Shown here: positions 1-64,000 of the stretch, one piece after another | Position numbering within the stretch: position 1 is the first letter of the stretch | Layout: each line of letters starts with the position of its first letter | Assembly (NCBI RefSeq): GCF_015557635.1 | Contig: NZ_JADNOP010000017.1 | Span: 1 to 64,000, forward strand | Direction of reading: 5' to 3' | DNA: 64,000 nt | DNA from: Fusicatenibacter saccharivorans | GTDB lineage: Bacteria; Bacillota; Clostridia; Lachnospirales; Lachnospiraceae | Notes under the pieces: model-generated | The model's database searches: none | What the model was told of the DNA's origin: nothing | What the model saw: the letters and a program-made list of their open reading frames with translations, nothing else | Program-made: the position numbers and the translations under genes

Positions 1-58
1 CTGGGCTTCATATGCATCGCGTCTATTCTAATTTGGTTAAAATAAACAAAATCAAATG

Positions 59-76
59 TTTTTCAAACACGCTCTA
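59..76. repeat. End of a left-flanking copy of the palindromic repeat
   Basis: The 16-base end TTTTTCAAACACGCTC (59-74) is the near-perfect reverse complement of the end of the unit that starts at 77, with TA between them. It looks like the terminus of another copy reaching in from the left. Bases 1-58 hold nothing else recognisable. Confidence 0.55.
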
Positions 77-237
77 GAGCGTGTCTGAAAAACGGTTTTC
101 GCAAGCTGCGAGTCCCAGTTTGTGGGAGATTTTGTCCGAATGAAGGCGGCTTAAGACCGCTACGGCAACCGAATGAGGGCAAACTATACCGCAAAGTGGG
201 GCTTGCAGCTTGCGGAAATGCTTTTTCAGATACGCTC
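77..237. repeat. 161-bp palindromic, MITE-like repeat unit
   Basis: The unit starts GAGCGTGTCTGAAAAA and ends TTTTTCAGATACGCTC, so the termini are inverted copies with one mismatch. Inside, a second inverted pair (CAAGCTGCGAG near 100, CTTGCAGCTTG near 201) allows a long imperfect hairpin. It has no coding capacity. A further copy of the terminus lies at 31097-31112. This is the pattern of a non-autonomous inverted-repeat element, but no target duplication was identified. Confidence 0.6.
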
Positions 238-257
238 CAGGATCAAATCCGATTTTA

Positions 258-292
258 CGTGGCAGGAAACTTCAGCGAACTTTCCTGCCACG
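258..292. terminator. Second stem-loop downstream of the fucosidase gene
   Basis: A perfect 12-bp stem (CGTGGCAGGAAA, 258-269, with 281-292) lies just beyond the main terminator. On the minus strand it has no good T-run, so it is probably an auxiliary or opposite-strand terminator. Confidence 0.5.
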
Positions 293-298
293 CAAAAA

Positions 299-336
299 AT
301 CAGCCACAGAAACCCTTTCGGAAAACTGTGGCTGAT
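299..336 (-). terminator. Rho-independent terminator of the fucosidase gene
   Basis: A perfect 11-bp stem (299-309 with 326-336) is followed on the minus strand by TTTTTTG. It sits 11 bases past the fucosidase stop codon. Confidence 0.9.
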
Positions 337-346
337 GCTTTACCCT

Positions 347-1654
347 CTACTTTTTCAGAATCACATCGATGACTGTATCGACTCCATCCGGCAATACCGG
401 GTCTTCGCCGAGATCGGCGAATGCCATGGTCGGATAATCGCTGTGTACCCAGCTTGTGGAAACCGGGATTTCCGCGCCGGTTGCGACGTAGCGGATCGCC
501 TGAATTTCTTCTTTTTTCACGCCGGGCAGCGGCAGCGGCCCAACGGTATTTTCATAGACATGAAAATACAGATGGTTTCCGTGGCGCGTCACACGGCCAA
601 AGTCCGGTTTCTCAATACCGGCTTTTCCGCAGCCGTAAATGCTCTCTCCGTTTTTCTTCATCCACTTTCCAATCTCAGCCAGCCGTTCGATCGACTCCTC
701 CGGGATATTTCCCCTGGCGTCCGGGCCGACATTCAAAAGCAGGTTTCCACCCTTCGATACGCACTCGACCAGCTTTTTGATCAGCATCGGTGCCGGTTTG
801 AAGAAGTGGTCGTTGGCACAATAACCCCAGTGATTGTTCATCGTAACGCAGGATTCCCAGGCGATATCGTTTCCATTTACATCCTGGATGCCGTTCGGCG
901 GAATCATCTGCTCCGGGCTCACAAAGTCGCCGTGGTACGAGGTCGGATTTCCGGCCGCCAGAGAACCGTAGCCCTCTCCGCTCACCTCGAGACGGTTGTC
1001 GATGATGACATCCGGCTGGAGCTTCCGCACCATATTGATCAGCTCCGTCGCTTTCCATGCTTCGCCGCGCAGCGTATCGTAGGAAAAGTCAAACCACAGC
1101 ACATCGAGCTTTCCGTAGTTTGTGCAGATCTCGCGTACCTGATTGTGCATGTAGGTCAGATAGCGGTCGAAATCGCGGTCATCGTTTTTATATGCCGGGT
1201 TGTTCCGCATCGGGTGGTTCCGGTCGCCGTAATGTGGGAAATCGTCGTGGAACCAGTCGAGCAGGGAGAAATACAAACCGACCTTCAGTCCTTCTGCGCG
1301 GACGGCATCAACGTACTCTGCAACGAGGTCGCGGCCGCATTTCGTGTTGGTGGATTTGAAATCGGTATACTGGCTGTCGAAGAGGCAGAATCCATCGTGA
1401 TGCTTGGCAGTCAGAACCACGTATTTCATACCGGCCTCTTTCGCCGCCTTGGCCCATTTCCGCGGCTCGAAATCAACAGGATTGAACTCCTCAAAATATT
1501 TCATGTAATCTTCTTTTGGAATCTGCTCGGTACTCCGCACCCATTCTCCGCGTGCCGGGATGGCATAAAGTCCCCAGTGGATAAACATGCCGAAACGTGC
1601 GTCGCGGTACCACTCCATCCGCCTGTCATAGGCTTCTCTGTCAAATTTGTACAT
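347..1654 (-). CDS. Alpha-L-fucosidase, GH29 family
   Basis: A 435-residue retaining exo-fucosidase that removes terminal alpha-L-fucose from glycans such as mucin or milk oligosaccharides (family knowledge). Visible signatures are FGMFIHWG (residues 21-28), AKHHDGF (83-89) and the nucleophile motif WFDFSYD, where Asp189 is the predicted nucleophile. The acid/base residue is not assigned because it varies in this family. There is no signal peptide, so it should act in the cytoplasm on imported oligosaccharides. The length suits the compact catalytic form with a short beta-sandwich tail. The start is supported by AGGAGG nine bases upstream. It is followed by a strong terminator. A GH95 fucosidase relic lies at 20.5 kb, so this may be the working fucosidase of the region. 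Confidence 0.93.
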   Translation of the reverse strand: MYKFDREAYDRRMEWYRDARFGMFIHWGLYAIPARGEWVRSTEQIPKEDYMKYFEEFNPVDFEPRKWAKAAKEAGMKYVVLTAKHHDGFCLFDSQYTDFKSTNTKCGRDLVAEYVDAVRAEGLKVGLYFSLLDWFHDDFPHYGDRNHPMRNNPAYKNDDRDFDRYLTYMHNQVREICTNYGKLDVLWFDFSYDTLRGEAWKATELINMVRKLQPDVIIDNRLEVSGEGYGSLAAGNPTSYHGDFVSPEQMIPPNGIQDVNGNDIAWESCVTMNNHWGYCANDHFFKPAPMLIKKLVECVSKGGNLLLNVGPDARGNIPEESIERLAEIGKWMKKNGESIYGCGKAGIEKPDFGRVTRHGNHLYFHVYENTVGPLPLPGVKKEEIQAIRYVATGAEIPVSTSWVHSDYPTMAFADLGEDPVLPDGVDTVIDVILKK

Positions 1655-1699
1655 CGTTTTGCTTCCTCCTGTTTTAGTTTTATATTGGTAATGATTCGG

Positions 1700-3070
1700 T
1701 TAAATCTTGATTTTCACCCATTTTCCCTGTTTGAATCGGATCGTCGCAAAGATAAACCGGGACATCTGATCCGCCAGCACGCCGAACCAGATTCCGACGA
1801 TGCCAAGCCCCAGCGTGTAACCGCCGAGATAGGAAACGATCGTACGAATAAATGTAACGCTGATCATAGATGCAACTGCCGTATAAAGCATATCTCCCGC
1901 ACCGCGCAGGCATCCCATGTAAATAACCTGACAGATCTGGAAAATGACGACGAAGATAATGACATGGATGATGCTGACACCGATTTCAATGATATGCTGT
2001 TCTTCGAAAAACAGGCTGTACAGCCATCTTCCGCCGAAAAGATAAATGGCAACGAGGCATACTGCGATGCCCGCGCCGATCAGACGGCACGTTCTGCCGT
2101 ACTCTTTCGCAAGATCCGGCTTTTTTGCGCCAAGGCTCCGGCCGATCAGTGCAACCGCTGCGGACTGAAGGCCGTCACCGAACGCAAACGAAAGTGACAT
2201 AATATTCATGCCGACCTGGTGTGCCGCCATCGCATCGGTGCCCTGTTTGGCCGCCATGATCGCCGTCATCATAAAACCGATGCGCATGAAAACCTGCTCG
2301 AAAAACACACTGTACCCGACCCTGACCAGGCTGATGAACGCTGCAAGCGTCGGTTTAATTTTGTTCTTCAGAATATAGCCAAGATTCAGAAATCCGTCTT
2401 TCTTCATGATGGAACGGATACTCATCACACATCCGACAACCGTTCCTGTGACGGTTGCCAGTGCCGCACCCTGAATACCAAGCGCCGGGAACCCGAAATG
2501 GCCGTTGATCAGAAGATAATTCAGGATAATATTAATCGTATTCGATGTTACATTCGTGCGCATCGTGATTTTTGTATTGCCCGCACCACGCTGTGCCGAG
2601 TTGATCCCCATCTGGATGCAGTTAAAAATCATACCGCCCATGATGATACGGAAATATGTTACTGCGCCGTTATGCGTCTCCGCCGTTGAGCCGCACAGAC
2701 GGATGATCGGACTTGCAAACGCCACAAATCCAATGCTGAATGCAGCTGCCGCAAGGATAATAAATACAAGCGAAGTCACCAGAGTCTCATTCGCCGCACT
2801 CTGTCTTTGTTCGCCGCGCCGCCGCGCAACAAGGGCGGAAATCGACACATTCAGCGCAAAGAAAAACGCCAGGCCAAGCAGCTTCGGCTGTGTCGTCAGA
2901 CCGACCGCCGCAACTGCGTAAGAGCCAAGCGAGCTTACCATCAGCGAATCTACAAGACCCGCAAATGCAATAAAAAATGACTCCACGATCGCCGGCCACG
3001 CCATGTTGACGGCGGTCTGGAATGTGTCTTTGTGGTATTTCCCCTGTAACTTGTTTCCTAAGTACCCCAT
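1700..3070 (-). CDS. MATE family efflux transporter
   Basis: A 456-residue, roughly 12-helix cation-antiport multidrug or metabolite exporter (family knowledge). The N-terminal half begins with the typical MATE pattern of a helix ending in VDSLMVSSLG, followed by a loop with GLTTQPKLL. The basic loop VARRRGE after helix 2 and the glycine-rich central region are present. The start at 3070 is preferred because GAGAGGAAAAGAG precedes that ATG, while an in-frame start ten codons upstream has no site. It lies 46 bases upstream of the fucosidase gene on the same strand and may be co-transcribed. The substrate cannot be read from the sequence. Confidence 0.88.
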   Translation of the reverse strand: MGYLGNKLQGKYHKDTFQTAVNMAWPAIVESFFIAFAGLVDSLMVSSLGSYAVAAVGLTTQPKLLGLAFFFALNVSISALVARRRGEQRQSAANETLVTSLVFIILAAAAFSIGFVAFASPIIRLCGSTAETHNGAVTYFRIIMGGMIFNCIQMGINSAQRGAGNTKITMRTNVTSNTINIILNYLLINGHFGFPALGIQGAALATVTGTVVGCVMSIRSIMKKDGFLNLGYILKNKIKPTLAAFISLVRVGYSVFFEQVFMRIGFMMTAIMAAKQGTDAMAAHQVGMNIMSLSFAFGDGLQSAAVALIGRSLGAKKPDLAKEYGRTCRLIGAGIAVCLVAIYLFGGRWLYSLFFEEQHIIEIGVSIIHVIIFVVIFQICQVIYMGCLRGAGDMLYTAVASMISVTFIRTIVSYLGGYTLGLGIVGIWFGVLADQMSRFIFATIRFKQGKWVKIKI

Positions 3071-3149
3071 CTCTTTTCCTCTCTTTCGTCCCAATACCAA
3101 TTTCTATTTTACTTTGTTTTAACAGAAGGGTCAATACGGTATCGGCAAA

Positions 3150-3200
3150 AAAAGCCAGCCGCAAAAGCAAAATTCTTTTCGCTTTTTGTGGCTGGCTTTT
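3150..3200 (-). terminator. Terminator of the GH3 beta-glucosidase gene
   Basis: A long stem (AAAAGCCAGCC with GGCTGGCTTTT, extended inward by AGCAAAA-type pairing) is followed on the minus strand by a run of seven T. It separates the GH3 gene from the MATE gene. Confidence 0.85.
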
Positions 3201-3269
3201 CTTTTATCTTTCCGTAGCGATTCAGACCCCCATCTTGCTTCTGCTTACGCTACATCCCAATCTTGCTTC

Positions 3270-5489
3270 TTATTTCTTCAGCACAAACTCTGCCTTATTC
3301 TCCGTCGTGCTGTCGCTTCCGACGAAGACTTCGAAAGCACCGTTTTCACTTTCTACACGCTCATTTTCTGTCAGGAAGCGAAGCTCTTCTTCTGTGATTT
3401 TGAAGATGACTTCGGTTTCTTCTCCCGGCTGAAGGGTTACCTTGCAGAAATCTTTCAGCTCTTTCACCGGGCGTACCACGGATGCGGCTACGTCGTGGAT
3501 GTAAAGCTGTACGGTCTCGGTTCCCTTTGCATCGCCGGTGTTTTTCACGGTTACGGAGGCTTTAATCTCATCTTCCATGCCAAGCTCTGCCTTGTCCAGT
3601 TTCACATCTGAAATTGCAAAGCTGGTGTAGCCAAGGCCATATCCGAACGGGAACAGTGGTGCGTTCGGGATGTCGAGGTATTTGGAACGGAAACGGTCTT
3701 TGTCCTTGCCCGGCACGTGCGGTCTTCCGGTGGAATACTCGTTGTAGTGAACCGGCACCTGGCCTACAGAGTACGGGAAACTCATGGTCAGCTTGCCGCT
3801 TGGAGCGTATGCACCAAAAACAACGTCTGCGATTGCATTGGCACCCTCGGTACCCGGCATCCACACTTCAAGAACAGCTTTTGCTTTCGATACGACATCG
3901 CGCAGGTCGAGCGGACGGCCATTGAAGAGGACAACGACAACGTTTTCATTGACTTTTGAAACGCGCTCAAGCAGTCTCTGCTGGATTTCCGGGATACGGA
4001 TGTTCGCGTTGCTGGTTGCCTCGCCGGACTGCAGACGATCCTCACCGATCGCAAGAACGACAACATCGGCCTCTTTTGCTGCGTTTACAGCCTCAAGAAG
4101 CATTGCTTCTTCCTCTTCCGGCGTGGTGGACTGCTCCATCGCCTCGCCGAAGCCCTCCAGGCGGATGTCGGAGCCAAGCATCGGAGAGCCTGCATGGAAG
4201 CTCATGTTGGTCGTATCTGCCTGCGCTTTTACGGCCTCTTCCAGATTTGTCACATCCTTTGCATCTCCGATGAAGGACCAGGAGCCCATCAGGTTTCTGC
4301 TGTGGACATACGGTCCGACCCAGGCAATCTTCTTCTCCTTGCCAAGCGGCAGAATTTTCTCTTCGTTTTTCAGCAGGACAAACGATTTTCTTGCGGCTTC
4401 TCTTGCCAGATCGCGGTGCTCTTTGCAGAGAATGACTTCTTTTTCTTTCGTCTCGTCTGCGTCTTTATACGGATTTTCAAACAGTCCCAGTTTGTTTTTC
4501 AGTTCCAGGATACGCATGCAGGACTCATCGATCAGATCCTCGGAAACCTTGCCCTCTCTTACCAGGCGGCACAGGTTCTCGCAGTAAATACCGGTCATCA
4601 TATCAATGTCAACGCCTGCCTCGGCGGAGCGGACAGCTGCCTCCTCACGGTCTGCGCAGTAGCCGTGGTAAATAATCTCCTCGATTGCCGCCCAGTCGGA
4701 AATCAGAACTCCGTCAAATCCCATCTCGTCACGCAGGATGCCGCGCATCAGTTTCTTGTTTCCGGTTGCCGGAACACCGTTTACCGTGTTGAAGGAAGTC
4801 ATTACCATCGCTGCGCCTGCATCGATACCGGCTTTGTAGGATGGCAGATAGAAGTCACGGAAGGTATGCTCGGAAAGCTCTACCGTATTGTAGTCTCTTC
4901 CTGCTGTCGGAGCACCATAGCCTGCGAAATGCTTCACACAGGAAGCAATCTTGTACGGCTCCTTCAGATCGTCTCCCTGGAATCCGCGCACCATTCCGGC
5001 ACAGAACAGACCGTTCAGATACGGATCCTCACCGGTAGACTCCATGACACGGCCCCATCTTGCATCGCGGACCAGGTCGGTCATCGGTGCGAAGGTTACG
5101 TGAAGGCCGGAAACAGCTGCCTCTTTTGCAGCAACTGCCGCACACTTTTCGGACAGCTCCGGTTCAAACGTTGCGCCCTGTCCCAGCGGAATCGGGAAAA
5201 TGGTCTTGAAGCCGTTGATGACATCCAGCATGAACAGCATCGGAATGTGATGCGGGTGCTGCTCCACAAAATCCTTCTGGATTTTCTTTAACGTTTCTGC
5301 ACCCATGCTGCCCAGGATGGAACCGGAAAGCGCTACATTTTCCGGCGTAAAGCCTTTATCCGCCATCGGTCCCATGGCTGTGATGTCCATATCTTTATTG
5401 AAGAAGGCGCCCACCACCTGGCTCATCTGGTTTACTTTTTCTTCCAGCGTCATGTCGGCCAGAAGCTCTTTTAATTTCTGCTCGGTCAT
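3270..5489 (-). CDS. Beta-glucosidase, GH3 family (BglX-like)
   Basis: A 739-residue exo-acting beta-glycosidase. In order: the GH3 N-terminal TIM barrel with KHFAGYG (186-192) and the nucleophile motif LISDWAA (Asp265), the GH3 C-terminal alpha/beta sandwich, and a fibronectin-III-like tail from about residue 650 (TVKNTGDAKGTETVQLY). There is no signal peptide, so it should hydrolyse imported beta-linked oligosaccharides in the cytoplasm. The most likely activity is beta-glucosidase, but GH3 also includes xylosidases and glucosaminidases. The start fits a weak GGAG-type site. It stands between the YesMN pair and the MATE/fucosidase genes and is probably part of the same glycan-use locus as the ABC importer at 9.2-12.8 kb. 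Confidence 0.92.
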   Translation of the reverse strand: MTEQKLKELLADMTLEEKVNQMSQVVGAFFNKDMDITAMGPMADKGFTPENVALSGSILGSMGAETLKKIQKDFVEQHPHHIPMLFMLDVINGFKTIFPIPLGQGATFEPELSEKCAAVAAKEAAVSGLHVTFAPMTDLVRDARWGRVMESTGEDPYLNGLFCAGMVRGFQGDDLKEPYKIASCVKHFAGYGAPTAGRDYNTVELSEHTFRDFYLPSYKAGIDAGAAMVMTSFNTVNGVPATGNKKLMRGILRDEMGFDGVLISDWAAIEEIIYHGYCADREEAAVRSAEAGVDIDMMTGIYCENLCRLVREGKVSEDLIDESCMRILELKNKLGLFENPYKDADETKEKEVILCKEHRDLAREAARKSFVLLKNEEKILPLGKEKKIAWVGPYVHSRNLMGSWSFIGDAKDVTNLEEAVKAQADTTNMSFHAGSPMLGSDIRLEGFGEAMEQSTTPEEEEAMLLEAVNAAKEADVVVLAIGEDRLQSGEATSNANIRIPEIQQRLLERVSKVNENVVVVLFNGRPLDLRDVVSKAKAVLEVWMPGTEGANAIADVVFGAYAPSGKLTMSFPYSVGQVPVHYNEYSTGRPHVPGKDKDRFRSKYLDIPNAPLFPFGYGLGYTSFAISDVKLDKAELGMEDEIKASVTVKNTGDAKGTETVQLYIHDVAASVVRPVKELKDFCKVTLQPGEETEVIFKITEEELRFLTENERVESENGAFEVFVGSDSTTENKAEFVLKK

Positions 5490-5736
5490 TTTTTCTCCTC
5501 CATACCTCGTTTTTGCTGTATCTGCTTCTTCAGAAACCCCTAAAATGTCAGAAAAATATCGTTTTTCCGTTTTTTCTGAATCTTATACTGAAATTTTACC
5601 ACATCTGACCTGAAAAAAATATCCCCTCATCCGACCTTTTTCTTTCACTATTCCGACCTGTTTGTTGCTGTTCCGGTGCGTAAGAAAGTGATAAAATCCT
5701 CTGTTATTTCCCGGACATGTGAAGGGTGGCTTTCCG
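5490..5736. other. Intergenic region upstream of the GH3 gene
   Basis: A 247-bp spacer between the response regulator stop and the GH3 start. It should contain the GH3 promoter. No consensus pair or clear operator was identified with confidence. Confidence 0.4.
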
Positions 5737-7317
5737 CTATTTTTCACTAAAGCTTCTTCGGTATTCCAGAGGTGCGTATCCCGTATTGTCCTTAAACATC
5801 TTCGTAAAGTACGAGAAATTGCTGTACCCCACATACAGCGACACCGTATTGATCGGCAGCGTGCTCTGTGTCAGAAGCTTTTTTGCCTCCTCCACCCGCT
5901 TTTGGATGATATAATTACTGATCGAAATACCCTTTTCTTTTTTAAAAATCCGAGACAGATAATCCGTATTCAAAAAGACAAGCTCCCCAAGCTCCTCCCG
6001 GTAATGTGCATCGATATAAGCGCATACCTGACTCGTAACCGAATCTGATTTGTTGATGTACTGTCTGTACTGAACTGCTTTCCGAACCAGTACCCCGGCA
6101 TATTCCATCATCTCTTCTCTGCCATAAAGGGAATTCCGATGCAGGTTTTCCATATCCGCATCTGCAAACAGTGCATACGCCTTGATCTCCCGTTCCGAAA
6201 GCCATGCATACACCACCTGCGTCAGATCGGTACGGAGTGCTACCAGAAGCTCCCTGGTAATCATTCCTTCCCGTTCCGTCCGGTCAAGGTATTTCTGCAG
6301 CCGCTCCAGCAGCTCCTCCGGTTTTTCCTCCGAAAGCAGAGCTTTCCATACATCCAGCTCCTTATTTTCGTAGCTGGTCTGCGGAGCCTGAAATTCGTTC
6401 AGAAACAGCACCTCGTTCCGCACGGAAAGGCTTCCCTCCCGCATTTTCTGAAGATTCCGGCTCTGCTTTTGCATCCCCAGTACAGATTCCCACTGTCCGA
6501 CACCGCACCACAGCTCCAGATAGATTTTTTCATTCATCCACGCAACAAACTGCCGCAGAATTTCACAATCCCGCCCGCCGTCCTGCGGGAATGCTTTTTC
6601 CTTTGACTGTGTAACAATCCAGTAGATGCCCGGTTCCTGGTAAAAAACAGTATCTACCGCAATATCCGTTTCCTCATACAGTTCCGACAGCACATTTTCG
6701 ATCACAAATTCCATGGTCGCGGTATCCCATATCTCCCGCTTATTGCTCTTTATTTCCGGCATCAGACAAATCAGCCGGAAATAGTGTCCCGGTCCGTATG
6801 GCAGCTGGCGCTGTGCTGCCGTTTCGCAGAACTTCTCCTCGGAGAAGCCGTCTTTCAGCACATTTTTCCAGATATCCTGCTGCAGAATTTTCCTGTTCTG
6901 GTTCCACTTGATGCTTTCCTGCCTGAGATCCTGTATTTTCTTTTCTTTCGCAACGGATTCCGCCGCACGCTGTACGGCCTCCTTCAGCTTGTCAAAATCG
7001 ATGGGCTTTAGCAGATAATCGACACTGTTCAGCTGAATCGCTCTTCTGGCATAGTCAAACTCCGCATAGCTTGTCAGGAATATGACCTGGACCTTCAGCT
7101 CCTCTTTTCTGACCCACTCCACAAAGTCGAATCCCGTTCCGCCCGGCATCACGATATCGCTGATCACGATATCAATGTCCACCATTCCCATGATGTTTTT
7201 CGCCTGCTGTACGGAAAACGCAGTGTACACCTCGCTCACCCCGGTCTCTGTAAGATCGAGGTTTCTTTTGATACTTTCAATCACGTACTCTTCATCATCC
7301 ACGAGCAATAGTTTCAT
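5737..7317 (-). CDS. YesN-type response regulator with AraC DNA-binding domain
   Basis: A 526-residue two-component regulator. The receiver domain (about 1-120) has the acidic pair in VDDEE, the phosphoacceptor Asp54 (VISDIVMPGG) and the conserved Lys104 (LLKPIDF). A long linker follows, then an AraC-type double helix-turn-helix over roughly the last 100 residues (SRIFKKEKG and GYSNFSYFTKMFK). GGGGGAGAAGAAC precedes the ATG. The start overlaps the sensor kinase stop by 23 bases, so the two are translated together. By analogy with YesMN systems it should activate the ABC importer genes at 12.8-9.2 kb and perhaps the GH3 gene (inference). Confidence 0.93.
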   Translation of the reverse strand: MKLLLVDDEEYVIESIKRNLDLTETGVSEVYTAFSVQQAKNIMGMVDIDIVISDIVMPGGTGFDFVEWVRKEELKVQVIFLTSYAEFDYARRAIQLNSVDYLLKPIDFDKLKEAVQRAAESVAKEKKIQDLRQESIKWNQNRKILQQDIWKNVLKDGFSEEKFCETAAQRQLPYGPGHYFRLICLMPEIKSNKREIWDTATMEFVIENVLSELYEETDIAVDTVFYQEPGIYWIVTQSKEKAFPQDGGRDCEILRQFVAWMNEKIYLELWCGVGQWESVLGMQKQSRNLQKMREGSLSVRNEVLFLNEFQAPQTSYENKELDVWKALLSEEKPEELLERLQKYLDRTEREGMITRELLVALRTDLTQVVYAWLSEREIKAYALFADADMENLHRNSLYGREEMMEYAGVLVRKAVQYRQYINKSDSVTSQVCAYIDAHYREELGELVFLNTDYLSRIFKKEKGISISNYIIQKRVEEAKKLLTQSTLPINTVSLYVGYSNFSYFTKMFKDNTGYAPLEYRRSFSEK

Positions 7318-9037
7318 GTTCTTCTCCCCCTGTCCTGTATGGAATATGGATATCTACAATCGCTCCGCCGAGCGGACTGTTATCGAAATGAATCTCTCCG
7401 GAATCGCCATAATAATAGTGGAATCGTTTCAGGCAGTTTTCAATCCCGATATGCTTTCCATGCTCGGAAATATCTTCCCCTGCTTTCAGCCTTTGCAGTG
7501 TCTCCTCCGGAAAGCCGTTTCCGGTGTCCGAAATATAAATGTTGACATACTTTTCGTCTCCGCGGTCCTCCGGGTAAACCGTCACGGAAATCAGCGGAAC
7601 CGTCTCCAGCGTCAGGGCATGTTTTGCCGCATTCTCTACAAACACCTGAATCAGGAACGGGAAGATTACTGCGTTTTCCACCTCTTCATGGACCTCAAAA
7701 TAATAGGTGAATTTTTCCGGATAGCGCAGCAGCAGAATTTTGAGATAATTTTCACAGTGGTTCGTCTCCGCCGTTACCGGCACCATCTCGCTTGTATTCC
7801 GGAAAATATACGCAAGATAATCGGACGTAATACGGCTCATCGACTTTGCATGGTCGTACTGACCGAAGTCGATCATGCTGTAGATAAAGTTCAGACAGTT
7901 CATGTAAAAATGCGGACGGATCTGGATTTTCAGGTAGTCCATCTCAATTTTCTGTTTTTGCAGCTCCTGCTCATACAGCGTGATCTTCAACCGGCGGATC
8001 TGGTGAATCATGTTCCGGAATTTATCGTCAATCTGCTCCAGCTCTACCAGGTTTCCTTCCGACATCTGATAGGTGAGGTCCCCATTGTCATATTTCTGAA
8101 GATTTTCCGTAAACATACCGACCGGCTTCAGGATTTTTGTTTCCAGGTGGAACAACAGCACGGAACCGGCAATCACCATCAGAAAAGCAACGCCAAGAAG
8201 GGCAAACACACTTCCCGTCATCAGATTTAAGACTCCCGTCCAGGAGATTTTAATCCGGATTTCAAACGGCGCCTGCGAAAGCTCCTGCCGGAAGGTGTAA
8301 TTGTCAGTATCAATTTTCGAATCGTCCGTTACAATTCCTTTTTCCGTCAGTATTCCGATGCTTTTTCCGTTCTGGTCAACGAGGCTGACATAGCCGCTCT
8401 TCCCAAGAGACAGTTCAGAGAACGGTTCCAGAATTGTCTTCAGATTGACGTAGCAGCCGAGTCCAACGCCCTGACTCTGCGCTACCTTGAGCATATAAAT
8501 ATCGTCTCCCTGGCACATCACGGTCCATTTTTTCTTGACTGCATACGCCTGCTGCGACAGGCTTTTGATCCGGCGCTTCAGTGCCTCCTGCAGATACGGG
8601 TCAACGGCGTAAAGCCCGTCGGAGGAAATGCTCAGCTGATATAAGCTGTCATCCTTCTGCGTATAGAGAAAAACATTGTAATCCGTTCCAAAATCCCACG
8701 CTGCAGATACATAATTCCTTCGCAGCTGCGTAATGACATATTCCTCATACTGATCCTTCTCCATCAGATCCATATATTTCCAGAACGCAGAATCCGGGTT
8801 GGAGCCGTCCATTACAGTCGAGAACAGGTTTCGGCTGATTCGAAAAAAACGGTTATCCAGCTCATCCGTATACAGCTTTGAAATCTCTTCCAGCTGCTCA
8901 TATACCTGCCGCTGCGTCCGGTTCAGAATAAGCACGCTCCCAGCCAGAAAAAGCAGCAGCATACTCAGCAGGCAGATCAAAAGATAACGCCCCTGCTGCG
9001 CCAGTGTTGTTTTTTTCGTCTGTTTTGAAATACGCAT
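7295..9037 (-). CDS. YesM-type sensor histidine kinase
   Basis: A 580-residue membrane kinase of the His_kinase/HATPase_c group. Membrane helices lie near residues 14-36 and about 270-300 and enclose an extracytoplasmic sensor domain. A HAMP-like region follows, then the phosphoacceptor segment IRPHFYMNCLNFIYS, the N-box VENAAKHAL and the G-box SDTGNGFP. The start at 9037 is chosen because AGGAGGAAACTTC precedes it. An in-frame start 37 codons upstream would read into the terminator region and has no site. It pairs with the overlapping response regulator. The signal is probably a sugar or the loaded binding protein (inference). Confidence 0.93.
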   Translation of the reverse strand: MRISKQTKKTTLAQQGRYLLICLLSMLLLFLAGSVLILNRTQRQVYEQLEEISKLYTDELDNRFFRISRNLFSTVMDGSNPDSAFWKYMDLMEKDQYEEYVITQLRRNYVSAAWDFGTDYNVFLYTQKDDSLYQLSISSDGLYAVDPYLQEALKRRIKSLSQQAYAVKKKWTVMCQGDDIYMLKVAQSQGVGLGCYVNLKTILEPFSELSLGKSGYVSLVDQNGKSIGILTEKGIVTDDSKIDTDNYTFRQELSQAPFEIRIKISWTGVLNLMTGSVFALLGVAFLMVIAGSVLLFHLETKILKPVGMFTENLQKYDNGDLTYQMSEGNLVELEQIDDKFRNMIHQIRRLKITLYEQELQKQKIEMDYLKIQIRPHFYMNCLNFIYSMIDFGQYDHAKSMSRITSDYLAYIFRNTSEMVPVTAETNHCENYLKILLLRYPEKFTYYFEVHEEVENAVIFPFLIQVFVENAAKHALTLETVPLISVTVYPEDRGDEKYVNIYISDTGNGFPEETLQRLKAGEDISEHGKHIGIENCLKRFHYYYGDSGEIHFDNSPLGGAIVDIHIPYRTGGEEHETIARG

Positions 9038-9127
9038 GAAGTTTCCTCCTTTTTTCTGTTCCGGTACGCTCGAAATTTTTCCGTGTTTGATTTTACGAAC
9101 TGATCTTTTTTTCTGAATATAATACAG

Positions 9128-9176
9128 CAGAAAAACAGTACACCTCATGTTTCCATGAGTCTGTACTGTTTTTCTG
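9128..9176 (-). terminator. Terminator of the sugar ABC operon
   Basis: A 14-bp perfect outer stem (9128-9141 with 9163-9176) encloses an inner CTCATG/CATGAG hairpin. The 3' arm ends in TTTTTCTG on the minus strand. It isolates the importer operon from the kinase gene. Confidence 0.85.
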
Positions 9177-9228
9177 ATTTATGTCGGAAACACCGAAATG
9201 TTTCTCTTTTTTATTCCTGCATGGAAAA

Positions 9229-10131
9229 TCATCCCTTTACCGCGCCAAGTGTGATACCTTCTGCGAAGTATTTCTGAAGGAACGGATAGATGATAAACAG
9301 CGGCAGCATGGCGATAAATGCGATTGCCATACGGATCGAGGTTGTCGGCAGCTTTGCCACCTCGGCACCGATATTTCCAGTTACTTTTCCACTTGCCAGG
9401 TACTGAATATCGGTGATCATCTGGTTCAGCAGGTTCTGGATACTGTAAAGCTTCTGGCCTTCATTTCCTGATAAATAGTATAAACCATTTGTCCAGTCAT
9501 TCCAATAGCCAAGTGCGGAAAACAGTCCCATGGTTACCAGAATCGGTTTTCCAAGCGGCAGTGTGATGCTGGTGAAAATCTTCATGTGTCCTGCGCCATC
9601 GATTTTGGCCGCCTCGAACAGCGCGTCCGGGATACTGGTGTTAAAGTAGCTTCGGATCATCAGCACGTTGTTTGCACTTAACAGGAAGCCCGGAACAATC
9701 AACGCCCAGATCGTGTTTTTGATGTGAAGATAATTTACATACATCAAGTAGGTCGGCACCAGTCCGCCGTTGAACAGCATCGTAAAGAATACGAAAAAGG
9801 TAATTGCTCTGCGGTACGGCAGTTTTTTAACAGAAAGCGGATATGCCAACAGAGCGGACATCGCAATATTTGCAGCGGTACCAACAATCGTTACAAAAAC
9901 GGTGATTCCGTACGCTCTCAGGATTTTCTCACCCTGACGGATGATATAGGAGTAAGCATAAAAGCTGAATTTCTCCGGGAAGAACGAATATCCGTTGCGG
10001 ATCAGTGTGTTTTCATCGGTCAGCGAGGAAATAAATACGAGTACAAACGGCAGTACAATGGATAACGTAATCAGAATGAGTACTACATTAATCCAGAACT
10101 GGAAACGTTTTGCTTTTTTTGAATTTGTCAT
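9229..10131 (-). CDS. Sugar ABC transporter permease, LplC/YtcP type
   Basis: A 300-residue inner-membrane permease of the MalG-like carbohydrate uptake 1 family, with six predicted helices starting at about residue 12. The cytoplasmic EAA loop is present (EAAKIDGAGHMKIFTSITLP) and the C-terminus ends AEGITLGAVKG, which is typical of the LplC/YtcP branch. AGGAGGATGGAAGT precedes the start. It follows the first permease by 12 bases. No ATPase gene is adjacent, so a shared MsmX-like ATPase elsewhere should energise the importer (family knowledge). The substrate is probably an oligosaccharide handled by the neighbouring glycosidases. Confidence 0.94.
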   Translation of the reverse strand: MTNSKKAKRFQFWINVVLILITLSIVLPFVLVFISSLTDENTLIRNGYSFFPEKFSFYAYSYIIRQGEKILRAYGITVFVTIVGTAANIAMSALLAYPLSVKKLPYRRAITFFVFFTMLFNGGLVPTYLMYVNYLHIKNTIWALIVPGFLLSANNVLMIRSYFNTSIPDALFEAAKIDGAGHMKIFTSITLPLGKPILVTMGLFSALGYWNDWTNGLYYLSGNEGQKLYSIQNLLNQMITDIQYLASGKVTGNIGAEVAKLPTTSIRMAIAFIAMLPLFIIYPFLQKYFAEGITLGAVKG

Positions 10132-10143
10132 ACTTCCATCCTC

Positions 10144-11082
10144 CTAGAATAATGCCTGGTCTTTGTCTACTCTGCGGACAATCCAGTTACTCAACATTAC
10201 GACACAGAAGCCTACCAGAGACTGGTATACACCGGCTGCAGATGACATACTGATATTTCCCTGCTCAATCAGGGCGCGGTATACATAGGTATCGATAACG
10301 TTTGTGGTCGGGAACAGAACACCGGAGTTCATTGGTACCTGATAGAACAGACCGAAATCGGAATAGAAAATTCTTCCGATGCTGAGAAGCAGCAGGGTGA
10401 TGATGGTCGGAACGAGGCTCGGCAGTGTGATTTTCGTAATCTCCTGCCATTTGCTTGCGCCGTCCAATCTGGCAGCCTCATAGAAGGAAGGATCGATACC
10501 GATCAGCGATGCAATGTAGATCAGGCATCCGTATCCTATGCCCTTCCAGCAGTTCGCGATGATCAGGACCGCCGGCCAGTATTTCGGTTTCTGGTACCAC
10601 TGAATCGGGTCAATGTGGAACAACGGAAGGATCGAGTTGTTGACAAGACCATTTTCTGCACTCAGAAGCGCATATACAATGTAGCTTAAGATAACCATGG
10701 ACATCAGGAACGGAAGAAGAATCGCACTCTGATATATCTTTTTGAGCTTTGTGTTTCTTACCTCCGTAATCAGAATCGCAATGGCAATTCCGACTACCAT
10801 GTTTACAAGAATAAATGCAACGTTATACAGCAACGTGTTTCTTGTAATAATCCATGCATCCTTGGAAGCAAACAGGAACTTGAAGTTTTTAAGTCCTGCC
10901 CACGGGCTTGCCCAGATACCTTTCGCAAAATTCAGTTTTTTAAACGCAATCACCATACCTGCCATCGGGATATAGTTGTTGATCAGCAGATACAGAAGTG
11001 CCGGAAGCATCATCAGATAAAGCGGCCAGTATTCCTTCAGCACGTTTTTCTTTTTTCCTTTTTTAACCTCTGCTTTTTTCAT
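10144..11082 (-). CDS. Sugar ABC transporter permease, LplB type
   Basis: A 312-residue permease of the MalF-like family. The basic N-terminus leads into LMMLPALLYLLINNYIPM, and five more helices follow. The EAA loop reads EAARLDGASKWQEITKITLP. AAAGGAG lies upstream of the ATG. It is the partner of the downstream LplC-type permease and is separated from the binding-protein gene by a stem-loop. Confidence 0.94.
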   Translation of the reverse strand: MKKAEVKKGKKKNVLKEYWPLYLMMLPALLYLLINNYIPMAGMVIAFKKLNFAKGIWASPWAGLKNFKFLFASKDAWIITRNTLLYNVAFILVNMVVGIAIAILITEVRNTKLKKIYQSAILLPFLMSMVILSYIVYALLSAENGLVNNSILPLFHIDPIQWYQKPKYWPAVLIIANCWKGIGYGCLIYIASLIGIDPSFYEAARLDGASKWQEITKITLPSLVPTIITLLLLSIGRIFYSDFGLFYQVPMNSGVLFPTTNVIDTYVYRALIEQGNISMSSAAGVYQSLVGFCVVMLSNWIVRRVDKDQALF

Positions 11083-11132
11083 AAAGCGTGTCTCCTTTTA
11101 TGAGGGCTGTTTTTTCAGGTTCTTTCACAGAG

Positions 11133-11168
11133 AAGGCTCCACATCTTTTCTAGTAAGAGTGGAGCCTT
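11133..11168 (-). other. Stem-loop between binding-protein and permease genes
   Basis: A 10-bp perfect stem (AAGGCTCCAC, 11133-11142, with 11159-11168) lies in the 146-base gap. No T-run follows on the minus strand. It therefore looks like an mRNA-stabilising hairpin that keeps binding-protein levels above permease levels, rather than a full terminator. Confidence 0.65.
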
Positions 11169-11228
11169 CGGTTACTGTATCACACCGGATTTTCTTCCGC
11201 CCCGGTCGTGTTCTTTTTACAAATTAGC

Positions 11229-12752
11229 CTATTTCTTTGCAAGAAATGCATCCAGCTGCTCCTGCTTTGCAGCAATGACATCATCGATTCCCGCATCGTC
11301 CAGTGCCTCCAGGAACTGTGGAAGCAGTTCTTCCGGATCTCCGGAGCCGCTGCTAAGTGCGCCGTTGTACTGGCTGATTACGTTGTTCAGGGCTGATACC
11401 TGATCCGCATATTCGCTGTTATCAAAGACAAATCCCAGTGCTTTCGACTCGATACCGGAAGCGTTGAACTCCTGCATTTTGTCCCAGAGCTGCGGGTCAG
11501 ATCCATCCCATTTGTATGCGATGAACTGGTTCGGAAGCTCCCATCCACAGTTAAAGCTGTAGCCTGCATTGTCTGCTGTTACACCGTCCGGGTAGTTGAT
11601 GATTCCGTTTTCTTCATCTTCTACTACGTAGTCGGTTCCCTCTTCGCCCCAGTTCAGAAGGTTCATGACCTCCGGGCTGCCATAGATATAATCGAGAACC
11701 TGCATTGCTTTTTCCGGATTTTCGGAGTTCTGTGCTACAGAGAAGATAATTCCGCCGTAAGAGGATGAGTTGATGATCGGCTGATCATAGAACGGTACGA
11801 TTTCAAACTCATATCCTGTGGAGCTCTGGAACTCAACCGGGGTACCTGGATGATAAGCAAAGAACAAGGAGAAGAGATTTCCTGCTTTGCATACGGTTCT
11901 CCAGTTTTCTGTGTTTGTTCCGGCATCCTTGCTGATATAGCCTTTCTGATACCAGTCATGCAGCATAGTTGCAGTCTCCTTGTACCAGTCGCTTGCAAAG
12001 TAGTTTTCTACGGTTGTGCTGTTGGTCTGATCCATCAGAGCGCCCGTGTTGGCATCGCCAAGTCCATCAGCGCGGGACAGACGGCTCAGAGGCGTATCAC
12101 TGTTGTTGCTGGAGAACAGCATTGTCATATCAGGCTCGCCTGCCTGTACGGTCTCAAATACTTTCTCCATATCCTTCGGCTCTTTGATTTCATCGGTATT
12201 GATATTATACTTTTCTACCAGGTCTTTTCTCATGAAGATGGCTGGAATGCTGCCTCGTTCGATCTGGTTCGGAACGCCATAGACAAACCCATCAATCTGA
12301 TTTGTTTTTGCAATATCCTCGCCATAGATATCTTTCAGGTTTGTGCCGTATTTGTCAATCAGTTCAGACATATCCATGATCTGGCCGGAATGCATATACT
12401 GTACAGCTGTTGTTGCACTTGTGTACAGAAGATCGATTTTCTCATCGCCGGAAAGCATCAGCTGTAACTGCTGAGATGCGCTTGCCCACGGAAGAACAAC
12501 GATATCGAGCTTTGCATTCAGCTCCGGCTCCAGAATCTCGTTGATTTTTTCTTCGATTCTCTCTTCATCCGGCTGCTGGCTGCCCTGCAGTACCATAGTT
12601 ACAGTGTACGGCTCGCCTTTTTCCTCTGTCTTTGCTGTGCTTCCGGAAGCTGCGGAGGAACCGGAATCAGAACTGGATCCTGTGCTTCCGCATGCTGCCA
12701 TGGAAAATGCCATAGTTGCTGCAAGAATGCCTGCTAACACTTTTTTCTTCAT
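11229..12752 (-). CDS. Sugar ABC transporter substrate-binding lipoprotein
   Basis: A 507-residue exported lipoprotein of the LplA/YtcQ branch of family 1 extracellular binding proteins. The signal peptide ends in the lipobox MAACG, with the lipidated Cys near residue 20, and is followed by a Ser/Gly-rich linker. The mature part has the two-lobe pattern and a C-terminus ending ALDDAGIDDVIAAKQEQLD, typical of this branch. The start at 12752 is favoured by AAGGAG eight bases upstream over another start six codons earlier. It is the first gene of the importer operon. Its ligand is likely an oligosaccharide but cannot be named. Confidence 0.93.
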   Translation of the reverse strand: MKKKVLAGILAATMAFSMAACGSTGSSSDSGSSAASGSTAKTEEKGEPYTVTMVLQGSQQPDEERIEEKINEILEPELNAKLDIVVLPWASASQQLQLMLSGDEKIDLLYTSATTAVQYMHSGQIMDMSELIDKYGTNLKDIYGEDIAKTNQIDGFVYGVPNQIERGSIPAIFMRKDLVEKYNINTDEIKEPKDMEKVFETVQAGEPDMTMLFSSNNSDTPLSRLSRADGLGDANTGALMDQTNSTTVENYFASDWYKETATMLHDWYQKGYISKDAGTNTENWRTVCKAGNLFSLFFAYHPGTPVEFQSSTGYEFEIVPFYDQPIINSSSYGGIIFSVAQNSENPEKAMQVLDYIYGSPEVMNLLNWGEEGTDYVVEDEENGIINYPDGVTADNAGYSFNCGWELPNQFIAYKWDGSDPQLWDKMQEFNASGIESKALGFVFDNSEYADQVSALNNVISQYNGALSSGSGDPEELLPQFLEALDDAGIDDVIAAKQEQLDAFLAKK

Positions 12753-12900
12753 ACTTTTTCTCCTTTTCACGTATCGTGTTGTGTGACCTTTGATGATTGT
12801 ATTATAGCAGAATTTTGACTTACAACTCTATAACTGATTTGACTTTGAAGTATCACTCTTCCGACCTTTGTGTCTTTTTTCTGTCATCCCCATCCAACGA

Positions 12901-12946
12901 AAAAAATGGCTCCTCCTCCATCTGTTTTATGAAGGAAAAGCCATTT
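12901..12946 (-). terminator. Terminator of the peptide-cassette minus arm
   Basis: A stem with AAAATGGCT pairing to AGCCATTTT, followed on the minus strand by a T-run, starts five bases after the ABC exporter stop codon. Confidence 0.8.
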
Positions 12947-12950
12947 TCTG

Positions 12951-14741
12951 TCAAAAATCTTCCACCATCTTTGCCCCTTCTGCCCCATCGAGTTCGGTCA
13001 CGGTTCCATTCATGACACGGTAGACTCTCTGGCAGAGGCCGAGGACACTCGGACGGTGCGTCGTAACGATACAGGTTTTGTTGGGACGCTGACGGATGAT
13101 GTTTCGGAGGACGTTTCGTTCCGTCGTGACATCCAGTGCCGAGGTGGCTTCATCCAGAAGCAGCACCGGGGCATCGCGGAGGACGGCACGGGCGATGGCA
13201 AGCCGCTGGGACTGGCCTTCGGAGAAACCGCGGCCACGTTCCCCGACGCGGCTGTTGATGGTATCCGGCAGATGCTGAACAAAATCCCAGGCGCAGGAGA
13301 TTTTGAGCGCTTCGATGATCTCCTCGTCGGTCGCATCCTCTTTTACCATGCGCATATTTTCGGCGATTGTGCCGGAAAGGATCGTATTTCCCTGCGGAAC
13401 ATAGGCGAAGAGATGACGCGTTTCGGCGTTCATGGGAACCGTTTTTCCATTTGAGGCAATGATCACGGTTTCCCCCTCCTGCGGGCGGATAAGGCCGAGA
13501 ATCAGGCGGATCATCGTTGTTTTTCCCTCGCCGGACGGGCCAACCAACGCTACAATCTCGCCGGGGGCGGCCTGAAACTCCGATTTGGTGATTACTTTGT
13601 TTCCTTCTATATAAGAAAATTCTACCCCATGCATCTGTACCCGGAAGCCATCCTTTGCCAGTGGATCGAGCTTGGCGCTCTCCGGGATATGGACCTCTTT
13701 TGGCAGCTCTACGAGCTCACGGATCCGGTGTGCCGAGACGGAGCTGTTGAGGAAGGACGGAATAATCGAAATCACGTTTCCAAACGCGCCGGAAAGGTTA
13801 CTCCGCTGCTGCAGGAACAGCGTCATGGTTCCATAGGTAATGTCGTGCGTCCACAGACGGAACAGGCAGTATCCGAACGCCGTAAACTCCACCGCACTCC
13901 CGAGAATAGACATTACGATATTGGTTTTAATCGTAAACAGATTATATTTCAGACTGATATCCTTGAAAAGTCCCTGCCACCAACGCATCTTTTTACTGTA
14001 ATACGGTGCGATGCCAAACGACTTGATCGTATCAAAATTGTAGAACGCTTCTACCTCAAAGCTCATCAGATTACTGCTCATCTCGCGTACTTCTTTGCTG
14101 TATTCCCGCTGACGGCGGATCATAAACCGCGACATCAGAAGCAGGAACGGTGCGCTTAAAAAAGCAATCAGTGCCATGACCCAGTCATAATGCAGGATTA
14201 CGAAAAAGGTGGCAATAAACCGATACACGGCAATGATAATCGTCGGGAGCCAGCTGATTGCGTTGCCGCTGACCGTTCCAATGTCGCCGTTGAAACGGTT
14301 GAGTACGTCACCGTTTGCGTATTTGCTGATTTCCAGCCAGTCCGCATCAACGATTTTGTCAAAAATATCCGCCTGGATGTCGTTGTTGATGGCGATACCA
14401 AGCTTCGTTGAAATGCGGTTGATGACACTCTCAAACCCAAGGCTGAACACGGTGCTTCCGATCATGATGCAAAGCAGCAGCAGGAGCTTCTGTATCTGGT
14501 ATCCGGTGATGATATCGATCAGATATTTTCCTGCCACGCTGCCGACAAGCCCAAGCGAAGTGCTTAAGATACCGAGAATCGTATAAAAAACAATCGCACC
14601 CTTATAGCGCGCGCTGTAGCCAAAAATCCATTTCCAGTCATCGATGATTTCCGAGAACGTTCCGTTTTTCCATCGCTCCGACAGAATGCGGAGAGACTCG
14701 AAGGGAGCGTCTTTACTTTTCTCTTTGGATTCTTCCTGCAT
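12951..14741 (-). CDS. ABC exporter, fused membrane and ATPase domains
   Basis: A 596-residue half-transporter. A type I exporter membrane domain (six helices, about residues 50-320) is followed by an ATPase domain with Walker A LVGPSGEGKTTM, a signature written FSEGQSQRLAIARA instead of LSGGQ, and Walker B LLLDEATSAL. There is no N-terminal C39 peptidase domain, so it cannot itself remove a leader peptide. The start overlaps the nucleotidyltransferase stop by 29 bases and has GAGAGGAG upstream. Its place at the end of the minus arm suggests it exports the product of the cassette, or protects against it (inference). Confidence 0.9.
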   Translation of the reverse strand: MQEESKEKSKDAPFESLRILSERWKNGTFSEIIDDWKWIFGYSARYKGAIVFYTILGILSTSLGLVGSVAGKYLIDIITGYQIQKLLLLLCIMIGSTVFSLGFESVINRISTKLGIAINNDIQADIFDKIVDADWLEISKYANGDVLNRFNGDIGTVSGNAISWLPTIIIAVYRFIATFFVILHYDWVMALIAFLSAPFLLLMSRFMIRRQREYSKEVREMSSNLMSFEVEAFYNFDTIKSFGIAPYYSKKMRWWQGLFKDISLKYNLFTIKTNIVMSILGSAVEFTAFGYCLFRLWTHDITYGTMTLFLQQRSNLSGAFGNVISIIPSFLNSSVSAHRIRELVELPKEVHIPESAKLDPLAKDGFRVQMHGVEFSYIEGNKVITKSEFQAAPGEIVALVGPSGEGKTTMIRLILGLIRPQEGETVIIASNGKTVPMNAETRHLFAYVPQGNTILSGTIAENMRMVKEDATDEEIIEALKISCAWDFVQHLPDTINSRVGERGRGFSEGQSQRLAIARAVLRDAPVLLLDEATSALDVTTERNVLRNIIRQRPNKTCIVTTHRPSVLGLCQRVYRVMNGTVTELDGAEGAKMVEDF

Positions 14742-16029
14742 GCGCGTCTCCTCTCTTTTTCCCGTCTGCGGTACGGATCATATCGTATTTCCTCAGCAGC
14801 TCGACACGTCCCGCACCCACTTCAATGCTCGATTTCTGTTCTTTTTCTCCCTGCCCCAGCCATTTCAGGATTCGCTGCACGTATGCAGCCGGGAGCAAAA
14901 ACGGATACCTCGCCGCATAGAGATACTTGTTTTTCATATAGGAAGCTTCCGGAACCAGCGATTTCCAGATTCCCCCGGCTGTGTGCTTTTCCGCCCCGGT
15001 CTCTGCCGCATACAGGGTAATGTTTGCACTGTGGATCCGTCCCGCACTCGATTTTCCAAACGAACCGGCATCGAGAATATCGATCAGAAGCGCTTCGGAA
15101 TCCGGGTGAAGCTTCTTTGCGGCACGGACTGCCCCACTTGCTTCATAGGAAAAGCCCAGATAGCGCTCGCCGATATCCAGCAGATTGATACAGAAACACG
15201 TCATGTGATACTCTTCGCACAGCTGCCAGAACATTTCCCAGTCTATTTTTCTTCCATATACACGAATCATCTGTACCATGTCACAGATCTGACGGATCCC
15301 GACACCGCCGTGAAGAAAGTGCTTGAAGCTGTGACAGAGAAGATAGAAAAGATGATGCGTTTCTTCTAAGGTAAAGATGCTCTGCCCCTGCACTTCCACT
15401 TTGGATGGATGCGCAAAAACATCGGAAAATGCACGATTCAGATAACCATAGGCAGAGGATTCTGTGCTGAACAGCCTGGTATGTATTTCATAGAAGACCC
15501 CTGTTTTCGGATGAATGTAGCCCATCTCTTCCGGGGTATCACCATCTTTGGCACCATTTGGCATTGCGGTTTCTTTGTCCCGCACAAAGCCCTTCCTCAT
15601 AAAACAGGCATCTACTGTTGCAAAATCCTTTGCCGAAATCAGAAGATCCTCATCCCCGGACGGGCGCAGATCTGGTTTCGGGTAGAGACTTCTGCACACA
15701 ATTCCTTTCATCACCAGCGGCTGCACGCCCAGATGCTCCAGCTCCTTTTCATCGGAAAGAAACAGCGCTGTACGCGAAACCTGCTGCAAAACACTCTGCA
15801 TTGCCTGCGTTTTTACCTGTCTGCGAAGCTCGTCCGGAAGCTCTGCAAATTCCGGTGTTTTTCCCACAACATCGTAGACCGCTGACAGCAGCGAATGCTG
15901 TGCCGCGAGGACAAACAGATGATTCCATTGTTTTTCTGTCAGCCCCTGAATTTCTGCCGACGATGCTTTTTCTTCTGTCAAAAACGCACGAATCACCGCA
16001 AGGAATGCGGTTTCTGTTTCTGTAATCAT
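14713..16029 (-). CDS. Nucleotidyltransferase-fold protein (NTP_transf_5-like)
   Basis: A 438-residue protein of the uncharacterised nucleotidyltransferase family often found in RiPP and lasso-peptide clusters. The diagnostic segment is VMKGIVCRSLYPKPDLRPSG followed by DEDLLIS (about residues 115-140). It combines the LKG/YP motif with the metal-binding GDxDLL-like pattern. The remainder is alpha-helical with a conserved HLFYLLCHSFKHF stretch. The start overlaps the peptidase stop by four bases (ATGA), so it is translationally coupled. In lasso clusters such proteins accompany a kinase and are thought to modify the peptide. That role here is inference. Confidence 0.82.
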   Translation of the reverse strand: MITETETAFLAVIRAFLTEEKASSAEIQGLTEKQWNHLFVLAAQHSLLSAVYDVVGKTPEFAELPDELRRQVKTQAMQSVLQQVSRTALFLSDEKELEHLGVQPLVMKGIVCRSLYPKPDLRPSGDEDLLISAKDFATVDACFMRKGFVRDKETAMPNGAKDGDTPEEMGYIHPKTGVFYEIHTRLFSTESSAYGYLNRAFSDVFAHPSKVEVQGQSIFTLEETHHLFYLLCHSFKHFLHGGVGIRQICDMVQMIRVYGRKIDWEMFWQLCEEYHMTCFCINLLDIGERYLGFSYEASGAVRAAKKLHPDSEALLIDILDAGSFGKSSAGRIHSANITLYAAETGAEKHTAGGIWKSLVPEASYMKNKYLYAARYPFLLPAAYVQRILKWLGQGEKEQKSSIEVGAGRVELLRKYDMIRTADGKKRGDAHAGRIQREK

Positions 16030-16517
16030 CTTCTTTTCCTTTCATTTTCTCTGCACGCATCATTTTTCTTTTTATCCACACTGAATAACCGGGCATATCC
16101 ATGCATCAGAATCGGACGAAGCGGGATAATGCGAATCCAGACCTGTGCAAAAAACTCCCACCAGAACGTTCCCGGTACAAGTATTTTTCCTTTTCGTTCC
16201 ACTTTTGTCACCCGTGCAAAGATCTGCTTCCGTTGCACATGATGCTCGATTTCCGTCTGTGCATCCCCGATTATGTCATAACCGTCTGCATGAACGCGGC
16301 AGATCCGATGCACGACAAACTGTCCGCCCGGCCGCTCGTAAAATACGATATCACCTTTCCGAAGTTCCCGCGCCGGCGCTCGGAAGAAAATACTGTCGCG
16401 TCCATGAATCAGAAACGGCGCCATGCTGCTCCCGGAAATCACCATACGCACTTCTCTGCCCTGCTCTACAAGTTCTTTCAGCATTCCGACATAGGCACGT
16501 GTATCCATCATTTTCAT
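16026..16517 (-). CDS. S24/S26 family peptidase (signal-peptidase-like)
   Basis: A 163-residue protein with the S24/S26 core. The serine motif SGSSMAPFL (about residues 28-36) is followed by LRKGDIVFYE with the candidate catalytic Lys, and then FVVHRI and DIIGDAQTE, which match the beta-strand motifs of signal peptidases. There is no N-terminal membrane anchor, but a hydrophobic stretch near residues 120-140 (FFAQVWIRIIPLRPILM) may act as one. It overlaps both neighbours by four bases. Because the exporter lacks a C39 domain, this is the best local candidate for leader removal (inference). Confidence 0.83.
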   Translation of the reverse strand: MKMMDTRAYVGMLKELVEQGREVRMVISGSSMAPFLIHGRDSIFFRAPARELRKGDIVFYERPGGQFVVHRICRVHADGYDIIGDAQTEIEHHVQRKQIFARVTKVERKGKILVPGTFWWEFFAQVWIRIIPLRPILMHGYARLFSVDKKKNDACRENERKRR

Positions 16518-17437
16518 GCATGTTTCTCCCTTTTCTGAATCATGTTTTTGTGCAGTGCAGCTGCATATGTTTCACTTTCGAACGAACCGGTCCCGATCTC
16601 CTGCTCCAGCGTTTTCACCGCATCTTCTGAAATGTCGCACGCCAGATGATACACCGGAACTTTTCCAGCAAGCTGTTCGAGAAGGTCGAGACTGTGTACC
16701 AGTCCCTCCCTGTCCCAGCGGTTCATGGTGATCTGTCCGTACAGACTCGTAAATGCCTCTGCCGGACGCAGCCGCCACGCCTGATTCGTCTTTGCCTGGC
16801 TCAGCATTACAATGCATCCGACCGGGAGCTTTTTGTTTTCGCAGACTCCTGATGTTCCGCAGACCGGCCAGCCGTTTGCTGTCCACGCTGTGCCGTCATA
16901 TTCCAGCAATGCCTTATCCCCATTTACGGTACGGCTTTCCCGGTACTGTTCCCAGAGTCCCGCCTGCGTGGTTTTGCCCGTTCCCGATGGTGCAGAAAAG
17001 AGCATTGCTTTCCCCTGATACTCCGTGTATGCACAGTGCAGAATCAGGCACGGCTGCTCTGCCAGACGGCGCTCCAGGGCAAGGAGGGAAAGAAAAACAA
17101 CTTCATACTTTTCAATTTCTGCCAGATACCACCTGCCGACGAAAACCTCCGCACGATTTTGCGCAATCTCACGGTAGAATGCATAAGGACGCGCTTCTCC
17201 TTTCACACCGATCCGGCGGCTCTCCAATCCTTCTTTTGTATGAAATACCTGCAGATCGACCCGATCCACAATCAGCTCTCCCTCCGCTTCCGGCAATATG
17301 TCGACGTCCGTAATGATATATGTATAATCCACAGAATCCGTTTCCACCAAAAATTTTTCCATATCCACCGGAAGTACCAGCTCTTCCGAAAACTTCAGCC
17401 GGAAGGAAAAACTCCCTGTCTGAAATGTTTTTTCCAT
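16514..17437 (-). CDS. HPr-kinase-like protein of the peptide cassette
   Basis: A 307-residue protein whose C-terminal half matches the HprK/PEPCK-like kinase fold. The Walker A is SAPSGTGKTTQAGLW and is followed by VNGDKALLEY. The N-terminal half lacks the usual HprK regulatory domain. Comparable kinases in lasso-peptide clusters phosphorylate the precursor peptide, whereas true HprK phosphorylates HPr. Position in this operon favours the peptide role (inference). ATG 17437 is preferred over TTG 17440. GAGGAG lies upstream. It is the first gene of the minus arm, with a consensus promoter at 17509-17537. Confidence 0.83.
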   Translation of the reverse strand: MEKTFQTGSFSFRLKFSEELVLPVDMEKFLVETDSVDYTYIITDVDILPEAEGELIVDRVDLQVFHTKEGLESRRIGVKGEARPYAFYREIAQNRAEVFVGRWYLAEIEKYEVVFLSLLALERRLAEQPCLILHCAYTEYQGKAMLFSAPSGTGKTTQAGLWEQYRESRTVNGDKALLEYDGTAWTANGWPVCGTSGVCENKKLPVGCIVMLSQAKTNQAWRLRPAEAFTSLYGQITMNRWDREGLVHSLDLLEQLAGKVPVYHLACDISEDAVKTLEQEIGTGSFESETYAAALHKNMIQKREKHA

Positions 17438-17508
17438 CAAAAACTCCTCTTTCTCCCCATGATCTTCCCTTCTCTCCGCAACGTATCACGATCCCTTTTT
17501 CCGCATTT

Positions 17509-17537
17509 ATAATAACAAAAAAAAGAGACTCCGTCAA
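17509..17537 (-). promoter_or_regulatory. Sigma-A promoter of the minus arm
   Basis: TTGACG (17532-17537) and TATTAT (17509-17514) on the minus strand are separated by exactly 17 bases. They lie about 70 bases upstream of the kinase gene. The -35 overlaps the hairpin that terminates the upstream relic. Confidence 0.75.
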
Positions 17538-17550
17538 TCTTCGGAGCCTT
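17518..17550 (-). terminator. Terminator after the MATE relic
   Basis: GGCTCCG pairs with CGGAGTC (one G-T pair) and eight T follow on the minus strand. It sits directly behind the relic stop codon and overlaps the kinase promoter. Confidence 0.75.
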
Positions 17551-17571
17551 TTTGTAATTAAATACGTAATT

Positions 17572-17815
17572 TTATTTTTGACTGATCTGCAGCGTTTTAT
17601 AGCCATGCCGGAAATACAGGATCTCCGCCGCACTGGTAATTCTCCACGAAAAGATATACAGCAGATACAGTGACGGAATGGTATGGAAATACGCGAAAAT
17701 CGTGTACACCAAGATCACACGGAACACACAGGAACCGAGAATAATGATAAAAATATTCTTCCACAGCGAGTCTTCATCGTTGTATTGCAGAATGGAAATC
17801 TGCTGATTGCGTTGA
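17572..17815 (-). pseudogene. C-terminal remnant of a MATE transporter
   Basis: Reading from about 17815 to the TAA at 17572 gives about 80 residues, including QQISILQYNDEDSLWKNIF, then a helix (IIILGSCVFRVILVYTIF) and IPSLYLLYIFSWRITSAAEI. This is the pattern of the last two helices of a MATE protein. No start codon or N-terminal part is present. The frame is open but differs from the AAA-ATPase frame with which it is joined. A deletion has fused the two. Confidence 0.65.
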
Positions 17816-18209
17816 TATACTCCTGGGATACTTCGCGGTTTGGAATGGATACGTTTTCTTTTTCGTTATCGTATGTCAGATCTTTCATTACCTGTATCAG
17901 ATTCTTTTCATCACGGAAGCGCACCTGACTGTACTGCTCTCTGAGATCAAAAATCAGATAGTCGTTCAGCATGCGCAGCATTTCGTCAATGCCGCTTGTT
18001 GCGCTTAAAAATTCCTGCATATTGGTTTTTATTACATCATACTGATTCCGATGTTTTTTATATGTTTCACTTCTGCCGATTTTTAAATTCCGAAATAGTG
18101 CATCGATATCTATGCTTCTGTCATAATAAGCCGCCAGCATATCCGCTGCCATAGATTTTCCAAATCGTCTCGGACGGCTCACGCACAGATATCGCTGGAG
18201 TGTCCGCAC
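17808..18209 (-). pseudogene. Remnant of an AAA-ATPase-like/PDDEXK_9 gene
   Basis: About 130 residues of the AAA-ATPase-like domain (PF09820 type). It begins inside the Walker region with YLCVSRPRRFGKSMAADML and continues through AAYYDRS, KKHRNQYDVIKTNMQEFL and VSIPNREVSQEYINAIS. The first residues of the protein and the whole nuclease half are missing. It ends where the MATE fragment begins. Three other pieces of the same family occur at 31.4, 42.8 and 48.0 kb. Confidence 0.75.
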
Positions 18210-18268
18210 GCAGCGATTTGTTTTTCGTTTTTGAGCAGATTACATTCCCATCTTTTTCCAGTTTTTAC

Positions 18269-18297
18269 TTGACTTTTCCTAGTTCTTCTTCTATAAT
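18269..18297 (+). promoter_or_regulatory. Sigma-A promoter of the plus arm
   Basis: TTGACT (18269-18274) and TATAAT (18292-18297) have a 17-base spacer. The predicted start site is near 18304, giving a leader of about 110 bases before the PqqD-like gene. It is among the best promoters in the window. Confidence 0.85.
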
Positions 18298-18414
18298 CTT
18301 TTTGTAATGATAAATGTAATTTATTTCTGCGAACATTCTACATATTTTTCTTGCTGACTGCAGAAATACTTTCTGCCTGAAAAGGCACAGCATTTTGCAA
18401 GAGGGGAGTTTGTG

Positions 18415-18753
18415 ATGGAACCGATTGCTTCTCCGACCCGGCCGGATTTGTTACAAAAGATAAATGAAAAAAAATATCGTGTCAATTCCGATTATCTGCT
18501 GCGTGAAATTGCAGGGGAATATGCGATTATTCCCGTTGGGACTGCCTGTCAGATTTCGAATGCAGTGATGGTTCCAAACGATACCGCCGCATTTCTCTGG
18601 AATGCTTTTCAGCAGCCACGTACCATTTCGGAAGTCGTTGCACAGGCGTTAGAGGAATATGCGGCTGCGGAAGATACGATTCAAAATTCTGCTTTAAATT
18701 TTGTGCATGATACTTTAAGGTATGCATTATTAGAGGAGGTTATATCGTTATGA
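18415..18753 (+). CDS. PqqD-like peptide-recognition protein (RRE)
   Basis: A 112-residue small protein of the PqqD family, whose winged-helix fold binds leader peptides and presents them to modifying enzymes. Visible features are the three-strand N-terminal part (YLLREIAGEYAIIPVG), NDTAAFLWNAFQQPRTISEVV, which is the classic PqqD helix motif, and a C-terminal helix. ATG 18415 is preferred over GTG 18412 because GAGGGGAG is then seven bases away. The stop overlaps the next start (ATGA at 18750), so recognition protein and substrate are translated together. Confidence 0.85.
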   Translation: MEPIASPTRPDLLQKINEKKYRVNSDYLLREIAGEYAIIPVGTACQISNAVMVPNDTAAFLWNAFQQPRTISEVVAQALEEYAAAEDTIQNSALNFVHDTLRYALLEEVISL

Positions 18754-19157
18754 AGAAAGAGTGGATGGAACCTGTTGTTGAGGTTCAGGAATTTGCTGCA
18801 AATGAATATGTGGCGGCCTGCGGGGATAGCGGGAAAGTTTATAAATTTGTCTGCGATGCTGGACAATACGGTCATAATTATAATGTTTATTATTATGATG
18901 GATCTGGGCAAAAAAAATATATCGCAAAAGAAGGCTCATGGGGAGGCTGGGGCTCTCAAGCTCAATTTTCTGGATATCATCCTTGTAACAAGACTCATGA
19001 AGCGGAATCTGATAGTGGATTTATCAGTGGTTTTATAGATGACCAGTCTACCCGCGATGATGAAGCAACCCCCGTTGTCATCTGGACCGAAAATGGTACA
19101 AACGTTCATTGTACTACCAGATTAGACATCAATACTTGGGAAACCGCCAAATCCTGA
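18750..19157 (+). CDS. Putative modified-peptide precursor, 135 residues
   Basis: A small protein between the recognition protein and the radical SAM gene, preceded by GAGGAGG. Residues 1-22 (MKKEWMEPVVEVQEFAANEY) look like a leader: charged start, then amphipathic, with the NEYVAAC block ending at Cys24. The rest is rich in Gly, Tyr, Ser and Asp, with Cys at 24, 35, 79 and 121, and has no signal peptide or membrane helix. The length is large for a RiPP precursor. I believe similar NEYVAACG proteins occur in other Lachnospiraceae, but this is memory and unverified. It could instead be a folded secreted protein that is modified. Confidence 0.7.
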   Translation: MKKEWMEPVVEVQEFAANEYVAACGDSGKVYKFVCDAGQYGHNYNVYYYDGSGQKKYIAKEGSWGGWGSQAQFSGYHPCNKTHEAESDSGFISGFIDDQSTRDDEATPVVIWTENGTNVHCTTRLDINTWETAKS

Positions 19158-19193
19158 TTTTTCCACTAAATAATAATTTTTCAAACCACAGCA

Positions 19194-19224
19194 AAAGGAT
19201 CGAACCCACTCGTTTCGATCCTTT
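19194..19224 (+). other. Stem-loop between precursor and radical SAM genes
   Basis: A perfect 11-bp stem (AAAGGATCGAA, 19194-19204, with 19214-19224) lies in the 120-base gap. There is no T-run after the 3' arm apart from CCTTT. It probably acts as an attenuator or 3' stabiliser that keeps the precursor in excess over its enzyme. Confidence 0.6.
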
Positions 19225-19277
19225 ACTATACCTATTAATAATTGGTTCATCAAACCACTTTTTTCGGAGGAACCTTT

Positions 19278-20399
19278 ATGAACTACATGGACGACACTTC
19301 CACCTTCGAGCGTTCTTTTCTCCAGAAAGCGCGCCAGCAGCACATTCCTATTACCGGCGCGCTTGAACTTCTGCCACTCTGCAATATGAACTGCGACATG
19401 TGTTATGTCCGTCTGTCCCGTTCAGAAATGGAATGTCAGGGACAACTCCGCACAGTTGATGAATGGATTCTGCTTGCACAGCAGATGCAAAAAGCCGGTA
19501 CACTTTTTCTTCTTCTGACCGGCGGTGAACCACTTCTCTTTCCTGATTTCAAAACACTATATCTTGAGCTTCGAAACATGGGCATGATTCTTACCATCAA
19601 CACCAATGGAACCCTGCTGGGCGAATCCTGGGCTGATTTTTTTGCTGAGTACAGGCCGCGCCGCATTAACATCACGCTCTACGGTGCCGATGCCGCTTCC
19701 TATAACCGTCTCTGCCATTACCCCCAGGGCTTTGATCAGACCGTCCGCGCCATCCGTCTGCTCCGCGAACGAAACGTTGATGTCAAAATCAGCTGTAGCG
19801 TCACTAAAAAGAACGCGCATGATTTTCCAAAAATCTTTGTTCTCGGAGAAAAGCTTGGAGTCCCCGTTCATGCCGATCACTATATGATGCCCGCCGTCCG
19901 GGAACGCTCCCTTCCTTTTGATGCTCAGGTCCGCCTGAACCCGGAAGACGCCGCTGCGCTTGCCCTGCAGACACTGAAACTGCAGCTGACCAGCGATATT
20001 TTCCGGCAGTACGTTCATGAATCCATCCACCGCGTCAACAATCCGTCTTTTCCACGGGGCAATGGTCATATCTCCTGTCTTGCCGGAAACTGCTCCTTCT
20101 TCATCAACTGGCAGGGCTTTCTTTTCCCCTGTGTGATGTTATCCGAAATCTCCGCCCCTGTTTTTGATCTTGGATTTATTTCCGCCTGGGAAAAAGTTTC
20201 CGCCGCTGCACAGAAGATTTCCCTAAGTTCCCAATGCTGTCAATGCCGTTTGCAACCGATATGCCGCACCTGCGTCGCAGCCGCGTTTTTAGAAACCAGT
20301 TCTTATCGGGGAATGCCTGGTTATCTCTGCCGCTATTCCGAGCATTACTATCACCTGCTGCTGGCAGAAGAAGCTTCTTTTTCCTCCATCGCCTTATAG
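19278..20399 (+). CDS. Radical SAM/SPASM peptide-modifying enzyme
   Basis: A 373-residue radical SAM protein. The cluster motif CNMNCDMCY (C-x3-C-x2-C) lies near residues 36-44, followed by LTGGEPLLFPDF and INTNGTLL. The C-terminal region has a SPASM-like set of Cys: CLAGNCSFFINWQGFLFPC, then CCQCRLQPICRTC and a final GYLC. That implies auxiliary iron-sulfur clusters, as in enzymes that form thioether or carbon-carbon bonds in peptides. The start at 19278 is set by GGAGGAACCTTT, and a start 12 codons upstream lacks a site. The substrate is presumably the protein encoded just upstream (inference from position). Confidence 0.9.
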   Translation: MNYMDDTSTFERSFLQKARQQHIPITGALELLPLCNMNCDMCYVRLSRSEMECQGQLRTVDEWILLAQQMQKAGTLFLLLTGGEPLLFPDFKTLYLELRNMGMILTINTNGTLLGESWADFFAEYRPRRINITLYGADAASYNRLCHYPQGFDQTVRAIRLLRERNVDVKISCSVTKKNAHDFPKIFVLGEKLGVPVHADHYMMPAVRERSLPFDAQVRLNPEDAAALALQTLKLQLTSDIFRQYVHESIHRVNNPSFPRGNGHISCLAGNCSFFINWQGFLFPCVMLSEISAPVFDLGFISAWEKVSAAAQKISLSSQCCQCRLQPICRTCVAAAFLETSSYRGMPGYLCRYSEHYYHLLLAEEASFSSIAL

Positions 20400-20419
20400 T
20401 CTTTACATATGCTGAAAAC

Positions 20420-20450
20420 GCCGGACAGATTTTTCTCTGCCCGGCATTTT
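20420..20450 (+). terminator. Terminator of the plus arm
   Basis: GCCGG pairs with CCGGC, with an inner CAG/CTG pair, and ATTTTC follows. It lies 20 bases after the radical SAM stop and may also stop transcripts from the opposite strand. Confidence 0.75.
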
Positions 20451-20462
20451 CTATCTTCATGT

Positions 20463-20975
20463 TTATGATTCAAGCAGCTGCAATACCGCATCCAGCATAA
20501 CTGTCTCACCTTTTTCCAGTTTTACCGCTTGACGCATCTCTCCATACACAACTTCCCCTTCATACGCCTGATCCGCCGTAACCGCACACCGTGTCAGTTT
20601 TCCATTCTCCCACGCAAGTGCAATCGATGCATTTCCAACCAGCCGCAGGCCTTTCACTTCTCCATGATCCCACGCCTTCGGCAGCGCCGGAAGGAGAATG
20701 ATTTTGTGTTCTCTGCTCTGCGCCATCGCGCGCTCCAGCTTTTCGGTAATCTTCTCTGCCTCTTCGATCACCAGAGTATGACCCATGGTATACACACGGC
20801 CGCCCGTTGCTTTTGCCGACAGGCACATGGCCAATTCCAGGGCATTTTTTCCTAGGTTTCCGCTCAGATAAATCGTGTGATCGTTGACCTTTCCTGTACG
20901 GTCAAAATATTTTGCACGGTTCAGCATCACCTCAACCGACACTTTTCCCTTCGGTGCACGAAGATGCAGCACCAT
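20463..20975 (-). pseudogene. Internally deleted GH95-type alpha-fucosidase
   Basis: An open frame of 170 residues that joins two distant parts of a GH95 enzyme. The first part (about 1-75; VSVEVMLNRAKYFDRTG, GGRVYTMGHTLVIEEAEKI) resembles the N-terminal beta-sandwich domain. The second (ILLPALPKAWDHGEVKGLRL, then WENGKLTRCAV) is the characteristic C-terminal segment. The entire catalytic barrel is missing. GH95 enzymes are normally about 750 residues. Upstream on the same strand, a short stretch in another frame may be a further scrap of the gene. It is not expected to be active. Confidence 0.7.
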
Positions 20976-21053
20976 ACAGTCCGCCGGTCTGGAAATGAAG
21001 CAGGTTTGGCAGATTTTCAGCGATCATCGCACCAAGCCGTCCATTCTGTCACC

Positions 21054-21088
21054 AAAAGAGGGAGGCAGACGATTCCACCTCCCTCTTC
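21054..21088 (-). terminator. Terminator of the second GH3 gene
   Basis: GAGGGAGG pairs with CCTCCCTC and TTTT follows on the minus strand, 24 bases after the GH3 stop codon. Confidence 0.85.
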
Positions 21089-21111
21089 GTTTTTCAATTT
21101 CTATCTAATAC

Positions 21112-23256
21112 TTAATACTCGACGTTCTCTTCATTTCCTTCTTTTCTGACCGTCAGAATCTCTGTCTCACGTCCTGTCAGCGCGCGGCTTCTTTCGCCCG
21201 GCTGCTGTCCGCCGATGGAGATTTCATACTCGCCCGGCCGTACGACACATCCGCCGTCCTCTGTGATAACAGCAAAATCTCTTGCATGCAGTGTCACGGA
21301 AACCTCTTTTTCTTCTCCTGCATGCAGTTCCACGCACGCGATGCCTTTTAACTGGAAGCCTGGCTCACCCGGCTGTGCGTTTTTGTATTTCACATAAACC
21401 TCCACGCTCTCATGCAGCGGATATGCACTCTCATTCTTCACCTTCGTGCACACGGTCACATCGTCGAGCACCGCGCTCGTCTCCTGCTCCGTTTTTGCGC
21501 CGCTGTAGGAAATTGTTCCATACGTCAGTCCATATCCAAATGGATACAGAATATTTTTATCAGTATAGCGGTAGGTTCGTCCTGCCATGCTGTAATCGGT
21601 GAACTCCGGCAGATTTTCTGTTCCCTGATAGAAAGTCACCGGCAGTTTTCCGTTCGGTGCATAATCGCCGAACAGCGCCTCTGCCACGGCTTTTCCGCCG
21701 CGCGCACCCGGATACCAGCTGTCAAGAATAGCCGGTACATGCTCCTCGGCCCAGGACAGGTCGATGGCACTTCCTGCCGAGAGAACGAGGACTACCGGTT
21801 TTCCAACCGCTGTGATTGTCTCAAGCAGTTCCTCCTGTAAGCCCGGCAGATTGAGGCCCAGCTTATCGCCGCTCGCGTATTCGTTTCCGGCATCGCCTTC
21901 CTCGCCCTCAACAGTTGCATCAAGTCCAAGGCACAGAACGACAACGTCTGCGTGCTCAGCGGCAATGACAGCCTCTTTGAAACGGTCTTTGTCCTCGCCG
22001 AGTCCTTCGACTTTATTTTTATACAGATGGCAGCCCTCTGCGTATGTCACTCTCACATCATCACCGACATACTGCTGAATTCCTTCCAGCGGTGTGATGT
22101 ATCTGGACGATGTTCCCTGATAGTTTCCAACCAGCGCTGCTCTCGAGTTCGCGTTCGGTCCGATCACGGCGATACTGCGGATCTTCTTCACATCGAGCGG
22201 CAGCATGTTGTTTTCATTTTTCAGCAGAACCATACTTCTCCTCGCTGCCTCGACGGACAGATCAACATGCTCCTTGCACTCGACTAGATCGTAGGACAGA
22301 TCTTCGTACGGTGACGGATAGTCTTTCATCATACCGAGGCGGATGCGGATTTCCATCAGGCGCTCAACTGCCGCGGTGATTGCCTCTTCGGATACCAGGC
22401 CATCCTCGTATGCTTTCGGCAGATGCAGGAAAGCAACGCCGCAGTTCAGGTCACAGCCGTTGTTGACGGCACGCGCTGCGGACTCCTCTACATTTTTGGT
22501 CACTCTGTGGTGCTCATGGAAATCTATGATTGCCCAGCAGTCGGAGACAACATGGCCTTCAAAGCCGAACTCATCGCGCAGGATGTCCTTTAACAATGTC
22601 TTGCTTCCGCATGCCGGTTCACCGTTGACACGGTTATACGCGCCCATGACTGCCTCGACTTTTGCATCCTTGACACAGCGTTTGAAGGCATACAGATAGG
22701 TGTCATACAGATCATGTTTGCTGACTCTTGCGTCAAACTCATGGCGGATCGCCTCTGGGCCGCTGTGGACGGCGAAATGTTTGGCACACGCCGCTGCCTT
22801 CGGGTGATCCGGGTCCGGTCCCTGTAATCCGCGGATGTAGGCGCATCCGAGCTCACCAGTCAGATACGGGTCCTCACCATATGTCTCATGGCCGCGGCCC
22901 CATCTCGGATCACGGAAAATGTTGACGTTCGGTGCCCAGAAGGTCAGACCTTTGTAGATGCCGCGGTCGCCTTTTCTCGAAAACTCGTTGAATTTTGCAC
23001 GTCCCTCGGTAGAAACAACATCACCGATCTCCTGCAGCAGCTCTTTATCAAACGTTGCTGCAAGGCCAATAGCCTGCGGAAATACCGTTGCCACACCAGC
23101 TCTTGCCACGCCGTGCAGCGCTTCATTCCACCAGTTGTATGCCGGAATGCCAAGACGCTCGATCGCCGGTGACTGATAGACCATCTGGCTCATTTTTTCT
23201 TCCAGCGTCATCTGGGAAACCAGCTGTTTTGCATACTCTCTCGTCTCTTTACTCAT
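21112..23256 (-). CDS. GH3 glycosidase, beta-xylosidase/beta-glucosidase type
   Basis: A 714-residue GH3 enzyme with the barrel domain starting AYNWWNEALHGVARAG, a pattern typical of the xylosidase-like branch. AKHFAVHSG (about 158-166) is followed by the nucleophile motif VVSDCWA (Asp239), then the C-terminal sandwich (VVLCLGLDATVEGEEGD) and a fibronectin-III-like tail. No signal peptide, so cytoplasmic. GGGAGG precedes the start. Its sequence is clearly from a different GH3 subgroup than the 3.3-kb gene. Beta-xylosidase or beta-glucosidase are both possible. Confidence 0.92.
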   Translation of the reverse strand: MSKETREYAKQLVSQMTLEEKMSQMVYQSPAIERLGIPAYNWWNEALHGVARAGVATVFPQAIGLAATFDKELLQEIGDVVSTEGRAKFNEFSRKGDRGIYKGLTFWAPNVNIFRDPRWGRGHETYGEDPYLTGELGCAYIRGLQGPDPDHPKAAACAKHFAVHSGPEAIRHEFDARVSKHDLYDTYLYAFKRCVKDAKVEAVMGAYNRVNGEPACGSKTLLKDILRDEFGFEGHVVSDCWAIIDFHEHHRVTKNVEESAARAVNNGCDLNCGVAFLHLPKAYEDGLVSEEAITAAVERLMEIRIRLGMMKDYPSPYEDLSYDLVECKEHVDLSVEAARRSMVLLKNENNMLPLDVKKIRSIAVIGPNANSRAALVGNYQGTSSRYITPLEGIQQYVGDDVRVTYAEGCHLYKNKVEGLGEDKDRFKEAVIAAEHADVVVLCLGLDATVEGEEGDAGNEYASGDKLGLNLPGLQEELLETITAVGKPVVLVLSAGSAIDLSWAEEHVPAILDSWYPGARGGKAVAEALFGDYAPNGKLPVTFYQGTENLPEFTDYSMAGRTYRYTDKNILYPFGYGLTYGTISYSGAKTEQETSAVLDDVTVCTKVKNESAYPLHESVEVYVKYKNAQPGEPGFQLKGIACVELHAGEEKEVSVTLHARDFAVITEDGGCVVRPGEYEISIGGQQPGERSRALTGRETEILTVRKEGNEENVEY

Positions 23257-23418
23257 AGGTAAAATCCTCCCGAAATTTGTTGCCTCTATTGTATCGCCAC
23301 GTTTCCCGTTCGGCTAGTCAAGTATTGCTCTTTGCTTCTCATTTTATGCGATTTTTGCGAATGACACAGGGGAACATACGAGGAAATCGTGTATGCGTAA
23401 CCATCCGATATACACGCA

Positions 23419-23466
23419 GAAACTCCCGGCAGAATTTCTCGTATAAGATCTTCCGTCGGGAGTTTC
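23419..23466 (-). terminator. Hairpin after the AbiEi-like gene
   Basis: GAAACTCCCG pairs with CGGGAGTTTC around a 28-base interior with extra pairing. It lies 23 bases after the stop codon. The T-run is short, so the terminator call is moderate. Confidence 0.6.
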
Positions 23467-23488
23467 CCTTATCTATTCCTGTGAAATT

Positions 23489-24094
23489 TTATTTCTGATA
23501 CTCTTCCTCGATATTTTTTACCGCACGGAGCTTGTTCGCGTATTCCAGAATCTCTTCTTTGGAATATTTCTGTTTCCGGCACCAGGTGAGGATTTCTTCT
23601 TTTACTTCCTCCGGCATCTTGTTGTTCATGCGCAGACAGTCACAAAAGGTTCTCTTCGGAGAATAATATTTGTAGGAACCAAACTCTGTCTTTTTCTCAC
23701 AGATTTCGCCCGGGACATCGGCATTCTGGAAATAAAAACGTCTGATTTCAAAATTTTCCAGATCCATTTTTTTTCGGTCTGTCCGTGCTGTTGCAACTGC
23801 AATCGTAGCCGGCTCTTCTTTCAGCATTCCGGCAAGCCATGCAGCACTGTCCATGCAGATGACTGCGCGTGGGTTTACTTTCGCAATTTCAATATATTGA
23901 TAGTCTTCCGGTTTTTCATAACCACAGTCCTTGCACCAGTACCAGCCGCGTGCAAATCGTTCCAGACTTCCTTCCTCTTCCATTTCTGCCAGCTGCAGTA
24001 CGGTCACCTGATGATCTCTGAGGTCTGCGAAGCTCATATATCCATGATGTTCTTTAAATAACGTCGTGATCTTCTGGTATGTTTTAAAAAGCAT
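23489..24094 (-). CDS. AbiEi-like antitoxin/transcriptional regulator, orphan
   Basis: A 201-residue protein resembling type IV antitoxin AbiEi family regulators. An N-terminal winged helix (GYMSFADLRDHQVTVLQLAEM, GSLERFARGWYW) is followed by a domain with VICMDSAAWLAGML and SPKRTFCDCLRM, a pattern shared with AbiEi C-terminal domains. The insert WCKDCGYEKP looks like half a zinc site. AAAGGGG precedes the start. No AbiEii nucleotidyltransferase toxin lies next to it, so it is either a solitary regulator or a leftover of a toxin-antitoxin pair. Confidence 0.72.
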   Translation of the reverse strand: MLFKTYQKITTLFKEHHGYMSFADLRDHQVTVLQLAEMEEEGSLERFARGWYWCKDCGYEKPEDYQYIEIAKVNPRAVICMDSAAWLAGMLKEEPATIAVATARTDRKKMDLENFEIRRFYFQNADVPGEICEKKTEFGSYKYYSPKRTFCDCLRMNNKMPEEVKEEILTWCRKQKYSKEEILEYANKLRAVKNIEEEYQK

Positions 24095-24330
24095 ATTTTC
24101 TTTCCCCTTTCAGGATGTGATACATCTTTTTTCATCTATAGGCGTTTGCACATATAATATTCCAATTTTCATGGAATGGCAAGCACTAATTTGTAAAAAC
24201 CATGTTTTTTCTCTGTTTTTTTCTTATTAGCTGCTGCTAACATATTTCTCTTTTCATCACTTATAAGTATACCTTTTTTACCTGAAATATGCAACCTGCT
24301 GATCCGCTTTTTCTGTTCTCATACCAGCAG
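24095..24330. other. AT-rich spacer upstream of the AbiEi-like gene
   Basis: The stretch contains the probable promoter of the AbiEi-like gene on the minus strand. Nothing else was recognised. Confidence 0.35.
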
Positions 24331-24368
24331 AAAAAGACCGGATTTTTTACTTCTCATCCGGTCTTTTT
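24331..24368 (-). terminator. Terminator behind the hisC remnant
   Basis: A 12-bp perfect stem (AAAAAGACCGGA with TCCGGTCTTTTT) works in both directions. Confidence 0.85.
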
Positions 24369-24409
24369 CCCTTTCATTCTATCTTTTAACGTTTACCGTA
24401 AAACCTTTT

Positions 24410-25022
24410 TCACTCTGCCGCTTTCTGGGCACAGACATTCAGGTTCCAGGAAGCGGAACATTTCCGCATGATTCCAATCAGCTCTTCGAAGCCCAGCGCA
24501 TAGCCGACACGAAGGCCTGCCATCGCATAATATTTGGAAACGGTGCGGAGAACCAGAATCGGTTTTTCCGGATGCGCTTTCATATAATCGACCATACTGC
24601 AGCAGTCCGGCTCGGTGGCAAACTCCATGTATGCCTCATCCATCACCAACAGAACGTCCTCCGGAAGGGTATCTGCGAATGCTTCCAGCTCCCCGATCGG
24701 CACATACGTTCCAGTCGGGTTATTCGGATTGCAGATCACCACGATTTTTGTTTTTTCACCAATTTTTTCTTTCATGGCAGGGAGATTAAATTTCTGCTCT
24801 TCGGTAACCGGTACACCGCCGTTTAAGTATGCCATATCGGCAAATGCCCGTAGGTCGGAGCGGAAAACAGCACCTCATCTCCATCGTCCAGAAAGGTCAG
24901 TCCGATCATATCGATCATCGCACTCGATCCGGCGCCTGTCAGTACATTTTCTGCTTTTAATCCGTACTGCTCCGCTACCTTCTGTTTCAGCAGTACTGCT
25001 GCAAAATCAGGATAAAAATGGC
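24410..25022 (-). pseudogene. Fragment of a HisC-type aminotransferase with a frameshift
   Basis: The central part of a histidinol-phosphate aminotransferase-like enzyme. The first segment (HFYPDFAAVLLKQKVAEQYG, then NVLTGAGSSAMIDM and DEVLFSAPTYG) is read in the frame of the dppD gene. The second (MAYLNGGVPV, IVVICNPNNPTGTY, MDEAYMEF, LRTVSKYYAMAGLRVGY with the PLP lysine) is in another frame. Adding one G to the GGG run near 24853 would restore a continuous SAPTYGAFADMAYLNGG reading. The first 60-70 residues and roughly the last 130 are absent. It cannot encode a working enzyme. Confidence 0.8.
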
Positions 25023-26076
25023 TACCCGCCCTAGAGTCCTCCAGCGCCGCCTCCTCCCCGGAAACTGTGATTTTTGTTTCATCCATACATTCCAGCCAGC
25101 ATCTGCAGCAGTGCGTCTCGCTGTAGGTTGTCACCGGAGAGGCCTGTACCTCACAGATCTTCATAGTGTAAGGACAGCGGCTCATAAATGCACAGCCCTT
25201 CGGAAGCTTTAAGAGGTCCGGCGGTGTTCCCGGAATCGGAACGAGCGGCTCGTCGTTATCCTTTGCCGAGTTGTTGATACTGTTCAGAAGACCTTTCGTG
25301 TACGGATGATGCGGTTCGTAGAAAATCTCATCGACGGTTCCCTCTTCTACGATCTGGCCGGCGTACATAATGGCGATCCGGTCGCACATAGAAGCGACAA
25401 CGCCGAGGTCGTGGGTAATCATGATAACGGAGGTTCCTTTTTCCTTCGTCAGCTTTTTCAAAAGCTCCAGAATCTGTGCCTGTACGGTCACATCCAGTGC
25501 GGTTGTCGGCTCATCTACGATAATCAGCTCCGGATCACACGCCAGAGCCGTCGCAATGATGATTCTCTGCCTCATACCGCCGGAAAATTCGAACGGATAC
25601 TGATCGAGCCGTTTTTCCGGACTTGGAATTCCGACCTGCCGCATCAGCTCAATGGCTTTCGCTTCCGCCTCTTTTTTGGAGCAATTCTGATGCTTTCGAA
25701 TTCCCTCTGTCATCTGAATTCCGATTTTCAGGATCGGATTCAGAAATGTCATCGGATCCTGGAAAATCATGCCGATGCGGTTTCCGCGGATCTGCTGCAT
25801 TTTCTTTTCATAAGCCCGTTTTTCTTTCCGGTCCTTCGTGTGCGTCGGGGAAATGTTTTCTCCGTCGAAAAGGATCTCTCCTTCTTCCACTCTGCCGTTC
25901 GATGCCAGAAGCCCCATCAGGGTCAGCATGCCGACACTTTTTCCGGAACCGGACTCGCCGACAATACCAAGTACCTCGCCCTCTTCCAGATGGTAGGAAA
26001 CATCGCGGACTGCGCTGACGGTTCCCTGCTGCGTTTCAAATTTTGTTGTGAGATGGCTGATTTCGAGTAAACTCAT
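25020..26076 (-). pseudogene. dppD: Peptide ABC transporter ATPase DppD/OppD, 3' end fused to hisC fragment
   Basis: About 335 residues of an otherwise intact oligopeptide-importer ATPase: Walker A GESGSGKSVG, Q-loop, signature FSGGMRQRIIIATAL, Walker B LIIVDEPTTALDV, and the C-terminal oligopeptide-binding ATPase extension with CAFMSRCPYTMKIC and HCCRCW. Instead of stopping, the frame runs on into the aminotransferase fragment. ATG 26076 has GGGGG eight bases upstream. The ATPase part could fold, but its permease genes are destroyed and no DppF or binding protein is adjacent, so the system is dead here. Confidence 0.75.
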
Positions 26077-26081
26077 ACGCT

Positions 26082-26485
26082 TCACCCCCTGGTTTTCTTT
26101 GGATTAAAGGCATCGCCGATTCCCTCGCCGAGGAAGTTCAGGGAGAAAATGGTGATACAGATGCAGATGGTCGGCAAAAGCAGCTGTCCCGGGTGCATGG
26201 TAAGCACCTGACGGGCATCCTGTGCCATGGAACCCCAGCTTGCCATCGGAGCGGAAATGCCGATTCCGATGAAGCTTAAGAAGGCTTCAGTAAAAATGGC
26301 ATTCGGAACAAGGAAGGTAATCTGTACAATGATCGGTCCGATGGCATTGATCAAAAGGTGACGGAAGAGAATTCTCGCATCACTTGCTCCGATGACGAGT
26401 GCTGCCATGGAAAATTCCTGCTCCTTTAAGGCAATCAGCTGGCCTCTTACCTGACGAGCCATGCCGATCCAGCCCGGAATGCAGA
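26082..26485 (-). pseudogene. dppC: C-terminal remnant of a DppC/OppC permease
   Basis: Read from IPGWIGMARQVRGQLIALKE to the stop, this is the C-terminal 130 residues or so of an OppC-type permease, including the loop with ARILFRHLLINAIGPI and the closing FLGEGIGDAFNPKKTRG. The N-terminal half is missing. A deletion has joined it, one frame away, to the 5' part of dppB. The last codons overlap the dppD start region, as in a normal operon. Confidence 0.85.
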
Positions 26486-26800
26486 TACCGCGATAGAGAG
26501 AAGTCCGATGCTTAGCGTGTACGGAAATCCTCTTGCGATCAGTGTATTAACAGAAACGTTCTTTTTATAGGAAATGCCGAGATCTCCATGCATCAGATTT
26601 TCCATGTAAAGAATATACTGTTTCCACATGGGTTCATCCAGTCCGTAGGTCGATTCGAGCTGTTCAATCGCGCTCCGGGAAAGATTATCCGCCTCGAACG
26701 GGCTGCCCGGCATAATCCGAATCAGGAAAAAGGTAATGGTGATCAGTGCCCAGATTGTCACCACTCCGATGAATAAACGTTTTATGATGTATCTTACCAT
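26447..26800 (-). pseudogene. dppB: N-terminal remnant of a DppB/OppB permease
   Basis: A perfect start (GGGAGG, then MVRYIIKRLFIGVVTIWALI) and the first 105 residues or so of a DppB-type permease, ending at LSIGLLSIAVSA. From there the sequence is dppC DNA read in the wrong frame (FRAGSAWLVR) and then a stop. DppB is normally about 310 residues. The deletion removed roughly 200 codons of dppB and the first half of dppC. Confidence 0.87.
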
Positions 26801-26835
26801 GCAGCATTCCTCCCGTTCCGGCTTTTTTAGCTCAG

Positions 26836-26872
26836 AAGAGGCAGCCGAACGATCTGCTCTGGCTGCCTCTTT
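26836..26872 (-). terminator. Terminator of the P-II/AmtB genes
   Basis: AAGAGGCAGCC pairs with GGCTGCCTCTT. It lies 25 bases after the first P-II stop codon and may act in both directions. Confidence 0.75.
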
Positions 26873-26896
26873 GCACCTTTTTACTGTCTTTTGTTT

Positions 26897-27235
26897 TTAT
26901 AATGCTTCCTCGCCGCGCTGGCCGGTACGAACCCGGATGACGTCTGCCACTTTCTCGACAAAAATCTTTCCGTCTCCGATATTTCCGGTACACAGCTTCT
27001 TTTCCAGAAAGCCTTTTAATACTTCAATTGTCTTATCGTCACCGACGGTCTCGAATTTGCATTTCATCAGTACATTCGGTCCGCTCATGGTTCCACGGTA
27101 CATCACCCGGTAACCCTTCTGGTTTCCATATCCGGTGATATCCGTTTCCATCACGCCGTACACGGCACACGATTCCATGATGTCGATGACATCCTCCCGG
27201 TTCGCGGGTTTGACAATAACTGTCAGCTTTTTCAT
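26897..27235 (-). CDS. glnK: P-II nitrogen regulatory protein (GlnK-like)
   Basis: A 112-residue P-II signalling protein that binds ATP/ADP and 2-oxoglutarate and plugs AmtB when nitrogen is sufficient (family knowledge). The T-loop has QKGYRVMYRG with the conserved Tyr. The C-terminal signature GDGKIFVEKVADVIRVRTG is intact. AAGGTGG precedes the start. It lies 30 bases downstream of amtB, the usual pairing. Confidence 0.93.
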   Translation of the reverse strand: MKKLTVIVKPANREDVIDIMESCAVYGVMETDITGYGNQKGYRVMYRGTMSGPNVLMKCKFETVGDDKTIEVLKGFLEKKLCTGNIGDGKIFVEKVADVIRVRTGQRGEEAL

Positions 27236-27265
27236 ATCCGCACCACCTTTTTTATTGATCCTTTT

Positions 27266-28480
27266 TTATTTATCATTATGGAAGTGGAAGTTTGCATAAG
27301 CGCTGCATCCGTGCTCGTGCATATCCAATCCGTCGATCTCTTCCTTCTCGGTTACGCGAAGTCCGATGGTCTTTTTCAGGACGAAGAACAGAATGAACGC
27401 CAGGATCAGGGTATATGCTGCAACTGCTACAAAACCGATCATCTGGGTGATAAAGCTGCATCCCTCGCCGAAAATACCGGTGAATAAGGTTCCGAGTGCT
27501 CCACAGACACCGTGTACACTGATTGCACCAACCGGGTCATCGATTTTTACGACTTTATCAAAGAATTCAACTGCGAATACAACGACAACACCTGCAACTG
27601 CTCCAATGAACAGTGCCTCGTAGTCGTTCACTACATCACAGCTTGCTGTAATAGCTACCAGTCCGGCCAGTGCGCCGTTCATTGTCATACTGATATCCGG
27701 TTTTCCATAACGTACCCAGGTAACAATCAGGGTAACAAGTGTTGCTGCTGCTGCCGCAAGGTTTGTAGTCATGGCAATGTCGCCAAGGCTGTAGGTTGCT
27801 GCTGTGGTCGATCCACAGTTAAATCCGAACCAGCAGAACCAGAGGATAAAGACGCCAAGTGCTCCAAGCGGAAGGTTATGACCAGGAATAGCAACCGGTT
27901 TTCCCTCTTTTGTGTATTTTCCGATACGAGGTCCGACCATTTTTGCACCGGCAAGGGCACACAGACCGCCGACCATATGAACTGCAGTAGATCCTGCAAA
28001 ATCATGGAACCCGATCTGGCTTAACCAGCCGCCGCCCCAGATCCAGTGTCCGGTGATCGGATAAATGAAAACGCTGATGGCTGCGGAGTAAATCAAATAA
28101 GAGATGAATTTGGTTCTCTCTGCCATAGCACCTGATACAATCGTGGCCGATGTTGCACAGAACACAGTCTGGAAAATCATAAATACGCCGATCGGCAGTC
28201 CGTTGAACATGCCGTCTGCATCTGCCAGCGATTTCGGATGAAAGAAACCTGCTGTTCCGATAAAGGCATTGCTTCCTCCGAACATCAGCGCAAATCCGAT
28301 GATAAAGAAGAAAATAGAGCCGAGCACGAAATCCATCATATTCTTCATCAGAATGTTTCCGGAGTTTTTCGCTCTTGTAAATCCTGTCTCCACCATGGCA
28401 AATCCGGCCTGCATAAAATACACCAGAAAGGCTCCGACCATGGTCCATACGATATTGAGTAATACCTGTGTGTTTTCCAT
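27266..28480 (-). CDS. amtB: Ammonium transporter AmtB
   Basis: A 404-residue channel protein with 11 predicted helices. Signatures include FFIIGFALMFGG, the DFAGSTAVHMVGG motif (the first pore His) and the later ISVHGVCGALGTLFTG (the second pore His). The cytoplasmic tail is short. AGGAGGAACTTATT precedes the start. It stands between two P-II genes, all on the minus strand, so it probably forms one nitrogen-responsive operon with them. Confidence 0.95.
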   Translation of the reverse strand: MENTQVLLNIVWTMVGAFLVYFMQAGFAMVETGFTRAKNSGNILMKNMMDFVLGSIFFFIIGFALMFGGSNAFIGTAGFFHPKSLADADGMFNGLPIGVFMIFQTVFCATSATIVSGAMAERTKFISYLIYSAAISVFIYPITGHWIWGGGWLSQIGFHDFAGSTAVHMVGGLCALAGAKMVGPRIGKYTKEGKPVAIPGHNLPLGALGVFILWFCWFGFNCGSTTAATYSLGDIAMTTNLAAAAATLVTLIVTWVRYGKPDISMTMNGALAGLVAITASCDVVNDYEALFIGAVAGVVVVFAVEFFDKVVKIDDPVGAISVHGVCGALGTLFTGIFGEGCSFITQMIGFVAVAAYTLILAFILFFVLKKTIGLRVTEKEEIDGLDMHEHGCSAYANFHFHNDK

Positions 28481-28568
28481 AATAAGTTCCTCCTCATTCC
28501 CATCTTACCTGTTCCCGTCTGCAGATCTTCTGAAACGGTCATCTCTGAAACGGTAGCTTTCAGATTTT

Positions 28569-28907
28569 TTAAAGTGCCTGTTCGCCGTGCTCGCCCGTTC
28601 GGATCCGCACTGCATCTTCAACATCGTAAACGAAAATTTTTCCATCGCCGTAGTTTCCGGTTGACAGGTTTTTCACAACAAAATCAACGATTTTCGGAAC
28701 CTTGTCATCCTCCACAACGGTTTCCACTTTAACTTTCGGAAGCATTTTGGCCACGATTTCCGCTCCGCGGTACATCTGACGATATCCCTTCTGATTTCCA
28801 TATCCAAGGATATTTGTGATCATCATACCGTTTGCCTTCTGCTCCTCGAGGAGTAGCTCCAGGTTTTCGAGGCTCTCCGGACGAATTACAATTTCCAGCT
28901 TTTTCAT
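28569..28907 (-). CDS. glnB: P-II nitrogen regulatory protein (GlnB-like)
   Basis: A second 112-residue P-II protein upstream of amtB. The T-loop QKGYRQMYRGAEI keeps Tyr, and the C-terminal signature GDGKIFVYDVEDAVRIRTG is closer to classic GlnB. ATG 28907 is chosen because GGGAGGGAAAATC precedes it. A 32-codon upstream extension has no site. It is clearly a different paralogue from the 26.9-kb copy, so the two may respond to different effectors or partners. Confidence 0.92.
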   Translation of the reverse strand: MKKLEIVIRPESLENLELLLEEQKANGMMITNILGYGNQKGYRQMYRGAEIVAKMLPKVKVETVVEDDKVPKIVDFVVKNLSTGNYGDGKIFVYDVEDAVRIRTGEHGEQAL

Positions 28908-29156
28908 GATTTTCCCTCCCTTTCCGAACCGGCTCCTGTACAGCTTCTGATTTTTCCGGCTGCGGATTTCTTTTTTATCCGCCTTCCCGGTTTTCTCTTC
29001 CATTCATTTACCGGCTCTGCTGCTTCTATATAGAAATCTGTTTTCTGACAGATTTTCTAACCTCTTCTTTCATGCCTGGACTGTTCCGCAGCTCTGCTGT
29101 TTTTACAGTTGTTTTTACAGTCGTTTTTTTGCAGCTGTTTTCACAATCCGCTGTTT
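28908..29156. other. Promoter region of the P-II/AmtB genes
   Basis: A 249-bp spacer. The part near 29100-29155 has repeated AAAACAGCTG/AACAACTGT-like units on the minus strand, which may act as a terminator for the dehydrogenase gene upstream. No clear single promoter was fixed. Confidence 0.35.
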
Positions 29157-30191
29157 TTAATTAATCACACTCGTCGGCATTCCCTCCAGGTAAGACCGGA
29201 AGTTTTTCACCGCCAGATCTACTGCGCGGAGTCTTGCTGCCTTCGGCTGCCAGGCGATATGGGAAGTAATAAAGGTGTACGGCGACTGCATCAGCGGAAT
29301 CTGATACTGCGGCGGCTCGTTTGCAACAACATCGAGTCCTGCCATATAAACCTTTCTCGATTCCAGCGCCTCAAGAAGCGCCTCCTCATCGATGATGATT
29401 CCCCGCGCGGTGTTGATAATGATGACACCGTCCTTCATTTTGGCAAACGCTTCACGGTTCAGCAGATTTTCCGTTTCCTTTGTATGTGGACAGTGGATCG
29501 AGATTGCATCCGACCGTTCGAAGATTTCTTCCATGCTGACCTGCTCGATGCCGTCATACTGCGGCCCCGTCTTTTTGTGACGGCTGTTTGCGATGACCTT
29601 CATGCCAAAGCCCTTTGCCATTCTTGCCGTCCAAAGGCCGATTGCGCCAAGTCCGATGATTCCCATCGTTTTCTGGTAGAGCTCAATCTGCGGCACGAAC
29701 AGTTGATTGTAGCTTGCCTGCGGATTCGTTTCTTTTTCTTTCCAGTACCCTGTTTTGGTGTAATTGCTCTGTACCGTCACGTTATGACAGATGTTCATGA
29801 GCAGTGCCATCGCATACTGGGCAATGGTGACATCGCCGTAAATCGTATTCGTTATGGTCACGCCCCTGCGTCTTGTCATTTCCACATCGAAGTCTTCAAA
29901 TCCATGTCCCAGCGTTGCGATATATTTCAGATTCGGATGCGCTTCAAAGAGCTTTTCGTTGATCACTCCTTTGTGGACCCAGATACCAAGTGCTGCGTCG
30001 GCGTTCCCGATCTGACTGCTGTAATCTTCGAAGGTGTACCTCTTTTTCTCCTGATGGATGATACGGAACTTTCCGATCTGTGGTACGGTCTGCAGCATTT
30101 TGTTCCACTCTGCTTCTATTTCTTCGTACGTCAGATCGATGGTTCCCGGGTCTCCCTGAAAAACGACTACCTCATAGTTTTCTTCTTTCAT
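29157..30191 (-). CDS. D-isomer-specific 2-hydroxyacid dehydrogenase
   Basis: A 344-residue NAD-dependent dehydrogenase. The Rossmann motif GIIGLGAIGLWTARM is followed by the catalytic Arg segment INTARGIIIDEEAL and the His in ITSHIAW. The N-terminal catalytic domain starts MKEENYEVVVFQGDPG. ATG 30191 has its own AGGAGG eight bases upstream. The frame also reads back through the ribosome site into a MATE gene, but that is a deletion product. The substrate could be D-lactate, glycerate or a related 2-oxo acid and cannot be fixed. It is now expressed behind the MATE leader. Confidence 0.88.
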   Translation of the reverse strand: MKEENYEVVVFQGDPGTIDLTYEEIEAEWNKMLQTVPQIGKFRIIHQEKKRYTFEDYSSQIGNADAALGIWVHKGVINEKLFEAHPNLKYIATLGHGFEDFDVEMTRRRGVTITNTIYGDVTIAQYAMALLMNICHNVTVQSNYTKTGYWKEKETNPQASYNQLFVPQIELYQKTMGIIGLGAIGLWTARMAKGFGMKVIANSRHKKTGPQYDGIEQVSMEEIFERSDAISIHCPHTKETENLLNREAFAKMKDGVIIINTARGIIIDEEALLEALESRKVYMAGLDVVANEPPQYQIPLMQSPYTFITSHIAWQPKAARLRAVDLAVKNFRSYLEGMPTSVIN

Positions 30192-30512
30192 ACGCCTCGC
30201 CTCCTGTTGTGCAATCAGTCCGCAGATCATAACGAGCTGTTCGGCTGCGTGACACGCTGTTTTCTTATCCCCGCTTCCGAGGAACTGTGCTCCGACAACG
30301 GAACCGCCGCTTGCCATCGATGTGAAAATCACGATCAGCAGTACGCAGATCGTATTGACAAGTGAGATTCCGGAAACAGCCGTTTCACCGGCCCCGGATA
30401 CCATCACCATATCTGCCATACCGACGGTAACGGCCAGCACCTGTTCCACAATCAATGGTACGATCAGCCGGACCAGACGCTTTCTGTCAAATAAGACGTT
30501 TGTGTTTTCCAT
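30192..30512 (-). pseudogene. N-terminal remnant of a MATE transporter fused to the dehydrogenase
   Basis: The first 95-100 residues of a MATE protein (FDRKRLVRLIVPLIVEQVL, MVMVSGAGETAVSG, SGGSVVGAQFLG) with an intact start and AAAGGAG site. After EQLVMICGLIAQQ the reading frame enters the ribosome site of the dehydrogenase without a stop. About 350 residues of transporter are missing. The fused frame could make a 451-residue hybrid as well as free dehydrogenase from its own start. Confidence 0.8.
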
Positions 30513-30540
30513 CGGACTTTCTCCTTTCCGGTAAAATCAA

Positions 30541-30572
30541 AAAGCGACCTGGAAATTCTTCTTCCAGATCGC
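30541..30572 (-). terminator. Leader hairpin 3, intrinsic terminator
   Basis: GCGATCTGGAA pairs with TTCCAGGTCGC (one mismatch) and TTTTT follows on the minus strand, just before the MATE ribosome site. Confidence 0.75.
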
Positions 30573-30612
30573 CCCATTGCGAACTCTTTACTGACGTTTC
30601 TCCTTTGGATTG

Positions 30613-30647
30613 AAAAACGCGGCACGAAGCTTTCCCTTCGTACCGCG
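30613..30647 (-). terminator. Leader hairpin 2, intrinsic terminator
   Basis: A 12-bp stem (CGCGGTACGAAG with CTTCGTGCCGCG, one G-T pair) is followed directly by TTTTT on the minus strand. Confidence 0.8.
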
Positions 30648-30764
30648 CCTTCGCGAATCCATTACTTATATGGAGTTTATCTTGAAAAACAGACAGAGCG
30701 TTTTCCGGTTTTCTGAGAGTGTTTTTCGGGAGAAATAAAACCTTGGAGAAAGGGAGAAAATTAC

Positions 30765-30800
30765 AAACGGAGCGATTCTATTCCCAGAACCGCTCCGTTG
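30765..30800 (-). terminator. Leader hairpin 1
   Basis: AACGGAGCG pairs with CGCTCCGTT, extended by GGTTCT/AGAATC inside, and TTGTAATTTT follows. The T-run is broken, so termination would be partial. Confidence 0.55.
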
Positions 30801-30849
30801 CGTTATCTTTACTCTATTCTTTTTCTCTGCTGTTTTTCAACATAGGCAC

Positions 30850-30878
30850 ATTCTAGCGGAATTCCCACTTTTTGTCAA
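30850..30878 (-). promoter_or_regulatory. Sigma-A promoter of the MATE/dehydrogenase transcript
   Basis: TTGACA (30873-30878) and TAGAAT (30850-30855) on the minus strand, with a 17-base spacer. Confidence 0.8.
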
Positions 30879-31096
30879 TCCTTAAATTTTTCGATGATTT
30901 CCGGTCTTTTGCATCAGTTCTGTCAATTTTGCGCAATTTCACCGATATTTTTTCGGCTGTTTCTGAATATTTTTCTCATAAACCTTTGAAATTTCTTTGT
31001 TTTCTTTTAAAATCGCGGAAAAACTCCGGCAAAATTCTGTGAAAATTCAGAGCGAACGCCAGACTTGGCATTCATCAAATATCCGCTACCTGTCTG

Positions 31097-31112
31097 GAGC
31101 GTGTTTGAAAAA
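31097..31112. repeat. Single terminus of the palindromic repeat
   Basis: GAGCGTGTTTGAAAAA matches the repeat end at 77-92 (one difference) and that at 59-74 (reverse complement). No second terminus was found nearby, so it is a partial copy. Confidence 0.5.
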
Positions 31113-31124
31113 AGCTCTGTTATG

Positions 31125-31394
31125 TCAGATCCAGTCAAAATCTCCGCCGGTAATCGCAAGACTTAAGAGTGCATCCATCTTTTCCACTTCCTCTTCGCCC
31201 TCAATTTTTTGCAGCAGCACTGCGGTGTCCAGCACATCCTCCAAAGATTCGCCAGGTCCGATTTCATAATCCACCTCCGCCTCGCAGTCCGGGCATGGGA
31301 TTTTTTCCATCGTCTGAAGGGATAAAAAGCGGTTGCCGCATTTCTTGCATTCATAATAACCACATGTTTTGGTTCCGTCTGGTACGTAATACAT
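31125..31394 (-). CDS. Small zinc-ribbon protein
   Basis: An 89-residue protein with two CxxC knuckles (CGYYECKKCGN and CPDCEAE), an acidic middle and a C-terminus ending GGDFDWI. The ATG at 31394 is chosen because AAGGAG lies nine bases upstream. Earlier in-frame ATGs lack a site. The function is unknown. The fold suggests metal or nucleic-acid binding. Confidence 0.7.
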   Translation of the reverse strand: MYYVPDGTKTCGYYECKKCGNRFLSLQTMEKIPCPDCEAEVDYEIGPGESLEDVLDTAVLLQKIEGEEEVEKMDALLSLAITGGDFDWI

Positions 31395-31410
31395 CTTTTC
31401 ATACTCCTTT

Positions 31411-31659
31411 TTATTTTTCATACTTCTCAATGATACACTGATGTTCTTTTACCGCATCCGTGAACTCGCTGCGGATTTCTTCATTTGGAATGTACGCCAT
31501 CTGTTCTCTTCGATCGTATGCCAGATAGCCTAAGTGAATCAGTGCAGTTAAAACGTCATCTTTATTTTTAAATGTCACCATATCATTCTGATACGATTTC
31601 GTTTTTACTTTCACTCGTTCCCCGGACATCATCGTAATAATGTCTGTTATAATATGCAT
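31411..31659 (-). pseudogene. Middle fragment of an AAA-ATPase-like/PDDEXK_9 gene
   Basis: An 82-residue piece with TFKNKDDVLTALIHLGYLAY and AYIPNEEIRSEFTDAVK. This is the segment that links the ATPase and nuclease domains in this family. It lacks the Walker motifs and nuclease core and ends at a stop after IIEKYEK. Confidence 0.75.
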
Positions 31660-31677
31660 CCAATTACGTATCGGATT

Positions 31678-32391
31678 CTACATCTTAATTCCGCAGTATT
31701 CCCATGTCACTGTATCGAGCAAGAGGAACTCCTCTGTTCCAATCGGCTTTCCATCTCTGTAAGTTGAAAACACATCCGTGCTAATCAGATTTCCCTCTTT
31801 CGTAATTGCATCCATAGGTGTATGACCTACAACCTGCAACAACTTACGTGGCTTATATAATCTCATTTTTGAATGCTGTGGTCTCAGCCAGATCGGCGAT
31901 GCATCATTCCACATCTCGATTCTTCCGAGCTGATTAATCGTCTCTAGCACAGCATCCACATCATTATATTTTGCCCGCGGAACATATTCCTCTACAAAGA
32001 AATTCAGTACGCCTCCATGAGAAAAGAGAACATTGTCTATTCTCTGAACATATTTAATGGGATTATCTTCTGGAACAGCCTCTCGCAAATCCAACAACTT
32101 TCTTTGCACTGTCATTGAAGCCATGGAGCTATAACCGCTCTCCAGACAATGCCACAGATAACTCAAATCGTGATTCCCGTAGCACCAGGCTGTTTCCGGA
32201 AATGCTTTTGCAAACCGAATAGCCTCATCATAAGTTTCTTCATAAAGTCCGACATTATATTGCTTGTCCCAATCATCAGGGATGTCCATCAGACATACCG
32301 CTCGATCAGCAATTCCCTGATGCATAAGAGCTGTAGCCTGTTTAAACATCTGCGGTTTAAGATGAACATCAGGAATTACTAATATCTTCAT
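31678..32391 (-). CDS. Metallophosphoesterase
   Basis: A 237-residue calcineurin-like phosphoesterase. The metal motifs are IPDVHL (residues 6-11), DIPDDW where GDxxDR is usual, YGNHD (about 71-75), the SHGG segment, and VGHTPMD near the C-terminus. The replacement of the Gly in the second motif is unusual but keeps the Asp. GAAGGT precedes the start. The substrate is unknown. Serine/threonine phosphatase or nucleotide phosphodiesterase are possible. Confidence 0.85.
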   Translation of the reverse strand: MKILVIPDVHLKPQMFKQATALMHQGIADRAVCLMDIPDDWDKQYNVGLYEETYDEAIRFAKAFPETAWCYGNHDLSYLWHCLESGYSSMASMTVQRKLLDLREAVPEDNPIKYVQRIDNVLFSHGGVLNFFVEEYVPRAKYNDVDAVLETINQLGRIEMWNDASPIWLRPQHSKMRLYKPRKLLQVVGHTPMDAITKEGNLISTDVFSTYRDGKPIGTEEFLLLDTVTWEYCGIKM

Positions 32392-32410
32392 ACCATCATA
32401 CCTTCTTATA

Positions 32411-32542
32411 CTATTCTACTGGATATATCACCCTTTGTCCGGATATCTTCCAACTGATACCGCATTTGCAATGTCTTAATCCAATGAACTGCTGTTTCAT
32501 AGCACCACCACAGACAGGACATCGTTTTGCTTTTGATCTCAT
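32411..32542 (-). CDS. Very small zinc-ribbon-like protein, 43 residues
   Basis: The reading frame starts MRSKAKRCPVCGGAMKQQF and continues through LRHCKCGISWKISG. Two Cys pairs (CPVC and CKC) form a plausible single zinc ribbon. No strong ribosome site precedes the ATG, so expression is uncertain. It lies 19 bases upstream of the phosphoesterase gene. Confidence 0.45.
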   Translation of the reverse strand: MRSKAKRCPVCGGAMKQQFIGLRHCKCGISWKISGQRVIYPVE

Positions 32543-32597
32543 CGCTTACCATGCTCAAATTAAGCTTCTCTTCTCCATTTACCTGAGGTACAGGTGA

Positions 32598-32684
32598 TCA
32601 AGATGCCGAAGCGATGACACAGCCGAACGTTCTGGCAAACAAAACTTTCTGCACATCATCGGGGTAGAATTTGACCCAAAACAT
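32598..32684 (-). pseudogene. N-terminal remnant of a TnpB-type (IS605 OrfB) protein
   Basis: A 28-residue frame reads WVKFYPDDVQKVLFARTFGC, matching the N-terminal motif of TnpB-family proteins, then runs into a stop. No other part of the gene or its transposase partner is present. Confidence 0.5.
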
Positions 32685-32855
32685 TACAAAGGAAAGTGAC
32701 CCTGTACGCCAAAAACATTATACAACAAAAAACACTGATTGGTAGACTTCATCAATATTTTTTTCTACAAATATTTTTATATTATATCATCCACACATGA
32801 AATCAAATACATAGCACTGTAAAATCAAAGTAAATATTTCGATCAACAGAACCTT

Positions 32856-33656
32856 TTATGACAACATCTCTTTCACACAAGTACTTCGATAATCACTTGG
32901 TGATATTTTATATCTTTCTTTAAATACTCGGTTAAATGTTCTCTGACTTTCAAATCCACTATCCAGACAAATGTTTGTAATAGAATCACTCGTATTTTCC
33001 AAACGATGGCATGCATAGTTCAGCCTTGCATCGTTAAGATATTGATTAAAGTTTCTATGGAATGTCTTGGAAAAGAGTCTGGATAAAACATATTTGCTCA
33101 CGCCCAGGTCTTTTGCCATCTCTTCCAACGAAAACTTCTTCTTGAAATTTGCTGATATATAGGAAACTGTCTGGTAAATAAGATCGTTGCTCCCCACACT
33201 GCTCTTTTCTACCAAATTTAATTTTCCTATGCAGCGTGCCAACACAATTTGAAGATATGCCTGTGCAACAGTAATATCCGACTGTTCTGTCTCTAAAATT
33301 GCATTTATAGCCCTATATACCTCCGGTTCAACCTTTTCCGCTTTGATGATTGGGTATTCAGGAGCCATGGATTGCATGATATCTGCAAATTTAGCTATCG
33401 TAAATGGCGATGCGATCAGATAAGTCGCTTTATTTACACCGGGTGTCAGTACCTGATAGTGATGAATAACATCTGGAAATACAAAGCCTATATCTCCTTT
33501 TTCCATATGGTATAGTTCCTGTCCGACACCAAGTTCTAATGCTCCACTTGTTACACAAACGATCTCCAGTGCATTATGAAGATGTGGTTCAATATGTTTT
33601 GACTTCCTATTTATTGCTATAATCTCCTCTTTTGTGTCAACATATTTTAACTGCAT
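32856..33656 (-). CDS. AraC family transcriptional regulator
   Basis: A 266-residue regulator. The cupin-like N-terminal sensor domain has HIEPHLHNALEIVCV and MEKGDIGFVFP, and the C-terminal AraC domain has two helix-turn-helix motifs (SLEEMAKDLGVSKYVLSRLF and CLDSGFESQRTFNRVFKE). ATG 33656 follows GGGGAG. A longer frame has no site. It is divergent from the small ORF at 33.8 kb and close to the lactose transporter gene, which may be its target (inference). Confidence 0.9.
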   Translation of the reverse strand: MQLKYVDTKEEIIAINRKSKHIEPHLHNALEIVCVTSGALELGVGQELYHMEKGDIGFVFPDVIHHYQVLTPGVNKATYLIASPFTIAKFADIMQSMAPEYPIIKAEKVEPEVYRAINAILETEQSDITVAQAYLQIVLARCIGKLNLVEKSSVGSNDLIYQTVSYISANFKKKFSLEEMAKDLGVSKYVLSRLFSKTFHRNFNQYLNDARLNYACHRLENTSDSITNICLDSGFESQRTFNRVFKERYKISPSDYRSTCVKEMLS

Positions 33657-33765
33657 GAAATACTCCCCTTTGCAACATTTGTCTATATCTTCTTTCGATT
33701 TGGCAAGCAATCCTTTTACACCTATCTTATAATCAACTTGTAAATAAGGAAAGGAGGAATTGCAA

Positions 33766-33843
33766 ATGAGCAACCTAAAAAAATATCTGAATGACCTTTT
33801 AGTATTCTACGCTGAATATTTTGAGCATCCTTACCATGTATAA
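33766..33843 (+). CDS. 25-residue small protein of unknown function
   Basis: A short frame with an excellent site (AGGAGG, eight bases before ATG), starting MSNLKKYLNDLLVFYAEYF and ending EHPYHV. A TATAAT lies at about 33729. The peptide is aromatic-rich and amphipathic without a clear membrane helix. An 11-bp inverted repeat encloses its end, and an intrinsic terminator follows, so it looks like a complete one-gene transcript. No gene follows on the same strand, which argues against a leader peptide. I do not recognise it. Confidence 0.5.
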   Translation: MSNLKKYLNDLLVFYAEYFEHPYHV

Positions 33844-33854
33844 ATACTAAAAGG
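33795..33854 (+). other. Inverted repeat enclosing the small-ORF 3' end
   Basis: CCTTTTAGTAT (33795-33805) and ATACTAAAAGG (33844-33854) are perfect inverted copies. The stop codon lies in the loop. Confidence 0.6.
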
Positions 33855-33883
33855 ACTATTTTGTGAAAACTGAATATTTTCTT

Positions 33884-33919
33884 AAGGCCATTTCACAAAA
33901 ATGAAGTGGTCCTTTTTTA
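33884..33919 (+). terminator. Terminator of the small ORF
   Basis: AAGGCCATTTCA pairs with TGAAGTGGTCCTT (one bulge) and is followed by TTTTTTATTTT. Confidence 0.75.
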
Positions 33920-34007
33920 TTTTCAAAATACAGTTCTATCACTTTATATATAGAAAAAAGCACTGTCTCATCGAGCAACGACCAGACAACGCTTTCTCCT
34001 GTCAATT

Positions 34008-35405
34008 CTAATTTATGTCTAATGCATCTGTTACTTCATCTGCAGCAATTCCTTTTTCTGCTTTCAGTTTTTTATTTGCATCTTCTACATTCATTCTTGA
34101 AAGTGCAAACATAATCAATACATCAAAGATTAACGGAAGCCAAAGATACATGAACTGCATCATATCAAGTGCAGACTGTGGCTGAGTTGCATTTGTTCCG
34201 ACATATCCACTGAACTCAAGCATCCATCCAACAACAGCGGTTCCAATACCTCCACCGATTTTTACACCAAGAGAAGTACAAGAGTACATCGTTCCGTCAA
34301 TTCTCTTTCCCTGCGTAAGATAAGTGTATTCAGAGCAAGATGCGATAACTGCATTCATATCTCCCTGCCATGGTCCCTGACCTAAAGCTGCAAGAGCTGT
34401 AAATGCCATCATCAGCGGAACACTGCCCATATATCCGGCAACAACAACAAGTGCTCTACCGATGACTGCTAAGACGTAACCTCTTAAGTTCAGTTTATAC
34501 ATACCTTTCCACTTACCAACTAATGTCGGTGTGAAAATCAGGGCAATGATCAGTGGAATATTTACTGCCCATGCAAATTGTCCAAACAAATTCTTATTTT
34601 TCAGTACCCATGTCATGTAATAAATGCCAGCTCCAATCATGGCACCATATAACTGCTGTAAAATATATGTTCCACAAATCATCATGTAATATTTGTTTTT
34701 AACAAGAAGCTTGAATGCCTGTACCATTCCGTACTTTTCATTATCATTCTTTACTTCTCCTTCATTAAGTTCTTCCTCCGGAAGTTCCTTAACAGAAAGT
34801 GCTGAAATCGTATTTACGACCAGACCAATGATTGCATAGATAATAGCAACCGTTCTCCATGCCGCAGCATCTCCACCACATTTATCTACAAATCCAACTG
34901 TAATCGCCTGAATCAGAAGACTTGTTGAAAATGCAAAAATAAAACGGTAAGATCCCATCTGTACACGCTCTTTGCTGTTCTTTGTAATCAGTGACGTAAG
35001 TGCTGAATAAGCAATATTGTTTGCTGTATAAAACACACCATTTAACAGTGTATAAGAAATAAAGAACCATGCATATTTAGCCGTTGTTCCAAAGCTGACT
35101 GGTACTGCAAAGCAGCAGACCAGCGTAATGGCACAACCAATGTATCCGTATAGCATCCAGGGTTTCGCTTTTCCCATTTTACTGTGTGTTTTGTCAATCA
35201 TTGATCCAAAAAATATATCCGTAAAACCATCAAATAGTTTTGATACGGCAATCAGGGTACCCACGACACCTGCAGCAAGTCCTACCGAGTCCGTCAGATA
35301 GACCATCATAAAAGATGTCAGGAACGCATAGACTACATTACCTGCAACATCACCTGATCCGTATCCAATTTTGTTATACCATTTCAAATACTTTTTTTCT
35401 TCCAT
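34008..35405 (-). CDS. GPH family sugar:cation symporter, probably lactose/galactoside permease
   Basis: A 465-residue, 12-helix transporter of the glycoside-pentoside-hexuronide family. The N-terminus GYGSGDVAGNVVYAFLTSF and the DGFTDIFFGSMID loop with DKTHSKMGKAKPWM are typical GPH motifs. There is no C-terminal IIA domain, so it is not of the LacS type controlled by direct phosphorylation. GAGGAG precedes the start. It lies 167 bases downstream of lacZ on the same strand, which makes lactose or another beta-galactoside the likely substrate. Confidence 0.9.
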   Translation of the reverse strand: MEEKKYLKWYNKIGYGSGDVAGNVVYAFLTSFMMVYLTDSVGLAAGVVGTLIAVSKLFDGFTDIFFGSMIDKTHSKMGKAKPWMLYGYIGCAITLVCCFAVPVSFGTTAKYAWFFISYTLLNGVFYTANNIAYSALTSLITKNSKERVQMGSYRFIFAFSTSLLIQAITVGFVDKCGGDAAAWRTVAIIYAIIGLVVNTISALSVKELPEEELNEGEVKNDNEKYGMVQAFKLLVKNKYYMMICGTYILQQLYGAMIGAGIYYMTWVLKNKNLFGQFAWAVNIPLIIALIFTPTLVGKWKGMYKLNLRGYVLAVIGRALVVVAGYMGSVPLMMAFTALAALGQGPWQGDMNAVIASCSEYTYLTQGKRIDGTMYSCTSLGVKIGGGIGTAVVGWMLEFSGYVGTNATQPQSALDMMQFMYLWLPLIFDVLIMFALSRMNVEDANKKLKAEKGIAADEVTDALDIN

Positions 35406-35572
35406 CGAATTTCTTTGCTCCTCATCTTCATCGCACTTAGAATTTCAATATGTCTAACCGTATGATGTCTAATTCTGTTTTTTTCTCTGTTTTTGTCTGA
35501 TTGCTCTGTATATCCGGACTTTACATTGCAATCAGACTATCCTTCTTTGTTTACGGGTTACATGAAACTTTA

Positions 35573-38500
35573 TTATCCCTTTACATACGGTATCAGCGTA
35601 AACTGGAACCGGAATAATACATCATCAAATCGGTACTGATCTAATACAACTGGACCACAACTATTAGAACCAATGCCATTTAATGCGTAGTCAACACAGA
35701 ATACTACACTATCTGATTCTATTAATTCATAATTATGCGTTTTCTTCTCAAGTTCTTCCTGTGTATAATAAGAAGCATTGAATGAAAATGCCTTTTCTGC
35801 AGATGCCACAATTCCATATCGGCTGTTGTTAAGCTCTACATATTCACAATCATAATGGCTTCCATTTTCCTGTGGACGGATATAGTCCTCATGTAAATCC
35901 CCTACATCTGCCCGGTATAAACCGTGGCTCGCAGCCTGATGTTTATCACAATAACTTTCCTGTGGTCCCATTCCAAAGTATCTTACAGCTGAAAGTTTTT
36001 TATCCAGGAACATCCTCACACCAAATCTCGGAAGATCCGGGAATTCATCGTCTTTTGTTACTGCAATATCTGCATCAATCTTTCCAGCAGCTTCTATTTT
36101 CCATGTAATCGTCACATCAAGAATCTTCTGCACTGTCTCTGCCACAACGGAAGCATGGCTTGTAATCTTCACACCATGTTTTCCCTGCACAACCTCTGTC
36201 GTATAGGCTCTTGTGTAAGCCTTATCATAGTGGGCTTTCTTCCATTCAGACTTGATGTACATATCGTTATCTGTTGGAGCTCTCCAAATATTTAATTCCA
36301 TCGGATGGTTCAAGTATTCCCGCCCTGCGAATTTCATCTCTGTAAAGAGTGCAGTACGTTTGTCTATGGTATAAGCAAATTCACGCCCCTTGATATGAAT
36401 CTGTGTATCATTTTCATTTACCTGTAATTCAGAGTCCACTACTGTTTTTGGTATCCATTTCTCTGCAAGTTTACATTTTGTATCCTCTTTACTTACCTCA
36501 ATTTCATCAAATCCAAGAATATGGTCTTCATTCAACAGTGGCAATTCTTTTTTCAGATGGTAAATAAGTTTTAAATAACATTTCCCATTCTCTGGAACAT
36601 TGATCTTCAGGTTTGTTTTTCCTTCCCCGTGTGGTGCCACAAAAAACTCCGGAAGTATGCCTTTGCTGATCACAAGACCATCCTGTGTCAGCTCATAACT
36701 AATCTTCACATAATCTTTCAAGTCATCAAAATCCATGTAGTTATGAAGCACCAGTTCTCCGCTTTCTTTGTTATAGGAAATAACTCTTGCCGGGCGATAA
36801 ACATTCTTGTATTCCAAAAGTCCTGTATGTACCGTTCTGTCCGGATATACTAATCCATCCATACAGAAGTTGCCATCATGAATTTCTTCGCCATGGTCGC
36901 CCCCATAAGCATATATAGTCTTTCCATTCTCAGCAGTTCCATGAGCAATCGCATGGTCACACCATTCCCAGACAAAGCCGCCGCACATTTTATCATTATC
37001 CTGAATCATCTGGAAGTAATCTTCAAAATCTCCAGGTCCGTTTCCCATGCTGTGACAGTACTCTACCAAAAGGAAGGGTTTGCTTCCATCTTTATCCAGA
37101 TATTCCTGAATTTCGGAAAGCGCCGGATACATCCGGCTGTACACATCCAGATTGCTGTAATCATATGTTTCATCATAATTACGGTATCTTGCACTCTCAT
37201 ATTGTGTAATACGGTCTGGATCAAAATTCTTTGTCCATTCCAGTGCTTTTTCAAAGTTGCAGCCATAAGCACTCTCATTTCCCATTGACCACATAACAAT
37301 ACAGAAACGGTTTTTGTCACGTTCCACCATGAGTTTTACGCGATCAACGATTGCCTCTTCCCATACCGGATCATCTGCAATCTTCTCATTCCATCGTTTG
37401 AACCGATTGTAATCAGTGTCTTCTTTTCTGTAGATCATAAATGGACCATGAGCTTCAATATCTGCTTCATCTATCACCATGAATCCATACTTGTCACACA
37501 TTTCATAGAAAAATGGTGCGTTCGGATAGTGGCTGGAACGGATCGCATTAAAATTATGCTGCTTCATTAACGTAAGATCGGTTGTGAGCTGTTCCAGACT
37601 GATTGTAAATCCAGTAATCGGATCGGAATCATGTCGATTGACACCACGGAATTTAATCTTCTGTCCATTTAGGTAAATGACCTGGTCTTTAATCTCTATC
37701 TTTCTTAATGCAATGTGATCTACAATTACTTCATTCTCTGTTTCAAGAATCAGTTTATATAGATATGGATTTTCTGTGTTCCAAAGTTCCGGACTTGCAA
37801 TTTCTAATACAGCTGTTCCTTCTTCAGCAATACTTCCTAGTGCTACAACTGCTCCGTTTCTATCTTCAATCGAAATTTTTACATTTAAGGGAAAGTAGAA
37901 TTTCATTTCAATTTCTACTTTCGCAAGCATATCCTCAATTCTTGTTTTAATATGATAATCACTGATTGCCTGTTTTGGGCGTTTCAAAATGTACACATCC
38001 CGGAAAATACCACTCATACGGAATTTGTCCTGATCTTCCAAATAGGAACCATCACACCATTTCATTACCAACACTGCCACCGTATTCGTTCCATCCTGAA
38101 GTACATCGGTAACATCAAACTCACTGGTCATATGTGAAACCTGGCTGTATCCTATGTAAGAGCCATTGATCCATACATAAAAGCAGCTGTCTACTCCTTC
38201 AAAGTTCAAAAAAGCTTTTGATGCTTTCTCATCTCTGCTGTACTCAAAATTATGTACATAAGCTCCACACGGAATATCCTGTGGCACATATGGTGGATCA
38301 AACGGAAACGGATACCGGATGTTTGTATACTGGTGTGTATCATATCCTGCCATCTGCCATACACTTGGAACCTGAATCTCATCAAAATTTTCTGTATCAT
38401 AATTCTTCTCAAAGAAAGAATCCTGAATGTCATAGATGCTGTTAAAATACTGGAATTTCCAAGTTCCATTCAATAACTGCATACGATCTGATTCTTCTCT

Positions 38501-38611
38501 GTGTTCCACCAAGTTATCCATTCTTTTGGATGCCGGAATATAATAGGCTCTGGCTGGCATTGTGTTTTCGTGCAGTACGCTTAGATTTTCATAATAACGT
38601 GGTACGATCAT
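35573..38611 (-). CDS. lacZ: Beta-galactosidase, GH2 family (LacZ)
   Basis: A 1012-residue enzyme of the classic five-domain LacZ architecture: sugar-binding domain, immunoglobulin-like domain, TIM barrel, second immunoglobulin-like domain and the Bgal_small_N C-terminal domain. FRGVNRHDSDP (321-331), acid/base Glu446 in WSMGNESAYG and nucleophile Glu517 in LLVEYCHSMGNG are all present. There is no signal peptide, so it hydrolyses lactose inside the cell. GGAGGAG precedes the start. The divergent AraC gene at 38.8 kb is its likely regulator, and the downstream symporter its transporter. Confidence 0.96.
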   Translation of the reverse strand: MIVPRYYENLSVLHENTMPARAYYIPASKRMDNLVEHREESDRMQLLNGTWKFQYFNSIYDIQDSFFEKNYDTENFDEIQVPSVWQMAGYDTHQYTNIRYPFPFDPPYVPQDIPCGAYVHNFEYSRDEKASKAFLNFEGVDSCFYVWINGSYIGYSQVSHMTSEFDVTDVLQDGTNTVAVLVMKWCDGSYLEDQDKFRMSGIFRDVYILKRPKQAISDYHIKTRIEDMLAKVEIEMKFYFPLNVKISIEDRNGAVVALGSIAEEGTAVLEIASPELWNTENPYLYKLILETENEVIVDHIALRKIEIKDQVIYLNGQKIKFRGVNRHDSDPITGFTISLEQLTTDLTLMKQHNFNAIRSSHYPNAPFFYEMCDKYGFMVIDEADIEAHGPFMIYRKEDTDYNRFKRWNEKIADDPVWEEAIVDRVKLMVERDKNRFCIVMWSMGNESAYGCNFEKALEWTKNFDPDRITQYESARYRNYDETYDYSNLDVYSRMYPALSEIQEYLDKDGSKPFLLVEYCHSMGNGPGDFEDYFQMIQDNDKMCGGFVWEWCDHAIAHGTAENGKTIYAYGGDHGEEIHDGNFCMDGLVYPDRTVHTGLLEYKNVYRPARVISYNKESGELVLHNYMDFDDLKDYVKISYELTQDGLVISKGILPEFFVAPHGEGKTNLKINVPENGKCYLKLIYHLKKELPLLNEDHILGFDEIEVSKEDTKCKLAEKWIPKTVVDSELQVNENDTQIHIKGREFAYTIDKRTALFTEMKFAGREYLNHPMELNIWRAPTDNDMYIKSEWKKAHYDKAYTRAYTTEVVQGKHGVKITSHASVVAETVQKILDVTITWKIEAAGKIDADIAVTKDDEFPDLPRFGVRMFLDKKLSAVRYFGMGPQESYCDKHQAASHGLYRADVGDLHEDYIRPQENGSHYDCEYVELNNSRYGIVASAEKAFSFNASYYTQEELEKKTHNYELIESDSVVFCVDYALNGIGSNSCGPVVLDQYRFDDVLFRFQFTLIPYVKG

Positions 38612-38725
38612 AAATAACTCTCCTCCAATACATATACTTTTTTGTTCTTTGTTTCCCTAAAGCAAACCTTATACTTTACTTTTTTGTTTACGTTCCTTAG
38701 TTATGCTATATATATATAGCTTATC

Positions 38726-38769
38726 CTAATCCGCAAAATATGTCTATAAATTGGATTAGACAAAATATG
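38726..38769. promoter_or_regulatory. Candidate operator between lacZ and its AraC regulator
   Basis: CTAATCC (38726-38732) and GGATTAG (38753-38759) are inverted, and CAAAATATG occurs twice as a direct repeat (38734 and 38761, 27 bases apart). Direct repeats spaced by about two to three helix turns suit an AraC-type protein. Confidence 0.5.
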
Positions 38770-38815
38770 CACTAAATGATACAATGATAAAAAGTGCGAA
38801 AAGAGGTGCTGTCCT

Positions 38816-39679
38816 ATGTATTTGAACACCGGTTATTTGAACCACTCACATATGGATTTCAAAGACAAAAGTTGTCCGCTGATTGTAGGTAGCTGTGGTA
38901 CTTACCGTCTTTCCAGACATCCCAAACTTCCTACCTACCGTCCAAGGGGTCGTCTGGATTATCAGATTATATATATCACTGCTGGTTGTGGGCATTTTCA
39001 TTTTGATAATGTAAATAACGAAACGATTGTTCCAGCCGGCAACATTGTACTGTACAGACCGAAAGAACTTCAGAAATATGAATATTACGGAGAAGATAAG
39101 ACAGAAGTATACTGGATTCACTTCACAGGAAGCAATGTGAAAAATATCTTACGTCAATATGGGTTTCCGGATAAAGAACGTGTCTTTCAAGTGGGTACAT
39201 CTAATGAATATGAACAAATTTTCAAACGTATCATTATCGAGCTCCAACGCTGTCAAGACAATTATGAGGAAATGCTTGTCCTTTTGCTACGTCATCTTCT
39301 GATCAGTTTCCACCGGGAACTGACAAGAGAGCACATATTAAAAAATGAATACCTTGATCATGAGATGGATAATGCTGTTACCTTTTTCAGTGAAAACTAC
39401 AATCAAAATATCAATATTGATGATTATGCTGCCTCACGAGGCATGAGTGTCAGCTGGTTTATCCGAAATTTCAAAAAATATACCGGTTCTACACCAATGC
39501 AATTCATTGTGGGAATCCGCATCAACAATGCTCAGATGTTACTTGAAACAACAACTTATTCCATCAATGAGATTTCTAAGATTGTCGGATATGATAACCA
39601 GCTTTATTTCAGTCGGCTTTTTCACAAGTTGAAAGGATATTCGCCGAGAGAATACCGAAAGCTGAGAAACAAATTCTGA
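38816..39679 (+). CDS. AraC family transcriptional regulator of the lactose module
   Basis: A 287-residue regulator. The N-terminal AraC_binding (cupin) domain (about 35-150) has PRGRLDYQIIYITAG and YWIHFTGS, a pattern typical of sugar-responsive members. The C-terminal DNA-binding domain (about 190-285) includes DDYAASRGMSVSWFIRNFKK and VGYDNQLYFSRLFHKLKG. AGAGGTG precedes the start. It is divergent from lacZ, so it probably activates lacZ and the symporter in response to lactose or a derivative. Confidence 0.9.
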   Translation: MYLNTGYLNHSHMDFKDKSCPLIVGSCGTYRLSRHPKLPTYRPRGRLDYQIIYITAGCGHFHFDNVNNETIVPAGNIVLYRPKELQKYEYYGEDKTEVYWIHFTGSNVKNILRQYGFPDKERVFQVGTSNEYEQIFKRIIIELQRCQDNYEEMLVLLLRHLLISFHRELTREHILKNEYLDHEMDNAVTFFSENYNQNINIDDYAASRGMSVSWFIRNFKKYTGSTPMQFIVGIRINNAQMLLETTTYSINEISKIVGYDNQLYFSRLFHKLKGYSPREYRKLRNKF

Positions 39680-39751
39680 AATCCACAAAGAGGATACCAC
39701 CGAATTATCAAAACAATGATTTGTAATATCCTCTTCTCACTTTTGCTATTC

Positions 39752-40648
39752 TTATTTTACAAACTCAGCCGAATAATAATACATATACTCATTATCTGTA
39801 TCTATGTATTCTCCTGTAATGTCCTGTATCGGCAACGAACTCACTCCCTGTTCGCCATAGATCAGTGCTGCCAATCCTTGCTCTGTTCCGTACTCTATCG
39901 TGCTTTTGTTCTCTATAGAGGTCGCAGATCTTCCATAATATTCTCTGTTTGCAACACCTTCCAAGATTGGCATTTCTGTCATATATTTTGAATATTCATC
40001 TGCTGCAATAAGCTTTGCAGTAAAATTATCAAAATCCGGAGTGATGACAATCAATCCATTTTTTGCAGATTTCACGTCCTCATAGAAAAGTTCCAAAACT
40101 CGTTTATGAGAAACTCGTTTTCCAGAATGATATTCTGACAAGTAAACGTATAATGCTTGAAATGTATCTTTTGAATTGTATCGAAACATCATGGTTCCAT
40201 CAATTCCGGACAACAATTCAGCCGTTTTCATTTCTACACTATCCGGATCTACTGCTTCTATATAATTTTGTGGTTGCCGCAATTTATTACATACCATGAT
40301 TCCAAGAGTAATAGCAAATACTCCCACAGCAATAAGAAGTACAGCAATAATCTTCTTTAAATAACGCTGTTTATGACTACTATCTTTTGATATCTGTATC
40401 AGTGTATCTTCCGATTTTTTTTCTACATTAGTTACCTCAATATCTTCACCTGCCAAAAATTCATTTAGACTGATGCCTAATATTTCACATAATTCTAAAT
40501 ACACAGACACATCTGGTAAACAAATCCCACGTTCCCATTTGGAAACTGACTTATCACTCTTACCCAGTTTCTCAGCAAGCTGTTTTTGAGTCATACCAAG
40601 TTTTTTTCTTTTTTCTGCAATATAGCTTCCGATTTTCACAAGGTCCAT
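39752..40648 (-). CDS. XRE family regulator with a membrane segment
   Basis: A 298-residue protein. The N-terminal Cro/CI-type helix-turn-helix (about 5-60) has MTQKQLAEKLGKSDKSVSKW. A single membrane helix (about 117-140, IIAVLLIAVGVFAITLGIMV) leads to a C-terminal domain of about 155 residues with no recognised motif, presumably outside the membrane. This is the layout of membrane-anchored one-component regulators. GGGGGAAG precedes the start. A related but different protein lies at 43.3 kb. Its targets are unknown. Confidence 0.85.
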   Translation of the reverse strand: MDLVKIGSYIAEKRKKLGMTQKQLAEKLGKSDKSVSKWERGICLPDVSVYLELCEILGISLNEFLAGEDIEVTNVEKKSEDTLIQISKDSSHKQRYLKKIIAVLLIAVGVFAITLGIMVCNKLRQPQNYIEAVDPDSVEMKTAELLSGIDGTMMFRYNSKDTFQALYVYLSEYHSGKRVSHKRVLELFYEDVKSAKNGLIVITPDFDNFTAKLIAADEYSKYMTEMPILEGVANREYYGRSATSIENKSTIEYGTEQGLAALIYGEQGVSSLPIQDITGEYIDTDNEYMYYYSAEFVK

Positions 40649-40755
40649 AAATACTTCCCCCTTTCAGAATTATAGTATCTATTTTGTCCCAAAAAGTACA
40701 CCCCTTAATGGTAGAATCGTATTATATAGGCAGAATCTCATCCAATTTCATAAAA

Positions 40756-40805
40756 TAAAAAGGACGCTGTATGCTCTCGTTTCTTTCGGGGCTGCAGCGT
40801 CTTTT
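40756..40805. terminator. Bidirectional hairpin upstream of the XRE gene
   Basis: GACGCTG pairs with CAGCGTC. On the minus strand CTTTTTATTTT follows and on the plus strand TTTT. Confidence 0.65.
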
Positions 40806-40868
40806 CTGCTTTCACGGCTCGCGCAGACCGCAGGGCAGTCAAACAGATTTTTCAGCAGACATAGTTTA

Positions 40869-40906
40869 AGCCCGATCGATTCTTTTTTCTCTCGACCGGG
40901 CTTTTA
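40869..40906. terminator. Second hairpin in the gene-free region
   Basis: AGCCCGATCGA pairs with TCGACCGGGCT (one mismatch) and TTTTA follows on the plus strand. Confidence 0.55.
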
Positions 40907-41440
40907 ATGAATTTCCAGTAATTTCATTTTATACACCTGCTGCTTTCATTGATTTCGGGGTATTTCGTTATGTTCCTTTTGGACCGTACCTCCTGGATTT
41001 TTTTGTTTTTATTTTTTCCCTATGGGCCTCTGCCTTTCATTGGAATCATCTCCTTTAGGTTCTATATGTAAACTCTTCAGAGATTTTTTTGATGTTCAGA
41101 TTAACTATGCCATTGGACTGTACCTCTTACTTTCTTAGATTTCGTCTTGATGTTTCTTTTTCGTTTTTATTTTTGTTCTCTTTTCTTTTGTTGATCTTAT
41201 ATTAACTCATCTTCTCCGTTTTGTCAATACTTTCTTTTAATTTATTTTACATTTTATTATTTTCAGAATATTATGACATCAAGATCGAAAGATCAGAAAC
41301 CTGATGCAGTCTCACTTACAAAGAGGCGGCCGCAGGCTTTCGCAAAATTCAACCCCCGGCTTTTTTTGACCCACCGCAGGGCGATCCTGCTCCCTCCGGA
41401 ACTCCACAGAATCTTCTTTCCAAAAGAGGAGAACGAAAGA

Positions 41441-41476
41441 CTCCGCTGTCTTTGCCTTTCGCAAAGTCCAGCGGAG
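41441..41476 (-). terminator. Terminator after the flavodiiron gene
   Basis: CTCCGCT pairs with AGCGGAG, with an inner TTTGC/GCAAA pair. The minus-strand T-run is interrupted. Confidence 0.5.
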
Positions 41477-41512
41477 CATTTTTCCCATATTCTTTCTTCT
41501 CTTCTTAATTTC

Positions 41513-42670
41513 TTATTTGCAGAGTTCTTCGGCCAGTGCCTCGATCTCTTTTACGTTCTCTTCCTTCACAGCGGACATTACTTTTACATTATTCTCTGTC
41601 CAGGTGATATTTTTGCTCTTCTCAAACATGCCTTTCATCACTTTCGCTGCGGTCGGTGCCCAGCTTCCGTTTTCGATCAGACCAATGGTGCGGTTCTGGA
41701 AGCTGCGCTCTGTCAGACGGTTGATGAAATCCTGCATGAACGGGTAAATACCTGCATTGTAGGTCAGCGTTGCGAGAACCAGCTTACTGTAACGGAAAGC
41801 ATCCGCTACGGCGGCGGACATATCGTCTCTTGCCAGATCGTAAATAACAACATTCGGACAGCCTTTTTCTTTCAGCTTATCTGCAAGCAATTCGGCAGCT
41901 TTTTTTGTATTGCCGTAAACAGAAGTATAGGCAACCACAACGCCTTCTTCTTCCGGACGATAAGAAGACCAGATATCGTATTTTTCAATGTAGTGGCCAA
42001 GATTTTCCGTCAGAACCGGACCGTGCAGGGAACAGATTTTCCGGATATCCAGCGTACCTGCCACTTTCAGGAGCTTCTGTACCTGCAAACCGTATTTTCC
42101 GACAATACCGATAAAATAACGGCGTGCTTCGTCATCCCATGGTTCCTCGCGGTCGAGTGCACCGAATTTTCCAAAACCGTCTGCTGCGAACAGAACCTTG
42201 TCCGTGCTGTCGTATGTAACCATAACCTCCGGCCAGTGTACCATCGGAGCGAACACGAAGGTCAGAACGTGTTTTCCGAGCGTAAGGGACTCACCGTCCT
42301 TTACTTCCAGTTTCCTTCCGGCGAGATCCATCTTTGGGAAAAAGTTTTTCATCATGGCAAAGGTTTTTGTGTTTGCAACAACGGTTGCTTCCGGATATGC
42401 TTTTACGAAGTTTTCAATATTCGCAGAGTGATCCGGCTCCATATGCTGTACGATCAGGTAATCCGGTTTTCTGCCATCCAGTGCTTTCGCAACATTTGCC
42501 AGCCATTCATCCGCAAAGTTTGCATCTACGGTATCCATAACTGCCGTTTTTTCATCGAGAATTACGTAAGAATTGTATGCCATGCCGTTCGGCACTCTGT
42601 ACTGACCTTCAAAAAGGTCTACCTGATGATCGTTGACTCCCGCGTAGATAATATCCTCTGTAATCTTCAT
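41513..42670 (-). CDS. Flavodiiron protein (A-type flavoprotein), oxygen or NO reductase
   Basis: A 385-residue soluble enzyme that reduces oxygen to water or nitric oxide to nitrous oxide, protecting anaerobes. The beta-lactamase-like diiron domain carries HMEPDHS (H-x-E-x-D-H), MVHWPEVM, AADGFGKFG and CSLHGPVL, giving the full set of iron ligands. The flavodoxin domain starts near residue 250 with VVAYTSVYGNTKKAAE, the FMN phosphate loop. The start at 42670 avoids a seven-residue extension. AAAGGA lies upstream. A rubredoxin partner is not adjacent. Confidence 0.94.
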   Translation of the reverse strand: MKITEDIIYAGVNDHQVDLFEGQYRVPNGMAYNSYVILDEKTAVMDTVDANFADEWLANVAKALDGRKPDYLIVQHMEPDHSANIENFVKAYPEATVVANTKTFAMMKNFFPKMDLAGRKLEVKDGESLTLGKHVLTFVFAPMVHWPEVMVTYDSTDKVLFAADGFGKFGALDREEPWDDEARRYFIGIVGKYGLQVQKLLKVAGTLDIRKICSLHGPVLTENLGHYIEKYDIWSSYRPEEEGVVVAYTSVYGNTKKAAELLADKLKEKGCPNVVIYDLARDDMSAAVADAFRYSKLVLATLTYNAGIYPFMQDFINRLTERSFQNRTIGLIENGSWAPTAAKVMKGMFEKSKNITWTENNVKVMSAVKEENVKEIEALAEELCK

Positions 42671-42846
42671 AAAAATCCATATCCTTTCCATCTTGTTTTT
42701 TCCTGCCCGGAACCTGCTCCGAACCGTATATTTTTATATTATCCTATGATGGAGAAAAAAGCAAGTAAAAATAGTAAAGATTACTATTTTTACTTGCTCT
42801 CCTCCGTTTACACACACGATATCCCTTTTCCACAGCTTGCAAATCA

Positions 42847-43084
42847 TCACAATACTTCTATTTTACAGGCATGTTCTTTTGTTTCTTTATCATAACTGAT
42901 TCCAACCGCCAGTATGCGCCCGGTATATCGTTCCCTTTCCGCCATCTTTCCCTTGAACCGCAAAGCATATTCTTTCTCTTTAATCTGCGCAATCGCTTCT
43001 TCCGGTGTATGATCTACCATAAGTTCCGTTCATAACAGTTCTGTATTTATCGTATGGTTCCCTGCTGTTTAAAAACTGTCCCAT
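42847..43084 (-). pseudogene. AAA-ATPase-like/PDDEXK_9 gene reduced to its two ends
   Basis: A good start with AGGAGG gives MGQFLNSREPYDKYRTVMNG, the usual N-terminus of this family. After about 20 codons it joins, in a different frame, the family C-terminus TPEEAIAQIKEKEYALRF through to GISYDKETKEHACKIEVL and a normal stop. A full gene encodes 500 or more residues, so most of the middle has been lost while both ends survive. Confidence 0.75.
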
Positions 43085-43265
43085 GTTTTACGGCCTCCTT
43101 CTTATGCTACATGTGCTTTCAGAATCTTTCTGTGCTTGATTTTGTGAGATGCTTTTCCGTCAGTCACAAAAGCAAGTGCAGAAAGATTTTAAGAGTACAT
43201 GCTGATACTATGAGTATAGTCTTTTTCTGTGGGAGGCGCAAGAATGGAATCCCGTTTCTCACTTC

Positions 43266-44333
43266 TTATTTATTTTCCGGGAAAACAATCTCTTTCTCTG
43301 GTACGCCTTCTGATTTGATGACGTAGCCGTCAACATCATCAAAATGAATCTTGTACTGATATTCGCTTTCACGTCCCTCTTTTGCGTCATCGGCATCAGC
43401 GTAATAGGTAAGGCGAATTTCGAAAGTATTTTTGTTTCCTTCGCGCCAGGACTCATCGCCGATCAGCCAGTCGTTTTCGAGGTTTTTGTTTCTTTTCAGC
43501 AGCACCTCGGCGTACTGCTGTGCGCCGCTCCAGATTCCTGTGTTTTTGTACCGGTTCTGCATGGTGTTCTGATACTGCCACAGTGTTACAAACATGATCG
43601 TCGCCATAATTGCCGTGAAAAGAACGGTTTTGTATTTCTTTTCTTTTTTCTGTCTCTGCCGGCGGATACATCGAATGGTTCCGATCATCATCATTACCAG
43701 AACAAACAGATACCACAGGGTCCAGAAGATCTGCTCTTTTCGTTCCAGACCGCCGGGAATGAATTCTGCCAGCTGATCGCCCCAGACGAAATTTACCAGG
43801 GATGCCAGAATGCCGATAGACAGAATGGATGCTGCCCCATAGATTTTCAGGCTTTCTTCATCATCGAGGTTCTGGAAGAAATACCACAGCGATACAAACG
43901 CTGCTGCCACCAGACCGCCTAGAATCAGGCCGCCGCCCACGTTTACGATCTTTGCCGCCCACGCTGCCGCTGCCACACCGATCACCAGAAATCCCGCGAT
44001 CACGTTTGCGTTCCGGTCCTGTTTTTTCTGCTGCCTTGAAATGTCACCTGCGTTCTGCAGCATTTCGGCCACCTCCTTCTGAGTATACTGAATTTCCGGC
44101 GCCGCCTCTTCCTTCGCCTTCTCCTGCCGTTCGGAGCGCATCAGTTCCAGCACAGAAATCCCAAGTGCCTGAGCCAGCGGCTCAATCGTCTGGATATCGG
44201 GAAAGCCAAGTCCCCGCTCCCACCGGCTGACGGCTTTATCCGTCACATGAATCTTTTCCGCAAGCTCTGCCTGCGTCATCTTTTTCTCTTTTCGCATTCC
44301 GGCAATAAACCGCCCGAACTCTTTCACTTCCAC
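43266..44333 (-). CDS. XRE family regulator with multi-helix membrane domain
   Basis: About 355 residues. An N-terminal Cro/CI-type helix-turn-helix (FGRFIAGMRKEKKMTQAELA, VTDKAVSRWERG) is followed by a linker and four to five membrane helices (NVIAGFLVIGVAAAAWAAKI onward), then a C-terminal domain. The start is probably GTG 44333, just after AGGAGGAAGGGACACGAC. A longer frame to 44372 would place this site inside the gene. Its target genes are unknown. The layout resembles the protein at 39.8 kb but the membrane part is different. Confidence 0.82.
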   Translation of the reverse strand: MEVKEFGRFIAGMRKEKKMTQAELAEKIHVTDKAVSRWERGLGFPDIQTIEPLAQALGISVLELMRSERQEKAKEEAAPEIQYTQKEVAEMLQNAGDISRQQKKQDRNANVIAGFLVIGVAAAAWAAKIVNVGGGLILGGLVAAAFVSLWYFFQNLDDEESLKIYGAASILSIGILASLVNFVWGDQLAEFIPGGLERKEQIFWTLWYLFVLVMMMIGTIRCIRRQRQKKEKKYKTVLFTAIMATIMFVTLWQYQNTMQNRYKNTGIWSGAQQYAEVLLKRNKNLENDWLIGDESWREGNKNTFEIRLTYYADADDAKEGRESEYQYKIHFDDVDGYVIKSEGVPEKEIVFPENK

Positions 44334-44462
44334 GTCGTGTCCCTTCCTCCTGCTGTTCCCGCACCGCCTCATGTTGCCCAGCGGAGCGTTTTTACAGTCT
44401 CAGAATAGGCGAAAATAGGCTGTTTTGTCAATCTACGAATCCTTTACCTGCGTTTTTACGCC

Positions 44463-44502
44463 AAAAAATCCCCGATTCAGCACAAAAGTGCCAAATCGGA
44501 GA
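44463..44502 (-). terminator. Terminator behind the permease relic
   Basis: CCGATT pairs with AATCGG around an inner CAC/GTG stem. GGATTTTTTGG follows on the minus strand. Confidence 0.75.
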
Positions 44503-44520
44503 TCTTGTATTTTCCTGTAT

Positions 44521-44646
44521 TTACAGCCCGATCATATTTGCAAACAATACGATCAGCGGAATGGCAATGATGGTTCTCTCCAGAAAGATCACCAGCAGTT
44601 TCCAGAAATTCAACGGAATTTCACTTATAAATGCCGGGGCGGGAAC
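44521..44646 (-). pseudogene. C-terminal scrap of a membrane protein, possibly YjiH-like
   Basis: About 42 codons read PLNFWKLLVIFLERTIIAIP and LIVLFANMIGL before a stop. The pattern of a final membrane helix preceded by FWKLL-IFLERT resembles the end of YjiH/nucleoside-recognition-type membrane proteins, from memory. It has no start and lies directly behind the GH43 stop codon. Confidence 0.4.
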
Positions 44647-44652
44647 TTTTTG

Positions 44653-46260
44653 TTAAAAATATCGGAATCTGCCGAATTCTGCGATCCCCCCTGTTTCTTT
44701 CGTTGCATAGGCAAACAGTCCCACTCTGCATCCTGTGAAATGATCCATTTTGAAATAGAGCTGATGCCATGGTCCGATCTGTTTCCATTTTTCATCGCTC
44801 CAATATAAAAACCGGACTTTATCGTGCTGGTTCTGGAAATCCGCTTCCATCCGGATTCTTATTTTTGATGATTCAACCGCCACTGCTTCCCATTCGATTT
44901 CTTCACTGTTGCCCTGGTTTCCTTCTATGCTGTCATGTTCCGCTTCGAGAGATCTCATAACCAGAAGCATCTGTCCATCACGCTTTGTAACGGCCGCCAT
45001 GCCGTAACATCCCTGTAATGCACACATTCCTGCATAATCTCCGTCCTTTATTCCTTCCGCATCAACGGTTACTTCTGTTATGCACACCGGAAACTTCATT
45101 CTCTGGGTGATCGTATTGACTGCCTGCGTGACATTTTTGCACTGCTTTCTGCAGACCATTCTAAGGCATCCTTTTTCTGCATCATTCTCAATCCAGGAAA
45201 GTTCCGGTTCGTGGTTAAACTGCCAGCAGCTCTTCCATCCAAACGTTCCAAACAGCCGTTTCTGTTCCGGATTCCATTCCGAAAAATCATCACTCTCCAC
45301 AAGCGGATGATATTGTGCATCCGGTCTTGTGCTTTGTGTTTCCACTTCACAGAGTGCCCTTCCCGAATCACCCAATACCGGATAATTCTCTTTTATGATC
45401 TGCTCTTTTTGTTCGCCCGGCGCCGGCATACAGGTAACTCTGACATTTTTCTCCCATTTTACTGGCACAAGAACCGGGATTCTGCCGACGGCACCTCTAT
45501 CCTGAAAAAGCACGGCATACCATTTATGGTCCGGCGTATCCACAATTCCTCCCTGTGCAACGCCCTGCCCACAATATCCCATAGTGTCACACAATACATC
45601 TCCGCCTTTAAATTCTCCCGTCAGGCTGTCTGATACATAGCACGCCTGCGTCCGCATCCACCTGTCCGGAAGGGAATGAATCAGGAATAAATAATACATT
45701 CCATCGATTTTATAAAAATGACTTCCTTCAAAACCAAGCCCCGGATTCCGACTGTCACTGACCAGAATCCGATCCAGTCCGCCTTCCTTTGGACCGCTCA
45801 GATCTTTTTTCAATTCCTGCAGACGAATATTTCTATTGCCGGAAACAATATAAACATGATCATCCTCAAACAAAAGTGAGCAGTCATGATAAAAGCCTTC
45901 TATGATGCGTTTTTCCCATGGTCCTTCGATATTATCAGCAGTATAAAGGTATGTTTTTCCGGTATCATTCGCCACAAAGCAAATATAATACATCCCTTTA
46001 TGGTATCGGAGCGATGCAGCCCACATGCCTTTTCCATAGCAGTTTTTCTCCCCGACAAGTCTCTGTTCCTCTGTGCTGTCCAGTCTTTCATACACATAGC
46101 TCAGATGTTCCCAGTGAACGAGATCATAAGACCGCAGGATTTCACACCCCGGCACAAAGTGCATTGTGGTGCTTACCATGTAATACGTATCGTCTACCCG
46201 GATGACATCCGGATCCGGATAGTCCAGCCCTGTAATTGGATTTTTTCCTATTATCTTCAT
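44653..46260 (-). CDS. GH43 family glycosidase (beta-xylosidase/arabinofuranosidase type)
   Basis: A 535-residue enzyme. The five-bladed propeller starts NPITGLDYPDPDVIRVDDTY with the catalytic base Asp of PDPD, and GFEGSHFYKIDG carries the likely acid Glu. A C-terminal concanavalin-like domain (from about 330) follows. No signal peptide, so cytoplasmic. ATG 46260 has GAGGAGAG upstream. A 21-codon extension would begin inside the adjacent insertion element. That element ends 36 bases upstream and probably replaced or altered the native promoter. The nearby AraC gene at 46.8 kb may be its regulator. Confidence 0.9.
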   Translation of the reverse strand: MKIIGKNPITGLDYPDPDVIRVDDTYYMVSTTMHFVPGCEILRSYDLVHWEHLSYVYERLDSTEEQRLVGEKNCYGKGMWAASLRYHKGMYYICFVANDTGKTYLYTADNIEGPWEKRIIEGFYHDCSLLFEDDHVYIVSGNRNIRLQELKKDLSGPKEGGLDRILVSDSRNPGLGFEGSHFYKIDGMYYLFLIHSLPDRWMRTQACYVSDSLTGEFKGGDVLCDTMGYCGQGVAQGGIVDTPDHKWYAVLFQDRGAVGRIPVLVPVKWEKNVRVTCMPAPGEQKEQIIKENYPVLGDSGRALCEVETQSTRPDAQYHPLVESDDFSEWNPEQKRLFGTFGWKSCWQFNHEPELSWIENDAEKGCLRMVCRKQCKNVTQAVNTITQRMKFPVCITEVTVDAEGIKDGDYAGMCALQGCYGMAAVTKRDGQMLLVMRSLEAEHDSIEGNQGNSEEIEWEAVAVESSKIRIRMEADFQNQHDKVRFLYWSDEKWKQIGPWHQLYFKMDHFTGCRVGLFAYATKETGGIAEFGRFRYF

Positions 46261-46295
46261 ATAGTCTCTCCTCGTATGATATTTCAGGGTCATAC

Positions 46296-46729
46296 TATAG
46301 CAATCTAATAAATTATTGCACATAATTACACGAATGAAACCACCCTATGCAGTCCGTTGGACGAATTGTTAAAAATCCTTTTGAAATAGCTGATGGTAAT
46401 TCCGATGCCATCCGTATCTTTTCTTTCCTTAAAAATGCTTTGAGTTTTGACCACATCTTTTCAATCGGATTTAGATCCGGACTATATGGGGTAAATACAG
46501 ATAGGTTACTTTTGAGCTGTCCAGTAGCTGTTTCACGCATTTGTTTTTCTAGGCGGTAAACAGTACTGGTATTCACAGAAAAACACTCTGCGATTTCTTT
46601 TGCATTGTGCGTTTTATTCCAAGCTTCAATAAGTAGTTTTCGTGTTTCATCATGTAACATAATAATCACCTCTTGACTCTATCATAGGCCTGTTATCAAG
46701 AGTGTACAGTATTTTTTTGGAGTGCTATA
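46296..46729 (-). mobile_element. Internally deleted IS630-family element (434 bp)
   Basis: The termini CTATAGCA-TCTAATAAATTATTGCAC (left) and the inverted CTATAGCACTCCAAAAAAATACTGTAC (right) match over about 28 bases with a few differences. TA lies at each end, as expected for this family. It encloses the shortened transposase gene. A full copy would be about 1 kb, so this is a non-autonomous deletion derivative. Confidence 0.7.
46313..46660 (-). pseudogene. IS630-type transposase with its middle deleted
   Basis: The frame keeps the N-terminal helix-turn-helix (WNKTHNAKEIAECFSVNTST, VYRLEKQMRE) and then jumps to the C-terminal catalytic segment TPYSPDLNPIEKMWSKLKAF, which carries the final acidic residue. 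The first two catalytic Asp regions are missing, so it cannot transpose by itself. AGAGGTG precedes the start at 46660. Confidence 0.85.
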
Positions 46730-46844
46730 GATTGAAATTCTGTTTTCGATTCTCTTCTTTTTAAAATTTCTTTTCCTCTTGTGATATCCGTTTTACTGTA
46801 TTATGATAATATCAAATTTACAGCAGTCCTGCGGAGGCAATATT

Positions 46845-47726
46845 ATGATTGAACATTTAGACGGGATTCATGAAACCGTAACGTATAAAGAAAACAGCAG
46901 TCTGCGGCTTTTTGTAAATACAGACTGTGAAGATTATCCCATTCACTGGCATACTCCCATGGAAATCATTATGCCTCTGGAAGGAACTTACACAGTCTTT
47001 CTTGGGGATAAGCACATTCTTCTTCAGGAAGGTGATATTATTTTCATCTGTCCAGGAGTCCTCCACTCTCTTGCAGCACCGGAAAGCGGAAAACGAATCA
47101 TTCTGCAGATTGAATGGTCTGTTGTCTCAAAAATCCGTGATCTCAATTCCATTCTCTCGCTGATTTCCCCCATTCTCACCCTTACACCACAGACTGCTCC
47201 TGATATTTATTCCGATATTTATCATCTCATCTGCCAGATTCTTTCGGAATACGAAAAGGATTCCTTTCTTTCGGAAGCCGTTATCTATGCGCGCATGCTT
47301 GATATTCTTTCTCTGATCGGCAGATACCAGGCCTTTGCATCCTGCCGTTTTGATGCCGGACCGCAAAAACAGAAAGAATATCTAGATCGTTTTCTTTCCA
47401 TCTGCAATTATATTGATGAACACTGCACGGAAGATCTTTCCCTTGATCACGTTGCAAAAACAGCAGGCTTCAGCAAATACCACTTTACCAGACTGTTTAA
47501 GCAGTTTACAAATACCACCTATTACAAATACCTTAATCGCAAAAGAATTGATCATGCCATGATGCTCTTATCCGATCCCGATATTCCTGTCACGGAGGCA
47601 GCACTTCAGTCTGGTTTCTCCAGTCTTTCCACCTTTCTTCGCGTCTTCCGTTCTGTCAAACAATGTACGCCTACGGAATTCCGCGATATGTATATTCATC
47701 CGGAAAAACTGCAGAAAAATCCCTAA
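46845..47726 (+). CDS. AraC family transcriptional regulator
   Basis: A 293-residue regulator. The cupin-type sensor domain (about 10-100) has YPIHWHTPMEIIMPLEG and LLQEGDIIFICPGVLH, and the C-terminal DNA-binding domain has LDHVAKTAGFSKYHFTRLFK and ALQSGFSSLSTFLRVFRS. ATG 46845 follows GCGGAGG. It is divergent from the GH43 gene, with the insertion element between them, so an ancestral regulator/target pair has probably been interrupted (inference). Confidence 0.9.
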   Translation: MIEHLDGIHETVTYKENSSLRLFVNTDCEDYPIHWHTPMEIIMPLEGTYTVFLGDKHILLQEGDIIFICPGVLHSLAAPESGKRIILQIEWSVVSKIRDLNSILSLISPILTLTPQTAPDIYSDIYHLICQILSEYEKDSFLSEAVIYARMLDILSLIGRYQAFASCRFDAGPQKQKEYLDRFLSICNYIDEHCTEDLSLDHVAKTAGFSKYHFTRLFKQFTNTTYYKYLNRKRIDHAMMLLSDPDIPVTEAALQSGFSSLSTFLRVFRSVKQCTPTEFRDMYIHPEKLQKNP

Positions 47727-47966
47727 TTCCTGCTGCTTTCATTTCTGTTCCTTTGATACACGTTACAACACGAAAAACTTTCTGTTCCTGCTTTTTTGCG
47801 ATTTCCATCCTCAAATGATTCTCATGATTCTGATAAAGAACCAGACCTGCTGTTTCCGCTTCAAAGCGATAGCTTTTCTGCCGTAATCCAAAATAGGAGC
47901 AATAGGCTGCTTCTGCAATACTTTCTTTTCGATGATACAACCGTAGCATTCCCTCTTTTTCTTTCA
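47727..47966 (-). pseudogene. C-terminal-domain fragment of a GH43-type glycosidase
   Basis: About 75 residues with KEGMLRLYHRKESIAEA, YRFEAETAGLVLYQNHENHL and FRVVTCIKG. They match the concanavalin-like C-terminal domain of GH43 beta-xylosidases, but the propeller is missing and the reading frame continues into antisense of the AraC gene. It is joined upstream to an AAA-ATPase fragment. Confidence 0.55.
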
Positions 47967-48152
47967 GCGAATAAATCATGCACTTCCGCTTCTGTAAAGC
48001 CAACATACGGTGCCATTCTTCCGGCATCCATCATGCACCACTGGACATCAAAATGAATCACATCATACTGATTCAGATGTTTTTCAAAGGACTCCGCCTT
48101 ATGAATCGCATAGTCCGCAAACAGTTCTCTGGAATCACTGCCTGATAAGCAG
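47966..48152 (-). pseudogene. AAA-ATPase-like fragment with an internal deletion
   Basis: Read from the Rrf2 3' end, DSRELFADYAIHKAESFEKH and LNQYDVIHFDVQWC match the segment after Walker A in this family. It then skips to PYVGFTEAEVHDLFAE from a later part. There is no start codon. The Rrf2 stop codon lies inside this fragment in another frame. Confidence 0.7.
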
Positions 48153-48572
48153 CGCCCGATAATCCTCTATGATTTTCTCCATCGTAACAGACTCCATGCT
48201 GGAAATCACATCTTTTTTTAAGGTATCATACGTTTGGCTCAGCACGGTTCCGATATTTCTGCCGACCGGGCAGAAAGGGGATGGGGTTCCATGTATACTG
48301 ATCATTTTCTCAATGGCTGCCGGATCTACAGCATGGCAGATCCGATACAGCGAAATTTCGGAAAGTGGAACCGCAAGGGTGGCTCCTCCGGTTCCTGATT
48401 TTACTTCTATGATTCCGTCTTTTTTCAAGGCACTTAAGATATTTCGTATGGTTACCGGATTGCATCCCGTAGATAATGACAGCAGCTCACTGGTCACTTT
48501 CTTTTCTGTACCATATTCAAAAATAAAAATCAGACAATGGACCGCGATCGAACATTTATTACTGATATGCAT
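48135..48572 (-). CDS. Rrf2 family transcriptional regulator
   Basis: A 145-residue protein with the Rrf2 winged helix (KCSIAVHCLIFIFEYG, SELLSLSTGCNPVTIRNILS, GIIEVKSGTGGATLAVP). Only scattered Cys are present and not the three-Cys iron-sulfur set, which suggests the YwnA-like sensing branch. GGAGGATTGAAATT precedes the start. It is divergent from the flavodoxin-ferredoxin gene and probably controls it. The last codons overlap a deletion junction, so the original C-terminus may have been replaced. Confidence 0.87.
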   Translation of the reverse strand: MHISNKCSIAVHCLIFIFEYGTEKKVTSELLSLSTGCNPVTIRNILSALKKDGIIEVKSGTGGATLAVPLSEISLYRICHAVDPAAIEKMISIHGTPSPFCPVGRNIGTVLSQTYDTLKKDVISSMESVTMEKIIEDYRALLIRQ

Positions 48573-48624
48573 AATTTCAATCCTCCATTTGCAATTTTAT
48601 CATATCCCATTTCCGCTGTAAATA

Positions 48625-48653
48625 TTGACACCATCTCTTGATGCTGTTATACT
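48625..48653 (+). promoter_or_regulatory. Sigma-A promoter of the flavodoxin-ferredoxin gene
   Basis: TTGACA (48625-48630) and TATACT (48648-48653), spacer 17. It lies between the divergent Rrf2 gene and its likely target. Confidence 0.8.
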
Positions 48654-48701
48654 CCAATTATAGCTGTAGTTTTATTTTTTACATCATAGGAGGAATTTAC
48701 C

Positions 48702-49457
48702 ATGCATGCTTATGAAATTCTGTTCAGTCCAACCGGCGGTACCGCAAAGGTTGCCGCCGCCCTCACCACTGACTGGTCTTCCGTTAAAACCATCGATCTC
48801 TCTATTCCATCCACCCATTATGAAGATATTTGTCTGGAAAGCGATTCTTTAGCCGTAATTGCGATGCCGGCTTTTGGAGGTGCCGCGCCACAGCTTGCAC
48901 TGGATCGTCTCTCCCGTATCCATGGAAACGGAGCTCTCTGCGTGATCGCTGCCGTCTATGGAAACCGTGCCTATGAAGACACCCTGGTTCTCCTGGAAGA
49001 TTATGCACAGACAGCTGGTTTTCAGGTTATTGCTGCTGTTTCAGCAGTTGCAGAGCATTCCATTATTCACCAGTACGCTGCCGGAAGACCAAACAGTGCT
49101 GACTGTCAGGAGCTCGCCGCATTTGGCAGGCAGATTCTTCAAAAGGCAATTTCCGGCAATCTCTCTGTCCCGGAAATTCCCGGTAACCGCCCCTCGAAAC
49201 ATTCTGAAACCGGCATGGTTCCAAACGTAAAGCACTCCTGCACTTCCTGCGGTCTGTGTGCACAAAAATGTCCTGCCGATGCAATTCCTCCGGACAACTG
49301 CAAAACCACGGACAAAACCAAGTGCATCTCCTGCATGCGCTGTGTATCCCTCTGTCCAGTACACGCAAGAGAAGTAAATCCTGTTATGACTGCAGTTGCC
49401 GCAAAAATATTGAAAAAATCCTGTACGCAGGAAAAAGCAAACGAGCTGTTTTTGTAA
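48702..49457 (+). CDS. Flavodoxin-ferredoxin fusion protein (EFR1 type)
   Basis: A 251-residue redox protein. The N-terminal flavodoxin-like domain begins with the FMN loop FSPTGGTAKVA (about 8-18) and carries AVYGNRAYEDTL. The C-terminal part has two 4Fe-4S motifs, CTSCGLCAQKCP and CISCMRCVSLCP. It should carry electrons between low-potential donors and an unknown acceptor in the cytoplasm. AGGAGG precedes the start. Divergent Rrf2 suggests control by redox or electrophile stress. Confidence 0.9.
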   Translation: MHAYEILFSPTGGTAKVAAALTTDWSSVKTIDLSIPSTHYEDICLESDSLAVIAMPAFGGAAPQLALDRLSRIHGNGALCVIAAVYGNRAYEDTLVLLEDYAQTAGFQVIAAVSAVAEHSIIHQYAAGRPNSADCQELAAFGRQILQKAISGNLSVPEIPGNRPSKHSETGMVPNVKHSCTSCGLCAQKCPADAIPPDNCKTTDKTKCISCMRCVSLCPVHAREVNPVMTAVAAKILKKSCTQEKANELFL

Positions 49458-49511
49458 AAAAATACCGCCGGACTCAAGTGTCACCGACAGTTTTTTACAT
49501 AAAACACATCA

Positions 49512-49618
49512 AAAAGCAGAACAAAATGTTGAAAGTGAAATGCTCCCTCCTAAATGACAAGTTTTTCTTCTTTCACCTGTCTGTTCAGAAGGGAGCATTT
49601 CATTTTCGTTCTGCTTTT
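49512..49618. terminator. Large bidirectional terminator between convergent genes
   Basis: Two nested perfect arms pair: AAAAGCAGAAC (49512-49522) with GTTCTGCTTTT (49608-49618), and GAAATGCTCCC (49537-49547) with GGGAGCATTTC (49591-49601). T-runs lie on both sides. Confidence 0.8.
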
Positions 49619-49623
49619 TTCTT

Positions 49624-50466
49624 TTACAGTTTTGCGCGGAAGAATGCACAGATTTCGTCCCACACTTCCTTCTGGAAGAAATGGAGATCTGCGTGGTCGG
49701 CATCCTCGATCGAAAGCAGTGTGACGTCACATCCCGCTTTTTCCAGCTCATCGTGCAGTTCCTCTCCCTGTCCGAACGGAACGGTATGGTCATCCTCTCC
49801 GTGGATGATCAGAAACGGCGGTGCGGCTTTTGTCACGAAGCTGACCGGACAGCATGCGAGTGCTTCTTCCGGATGGCGCATCACGTTTTTGCCCATCAGA
49901 AGGGACTCCGGAGATGCCGCACACTGCTCCGGATCACTGTACTGGAATCCGCGGAAATCGGTCGGCGGGTACCACGGGCAGGCGGCCTGTACGGCACTGG
50001 AATATTCCAGATTTTCACCCACATCATAAACGGGATCTGTCGCAAGCGCTGCCATACAGGTCAGATAACCGCCCGCAGACTCTCCCATCACACCGATGCG
50101 GTCCGGATCAATATTGAAACGATCGGCATGTGCACGCAGATAACGGATTCCTGCTTTCACATCCTGCAGCGGTGCCGGAAATTTTGCCTCATTGCTTGTG
50201 CGGTATTCTACCGATGCAACAACGAATCCCTGCTGTGCCAGTACGGACAGATAGGCAAGATGTGCCGAGCGGTCCATCTGGATCCAGGCCCCTCCGCAAA
50301 TCCATACCACACACGGATATTTTCTGGTGTTATCCCGTGGGTAAATCAAATCCAGCTTCAAATCCTGCACCGTGTTTCCAAACCAGGCATCCGCCTGTGC
50401 AAATGTAATTCCTGTTGTAACGCAGAATTGTGGTTTTTCTGCTTCTACCTGAATTCTTCTTCTCAT
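49624..50466 (-). CDS. Alpha/beta hydrolase, esterase/lipase-like
   Basis: A 280-residue hydrolase of the BD-FAE/acetyl-esterase group. The oxyanion segment is VVWICGGAWIQMDRS, and the nucleophile elbow is GVMGESAGG (Ser near residue 130). FLIIHGEDDHTVPFGQG carries the acid Asp, and ADHADLHFF the His. There is no signal peptide. ATG 50466 follows a GGGGG stretch. The likely role is removing acetyl or acyl groups from imported glycans, but the substrate is not determined. Confidence 0.88.
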   Translation of the reverse strand: MRRRIQVEAEKPQFCVTTGITFAQADAWFGNTVQDLKLDLIYPRDNTRKYPCVVWICGGAWIQMDRSAHLAYLSVLAQQGFVVASVEYRTSNEAKFPAPLQDVKAGIRYLRAHADRFNIDPDRIGVMGESAGGYLTCMAALATDPVYDVGENLEYSSAVQAACPWYPPTDFRGFQYSDPEQCAASPESLLMGKNVMRHPEEALACCPVSFVTKAAPPFLIIHGEDDHTVPFGQGEELHDELEKAGCDVTLLSIEDADHADLHFFQKEVWDEICAFFRAKL

Positions 50467-50537
50467 GTAATAAACCCCCATATTTCTGTTTTCCTGACCG
50501 TTCGTCGCAGCCTCCGGCCGGAAATCACCTTTTTTGT

Positions 50538-51146
50538 TTACTTCTCATCCATTGCCTTTTTGATTGCTCCAAGCAGCTCCTCATACGTCTCATACGCCGG
50601 AATCTGCGGATAGTCGGCTTTGATTTTATCGGTCGAGCGGAACAGGAAGCCTGCCTTACTTGCCTGAATCATGCCGAGGTCATTATAGGAATCGCCGCTT
50701 GCGATCGTTTCGAATCCGATAGACTGCAGTGCTTTGACCGTGGTGAGCTTCGACTGCTCGACTCTCATCTTAAAGCCGGTGATCTCTCCGTCGTCTGCGA
50801 CTTCCAGAGAATTGCAGAACAGGGTCGGATAGCCGAGCTTTTTCATCAGCGGTGCGGCAAACTCCGTGAAGGTGTCGCTGATCAGGATCACCTGGGAGAA
50901 GGTGCGCAGCTCGTCAAGGAACTCTTTTGCACCCGGCAGCGGATCAATTTTTTCAATCGTAGCCTGAATTTCTTTCAGTCCAAGGCCGTGCTCTTTTAAG
51001 ATTCCAAGTCTCCATCTCATCAGTTTATCGTAATCCGGCTCGTCGCGTGTCGTTTTTTTAAGTTCCGGGATTCCGCTTGCCTCCGCAAACGCGATCCAGA
51101 TTTCCGGTACCAGTACTCCTTCTACATCCAGACATGTAATATACAT
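50538..51146 (-). CDS. thrH: ThrH-type phosphoserine phosphatase/homoserine phosphotransferase
   Basis: A 202-residue HAD-superfamily enzyme. Motif I is CLDVEGVLVPEIW, where the nucleophile Asp is followed by the ThrH-specific EGVLVPE, and motif II is LISDTF. The Lys is in SKLTTVKAL and motif III is SGDSYNDLGM. In other species ThrH removes phosphate from phosphoserine and can pass it to homoserine. ATG 51146 follows AAAGGGG. The longer frame has a low-complexity Lys/Ala extension without a site. Confidence 0.9.
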   Translation of the reverse strand: MYITCLDVEGVLVPEIWIAFAEASGIPELKKTTRDEPDYDKLMRWRLGILKEHGLGLKEIQATIEKIDPLPGAKEFLDELRTFSQVILISDTFTEFAAPLMKKLGYPTLFCNSLEVADDGEITGFKMRVEQSKLTTVKALQSIGFETIASGDSYNDLGMIQASKAGFLFRSTDKIKADYPQIPAYETYEELLGAIKKAMDEK

Positions 51147-51209
51147 TGTTATGATCCCCTTTCCTGCGCTGCCCGCCTTGTTTGCCGACGGGGTTTTGTT
51201 TTTTTTCAC

Positions 51210-51535
51210 AGCATCACTTTACCACACTATATCATAGAATCCATATCACTGCAAATTAAAATCACGTTTTATTTTTTTATACGTATATATCTCTCTAAAA
51301 TTACATTCTTTTTACAAAATCGTTGTTTTTTACAAATTCATATATTTATTTATATGTTTTTTGACTATTGATTTATTTTTCATATATTTATATAATAATT
51401 ACAAGCATTTTTATTAATTTTCTATTTTATCATCCATATTAACGAACGAATTTACTTTTCAGATAGTGCACTAATCTAAGGATAAATAAAAAACTAAAAC
51501 CATCCAACAATACTTATGAAAGGAGACCACTCATC
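51210..51535. other. Very AT-rich promoter region of the exported-protein pair
   Basis: A 326-bp spacer, far richer in A and T than its surroundings. TTGACT near 51360 with TATATT 16 bases later is a possible plus-strand promoter. No gene or strong hairpin was found. Together with the following genes it looks imported. Confidence 0.45.
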
Positions 51536-52276
51536 ATGAAAAAATTAAAAACATGTCTTGCATTTTTTATTTGTTGTATTCTGTCCTTAAATATGGTAAT
51601 TTGCAATGTAAAGGCAGATAATAATGTTGTTCTATCTAACAAAGCATATCTATTAAAAACCGGAATGCCACAAAAGGAAATAGAAAAGCTGGATGATGAC
51701 GTCATGCAGTTCATTGTGGATGACTTAAAAAGTGGAGGTAAACATTTTGAATATATTAATTCAAATATCGAAAATCAAATATCGATACTCAGTAGCGAAA
51801 CTTTAACCGGTATTTCCTTTACTGCATCAGCTTTTAAAAATGCATCAACCATTTATATCTATCCAACATACGAGTTTACTTCTAATAAACAACCTCGCGG
51901 AAAAGACAGTTTTTCTTTTCAATTAGGCGCTGCTATGAGACCGTATGAATATGGTGGAAAATTATGGTACAAAGATAATACTATGAACGATTGGAAAGTC
52001 GGTGGAACTCTTACTGCAAATAATCAGCAATTATCTGGTGCTGAATTTTCAGGGAGTCAACTAGGAACACCCGACTATGCCATGAAGCTTAAAGGTGTTA
52101 CATACTGTCACGCTACTGCAGGTAATAGCAGTGATAAAAGAATTGTAATGGGATACTTATATAATCCCCAGAAAACCGGCTACAGTATCTCTTTTTCCTA
52201 CAACGGTGGTGGAATTAGCTACTCTCCATCAGGAACAGCCTATACTGCATATAAAACAATGAACCTAAGTTATTAA
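51536..52276 (+). CDS. Secreted protein of unknown function
   Basis: A 246-residue protein with a strong signal peptide (MKKLKTCLAFFICCILSLNM, cleavage near AKADNN). The mature protein has a helical N-terminal part (LLKTGMPQKEIEKLDDDVMQ) and a beta-rich, aromatic and Gly/Ser/Asn-rich C-terminal half (FSYNGGGISYSPSGTAY). No catalytic motif, lipobox or anchor is seen. GAAAGGAG precedes the start. It is AT-rich compared with flanking genes and has its own terminator. I do not recognise the family. A secreted effector, adhesin or bacteriocin-like protein are all possible. Confidence 0.75.
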   Translation: MKKLKTCLAFFICCILSLNMVICNVKADNNVVLSNKAYLLKTGMPQKEIEKLDDDVMQFIVDDLKSGGKHFEYINSNIENQISILSSETLTGISFTASAFKNASTIYIYPTYEFTSNKQPRGKDSFSFQLGAAMRPYEYGGKLWYKDNTMNDWKVGGTLTANNQQLSGAEFSGSQLGTPDYAMKLKGVTYCHATAGNSSDKRIVMGYLYNPQKTGYSISFSYNGGGISYSPSGTAYTAYKTMNLSY

Positions 52277-52331
52277 ACTTTCATTCACCACATACAAGTA
52301 CATTTAATTTCTAATTACTCTTTCAAAGTAA

Positions 52332-52380
52332 CAATTTGCCTATCCAGAAGCACAAATTTCTCTGATAGGCAAATTGTGTT
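52332..52380 (+). terminator. Terminator of the first exported-protein gene
   Basis: A perfect 13-bp stem (CAATTTGCCTATC with GATAGGCAAATTG) is followed by TGTTT. Confidence 0.75.
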
Positions 52381-52558
52381 TAAGGTATTTTCAAGTAATT
52401 TAAGTAAAATCATGAGCAAGTCGCCATTACTCGTAGAAAAACGGGCAGATTATGAATGTTTTAGGAATTGCAGGAACAAAAAGTACAGAACAACCATTCA
52501 AAAAAACTTTTAAATCCGGCATCAACTGAATAAAGCCATAAATAAGAGGTAACTCATT

Positions 52559-53287
52559 ATGAAAAAAATCAAATTTTTATTTTTCACCCTGTTATTCTGT
52601 TTTTCTGTTCCAGTCAAAGCAGACACTGCATTCGAAAATGACGATACGGTATTGTGCTCTTTTTTAAAAGAAAACGTACCAGAAAATGCTTCGCCAATAG
52701 AATCCAGTTTAGAAAACGAGTATCGAAAAACTTCTTCCAAACCTATCGATTTCTATTTTTTTAAACGATCTGAAAAGACAAAAAGTTTCCAAGATCTGTA
52801 TGCCGCAAATGTACTCACCTATCAGGAAAAATCAGATCGTTCTTTGTTATATCAGACAGTTTTCGATTTTCAAAATATAACCCAGGTAAGAACTGCGAAA
52901 GAAGACTTTATCCGTCTGGAGACAGATCCACTGATGTATCTTTTTGAATTAGAAAAAGCAGAATTGTGGACTCGGAACAGCACGGAAGAACCCTGGACGC
53001 TGGAACGGAAAATCACAACGCCTGGAAACCCAGATTTTTATCTTCCTTATAGCCAGTTTTCTTCTGATAAAAAATATTTTCGAATTCTGGCATCTTTTTC
53101 CTGGAGCCCGAGCCCTGCTGAGGAAAGCGAAGTTTCTTCGCCAGAATATCATTGCATTTATACCTCTGTGTATCCGGTATATCAGATTCCGGTGAAAGTA
53201 CTCGTTTTGATATGCGGAGGCGCAGCTTTCTTCTTTCTCTACCGGAGACACAAAAAAAATCATATCTCCCAAAAAGATGTTCCGTAA
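52559..53287 (+). CDS. Exported, membrane-anchored protein of unknown function
   Basis: A 242-residue protein with a signal peptide (KIKFLFFTLLFCFSVPVKAD) and one C-terminal helix (VKVLVLICGGAAFFFLYRR) followed by a basic tail, so the body faces outward. The outer part has SLENEYRKTSSKPIDFYFF and aromatic-rich beta segments but no motif I recognise. AGAGGTAACTCATT precedes the start. It lies 282 bases after the secreted protein and may act with it as receptor, exporter aid or immunity protein (inference from proximity only). Confidence 0.72.
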   Translation: MKKIKFLFFTLLFCFSVPVKADTAFENDDTVLCSFLKENVPENASPIESSLENEYRKTSSKPIDFYFFKRSEKTKSFQDLYAANVLTYQEKSDRSLLYQTVFDFQNITQVRTAKEDFIRLETDPLMYLFELEKAELWTRNSTEEPWTLERKITTPGNPDFYLPYSQFSSDKKYFRILASFSWSPSPAEESEVSSPEYHCIYTSVYPVYQIPVKVLVLICGGAAFFFLYRRHKKNHISQKDVP

Positions 53288-53363
53288 GCTGCGCCTTTTC
53301 AACATGTTTTCGTCACTGTTCAGAGCCAACTTCCAAAATGCTACGCATCTCATCGGTGTGGCT

Positions 53364-54548
53364 TTATCTGCTTTTCATCGCATCCCGAATCCGCTCCAGT
53401 GCCTCGGTCAGGGTTGCGCGCGGGCAGGCGATGTTGATCCGCTGGAAGCCGCGACCGCAGTCTCCGAAGATCTTGCCGCTGTCGAGCCACAGCTTCGCCT
53501 TGTTGATGATCAGGTCTTCCAGTTCGTCGACAGAAAGCCCCGTCTCGCGGAAATCGAGCCATACGAGATATGTTCCCTCCAGGTCGATCATCTTCACGCC
53601 CGGAATCTGCTCCTCCACATACTGCCTTGTAAATTCTGCATTTGCCTTCACATAGGAAAGCATTGCCTCATACCACTCCTCGCCCTTATTATATGCCGTC
53701 TCGCATGCCACCAGACCCATCACACCAAGCTGGCTCGTTCCGGCTGCATCGAGCTGTTTCCGGAATTTCGCACGGAGTTCCGGGTTGGCGATAAAGATGT
53801 TTGACATCATCATACTTGCCAGATTGAATGTCTTACTCGGCGCGGTGCAGGTGATCGTGATGTCCTCGTACTCTTTTTTGATCGCAGCAAACACCTGATG
53901 CTCGCCCTTAAAAATGAAATCTCCATGGATCTCATCACTTACAACGGTCACGCCGTACTGCACGCAGAGATCGCCGATCGCCGTCAGCTCCTCTTTCGTC
54001 CAGACTCTTCCGACCGGGTTGTGCGGATTGCAGAGGAAAAAGAGCTTCACGTTTTCAGCTTTCAGCTTCTCCTCGAAATCCGCCACATCCATGTGATAGC
54101 GGTTATCATTGCCGAGCACCAGCGTGCTGCTGACAACTCTTCTGCCGTTATCCGCAATGACTTCCGAAAATGGATAGTAAACCGGTGACTGGATCAGCAC
54201 GGCATCCCCAGGCGCGGTGTAAGCTTTGACTGCCATCGCAAGTGCAAATACAACGCCCGGCGTTTTGATCAGCCATTCTTCTTTCGGCTCCCAGTTGTGA
54301 TGGCGTTTCATCCATCCCGCAACGGCCTCAAAATACGGAGTCTGCGCATCGCTGTAGCCGTAAATGCCCATTTTCGCACGCTCTACCAGCGCATCCTCGA
54401 TGTAGGAGGATGTCTCAAAGTCCATGTCCGCCACCCACAGCGGCAGCACGTCGGCTGGCATACCGTGTTTTACTGCGAAGTCATATTTTAAACAGTCTGT
54501 ATTTTTTCGGTTGATGATTCTGTCAAAATCAAGATTTCTTTCCGTCAT
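53364..54548 (-). CDS. PatB/MalY-type PLP aminotransferase, probable cystathionine beta-lyase
   Basis: A 394-residue fold-type I PLP enzyme. LWVADMDFETSSYIEDAL is the PatB/MalY signature near the N-terminus. FLCNPHNPVGRVWT and VVSDEIHGDF follow, the PLP Lys lies in TAPSKTFNLA, and the C-terminal Arg in GFQRINIACP. ATG 54548 overlaps the upstream gene by 20 bases, so the two are coupled. It probably cleaves cystathionine to homocysteine and acts after the MetB-type enzyme encoded just upstream. Confidence 0.9.
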   Translation of the reverse strand: MTERNLDFDRIINRKNTDCLKYDFAVKHGMPADVLPLWVADMDFETSSYIEDALVERAKMGIYGYSDAQTPYFEAVAGWMKRHHNWEPKEEWLIKTPGVVFALAMAVKAYTAPGDAVLIQSPVYYPFSEVIADNGRRVVSSTLVLGNDNRYHMDVADFEEKLKAENVKLFFLCNPHNPVGRVWTKEELTAIGDLCVQYGVTVVSDEIHGDFIFKGEHQVFAAIKKEYEDITITCTAPSKTFNLASMMMSNIFIANPELRAKFRKQLDAAGTSQLGVMGLVACETAYNKGEEWYEAMLSYVKANAEFTRQYVEEQIPGVKMIDLEGTYLVWLDFRETGLSVDELEDLIINKAKLWLDSGKIFGDCGRGFQRINIACPRATLTEALERIRDAMKSR

Positions 54549-55707
54549 TTTTCTCTTCCTCAATTTCTGCAAAAACCTTCTCAAGCTCGCCGATCAGGTC
54601 CTCGATATTTTCAATTCCAACAGAGAAGCGAAGGGTGCTCTCCGTAATTCCGTTCCGCTCACGGATTTCCTTCGGCACATCGGCATGTGTCTGCGTCGTC
54701 GGATACGTAACGAGTGTCTCCACGCCGCCGAGGCTCTCTGCGAAACGGATCATTCTTACCTTTTCCAGAATGGCAAGGGCAAACTCTTTGCTCTCGAGCT
54801 GGATTGTCAGCATGGCACCGAAGCCTCTTGCCTGTTTTTTCATAATCTCATGGCCCGGGTGATCCGGCAGTCCCGGATAAATCACTCTTGTGACTGCTTT
54901 CTGCTGCTGCAGCCATGCGGCAATCTGTTCTGCATTCTCCTGGGAGCGTTCCATGCGGATGCCAAGCGTCTTCATGCCGCGCAGTACCAGCCAGCAGTCA
55001 AACGGAGCAAGGCCTGCACCTGTTGTCTTGATCAGGAAACGCAGTTTTTCCTGAATATCTTCGCGGTTCGTCACGATAAAGCCTGCCAGTGTATCGTTGT
55101 GGCCACTCAGGTATTTCGTGCCGCTGTGAATCACAACGTCCGCACCGAGATCGAGCGGATTCTGAAAATACGGGGACATAAAGGTGTTGTCCACAATCAG
55201 AATCAGGTTGTGGCGTTTTGCAATATCCGCCATCTTTCGGATGTCGGTTACGTTCATCATCGGGTTCGTCGGAGTTTCGATGTAGATTGCTTTTGTATTT
55301 TCTTTCACATAACTCTCCACGTCATCACGGCAGCAGTCGATGCTGGAAAACTCGACGCCGTTTTTCTCGTTGACGTTGTGGAACAGACGAATGCTTCCGC
55401 CGTACAGATCGGAATCCGCAATGATGTGGTCGCCCTGGCGGAACATTTCCATCAGAAGAGAGATCGCTGCCATGCCGGAGCTTAATGCAAACGCATCAAT
55501 TCCGTTTTCCAGTGCAGCCACCATCTTCTCCAAATGCTCTCTGGTCGGGTTCTGCAGTCTGCTGTAATCAAATCCGGTGCTCTGTCCTACGCCCGGATGC
55601 GCATACGTTGCGGTCTGATAAATCGGGTAGCTGAGTGCGCCGTAGTGGCTACACTGTCCTTCGTCTTCTTCTAAATGGATACATTTTGTGTCAATTCCTC
55701 TTGCCAT
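54529..55707 (-). CDS. Cystathionine gamma-synthase/O-acetylhomoserine sulfhydrylase family enzyme
   Basis: A 392-residue Cys/Met-metabolism PLP enzyme. SRLQNPTREHLEKMVAALE and the PLP-phosphate segment SSGMAAI lead to IVDNTFMSPYFQNPL and the PLP lysine Lys198 (HSGTKYLSGH). AACAGGAG precedes the start. Paired with a PatB-type lyase, it most likely makes cystathionine from an activated homoserine and cysteine. A direct sulfhydrylase or gamma-lyase activity cannot be excluded. The dyads upstream suggest control by a sulfur or methionine regulator. Confidence 0.9.
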   Translation of the reverse strand: MARGIDTKCIHLEEDEGQCSHYGALSYPIYQTATYAHPGVGQSTGFDYSRLQNPTREHLEKMVAALENGIDAFALSSGMAAISLLMEMFRQGDHIIADSDLYGGSIRLFHNVNEKNGVEFSSIDCCRDDVESYVKENTKAIYIETPTNPMMNVTDIRKMADIAKRHNLILIVDNTFMSPYFQNPLDLGADVVIHSGTKYLSGHNDTLAGFIVTNREDIQEKLRFLIKTTGAGLAPFDCWLVLRGMKTLGIRMERSQENAEQIAAWLQQQKAVTRVIYPGLPDHPGHEIMKKQARGFGAMLTIQLESKEFALAILEKVRMIRFAESLGGVETLVTYPTTQTHADVPKEIRERNGITESTLRFSVGIENIEDLIGELEKVFAEIEEEKNDGKKS

Positions 55708-55753
55708 ATGAATAATCTCCTGTTATTTCGTAATTTTTCTTTCTATACTAATC

Positions 55754-55780
55754 TGATAGGTTTTGTAACGTAACCTATCA
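55754..55780. promoter_or_regulatory. Candidate operator of the metB/patB genes
   Basis: TGATAGGTT and AACCTATCA form a perfect 9-bp dyad with a 9-base centre, about 50 bases upstream of the gene start. TATGAT overlaps it on the minus strand as a possible -10. Repressor binding here would block transcription. Confidence 0.6.
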
Positions 55781-55825
55781 TAACAGAAAATGCGGCGTTT
55801 GTATATTCCCTTTTTTCTTTGACTT

Positions 55826-55846
55826 GTTATAAGTTTTTCCTATAAC
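55826..55846. promoter_or_regulatory. Second dyad upstream of metB
   Basis: GTTATA and TATAAC flank AGTTTTTCC. The element shares ATAGG with the first dyad and may be a weaker second site. Confidence 0.35.
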
Positions 55847-55851
55847 TATCG

Positions 55852-55889
55852 TAAAAAAACGCCGCCAGAAGATTTTTTCTCCCGGCGGC
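55852..55889 (-). terminator. Terminator of the EEP-family gene
   Basis: GCCGCC pairs with GGCGGC and GTTTTTTT follows on the minus strand, about 20 bases past the stop codon. Confidence 0.8.
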
Positions 55890-55908
55890 CGCCTCTTGCA
55901 TCCATATT

Positions 55909-56670
55909 TTAAATAAGTTCCGCACAGATCGGATAATGATCAGAAAGGCACACACCGTCCTTCTGCTCCGTCCATTTTTCCACCTTTTTCAGTTCCCAGT
56001 CCCCTTTGAGAATGATGTAGTCAATCGAGCACTGCGGATCATTCGGATCATCGCGATGATAGTTGTGGAAGGTAATGCCGATTCCTTCCGTCGCATTCAC
56101 AAGACCGGCAGTTTCCCTCAGCGGTTTCATCTCTTCGCTGTCCGGCTCGGCATTGAAGTCGCCGCTAAGAATCACCGGCACATCGGCAAATGCTTTCTCT
56201 GCTCTCAGATGTGCGAGAATCTGCTCCAGGCCAAGCTTTCTCGCCCCGGCGCACTCGTGATCCAGATGGGTGTTGATGACGCGGAACACTTTTCCGGTCT
56301 CCATATCCTCAAATACCACATCCGTCGCAGTACGCGGGCACATACTCTGTACCGGATAGCGGGATCCCGGCACGTACGGTGTCGGTGACAGCCAGAAGGT
56401 TTCCAGGCTCACACTCTGAAAACGTTCTTTCCGATAGGCAATGATCATTGCCTCACCGGTCAGATCCTTTTCTCTTCCACATCCGGCAATGTAATATTCC
56501 GTCAGATTTTCCTTCAGCCAGGCAGCCACATGCGGCAGTACCTCCTGAAAACCGATGATATCCGGCTTTTCCTGTCTGATTTTTTCCAGAATCAGCGGTC
56601 TGCGGTAGATAAAATTATTGGCTCCATCCTGGCCAAAATCACAGCGAATATTAAATGTTACAAATTTCAT
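55909..56670 (-). CDS. Endonuclease/exonuclease/phosphatase (EEP) family hydrolase
   Basis: A 253-residue metal-dependent phosphodiesterase fold. It has TFNIRCD near the N-terminus, DIIGFQEVLP with the metal Glu, INTHLDHE, LSGDFNAEPDS, and the C-terminal LSDHYPICAEL with the catalytic His. Members act on DNA, RNA, sphingomyelin or inositol phosphates, so the substrate is open. No signal peptide. ATG 56670 follows GAGGG. A longer frame reads into the broken gene upstream. Confidence 0.87.
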   Translation of the reverse strand: MKFVTFNIRCDFGQDGANNFIYRRPLILEKIRQEKPDIIGFQEVLPHVAAWLKENLTEYYIAGCGREKDLTGEAMIIAYRKERFQSVSLETFWLSPTPYVPGSRYPVQSMCPRTATDVVFEDMETGKVFRVINTHLDHECAGARKLGLEQILAHLRAEKAFADVPVILSGDFNAEPDSEEMKPLRETAGLVNATEGIGITFHNYHRDDPNDPQCSIDYIILKGDWELKKVEKWTEQKDGVCLSDHYPICAELI

Positions 56671-56705
56671 GGTAAAATCCCTCTTTTCATTTGTTTTCCT
56701 AACCC

Positions 56706-57220
56706 TTATTTTTGCTGGAAAGCGCTGTGCTTTCTCTTCTTTTTCTTCGTATTCACACGGCGCAGACACGCATAGCGCAGCTTCAGCCGCATTTTCCAGC
56801 TGCAGCCCGGTACCGGCTCCATCAGCTTTTCCAGAAAATGGTTCAGCGTACGTTCCTCATAAGGAGACAGCAGAATCTCACCGTAGATATGTTTCTCGAT
56901 CAGATGGCAGACACGCGTATATTCGCCTGGCTCGACCGCCGGAAATCTGCGGGCGAGTTCTGCATCGGTTGCTGCTGTTTCTTTGCCGCCTGTCCAAGGC
57001 AGATGATCCGCGCCGCCTCCGCCGCAATCACAAGCAGCGTCAGCAGAATCAGAAGCACGCCAAGCAGCCCGAGAAGAAACAGCGAAACACTGCGCAGTAC
57101 CGGAAGAACGGCTTCGCCTGCCTTGCTCTTTCGGTTTTCCACACCGGTAATCTGCTCCGCCGACAGCGAATTGTTCTCCAGCACCACATTCTTCTGGACA
57201 GAATCTGGACTTCCGACCAT
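56706..57220 (-). pseudogene. Membrane protein gene with a frameshift
   Basis: The first part reads LPVLRSVSLFLLGLLGVLLI, a single membrane helix, and runs to a stop at 56900. In another frame, from about 56985, sensible protein resumes: AELARRFPAVEPGEYTRVCH, then IEKHIYGEILLSPYEERTLN and a basic C-terminus ending at 56706. An upstream in-frame stretch (KNKLFLYNVASLQKM) suggests that the original start lay farther right, beyond 57220. The family is not recognised. A sequencing error is an alternative to true decay. Confidence 0.5.
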
Positions 57221-57358
57221 TTTCTGAAGAGATGCAACATTATACAGGAACAGTTTGTTTTTTAGGTATTTTCTTTCACTTGTTTTTCTGTTGCTCCTTC
57301 CTCCATTTTTTGCTCTGCCTTAACTTCTAAAGACCATCCCAGAAAAACGCAAGTATTT

Positions 57359-59101
57359 TTAGTATTCCAGATACGCCCCTTTCATCGGGCTTGCTGCGTG
57401 GAGGCTGAAAAGACGGAGTACGCCTTTTTTGTATTTCGGCTCGCGCGGTTTCCAGTTCCGGCGGCGTTCTTTTAAGATCGCATCAATTTCTTCCATGGAC
57501 TTGCGTTCTCCTGCGATTCCGATGATGTTAAGTTTTCGTTCCTTCACATCAATCTCAATCAAATCCCCTTCCTCGACGAGTGCGATCGGGCCGCCGTCTA
57601 CAGCTTCGGGACTGCAGTGGCCGATGACCGGGCCGGTGGAGGCGCCGGAGAAACGGCCGTCGGTGATAAGCGCGATGCTCTTTCCAAGCTCTTTGTCGCT
57701 GCTGATTGCCTCGGAAGTATAGAACATCTCCGGCATACCGCTGCCTTTCGGGCCTTCGTAGCGGATGAAGACGGCGTCGCCTTTCTGAACCTTATGTTTC
57801 AGCACGGCATCGAGGCACTCCTCCTCGCTGTCGAACGGTCGGGCACGGAGGACGGCGTGGAACATTTCTTTCGGGCAGGCCGTGTGCTTGATGACGGCTC
57901 CCTCCGGCGCAAGGTTTCCGCGCAGAACAGCGATGCTGCCGTCCGTTCCGATCGCCTTGTCATACGGGCGGATAATATCTTCTTTTGTAATCGAAGTTCC
58001 ATACCGCTCATTAAATTTTGCGAGCCATCCGCTGCACTTCTCATAAAATCCATTTTCACGAAGCTCCGCCAGATTTTCACCCAGTGTCTTTCCGGTCACT
58101 GTCATCACATCGAGATGCAGATGATCTTTGATTTCTTCCATAATCGCCGGAACGCCGCCCGCATAATAGAAGCACTCTGCCGGCCATCTTCCCGCCGGGC
58201 GGACATCGAGCAGATACCGCGCGTTGCGGTGCAGACGATCGAATGTGTCGCCGGTAATCTCGATGCCGAACTCATGCGCAATGGCCGGGATGTGCAGCAG
58301 GCAGTTTGTGCTTCCCGAAATTGCCGCGTGGACAAGAATCGCATTCTCAAAACTCTCTTTCGTCACAAGATCGCTTGGCCGCATATGCTCCATCTGTGCC
58401 AGTTTTACCGCCTGGCTGCCTGCCTCCTGTGCATATGCCAGAAGATCCGGGCTTGTCGCCGGCATCAGAGCGCTTCCAGGCAGGGCGAGGCCGAGTGCCT
58501 CCGCCATGATCTGCATCGTGGATGCCGTTCCGATAAACGAACAGGCACCGCAGCTCGGGCAGGCATTGCATTTCGCCCAGTCGAGCTTCTCCTCGTCGAT
58601 CTCACCGCGCTCAAATTTTGCGCTGTACATGCCAAGCTGCTCCAGTGTCAGCATCTCCGGTCCCGCATTCATCGTTCCGCCCGGCACAACAACCGCCGGA
58701 ATATCGACACGCGCAAGGCCGATCAGATTGCCCGGCATACCCTTGTCGCAGCTCGACAGATAGACGCCGCCGTCAAACGGTGTCGCATTCGCGTGGATCT
58801 CGATCATATTGGCGATCATCTCGCGGCTCGCAAGACTGTAGTTGATGCCGTCCGTTCCCTGGCTCTCGCCGTCACAGATGTCGGTGCAGAAATACCGCGC
58901 CCCGAAGCCCCCCGCTTCCGCAACGCCTTTCCGCACTTCCTCGACCAGCAGATTTAAGTGGCCGCTTCCCGGGTGGCTGTCCCCGTACGTACTCTCCACC
59001 ATAATCTGCGGTTTTTCAAGATCCTCTTTTTTCCATCCTGTTCCAATCCGGAGCGGATCCATCTCCGGTGCAAGTTTCCGCATTTCCTGACTCTTCAGCA
59101 T
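57359..59101 (-). CDS. IlvD/Edd family dehydratase
   Basis: A 580-residue iron-sulfur dehydratase. The cluster ligands lie in FCTDICDGESQG, SSCDKGMPG and CNACPSCGACSF, and TDGRFSGAS is the C-terminal catalytic segment. The family covers dihydroxyacid dehydratase of branched-chain amino-acid synthesis and several sugar-acid dehydratases. The closing LFSLHAASPMKGAYLEY and the absence of other ilv genes or of a T-box leader favour a sugar-acid role, but this is not settled. GGAGGAG precedes the start. Confidence 0.85.
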   Translation of the reverse strand: MLKSQEMRKLAPEMDPLRIGTGWKKEDLEKPQIMVESTYGDSHPGSGHLNLLVEEVRKGVAEAGGFGARYFCTDICDGESQGTDGINYSLASREMIANMIEIHANATPFDGGVYLSSCDKGMPGNLIGLARVDIPAVVVPGGTMNAGPEMLTLEQLGMYSAKFERGEIDEEKLDWAKCNACPSCGACSFIGTASTMQIMAEALGLALPGSALMPATSPDLLAYAQEAGSQAVKLAQMEHMRPSDLVTKESFENAILVHAAISGSTNCLLHIPAIAHEFGIEITGDTFDRLHRNARYLLDVRPAGRWPAECFYYAGGVPAIMEEIKDHLHLDVMTVTGKTLGENLAELRENGFYEKCSGWLAKFNERYGTSITKEDIIRPYDKAIGTDGSIAVLRGNLAPEGAVIKHTACPKEMFHAVLRARPFDSEEECLDAVLKHKVQKGDAVFIRYEGPKGSGMPEMFYTSEAISSDKELGKSIALITDGRFSGASTGPVIGHCSPEAVDGGPIALVEEGDLIEIDVKERKLNIIGIAGERKSMEEIDAILKERRRNWKPREPKYKKGVLRLFSLHAASPMKGAYLEY

Positions 59102-59181
59102 TTCCTTCTCCTCCCGCTGTTTTTTAGGTATTAAAAATACTCTTTCTGCTTTTCACTATAGCAATCCCTGTATTTGATTGC

Positions 59182-59230
59182 AAGACAAAAAAGCTGCAGT
59201 CTGCAGGGATTCCCCACAGACCGCAGCCTC
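59182..59230 (-). terminator. Terminator of the Dpp operon
   Basis: GGCTGCGGTCTG pairs with CAGACTGCAGCT (two mismatches) and TTTTTT follows on the minus strand, 11 bases after the dppC stop. Confidence 0.85.
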
Positions 59231-59240
59231 TCTGAACAGC

Positions 59241-60134
59241 TCACAGATTTCTCTGTTTTCTGTTTGCCTGCTTCCGCAGATAATTTCCAATGCTTGTAAA
59301 ACTAAGCAGCGTCACAATCAGAAAAACACCCGGGATCATAATGATCCACCATGCCTTTGTCATCAACGCTTTTTCCGAAAGTGACAGCATGCTGCCCCAG
59401 GAAATCACCTCCAGCGGAAGACCGATTCCCATAAAACTCAGTGTGGATTCTGCTACAATCGCACTTCGGATGTTCATAACCACCATAAACATAATAGACG
59501 AAAAAAAGTTCGGTGCCAGATGGTGCCATAAAATATAGAAAAAACTGCCTCCCATACAGCGCGACGCAATCACGTATTCACTGTTCCGGATCTGCCGTAC
59601 TTCGGTCCGCACAACCTTTGCAATGCTTGTCCAGCTTGTCATTCCGATCACGGCAGAAATCGTAATCACATTGGATTTTCCCGCAGCAGCCAGAAGAAAA
59701 ATGACAAGAAGAAGATTCGGCACCGACAAAAAGATCTCGGTCAGCCGCATCAGAAGCGCGTCCAGCCACGCCGGTGCACATCCGCTGACTGCGCCGAAGA
59801 GAACGGCAATCACAGTGGAAATCAGCGTAGAAAGCAGACCGATCGCCAGCGATATTCTGCCGCCGTACCAGATCATCGAGAAAATATCTCTTCCCATCGT
59901 ATCGGTTCCAAACAGAAATTCCCGGCACGGCATGACGGAACAGTTTTTCAGATCCATATACGAGGGATCCTTCGTCATGATCTGCCCACAGAAAAGGCAG
60001 CTCAGCACAAGAAGACCCAGAAAAAGCTCTGCTGCCACCGGCCGGTCCTGATACCATTTTTTCTTTTTTTCTGCTTCTGTTTTTTCTGCAGGCCTCTCTC
60101 CTGCAAATTGAAATAATTGTGTTTTTTCTGTCAC
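59241..60134 (-). CDS. dppC: Peptide/nickel ABC transporter permease DppC
   Basis: A 297-residue OppC-type permease. An N-terminal cytoplasmic stretch and first helix precede FLFGTDTMGRDIFSMIWYGG, the conserved OppC segment. Five more helices follow, with the loop RCMGGSFFYILWHHLAPNFF. The start overlaps dppB by four bases. It completes a full importer with the ATPases and binding protein upstream. The cargo is a short peptide or a related ligand. Confidence 0.92.
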   Translation of the reverse strand: MTEKTQLFQFAGERPAEKTEAEKKKKWYQDRPVAAELFLGLLVLSCLFCGQIMTKDPSYMDLKNCSVMPCREFLFGTDTMGRDIFSMIWYGGRISLAIGLLSTLISTVIAVLFGAVSGCAPAWLDALLMRLTEIFLSVPNLLLVIFLLAAAGKSNVITISAVIGMTSWTSIAKVVRTEVRQIRNSEYVIASRCMGGSFFYILWHHLAPNFFSSIMFMVVMNIRSAIVAESTLSFMGIGLPLEVISWGSMLSLSEKALMTKAWWIIMIPGVFLIVTLLSFTSIGNYLRKQANRKQRNL

Positions 60135-61138
60135 AGCATCATTACCTCCGATGTTTCTGCCGCTTCTTTCTCCCGCATCCGCGGATCAATTCTCTCGTTG
60201 ATGATCTGTGCCGCCATATTGCACAGAATCACAACGATTCCGGACATCAGGCAAAGCAGCATCAGAAGATTGTAATCTTTGTACCGTGCGCTCTCATACG
60301 CCAGCGTTCCGATACCGGGATACGAGAAAACCGTTTCTACAATATAGGTTCCCCCCAGCACATGCGGAACAGAAATGGCCATGATGCCAAGATACGACGG
60401 AATCGTATTCCGCAGGCAATGCCGGAACAGAACCGTCTTTCGTTTCAGCCCCTTGGCTCTTGCCAGAAGCACATACTCTTCCCGCACTTCATCCAGAATT
60501 TTATTGCGGATCATGTATGCGTAATACCACAAATGACTCAGCACTACGACCGTCATCGGCAGGATCAGATGACAGACACGGTCAGAAAAATCTGCCTGTT
60601 TTCCAACAGAGTAGGCACCGGAACTCGGCAGCCATTTGAGCTGCATGGAAAAAACAAGAATCAGAAGCAGCGACAGCCAGAATTCCGGAATACATCCCGT
60701 GATGGTTCCCACCTTACAGATGATGCGGTCCAGCCATGTATCTTCCTTCCATGCACAGAGAATTCCAAGAAGCAGCGCGAGGGTGAAAATCAGCAGAAAT
60801 CCAATGCCGCCAAGCACCAGCGTATTTCCAATTCTTCCCTCGATCACGCGCGTTACATCCATTTTATATTTGTACGAAATTCCGAAATCCCCATGCAGCG
60901 CATTGCCTGCCCAGCGGATATACTGTACGGAAATGGGATCCTTCAGTCCCAATTTTTCTTCGGCCCACGCTCTTTCTTCGGGCGTCATTTTTTCCACGCG
61001 GTCTCCGTAATATGATACCAGCGGATCTCCCGGCGCAAGCCTTGAAATATAAAATACGAGCACAGACAGCAGCAGAACACTTGCCAGAAATGCCACTGCT
61101 TTTTTTCCATAGTAAAGCACTTTGTTCCGGCTTTTCAT
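60131..61138 (-). CDS. dppB: Peptide/nickel ABC transporter permease DppB
   Basis: A 335-residue OppB-type permease. The first helix VAFLASVLLLSVLVFYISRL is followed by APGDPLVSYYG, with GLKDPISVQYIRWAGNALHG and DFGISYKYKMDV, both typical of the family. The loop VLLARAKGLKRKTVLFRHCL is present. It overlaps the dppF stop and the dppC start by four bases each. Confidence 0.93.
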   Translation of the reverse strand: MKSRNKVLYYGKKAVAFLASVLLLSVLVFYISRLAPGDPLVSYYGDRVEKMTPEERAWAEEKLGLKDPISVQYIRWAGNALHGDFGISYKYKMDVTRVIEGRIGNTLVLGGIGFLLIFTLALLLGILCAWKEDTWLDRIICKVGTITGCIPEFWLSLLLILVFSMQLKWLPSSGAYSVGKQADFSDRVCHLILPMTVVVLSHLWYYAYMIRNKILDEVREEYVLLARAKGLKRKTVLFRHCLRNTIPSYLGIMAISVPHVLGGTYIVETVFSYPGIGTLAYESARYKDYNLLMLLCLMSGIVVILCNMAAQIINERIDPRMREKEAAETSEVMML

Positions 61139-62040
61139 CCTGCATCGCCTCCCTCCATCAGCACAAAATGATCTTTTTCCACTTCCCGCAGTGTTCCCGT
61201 CCGGGAAAATTCTGTATTGGAAAAATCCGGTACAGCTCTCGCTCTTTCCCTTCGCGGATCCGGAATCGGAATGGCCGCGATCAGTGCTTTCGTATACGGA
61301 TGCAGCGGATTTTCAAACACGGCTCGCGCCGGGCCGGTCTCCACCAGTTTTCCATGGTACATCACACCTACTCTGTCACACAGAAATTCGACCATATCCA
61401 GATCATGCGCAATAAACAGGAACGAAAAACCGTGCTCCTTCTGCAGATGACGGAACAGATTCACAATCTGTGCCTGTATCGACGCGTCCAGCGATGCAAT
61501 CGGTTCATCCGCCACCAGAAGCTCCGGCTCCATCGTCAGTGCCCGTGCAATCGCAACGCGCTGCCGCTGTCCGCCGGACAATTCTCCCGGATATTTTTTC
61601 AGATATTCCGGATCCAGCCCCACGTATTTCATCTGGAATCTGGCTTCCTCCTCATAGCTTCCCCGCAGCGGCCGGATTTTCTGCACGCGCATCGGCTCCT
61701 CAATAATGTCGCGGACCTTCATCTTCTGATTCAGACTGGAACCGGAATCCTGAAAAATCATCTGGCGTGTCGTCTGCAGCATTTTTTTATTTTTCCGGAA
61801 CTGGCCTCTGTCGCAGGTATCAATCCCTTTATAATAAATCTGGCCGGCATATGGCTGATAAATATTCATCACACAGCGTGCAGCGGTAGATTTTCCGGAA
61901 CCGGATTCTCCTACCAGTCCAAAAATTTCTCCTCTTCGAATCTGAAACGATACATCATCGACTGCCTTGACTGCTGTTTTCCGGGACAGTGGAAAAATAT
62001 GGGTCAGATGACGCACATCCAGCAAAATCTCATGTTCCAT
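61135..62040 (-). CDS. dppF: Peptide ABC transporter ATPase DppF/OppF
   Basis: A 301-residue ATPase. Walker A GESGSGKSTAARC, signature LSGGQRQRVAIARAL and Walker B LLVADEPIASLDASI are followed by HDLDMVEFLC and an oligopeptide-type C-terminal part. The start, with AGGAGG, lies within the dppD 3' end (11-base overlap). It pairs with DppD to drive the DppB/DppC channel. Confidence 0.93.
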   Translation of the reverse strand: MEHEILLDVRHLTHIFPLSRKTAVKAVDDVSFQIRRGEIFGLVGESGSGKSTAARCVMNIYQPYAGQIYYKGIDTCDRGQFRKNKKMLQTTRQMIFQDSGSSLNQKMKVRDIIEEPMRVQKIRPLRGSYEEEARFQMKYVGLDPEYLKKYPGELSGGQRQRVAIARALTMEPELLVADEPIASLDASIQAQIVNLFRHLQKEHGFSFLFIAHDLDMVEFLCDRVGVMYHGKLVETGPARAVFENPLHPYTKALIAAIPIPDPRRERARAVPDFSNTEFSRTGTLREVEKDHFVLMEGGDAG

Positions 62041-63046
62041 CTGTGTTTCCTCCTATCGGCGGCACAACCTTCGGTGCTCTCTCATCCAGCAGCCATGTTG
62101 CCGCATAATGGCTGTCTGTGACCCGGAACATCGGCGGCTCCTCCTCAAAATCAATTTCCAGCGCATAAGCATTGCGGCTGGCAAAGGCATCGCCCTTCGG
62201 CGGATGGAGAAGAGACGGCGGCATTCCCGGGATAGACGGCAGGCTTTCTTTTCCCCTCGAAAACGCCGGTATGGAACGCAGCAGTCCCCACGTATACGGA
62301 TGACGGGGATCATAGAAAATCTCATCCACGGTTCCAATCTCTACTATTTTTCCCGCATACATGACCGCTACCCGGTCTGCGATCCGCGCTACAACGCCAA
62401 GGTCATGTGTGACAAAGACCGTCGCCGTTCCCAGTTTTTTCTGAATTTCCCGAAGCAGGTCCAGAATCTGTGCCTGAATCGTCACATCCAGCGCTGTCGT
62501 CGGCTCATCAGCAAACAGAATTTCCGGATTGCCCGCCAGCGCAATCGCCAGTACGATCCGCTGCCGCATTCCGCCGGAAAAGTGATACGGATATGCCTTT
62601 TTCCGCTCTTCTGCCTGCTCGATTCCCACCAGCTGCATCAGTTCTGTCACTCTCTGTTCCACTTCTTCTTTTCCCATGTCTTTCTGATGCGCCCGCACTG
62701 CCTCTGCAATCTGCGCTCCGACTGTCATCGTCGGATTTAAGGAAGTCATCGGATTCTGGAAAACCATCGAGAACAGTTTTCCCCGCAGTTCCCGCATTCT
62801 TCGCTCCCCGTATCCTGCAATTTCTTCTCCATTGACCAGAATTTTTCCGTTTTTGATCTTTGCATTCTCCGGCAGCAGCTTCATAATGCTTTTGCAGAGC
62901 ACACTTTTTCCGCAGCCTGACTCGCCTACAACAGCGAGCACCTCACCTGCATTCAGGGAAAAGCTGACATCGCGGACCGCCTGCACTTCCCCCTCATCGG
63001 TAAAAAAGCTGACGGAAAGATGTTCCACTTTTAATCGTTCCTTCAT
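62030..63046 (-). CDS. dppD: Peptide ABC transporter ATPase DppD/OppD
   Basis: A 338-residue ATPase. Walker A GESGCGKSVLCKS, signature FSGGMRQRIVLAIALA and Walker B LFADEPTTALDV are followed by the oligopeptide C-terminal domain (PPSLLHPPKGDAF). Only one Cys remains where many DppD proteins carry a Cys-rich cluster, so the optional iron-sulfur site is probably absent. ATG 63046 follows AGGAGAAAAACGGA. The frame extends upstream through the hairpin and dppA, but that part is not protein-like. Confidence 0.93.
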   Translation of the reverse strand: MKERLKVEHLSVSFFTDEGEVQAVRDVSFSLNAGEVLAVVGESGCGKSVLCKSIMKLLPENAKIKNGKILVNGEEIAGYGERRMRELRGKLFSMVFQNPMTSLNPTMTVGAQIAEAVRAHQKDMGKEEVEQRVTELMQLVGIEQAEERKKAYPYHFSGGMRQRIVLAIALAGNPEILFADEPTTALDVTIQAQILDLLREIQKKLGTATVFVTHDLGVVARIADRVAVMYAGKIVEIGTVDEIFYDPRHPYTWGLLRSIPAFSRGKESLPSIPGMPPSLLHPPKGDAFASRNAYALEIDFEEEPPMFRVTDSHYAATWLLDERAPKVVPPIGGNTDGT

Positions 63047-63068
63047 TCCGTTTTTCTCCTGTACAGAC

Positions 63069-63093
63069 AAAAAGGAGGTAACCATACCTCCTT
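63069..63093 (-). terminator. Hairpin between dppA and dppD
   Basis: AAGGAGGTA pairs with TACCTCCTT around a short loop and TTTTTG follows on the minus strand. The 5' arm contains a full ribosome-site sequence. It probably limits read-through so that the binding protein is made in excess. Confidence 0.65.
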
Positions 63094-63110
63094 CGTCTGC
63101 TTTTTTGTTT

Positions 63111-64000
63111 TTATTCTTCGATTGTCCAGTCCTGAATATTCCAGAAAATACCAACGCCGTGGTGGCCCAGCACCGTGTCTTTGGAAATTCCCTGAATACC
63201 GGAATCTGCCACATAATTTGCATCAATATAACAGATGAATGCATAGGCCGGATCTTCTGCCAGTTCTTCCTGGAATTTTCCGTAATATTCTTTCCGCACT
63301 TCCGGATCGTCACTCTGACGGGCAAGAGACAGATACTCATCTACTTTTTCATTGGAATAGCTCGAATAATTCGCCCCTTTGTCCGTGCCGAAAACCTTAT
63401 ATGTATGATCGTCCGCATCGAACGGGCTTCCCCATCCGATCAGGCATGCCATCTGTCCACCCCAGTCCATCTGTGCCGGAATTTCCACGGTACAGTTGAT
63501 TCCGGCTTCCCGGAGCTGCTGTGCTGCTGCCTGGGCAATATCAATGCGGTCCTGCTCACCGGACATCACGCTGATGACAAAACCGATTTCTTCGCCGTCC
63601 CGCTCATAGAAACCATCGCTGTTTCTGGTGCATCCGGCCGCTTCCAGAATTTCCTGTGCTTTTTCCGGATTGTAATCATAATGTTCTACGTTTTCGTTAT
63701 TGTAAATGTTCCGCTGCAGCGGACTGTATGCCGCCATTCCCTCGCCAAGAAGCACAGAATCGATAATGGCCTGGCGGTCAATCGAATAACAGACGGCCGG
63801 AATGATGTCCCTGTTTTTCGTCCAGTAATCATTCGCAAAGTTAAATAAGATTCCGCGGTAATCTGCCGTTGTCATGTCATAGCAGGTAAAACCGTCTTTT
63901 TCTTTGAAATTCTGCGCATTTTTCGGGTCAAGCAGCGCCAGATCCAGTTCGCCGGATTCCAGCTGCATCGCCTGTGCATTATCATCTGGTACAATTTTGA
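63111..64000 (-). CDS. dppA: Peptide-binding lipoprotein DppA/OppA, cut by the window edge
   Basis: The C-terminal 296 residues or so of a family 5 extracellular binding protein. ILFNFANDYWTKNRDIIPAV and CYSIDRQAIIDSVLLGEGMA are the conserved family segments. YDYNPEKAQEILEAAGC and SVMSGEQDRIDIAQAAAQQL follow, and the protein ends WNIQDWTIEE. The N-terminus, with the expected signal and lipobox, lies beyond base 64000, since the frame is open to the edge. It is the first gene of the operon seen here and should deliver the ligand to DppB/DppC. Confidence 0.92.
   Translation of the reverse strand, partial: KIVPDDNAQAMQLESGELDLALLDPKNAQNFKEKDGFTCYDMTTADYRGILFNFANDYWTKNRDIIPAVCYSIDRQAIIDSVLLGEGMAAYSPLQRNIYNNENVEHYDYNPEKAQEILEAAGCTRNSDGFYERDGEEIGFVISVMSGEQDRIDIAQAAAQQLREAGINCTVEIPAQMDWGGQMACLIGWGSPFDADDHTYKVFGTDKGANYSSYSNEKVDEYLSLARQSDDPEVRKEYYGKFQEELAEDPAYAFICYIDANYVADSGIQGISKDTVLGHHGVGIFWNIQDWTIEE

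Follow-up and report, generated by a model that had tools for sequence, protein, structure and literature searches.

A candidate radical SAM version of an LPP-like peptide-modification cassette in Fusicatenibacter saccharivorans

Linear Polyphosphorylated Peptides (LPP; lppAKBSDN) were published in 2026 in Nat Commun (PMC13381572; comparisons with this paper and with PMC9266682 refer to the accessible part of each text). The LPP core set consists of an HprK-like kinase, an RRE, an SpI/SipW-like peptidase, an NTP transferase and an MsbA-like ABC exporter, with no cyclase. Core Ser3 is the target of LppK, the leader is removed by LppS together with LppB, and deletion of LppN had no visible effect (PMC13381572). 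In kinase-bearing lasso-peptide clusters, PadeK targets the C-terminal Ser of the lasso precursor (PMC9266682). BsfK, in the partial account available, acts on Ser3 and not on the last residue. The SynChlorMet cassette (TIGR04248-04251) combines HprK-like ScmC, PqqD-like ScmD and the rSAM/SPASM proteins ScmE/ScmF; to our knowledge it has no S26 peptidase, no NTP_transf_5 protein and no precursor of the type described below.

The window, i.e. the whole 64,000-nucleotide stretch of F. saccharivorans DNA that was analysed, had been predicted to contain seven linked genes of a peptide-modification cassette. All seven were confirmed from coordinates and family searches, in two divergent units. The predicted overlaps were likewise found in the ORF coordinates: kinase/peptidase (16514-16517, 4 bases), peptidase/NTP_transf_5 (16026-16029, 4 bases), NTP_transf_5/ABC (14713-14741, 29 bases) and PqqD/precursor (18750-18753, 4 bases, ATGA). 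Of the two promoters claimed, one promoter-like site was located ahead of each operon: TTGACG-17-TATTAT (17509..17537, minus strand; 10/12 consensus, ~72 bp upstream) for the kinase operon and TTGACT-17-TATAAT (18269..18297, plus strand; 11/12, ~115 bp upstream) for the pqqD-precursor-rSAM operon; the whole region holds eight such sites versus 6.0 expected (sd 2.2), no clear excess. An AAA-ATPase-like gene fragment (17715-18209) sits between the two units.

The HprK-like, LppK/PadeK-like kinase (16514..17437, minus strand) more likely starts at ATG 17437 than at the preceding TTG 17440, with a purine-rich site upstream. Its assignment is weak by sequence (ScmC, 35 bits; PEPCK_ATP, E = 6e-4) and clear by fold, the AlphaFold model (pLDDT 94.8) having the PEPCK/HprK fold with a Foldseek probability of 1.00. 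His134, the P-loop residues Gly154-Lys155 and Asn172-Gly173-Asp174 are invariant in 40 sequences. Relative to the lasso-kinase motif, in the layout that we assume for it, one Asp may be missing. NGD stands at the position where lasso kinases are said to carry His-Lys-Asp-Asp (PMC9266682).

The S26-type (SipW-like) protein of the S24/S26 family (16026..16517, minus strand) is a predicted, LppS-like leader peptidase. It scored 22.8 bits against PF00717, just below the 23.3 cut-off, and 31.7 bits against TIGR02228 (signal peptidase I), below the cut-off of 51.85. Ser31 and His70 are conserved in 49/49 relatives and Asp85 in 48/49, giving the SpI-like Ser/His/Asp set by which LPP peptidases are defined; the His-Asp spacing is 15, versus 25 for LppS (H68/D93; PMC13381572). 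The LppN-like NTP_transf_5 nucleotidyltransferase-like protein (14713..16029, minus strand; PF14907, E = 2e-47) has R122, D126 and D128, each conserved in 31 of 33 relatives. The MsbA-like permease-ATPase (12951..14741, minus strand; PF00664, PF00005) is an ABC exporter whose Pfam matches include no peptidase domain; pieces of it show 75-81% identity in four of five relatives and 60% in the fifth.

The plus-strand unit opens with a discrete PqqD-like RiPP recognition element (18412..18753; PF05402, 46 bits). A profile of 32 members searched against the PDB gave two almost equal best chains, 9x90 (E = 3e-5) and 9x8z (E = 6e-5), a lasso RRE and LppB, respectively, which are the two RRE structures of the LPP paper (PMC13381572). 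Single-sequence searches for solved relatives of the kinase (one match, E = 0.99), PqqD-like protein, peptidase and precursor (five matches, E about 1) gave nothing meaningful.

The predicted radical SAM/SPASM enzyme (19278..20399, plus strand), for which ATG 19278, behind a purine-rich site, is the more likely start, was upheld by PF04055 (E = 6e-24) and by the SPASM-type Cys kept in relatives: in addition to CX3CX2C there are seven such residues, found in 120-122 of 123 relatives, all of the Cys being present in at least 120 of 123. The SPASM region itself was matched by Pfam at E = 0.2 only. Scores against StsB (57/625 bits) and PapB (57/340 bits) were below cut-off, as were all of the best 25 of 69 matching rSAM models, so that neither a sactipeptide nor a ranthipeptide could be assigned by family model and the original label 'sactipeptide-type' is not supported. 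The bond formed by the enzyme is not readable from the sequence.

The 135-aa protein encoded between these two genes (18750..19157, plus strand) is, by family comparison, the predicted precursor and substrate, with a leader and a core of ~110 aa predicted as beta structure. The leader (18750..18821, plus strand; leader profile) carries the RRE motif WxxP and NEYVAAC, with Cys at +19 from W. Among relatives the leader is common and the core differs; the leader consensus is [W/Y]xxPxxxVQxFxxNEYVAAC, with W at motif position one in 51 of 73 leaders. These relatives were gathered by an rSAM alignment search of contigs (best 80 of 86 used); a contig scan with the precursor as query gave no match. 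Most cores hold 3-5 Cys, and core type tracks the rSAM tree (nine changes versus a shuffled mean of 36.6; 0/200 shuffles as low). The best PDB match to the core fold was a SpyTag/SpyCatcher entry (E = 2.0, TM 0.25); since no match was significant, nothing was concluded about a known fold.

The precursor ends in Ser135 (codon TCC, 19152..19154, plus strand), the predicted phosphoacceptor. C-terminal Ser is present in 115/120 relatives (97/100 with a strong leader match), in 23/26 of a second sample and in 20/24 core clusters, against a background of 160/2156 (7.4%). The leader cut-off in the count was 14 bits in set 1 and 8 bits in set 2. Set-1 matches below 14 bits were dropped, together with ORFs of at least 320 aa and ORFs running off the end of a contig. 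One match dropped in this way (L083, 8.1 bits) reads AASC and ends in PNAS; a 52-aa ORF (L012:3937), which may have matched by chance or be frameshifted, was counted and ends in Ser. Of the five precursors with another ending, one (L015) is truncated and lies in a broken cluster, one (L039) is a weak match, and L114, L122 and L136 end in V, W and T, respectively. The last column of the type-A alignment was given no weight, because that alignment was mostly built from ORFs preselected for a Ser end. In a strict set (73 unique of 77), selected by leader pattern and core length with no requirement for Cys at +19 or for a particular last residue, the terminal Ser codon is TCN in 73/73, as expected if the terminal Ser was never lost; Ser elsewhere in the same ORFs is AGY in 253/547.

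By analogy with paeninodin, the C-terminal Ser would be phosphorylated, which narrows the 'possible phosphorylation' of the original prediction to a specific site. A doubtful but serious alternative is that this Ser is conserved for a different purpose, either because the peptidase, exporter or rSAM enzyme recognises it as a tag or because the NTP transferase uses it directly as acceptor, and that the kinase has its target at another position of the core. The short C-terminal motifs TAKS, PNRS, PNAS and PNHS are also conserved and could be such a tag, and both BsfK and LppK phosphorylate Ser3; the residues preceding the last Ser nevertheless vary by type while the Ser is constant, and lasso kinases use a C-terminal Ser (PMC9266682). 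At the offset of the LPP Ser3 (+18 from the motif Tyr) the window precursor has Ala, followed by Cys at +19, a residue found in 99/99 strong-leader relatives having the motif. Ser occurs at +18 in 2/99 and at +19 in 0/99 strong-leader precursors, which argues against a kinase acting early in the core; it occurs at +18 in 8/20 weak-leader precursors, so that an early acceptor, at the LppA Ser3 offset, is possible in these and a general absence of early Ser from rSAM-linked precursors was rejected. In rSAM-free relatives Ser is at +19 in 10/10 and the last residue is Ser in 0/10; these ten were picked by eye from pattern matches, and an eleventh (L156; Ser at +19, ending in Asp) was not included. 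Seven more remote rSAM-HprK clusters have candidate precursors (picked by eye) without C-terminal Ser; kinase and rSAM together therefore do not always imply this ending, which was rejected as a mark of every such cluster.

The families had been expected to recur together, and a genome-neighbourhood search found them together in other genomes. Of 55 close rSAM genes flanked by 5 kb of sequence on either side, 40 have an HprK gene within that distance and 30 have all five other families in the locus; missing within 5 kb were the kinase (15), S26 (29), NTP_transf_5 (27), ABC (19), precursor (12) and PqqD (8). The rSAM enzyme (E <= 1e-60) was found in 33 of 397 sampled family genomes, with the kinase in 32/33 of these versus 52/364 without rSAM, a survey that scored at most 5-6 candidates per genome and may include misses. 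No kinase was matched locally at 22 rSAM loci; 15 of these were checked via 14 genomes, and a kinase was found elsewhere in 14/14. Recurrence of the gene set in other loci and genomes rules out a chance cluster. Loci from rSAM-negative genomes hold a more remote rSAM in 7/20. CpsB, Wzz or flippase homologues are present in 47/110 loci, some places being counted twice.

It is quite unlikely that the rSAM enzyme forms core-Cys thioethers, as in sactipeptides and ranthipeptides, while the kinase and NTP transferase serve another substrate of the same genome. The 3-5 core Cys, the divergent operons of the window kinase and rSAM gene, and a second, rSAM-free kinase locus (L019) in the same genome are in keeping with such a division; L019, however, encodes a precursor and a PqqD-fused kinase of its own, 21 of the 22 genomes (among 397) with the close kinase subfamily (E <= 1e-60) have rSAM (counted by hand), and the kinase lies directly 3' of rSAM in L012, L014 and L017, among others. 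That the small protein is an ordinary secreted protein of a generic secretion locus, as its long, predicted beta-structured core might suggest, is most improbable given the RRE-motif leader and overlap with pqqD, the constant leader and last residue around a variable middle, and the rSAM/core co-specialisation.

From gene content, conservation and co-occurrence, the cassette probably encodes a pathway of RiPP type that acts on a small exported protein and includes a radical step and C-terminal Ser phosphorylation. The PqqD-like protein would bind the [W/Y]xxP leader and the radical SAM/SPASM enzyme would modify the Cys-containing core, core types going with rSAM clades. The kinase may phosphorylate, perhaps polyphosphorylate, the C-terminal Ser hydroxyl; the Ser/His/Asp peptidase, guided by the RRE, would cleave near NEYVA|AC or NEYVAA|C, and the exporter would release the product. 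In the weakest step, the NTP_transf_5 protein might add a further group, perhaps onto the phosphate. A role in surface display is speculative and unlikely: the radical enzyme would stiffen a small folded protein, the Ser phosphate, activated by the nucleotidyltransferase, would join the exported protein to capsule or surface glycan, and, as the earlier Ser was replaced by a Cys that serves the radical enzyme, the acceptor would have shifted from the N-terminal to the C-terminal end of the core.

In the proposed RiPP pathway, a single ribosomal precursor of gut bacteria would undergo both radical SAM chemistry and the predicted phosphorylation of its C-terminal Ser, the latter being a specific prediction of where the kinase acts. 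Ser at +19 without C-terminal Ser in the absence of rSAM, versus Cys at +19 with C-terminal Ser in its presence, provides a natural comparison that bears on acceptor choice by RiPP kinases. This cassette type occurs in many gut genomes; it would broaden both the known range of LPP-like systems and their link to capsule loci.

No publication with HprK and SPASM together was found, a weak absence, as most subscription papers and bioRxiv lay outside the search. NEYVAAC, EYVAAC and NEYVAVC had no occurrences in the searched literature, and WETAKS and GHPNRS were met there in just two papers, both unrelated. Among the matches listed for the component terms of the cassette, only PMC13381572 has HprK, and radical SAM is not named in the main text of that paper as far as it is accessible.

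SynChlorMet resembles the window cassette in combining HprK-like, PqqD-like and rSAM/SPASM proteins; membership was rejected, the window proteins scoring 35/125, 13/100, 72.9/400 and 59/400 bits versus NCBIfam cut-offs. Sactipeptides and ranthipeptides share an rSAM/SPASM enzyme and a Cys-containing precursor, whereas the window cassette has a long core, a kinase, an S26 peptidase and an NTP transferase. The original likening of the kinase and nucleotidyltransferase to those of kinase-bearing lasso clusters holds: PadeK, ThcoK and SyanK clusters share the HprK-like kinase, a discrete RRE and an ABC exporter with the window, and paeninodin-type clusters place phosphate on the precursor's C-terminal Ser, the residue that also ends the window precursor and 115/120 relatives (PMC9266682). 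Unlike the paeninodin type, the window cassette has no macrolactam cyclase of the Asn-synthase type and no B2 protease, a ~110-aa core and an rSAM enzyme (PMC9266682). The predicted lack of lasso cyclase genes extends to the whole genome, in which PF13471 (lasso protease family) has no match and the cyclase family PF00733 is matched only by two short stretches of a different contig (68 and 39 of 354 positions), ruling out a lasso peptide.

Five of the seven window genes match LPP (PMC13381572), and the HprK-like kinase, NTP transferase and MsbA-like exporter by which LPP loci are recognised are all present. Both families have precursors with a constant N-terminus and a variable rest (35-200 aa in LPP), a [Y/W]xxP motif and a frequent capsule-locus setting. 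Unlike LPP, the window cassette adds a radical SAM/SPASM enzyme; the LPP leader YxxPxVLxHQxIxFETxxS is replaced by one ending in NEYVAAC rather than FETxxS; C-terminal Ser is the rule, with Ser at the LPP S3 offset in only 2/99 of the strong set; and hosts are mostly gut Clostridia and relatives rather than Bacilli (PMC13381572). The original description of the pathway as poorly described does not hold for the cyclase-free kinase/RRE/S26/NTP transferase/ABC core, known from LPP (PMC13381572), and seems to hold for its combination with radical SAM. Because the rest is the LPP core set, the novelty lies in the C-terminal Ser, a leader unlike that of LPP and the presence of a radical SAM enzyme. 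The pathway proposed here would resemble the LPP and kinase-bearing lasso routes, with the phosphate site at the last residue of the core and a radical step added; the cassette thus seems to be a radical SAM version of an LPP-like system, in which the combination with a radical enzyme seems new.

All seven linked genes of the original prediction are present at 12951-20399, in two units of divergent orientation. The minus-strand unit comprises the genes for the kinase, an S26-type peptidase, an NTP_transf_5 protein and an ABC exporter (overlapping by 4, 4 and 29 bases), and the plus-strand unit comprises pqqD, the gene for a 135-residue protein taken as the precursor (N-terminus MKKEWMEPVVEVQEFAANEYVAAC; overlap with pqqD, ATGA) and the radical SAM/SPASM (rSAM) gene. 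The two best-placed promoter-like sites precede both units as predicted, but there is no clear excess of such sites overall. Between the divergent operons, a PF09820 AAA-ATPase-like gene fragment (17715-18209, minus strand; profile positions 31-132 of 201) is probably a decayed gene. An ORF at 23489-24094 (minus strand) is weakly similar to the AbiEi antitoxin (E = 0.018).

A precursor search of 145 genomes matched six, including the window's own. Co-occurrence of the families elsewhere was confirmed by four of the other five, which hold all seven with a changed gene order; in the fifth (locus L015) the rSAM gene is partial, the precursor truncated and the kinase and ABC genes in pieces, and no PqqD match was found in the locus. 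At least 73 loci came from a contig scan with rSAM alignment A1, in which the best 80 of 86 matches were retained; most are labelled Clostridia or other Bacillota, and five are labelled Bacteroidales-type MAGs (L072, L076, L079, L085 and L087). Two or three such rSAM genes occur in 19 of the 73, each often accompanied by a pqqD and a precursor gene of its own, next to a single set of the remaining genes.

Close rSAM genes were defined as those scoring at least 330 bits against the window's rSAM (87 of 125 distinct genes); 55 of the 87 were well covered, with 5 kb present on either side. Within 5 kb of these 55 were found PqqD (47), precursor (43), kinase (40), ABC (36), NTP_transf_5 (28) and S26 (26), and all five families besides rSAM and precursor were in the locus for 30. 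Well-covered remote rSAM genes (180-330 bits) were accompanied by a kinase in 19 of 20 cases. Among loci L021-L093, 22 gave no kinase match; 15 of these, in 14 genomes, were checked, and a family kinase was present elsewhere in all 14 (E ≤ 1e-15). Across 397 genomes of the window's taxonomic family, its own included, the rSAM family (E ≤ 1e-60) was found in 33 and the kinase family (E ≤ 1e-20) in 84; by hand count 32 have both, G455 being the sole rSAM genome without the kinase. The Fisher p value (3e-23) ignores kinship and is a guide only, since the genomes are phylogenetically non-independent. The window's genome also carries an NTP_transf_5-PqqD pair (L018, G000:C4:43000-60000, at 6344-8027); no recognised precursor, peptidase or kinase was found in the 17 kb fetched. 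In L017, a second and different PqqD-rSAM-HprK-S26 cluster (13283-16677) adjoins the first; its 129-residue ORF likewise ends in Ser (PTWS).

The leader profile yielded 120 unique ORFs in 24 core clusters (94 in a first set, 26 new in a second). The last residue is Ser in 115 (92/94 and 23/26; 97/100 at leader scores of at least 25 bits and 18/20 below) and in 20 of the 24 clusters, against a background of 160 of 2156 ORFs (at least 150 residues). The tails vary (TAKS, PNRS, PNAS, PNHS, YQLS, FxS). In all 73 strict-pattern precursors the terminal Ser codon is TCN, with all four third bases used; AGY accounts for 253 of their 547 other Ser codons. Counted from the W/Y/F of the leader's RRE motif ([W/Y]xxP), strong-leader ORFs with the motif have Cys at +19 in 99/99, and Ser at +18 in 2/99 and at +19 in 0/99; the 20 weak-leader ORFs have Cys at +19 in ten and Ser at +18 in eight. 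The type-A alignment (34 members) shows C24, Y31, F33, C35, C79, H83, W112, H120, T122 and W130 to be invariant. The precursor model has a mean pLDDT of 77; its leader scores 62-67 and its core blocks 79-94, apart from residues 51-70 with 50-54. Its main element is β-strands, and no significant solved-structure match to it was found.

Shorter weak-leader precursors occur in L117, L123 (17858), L131, L133-L136, L138, L140-L142 and L144. They adjoin HprK and a remote rSAM and include an FxS group (n = 13, median 87 residues, four Cys in 10/13); several have Ser at both +18 and the C-terminus. The precursor at L083:7846-8214 (NEYVAASC, with Ser directly before Cys; tail PNAS) is perhaps intermediate between both acceptor arrangements.

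A second locus of the window's genome (L019, G000:C4:60001-77000) is LPP-like (Linear Polyphosphorylated Peptides): it encodes an S26 peptidase, an ABC exporter and a protein in which PqqD and HprK are fused; no rSAM match was found in it. Its 125-residue precursor has a YxxP motif (YTKP...AEGVYAASG) and ends in Asp. A further 20 kinase loci were fetched from genomes scored rSAM-negative in the 397-genome survey, giving nine more rSAM-free precursors. Each of the ten carries Ser at +19 and lacks a terminal Ser (L149 and L166 are near-copies). In these samples, therefore, Ser at +19 without terminal Ser goes with the absence of rSAM, and Cys at +19 with terminal Ser goes with the rSAM type of the window. 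The reported BsfK target is Ser3; LppK phosphorylates LppA at Ser3, at +18 from its Tyr (PMC13381572); and PadeK targets a C-terminal Ser (PMC9266682). Because of these sites and the rSAM/Ser contrast, Ser135 is predicted, by sequence and analogy, to be the acceptor in the window's precursor.

Seven of the 20 loci (L150, L152, L155, L159, L160, L161 and L168) do contain an rSAM, of a more remote kind, alongside PqqD and kinase. Their likely precursors, picked by eye, lack the terminal Ser, and the rule therefore belongs to this rSAM clade. L150, L152, L160, L161 and L168 have another order, PqqD-rSAM-small ORF-HprK-ABC; neither a window-like [W/Y]xxP leader nor a C-terminal Ser was found in these small ORFs.

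The kinase family assignment is weak on sequence grounds. The kinase model (pLDDT 94.8, 40 sequences) has the PEPCK/HPr-kinase fold (Foldseek probability 1.00, E 4.1e-6 to 4.2e-5, TM by query 0.33-0.48 for the 50 matches listed, among them Coxiella HprK 3tqf with TM 0.56 by target), and none of the 40 sequences departs from His134, the P-loop Gly-Lys or NGD. Peptidase residues Ser31 (49/49), His70 (49/49) and Asp85 (48/49) are conserved; Ser and His lie 39 residues apart, as S29 and H68 do in LppS, whereas the His-Asp distance is 15 rather than 25. The rSAM CX3CX2C motif and seven further Cys are kept in at least 120 of 123 sequences. Mapped onto a 105-protein rSAM tree (74 of the proteins with a precursor), the upstream precursor type changes nine times, compared with a mean of 36.6 when shuffled (0/200 as low); the tree is quick, with SH-aLRT only and 35 weak branches, and near-copies favour such clustering. 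Since precursor type follows the tree, the sequences fit enzymes that would act on the core and not on the shared leader alone.

CpsB, Wzz-type or flippase homologues (CpsB and Wzz named from Pfam) are present in 47 of 110 loci, several places being represented twice; none was found in the window, one of the 110. A LuxR/MalT-like protein near the cassette (L012:11939-14290), with homologues in 15 of the 110 loci (one, L026, being the same place), is a possible cassette regulator.

The description of the pathway as poorly described stands for the radical SAM enzyme: the main text of PMC13381572 contains none of the terms radical SAM, rSAM, Clostridia or Lachnospir, and no paper with both HprK and SPASM was found in the literature searched. 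It does not stand for five of the seven cassette genes, which, with their logic, match the LPP family of that paper. CpsB, Wzz-type or flippase homologues are likewise reported in LPP loci of Bacilli, and the Y and W motifs of L019 and the cassette, within one cell, are reminiscent of the RRE discrimination described in PMC13381572. The cassette is LPP-like, with a testable predicted acceptor site.
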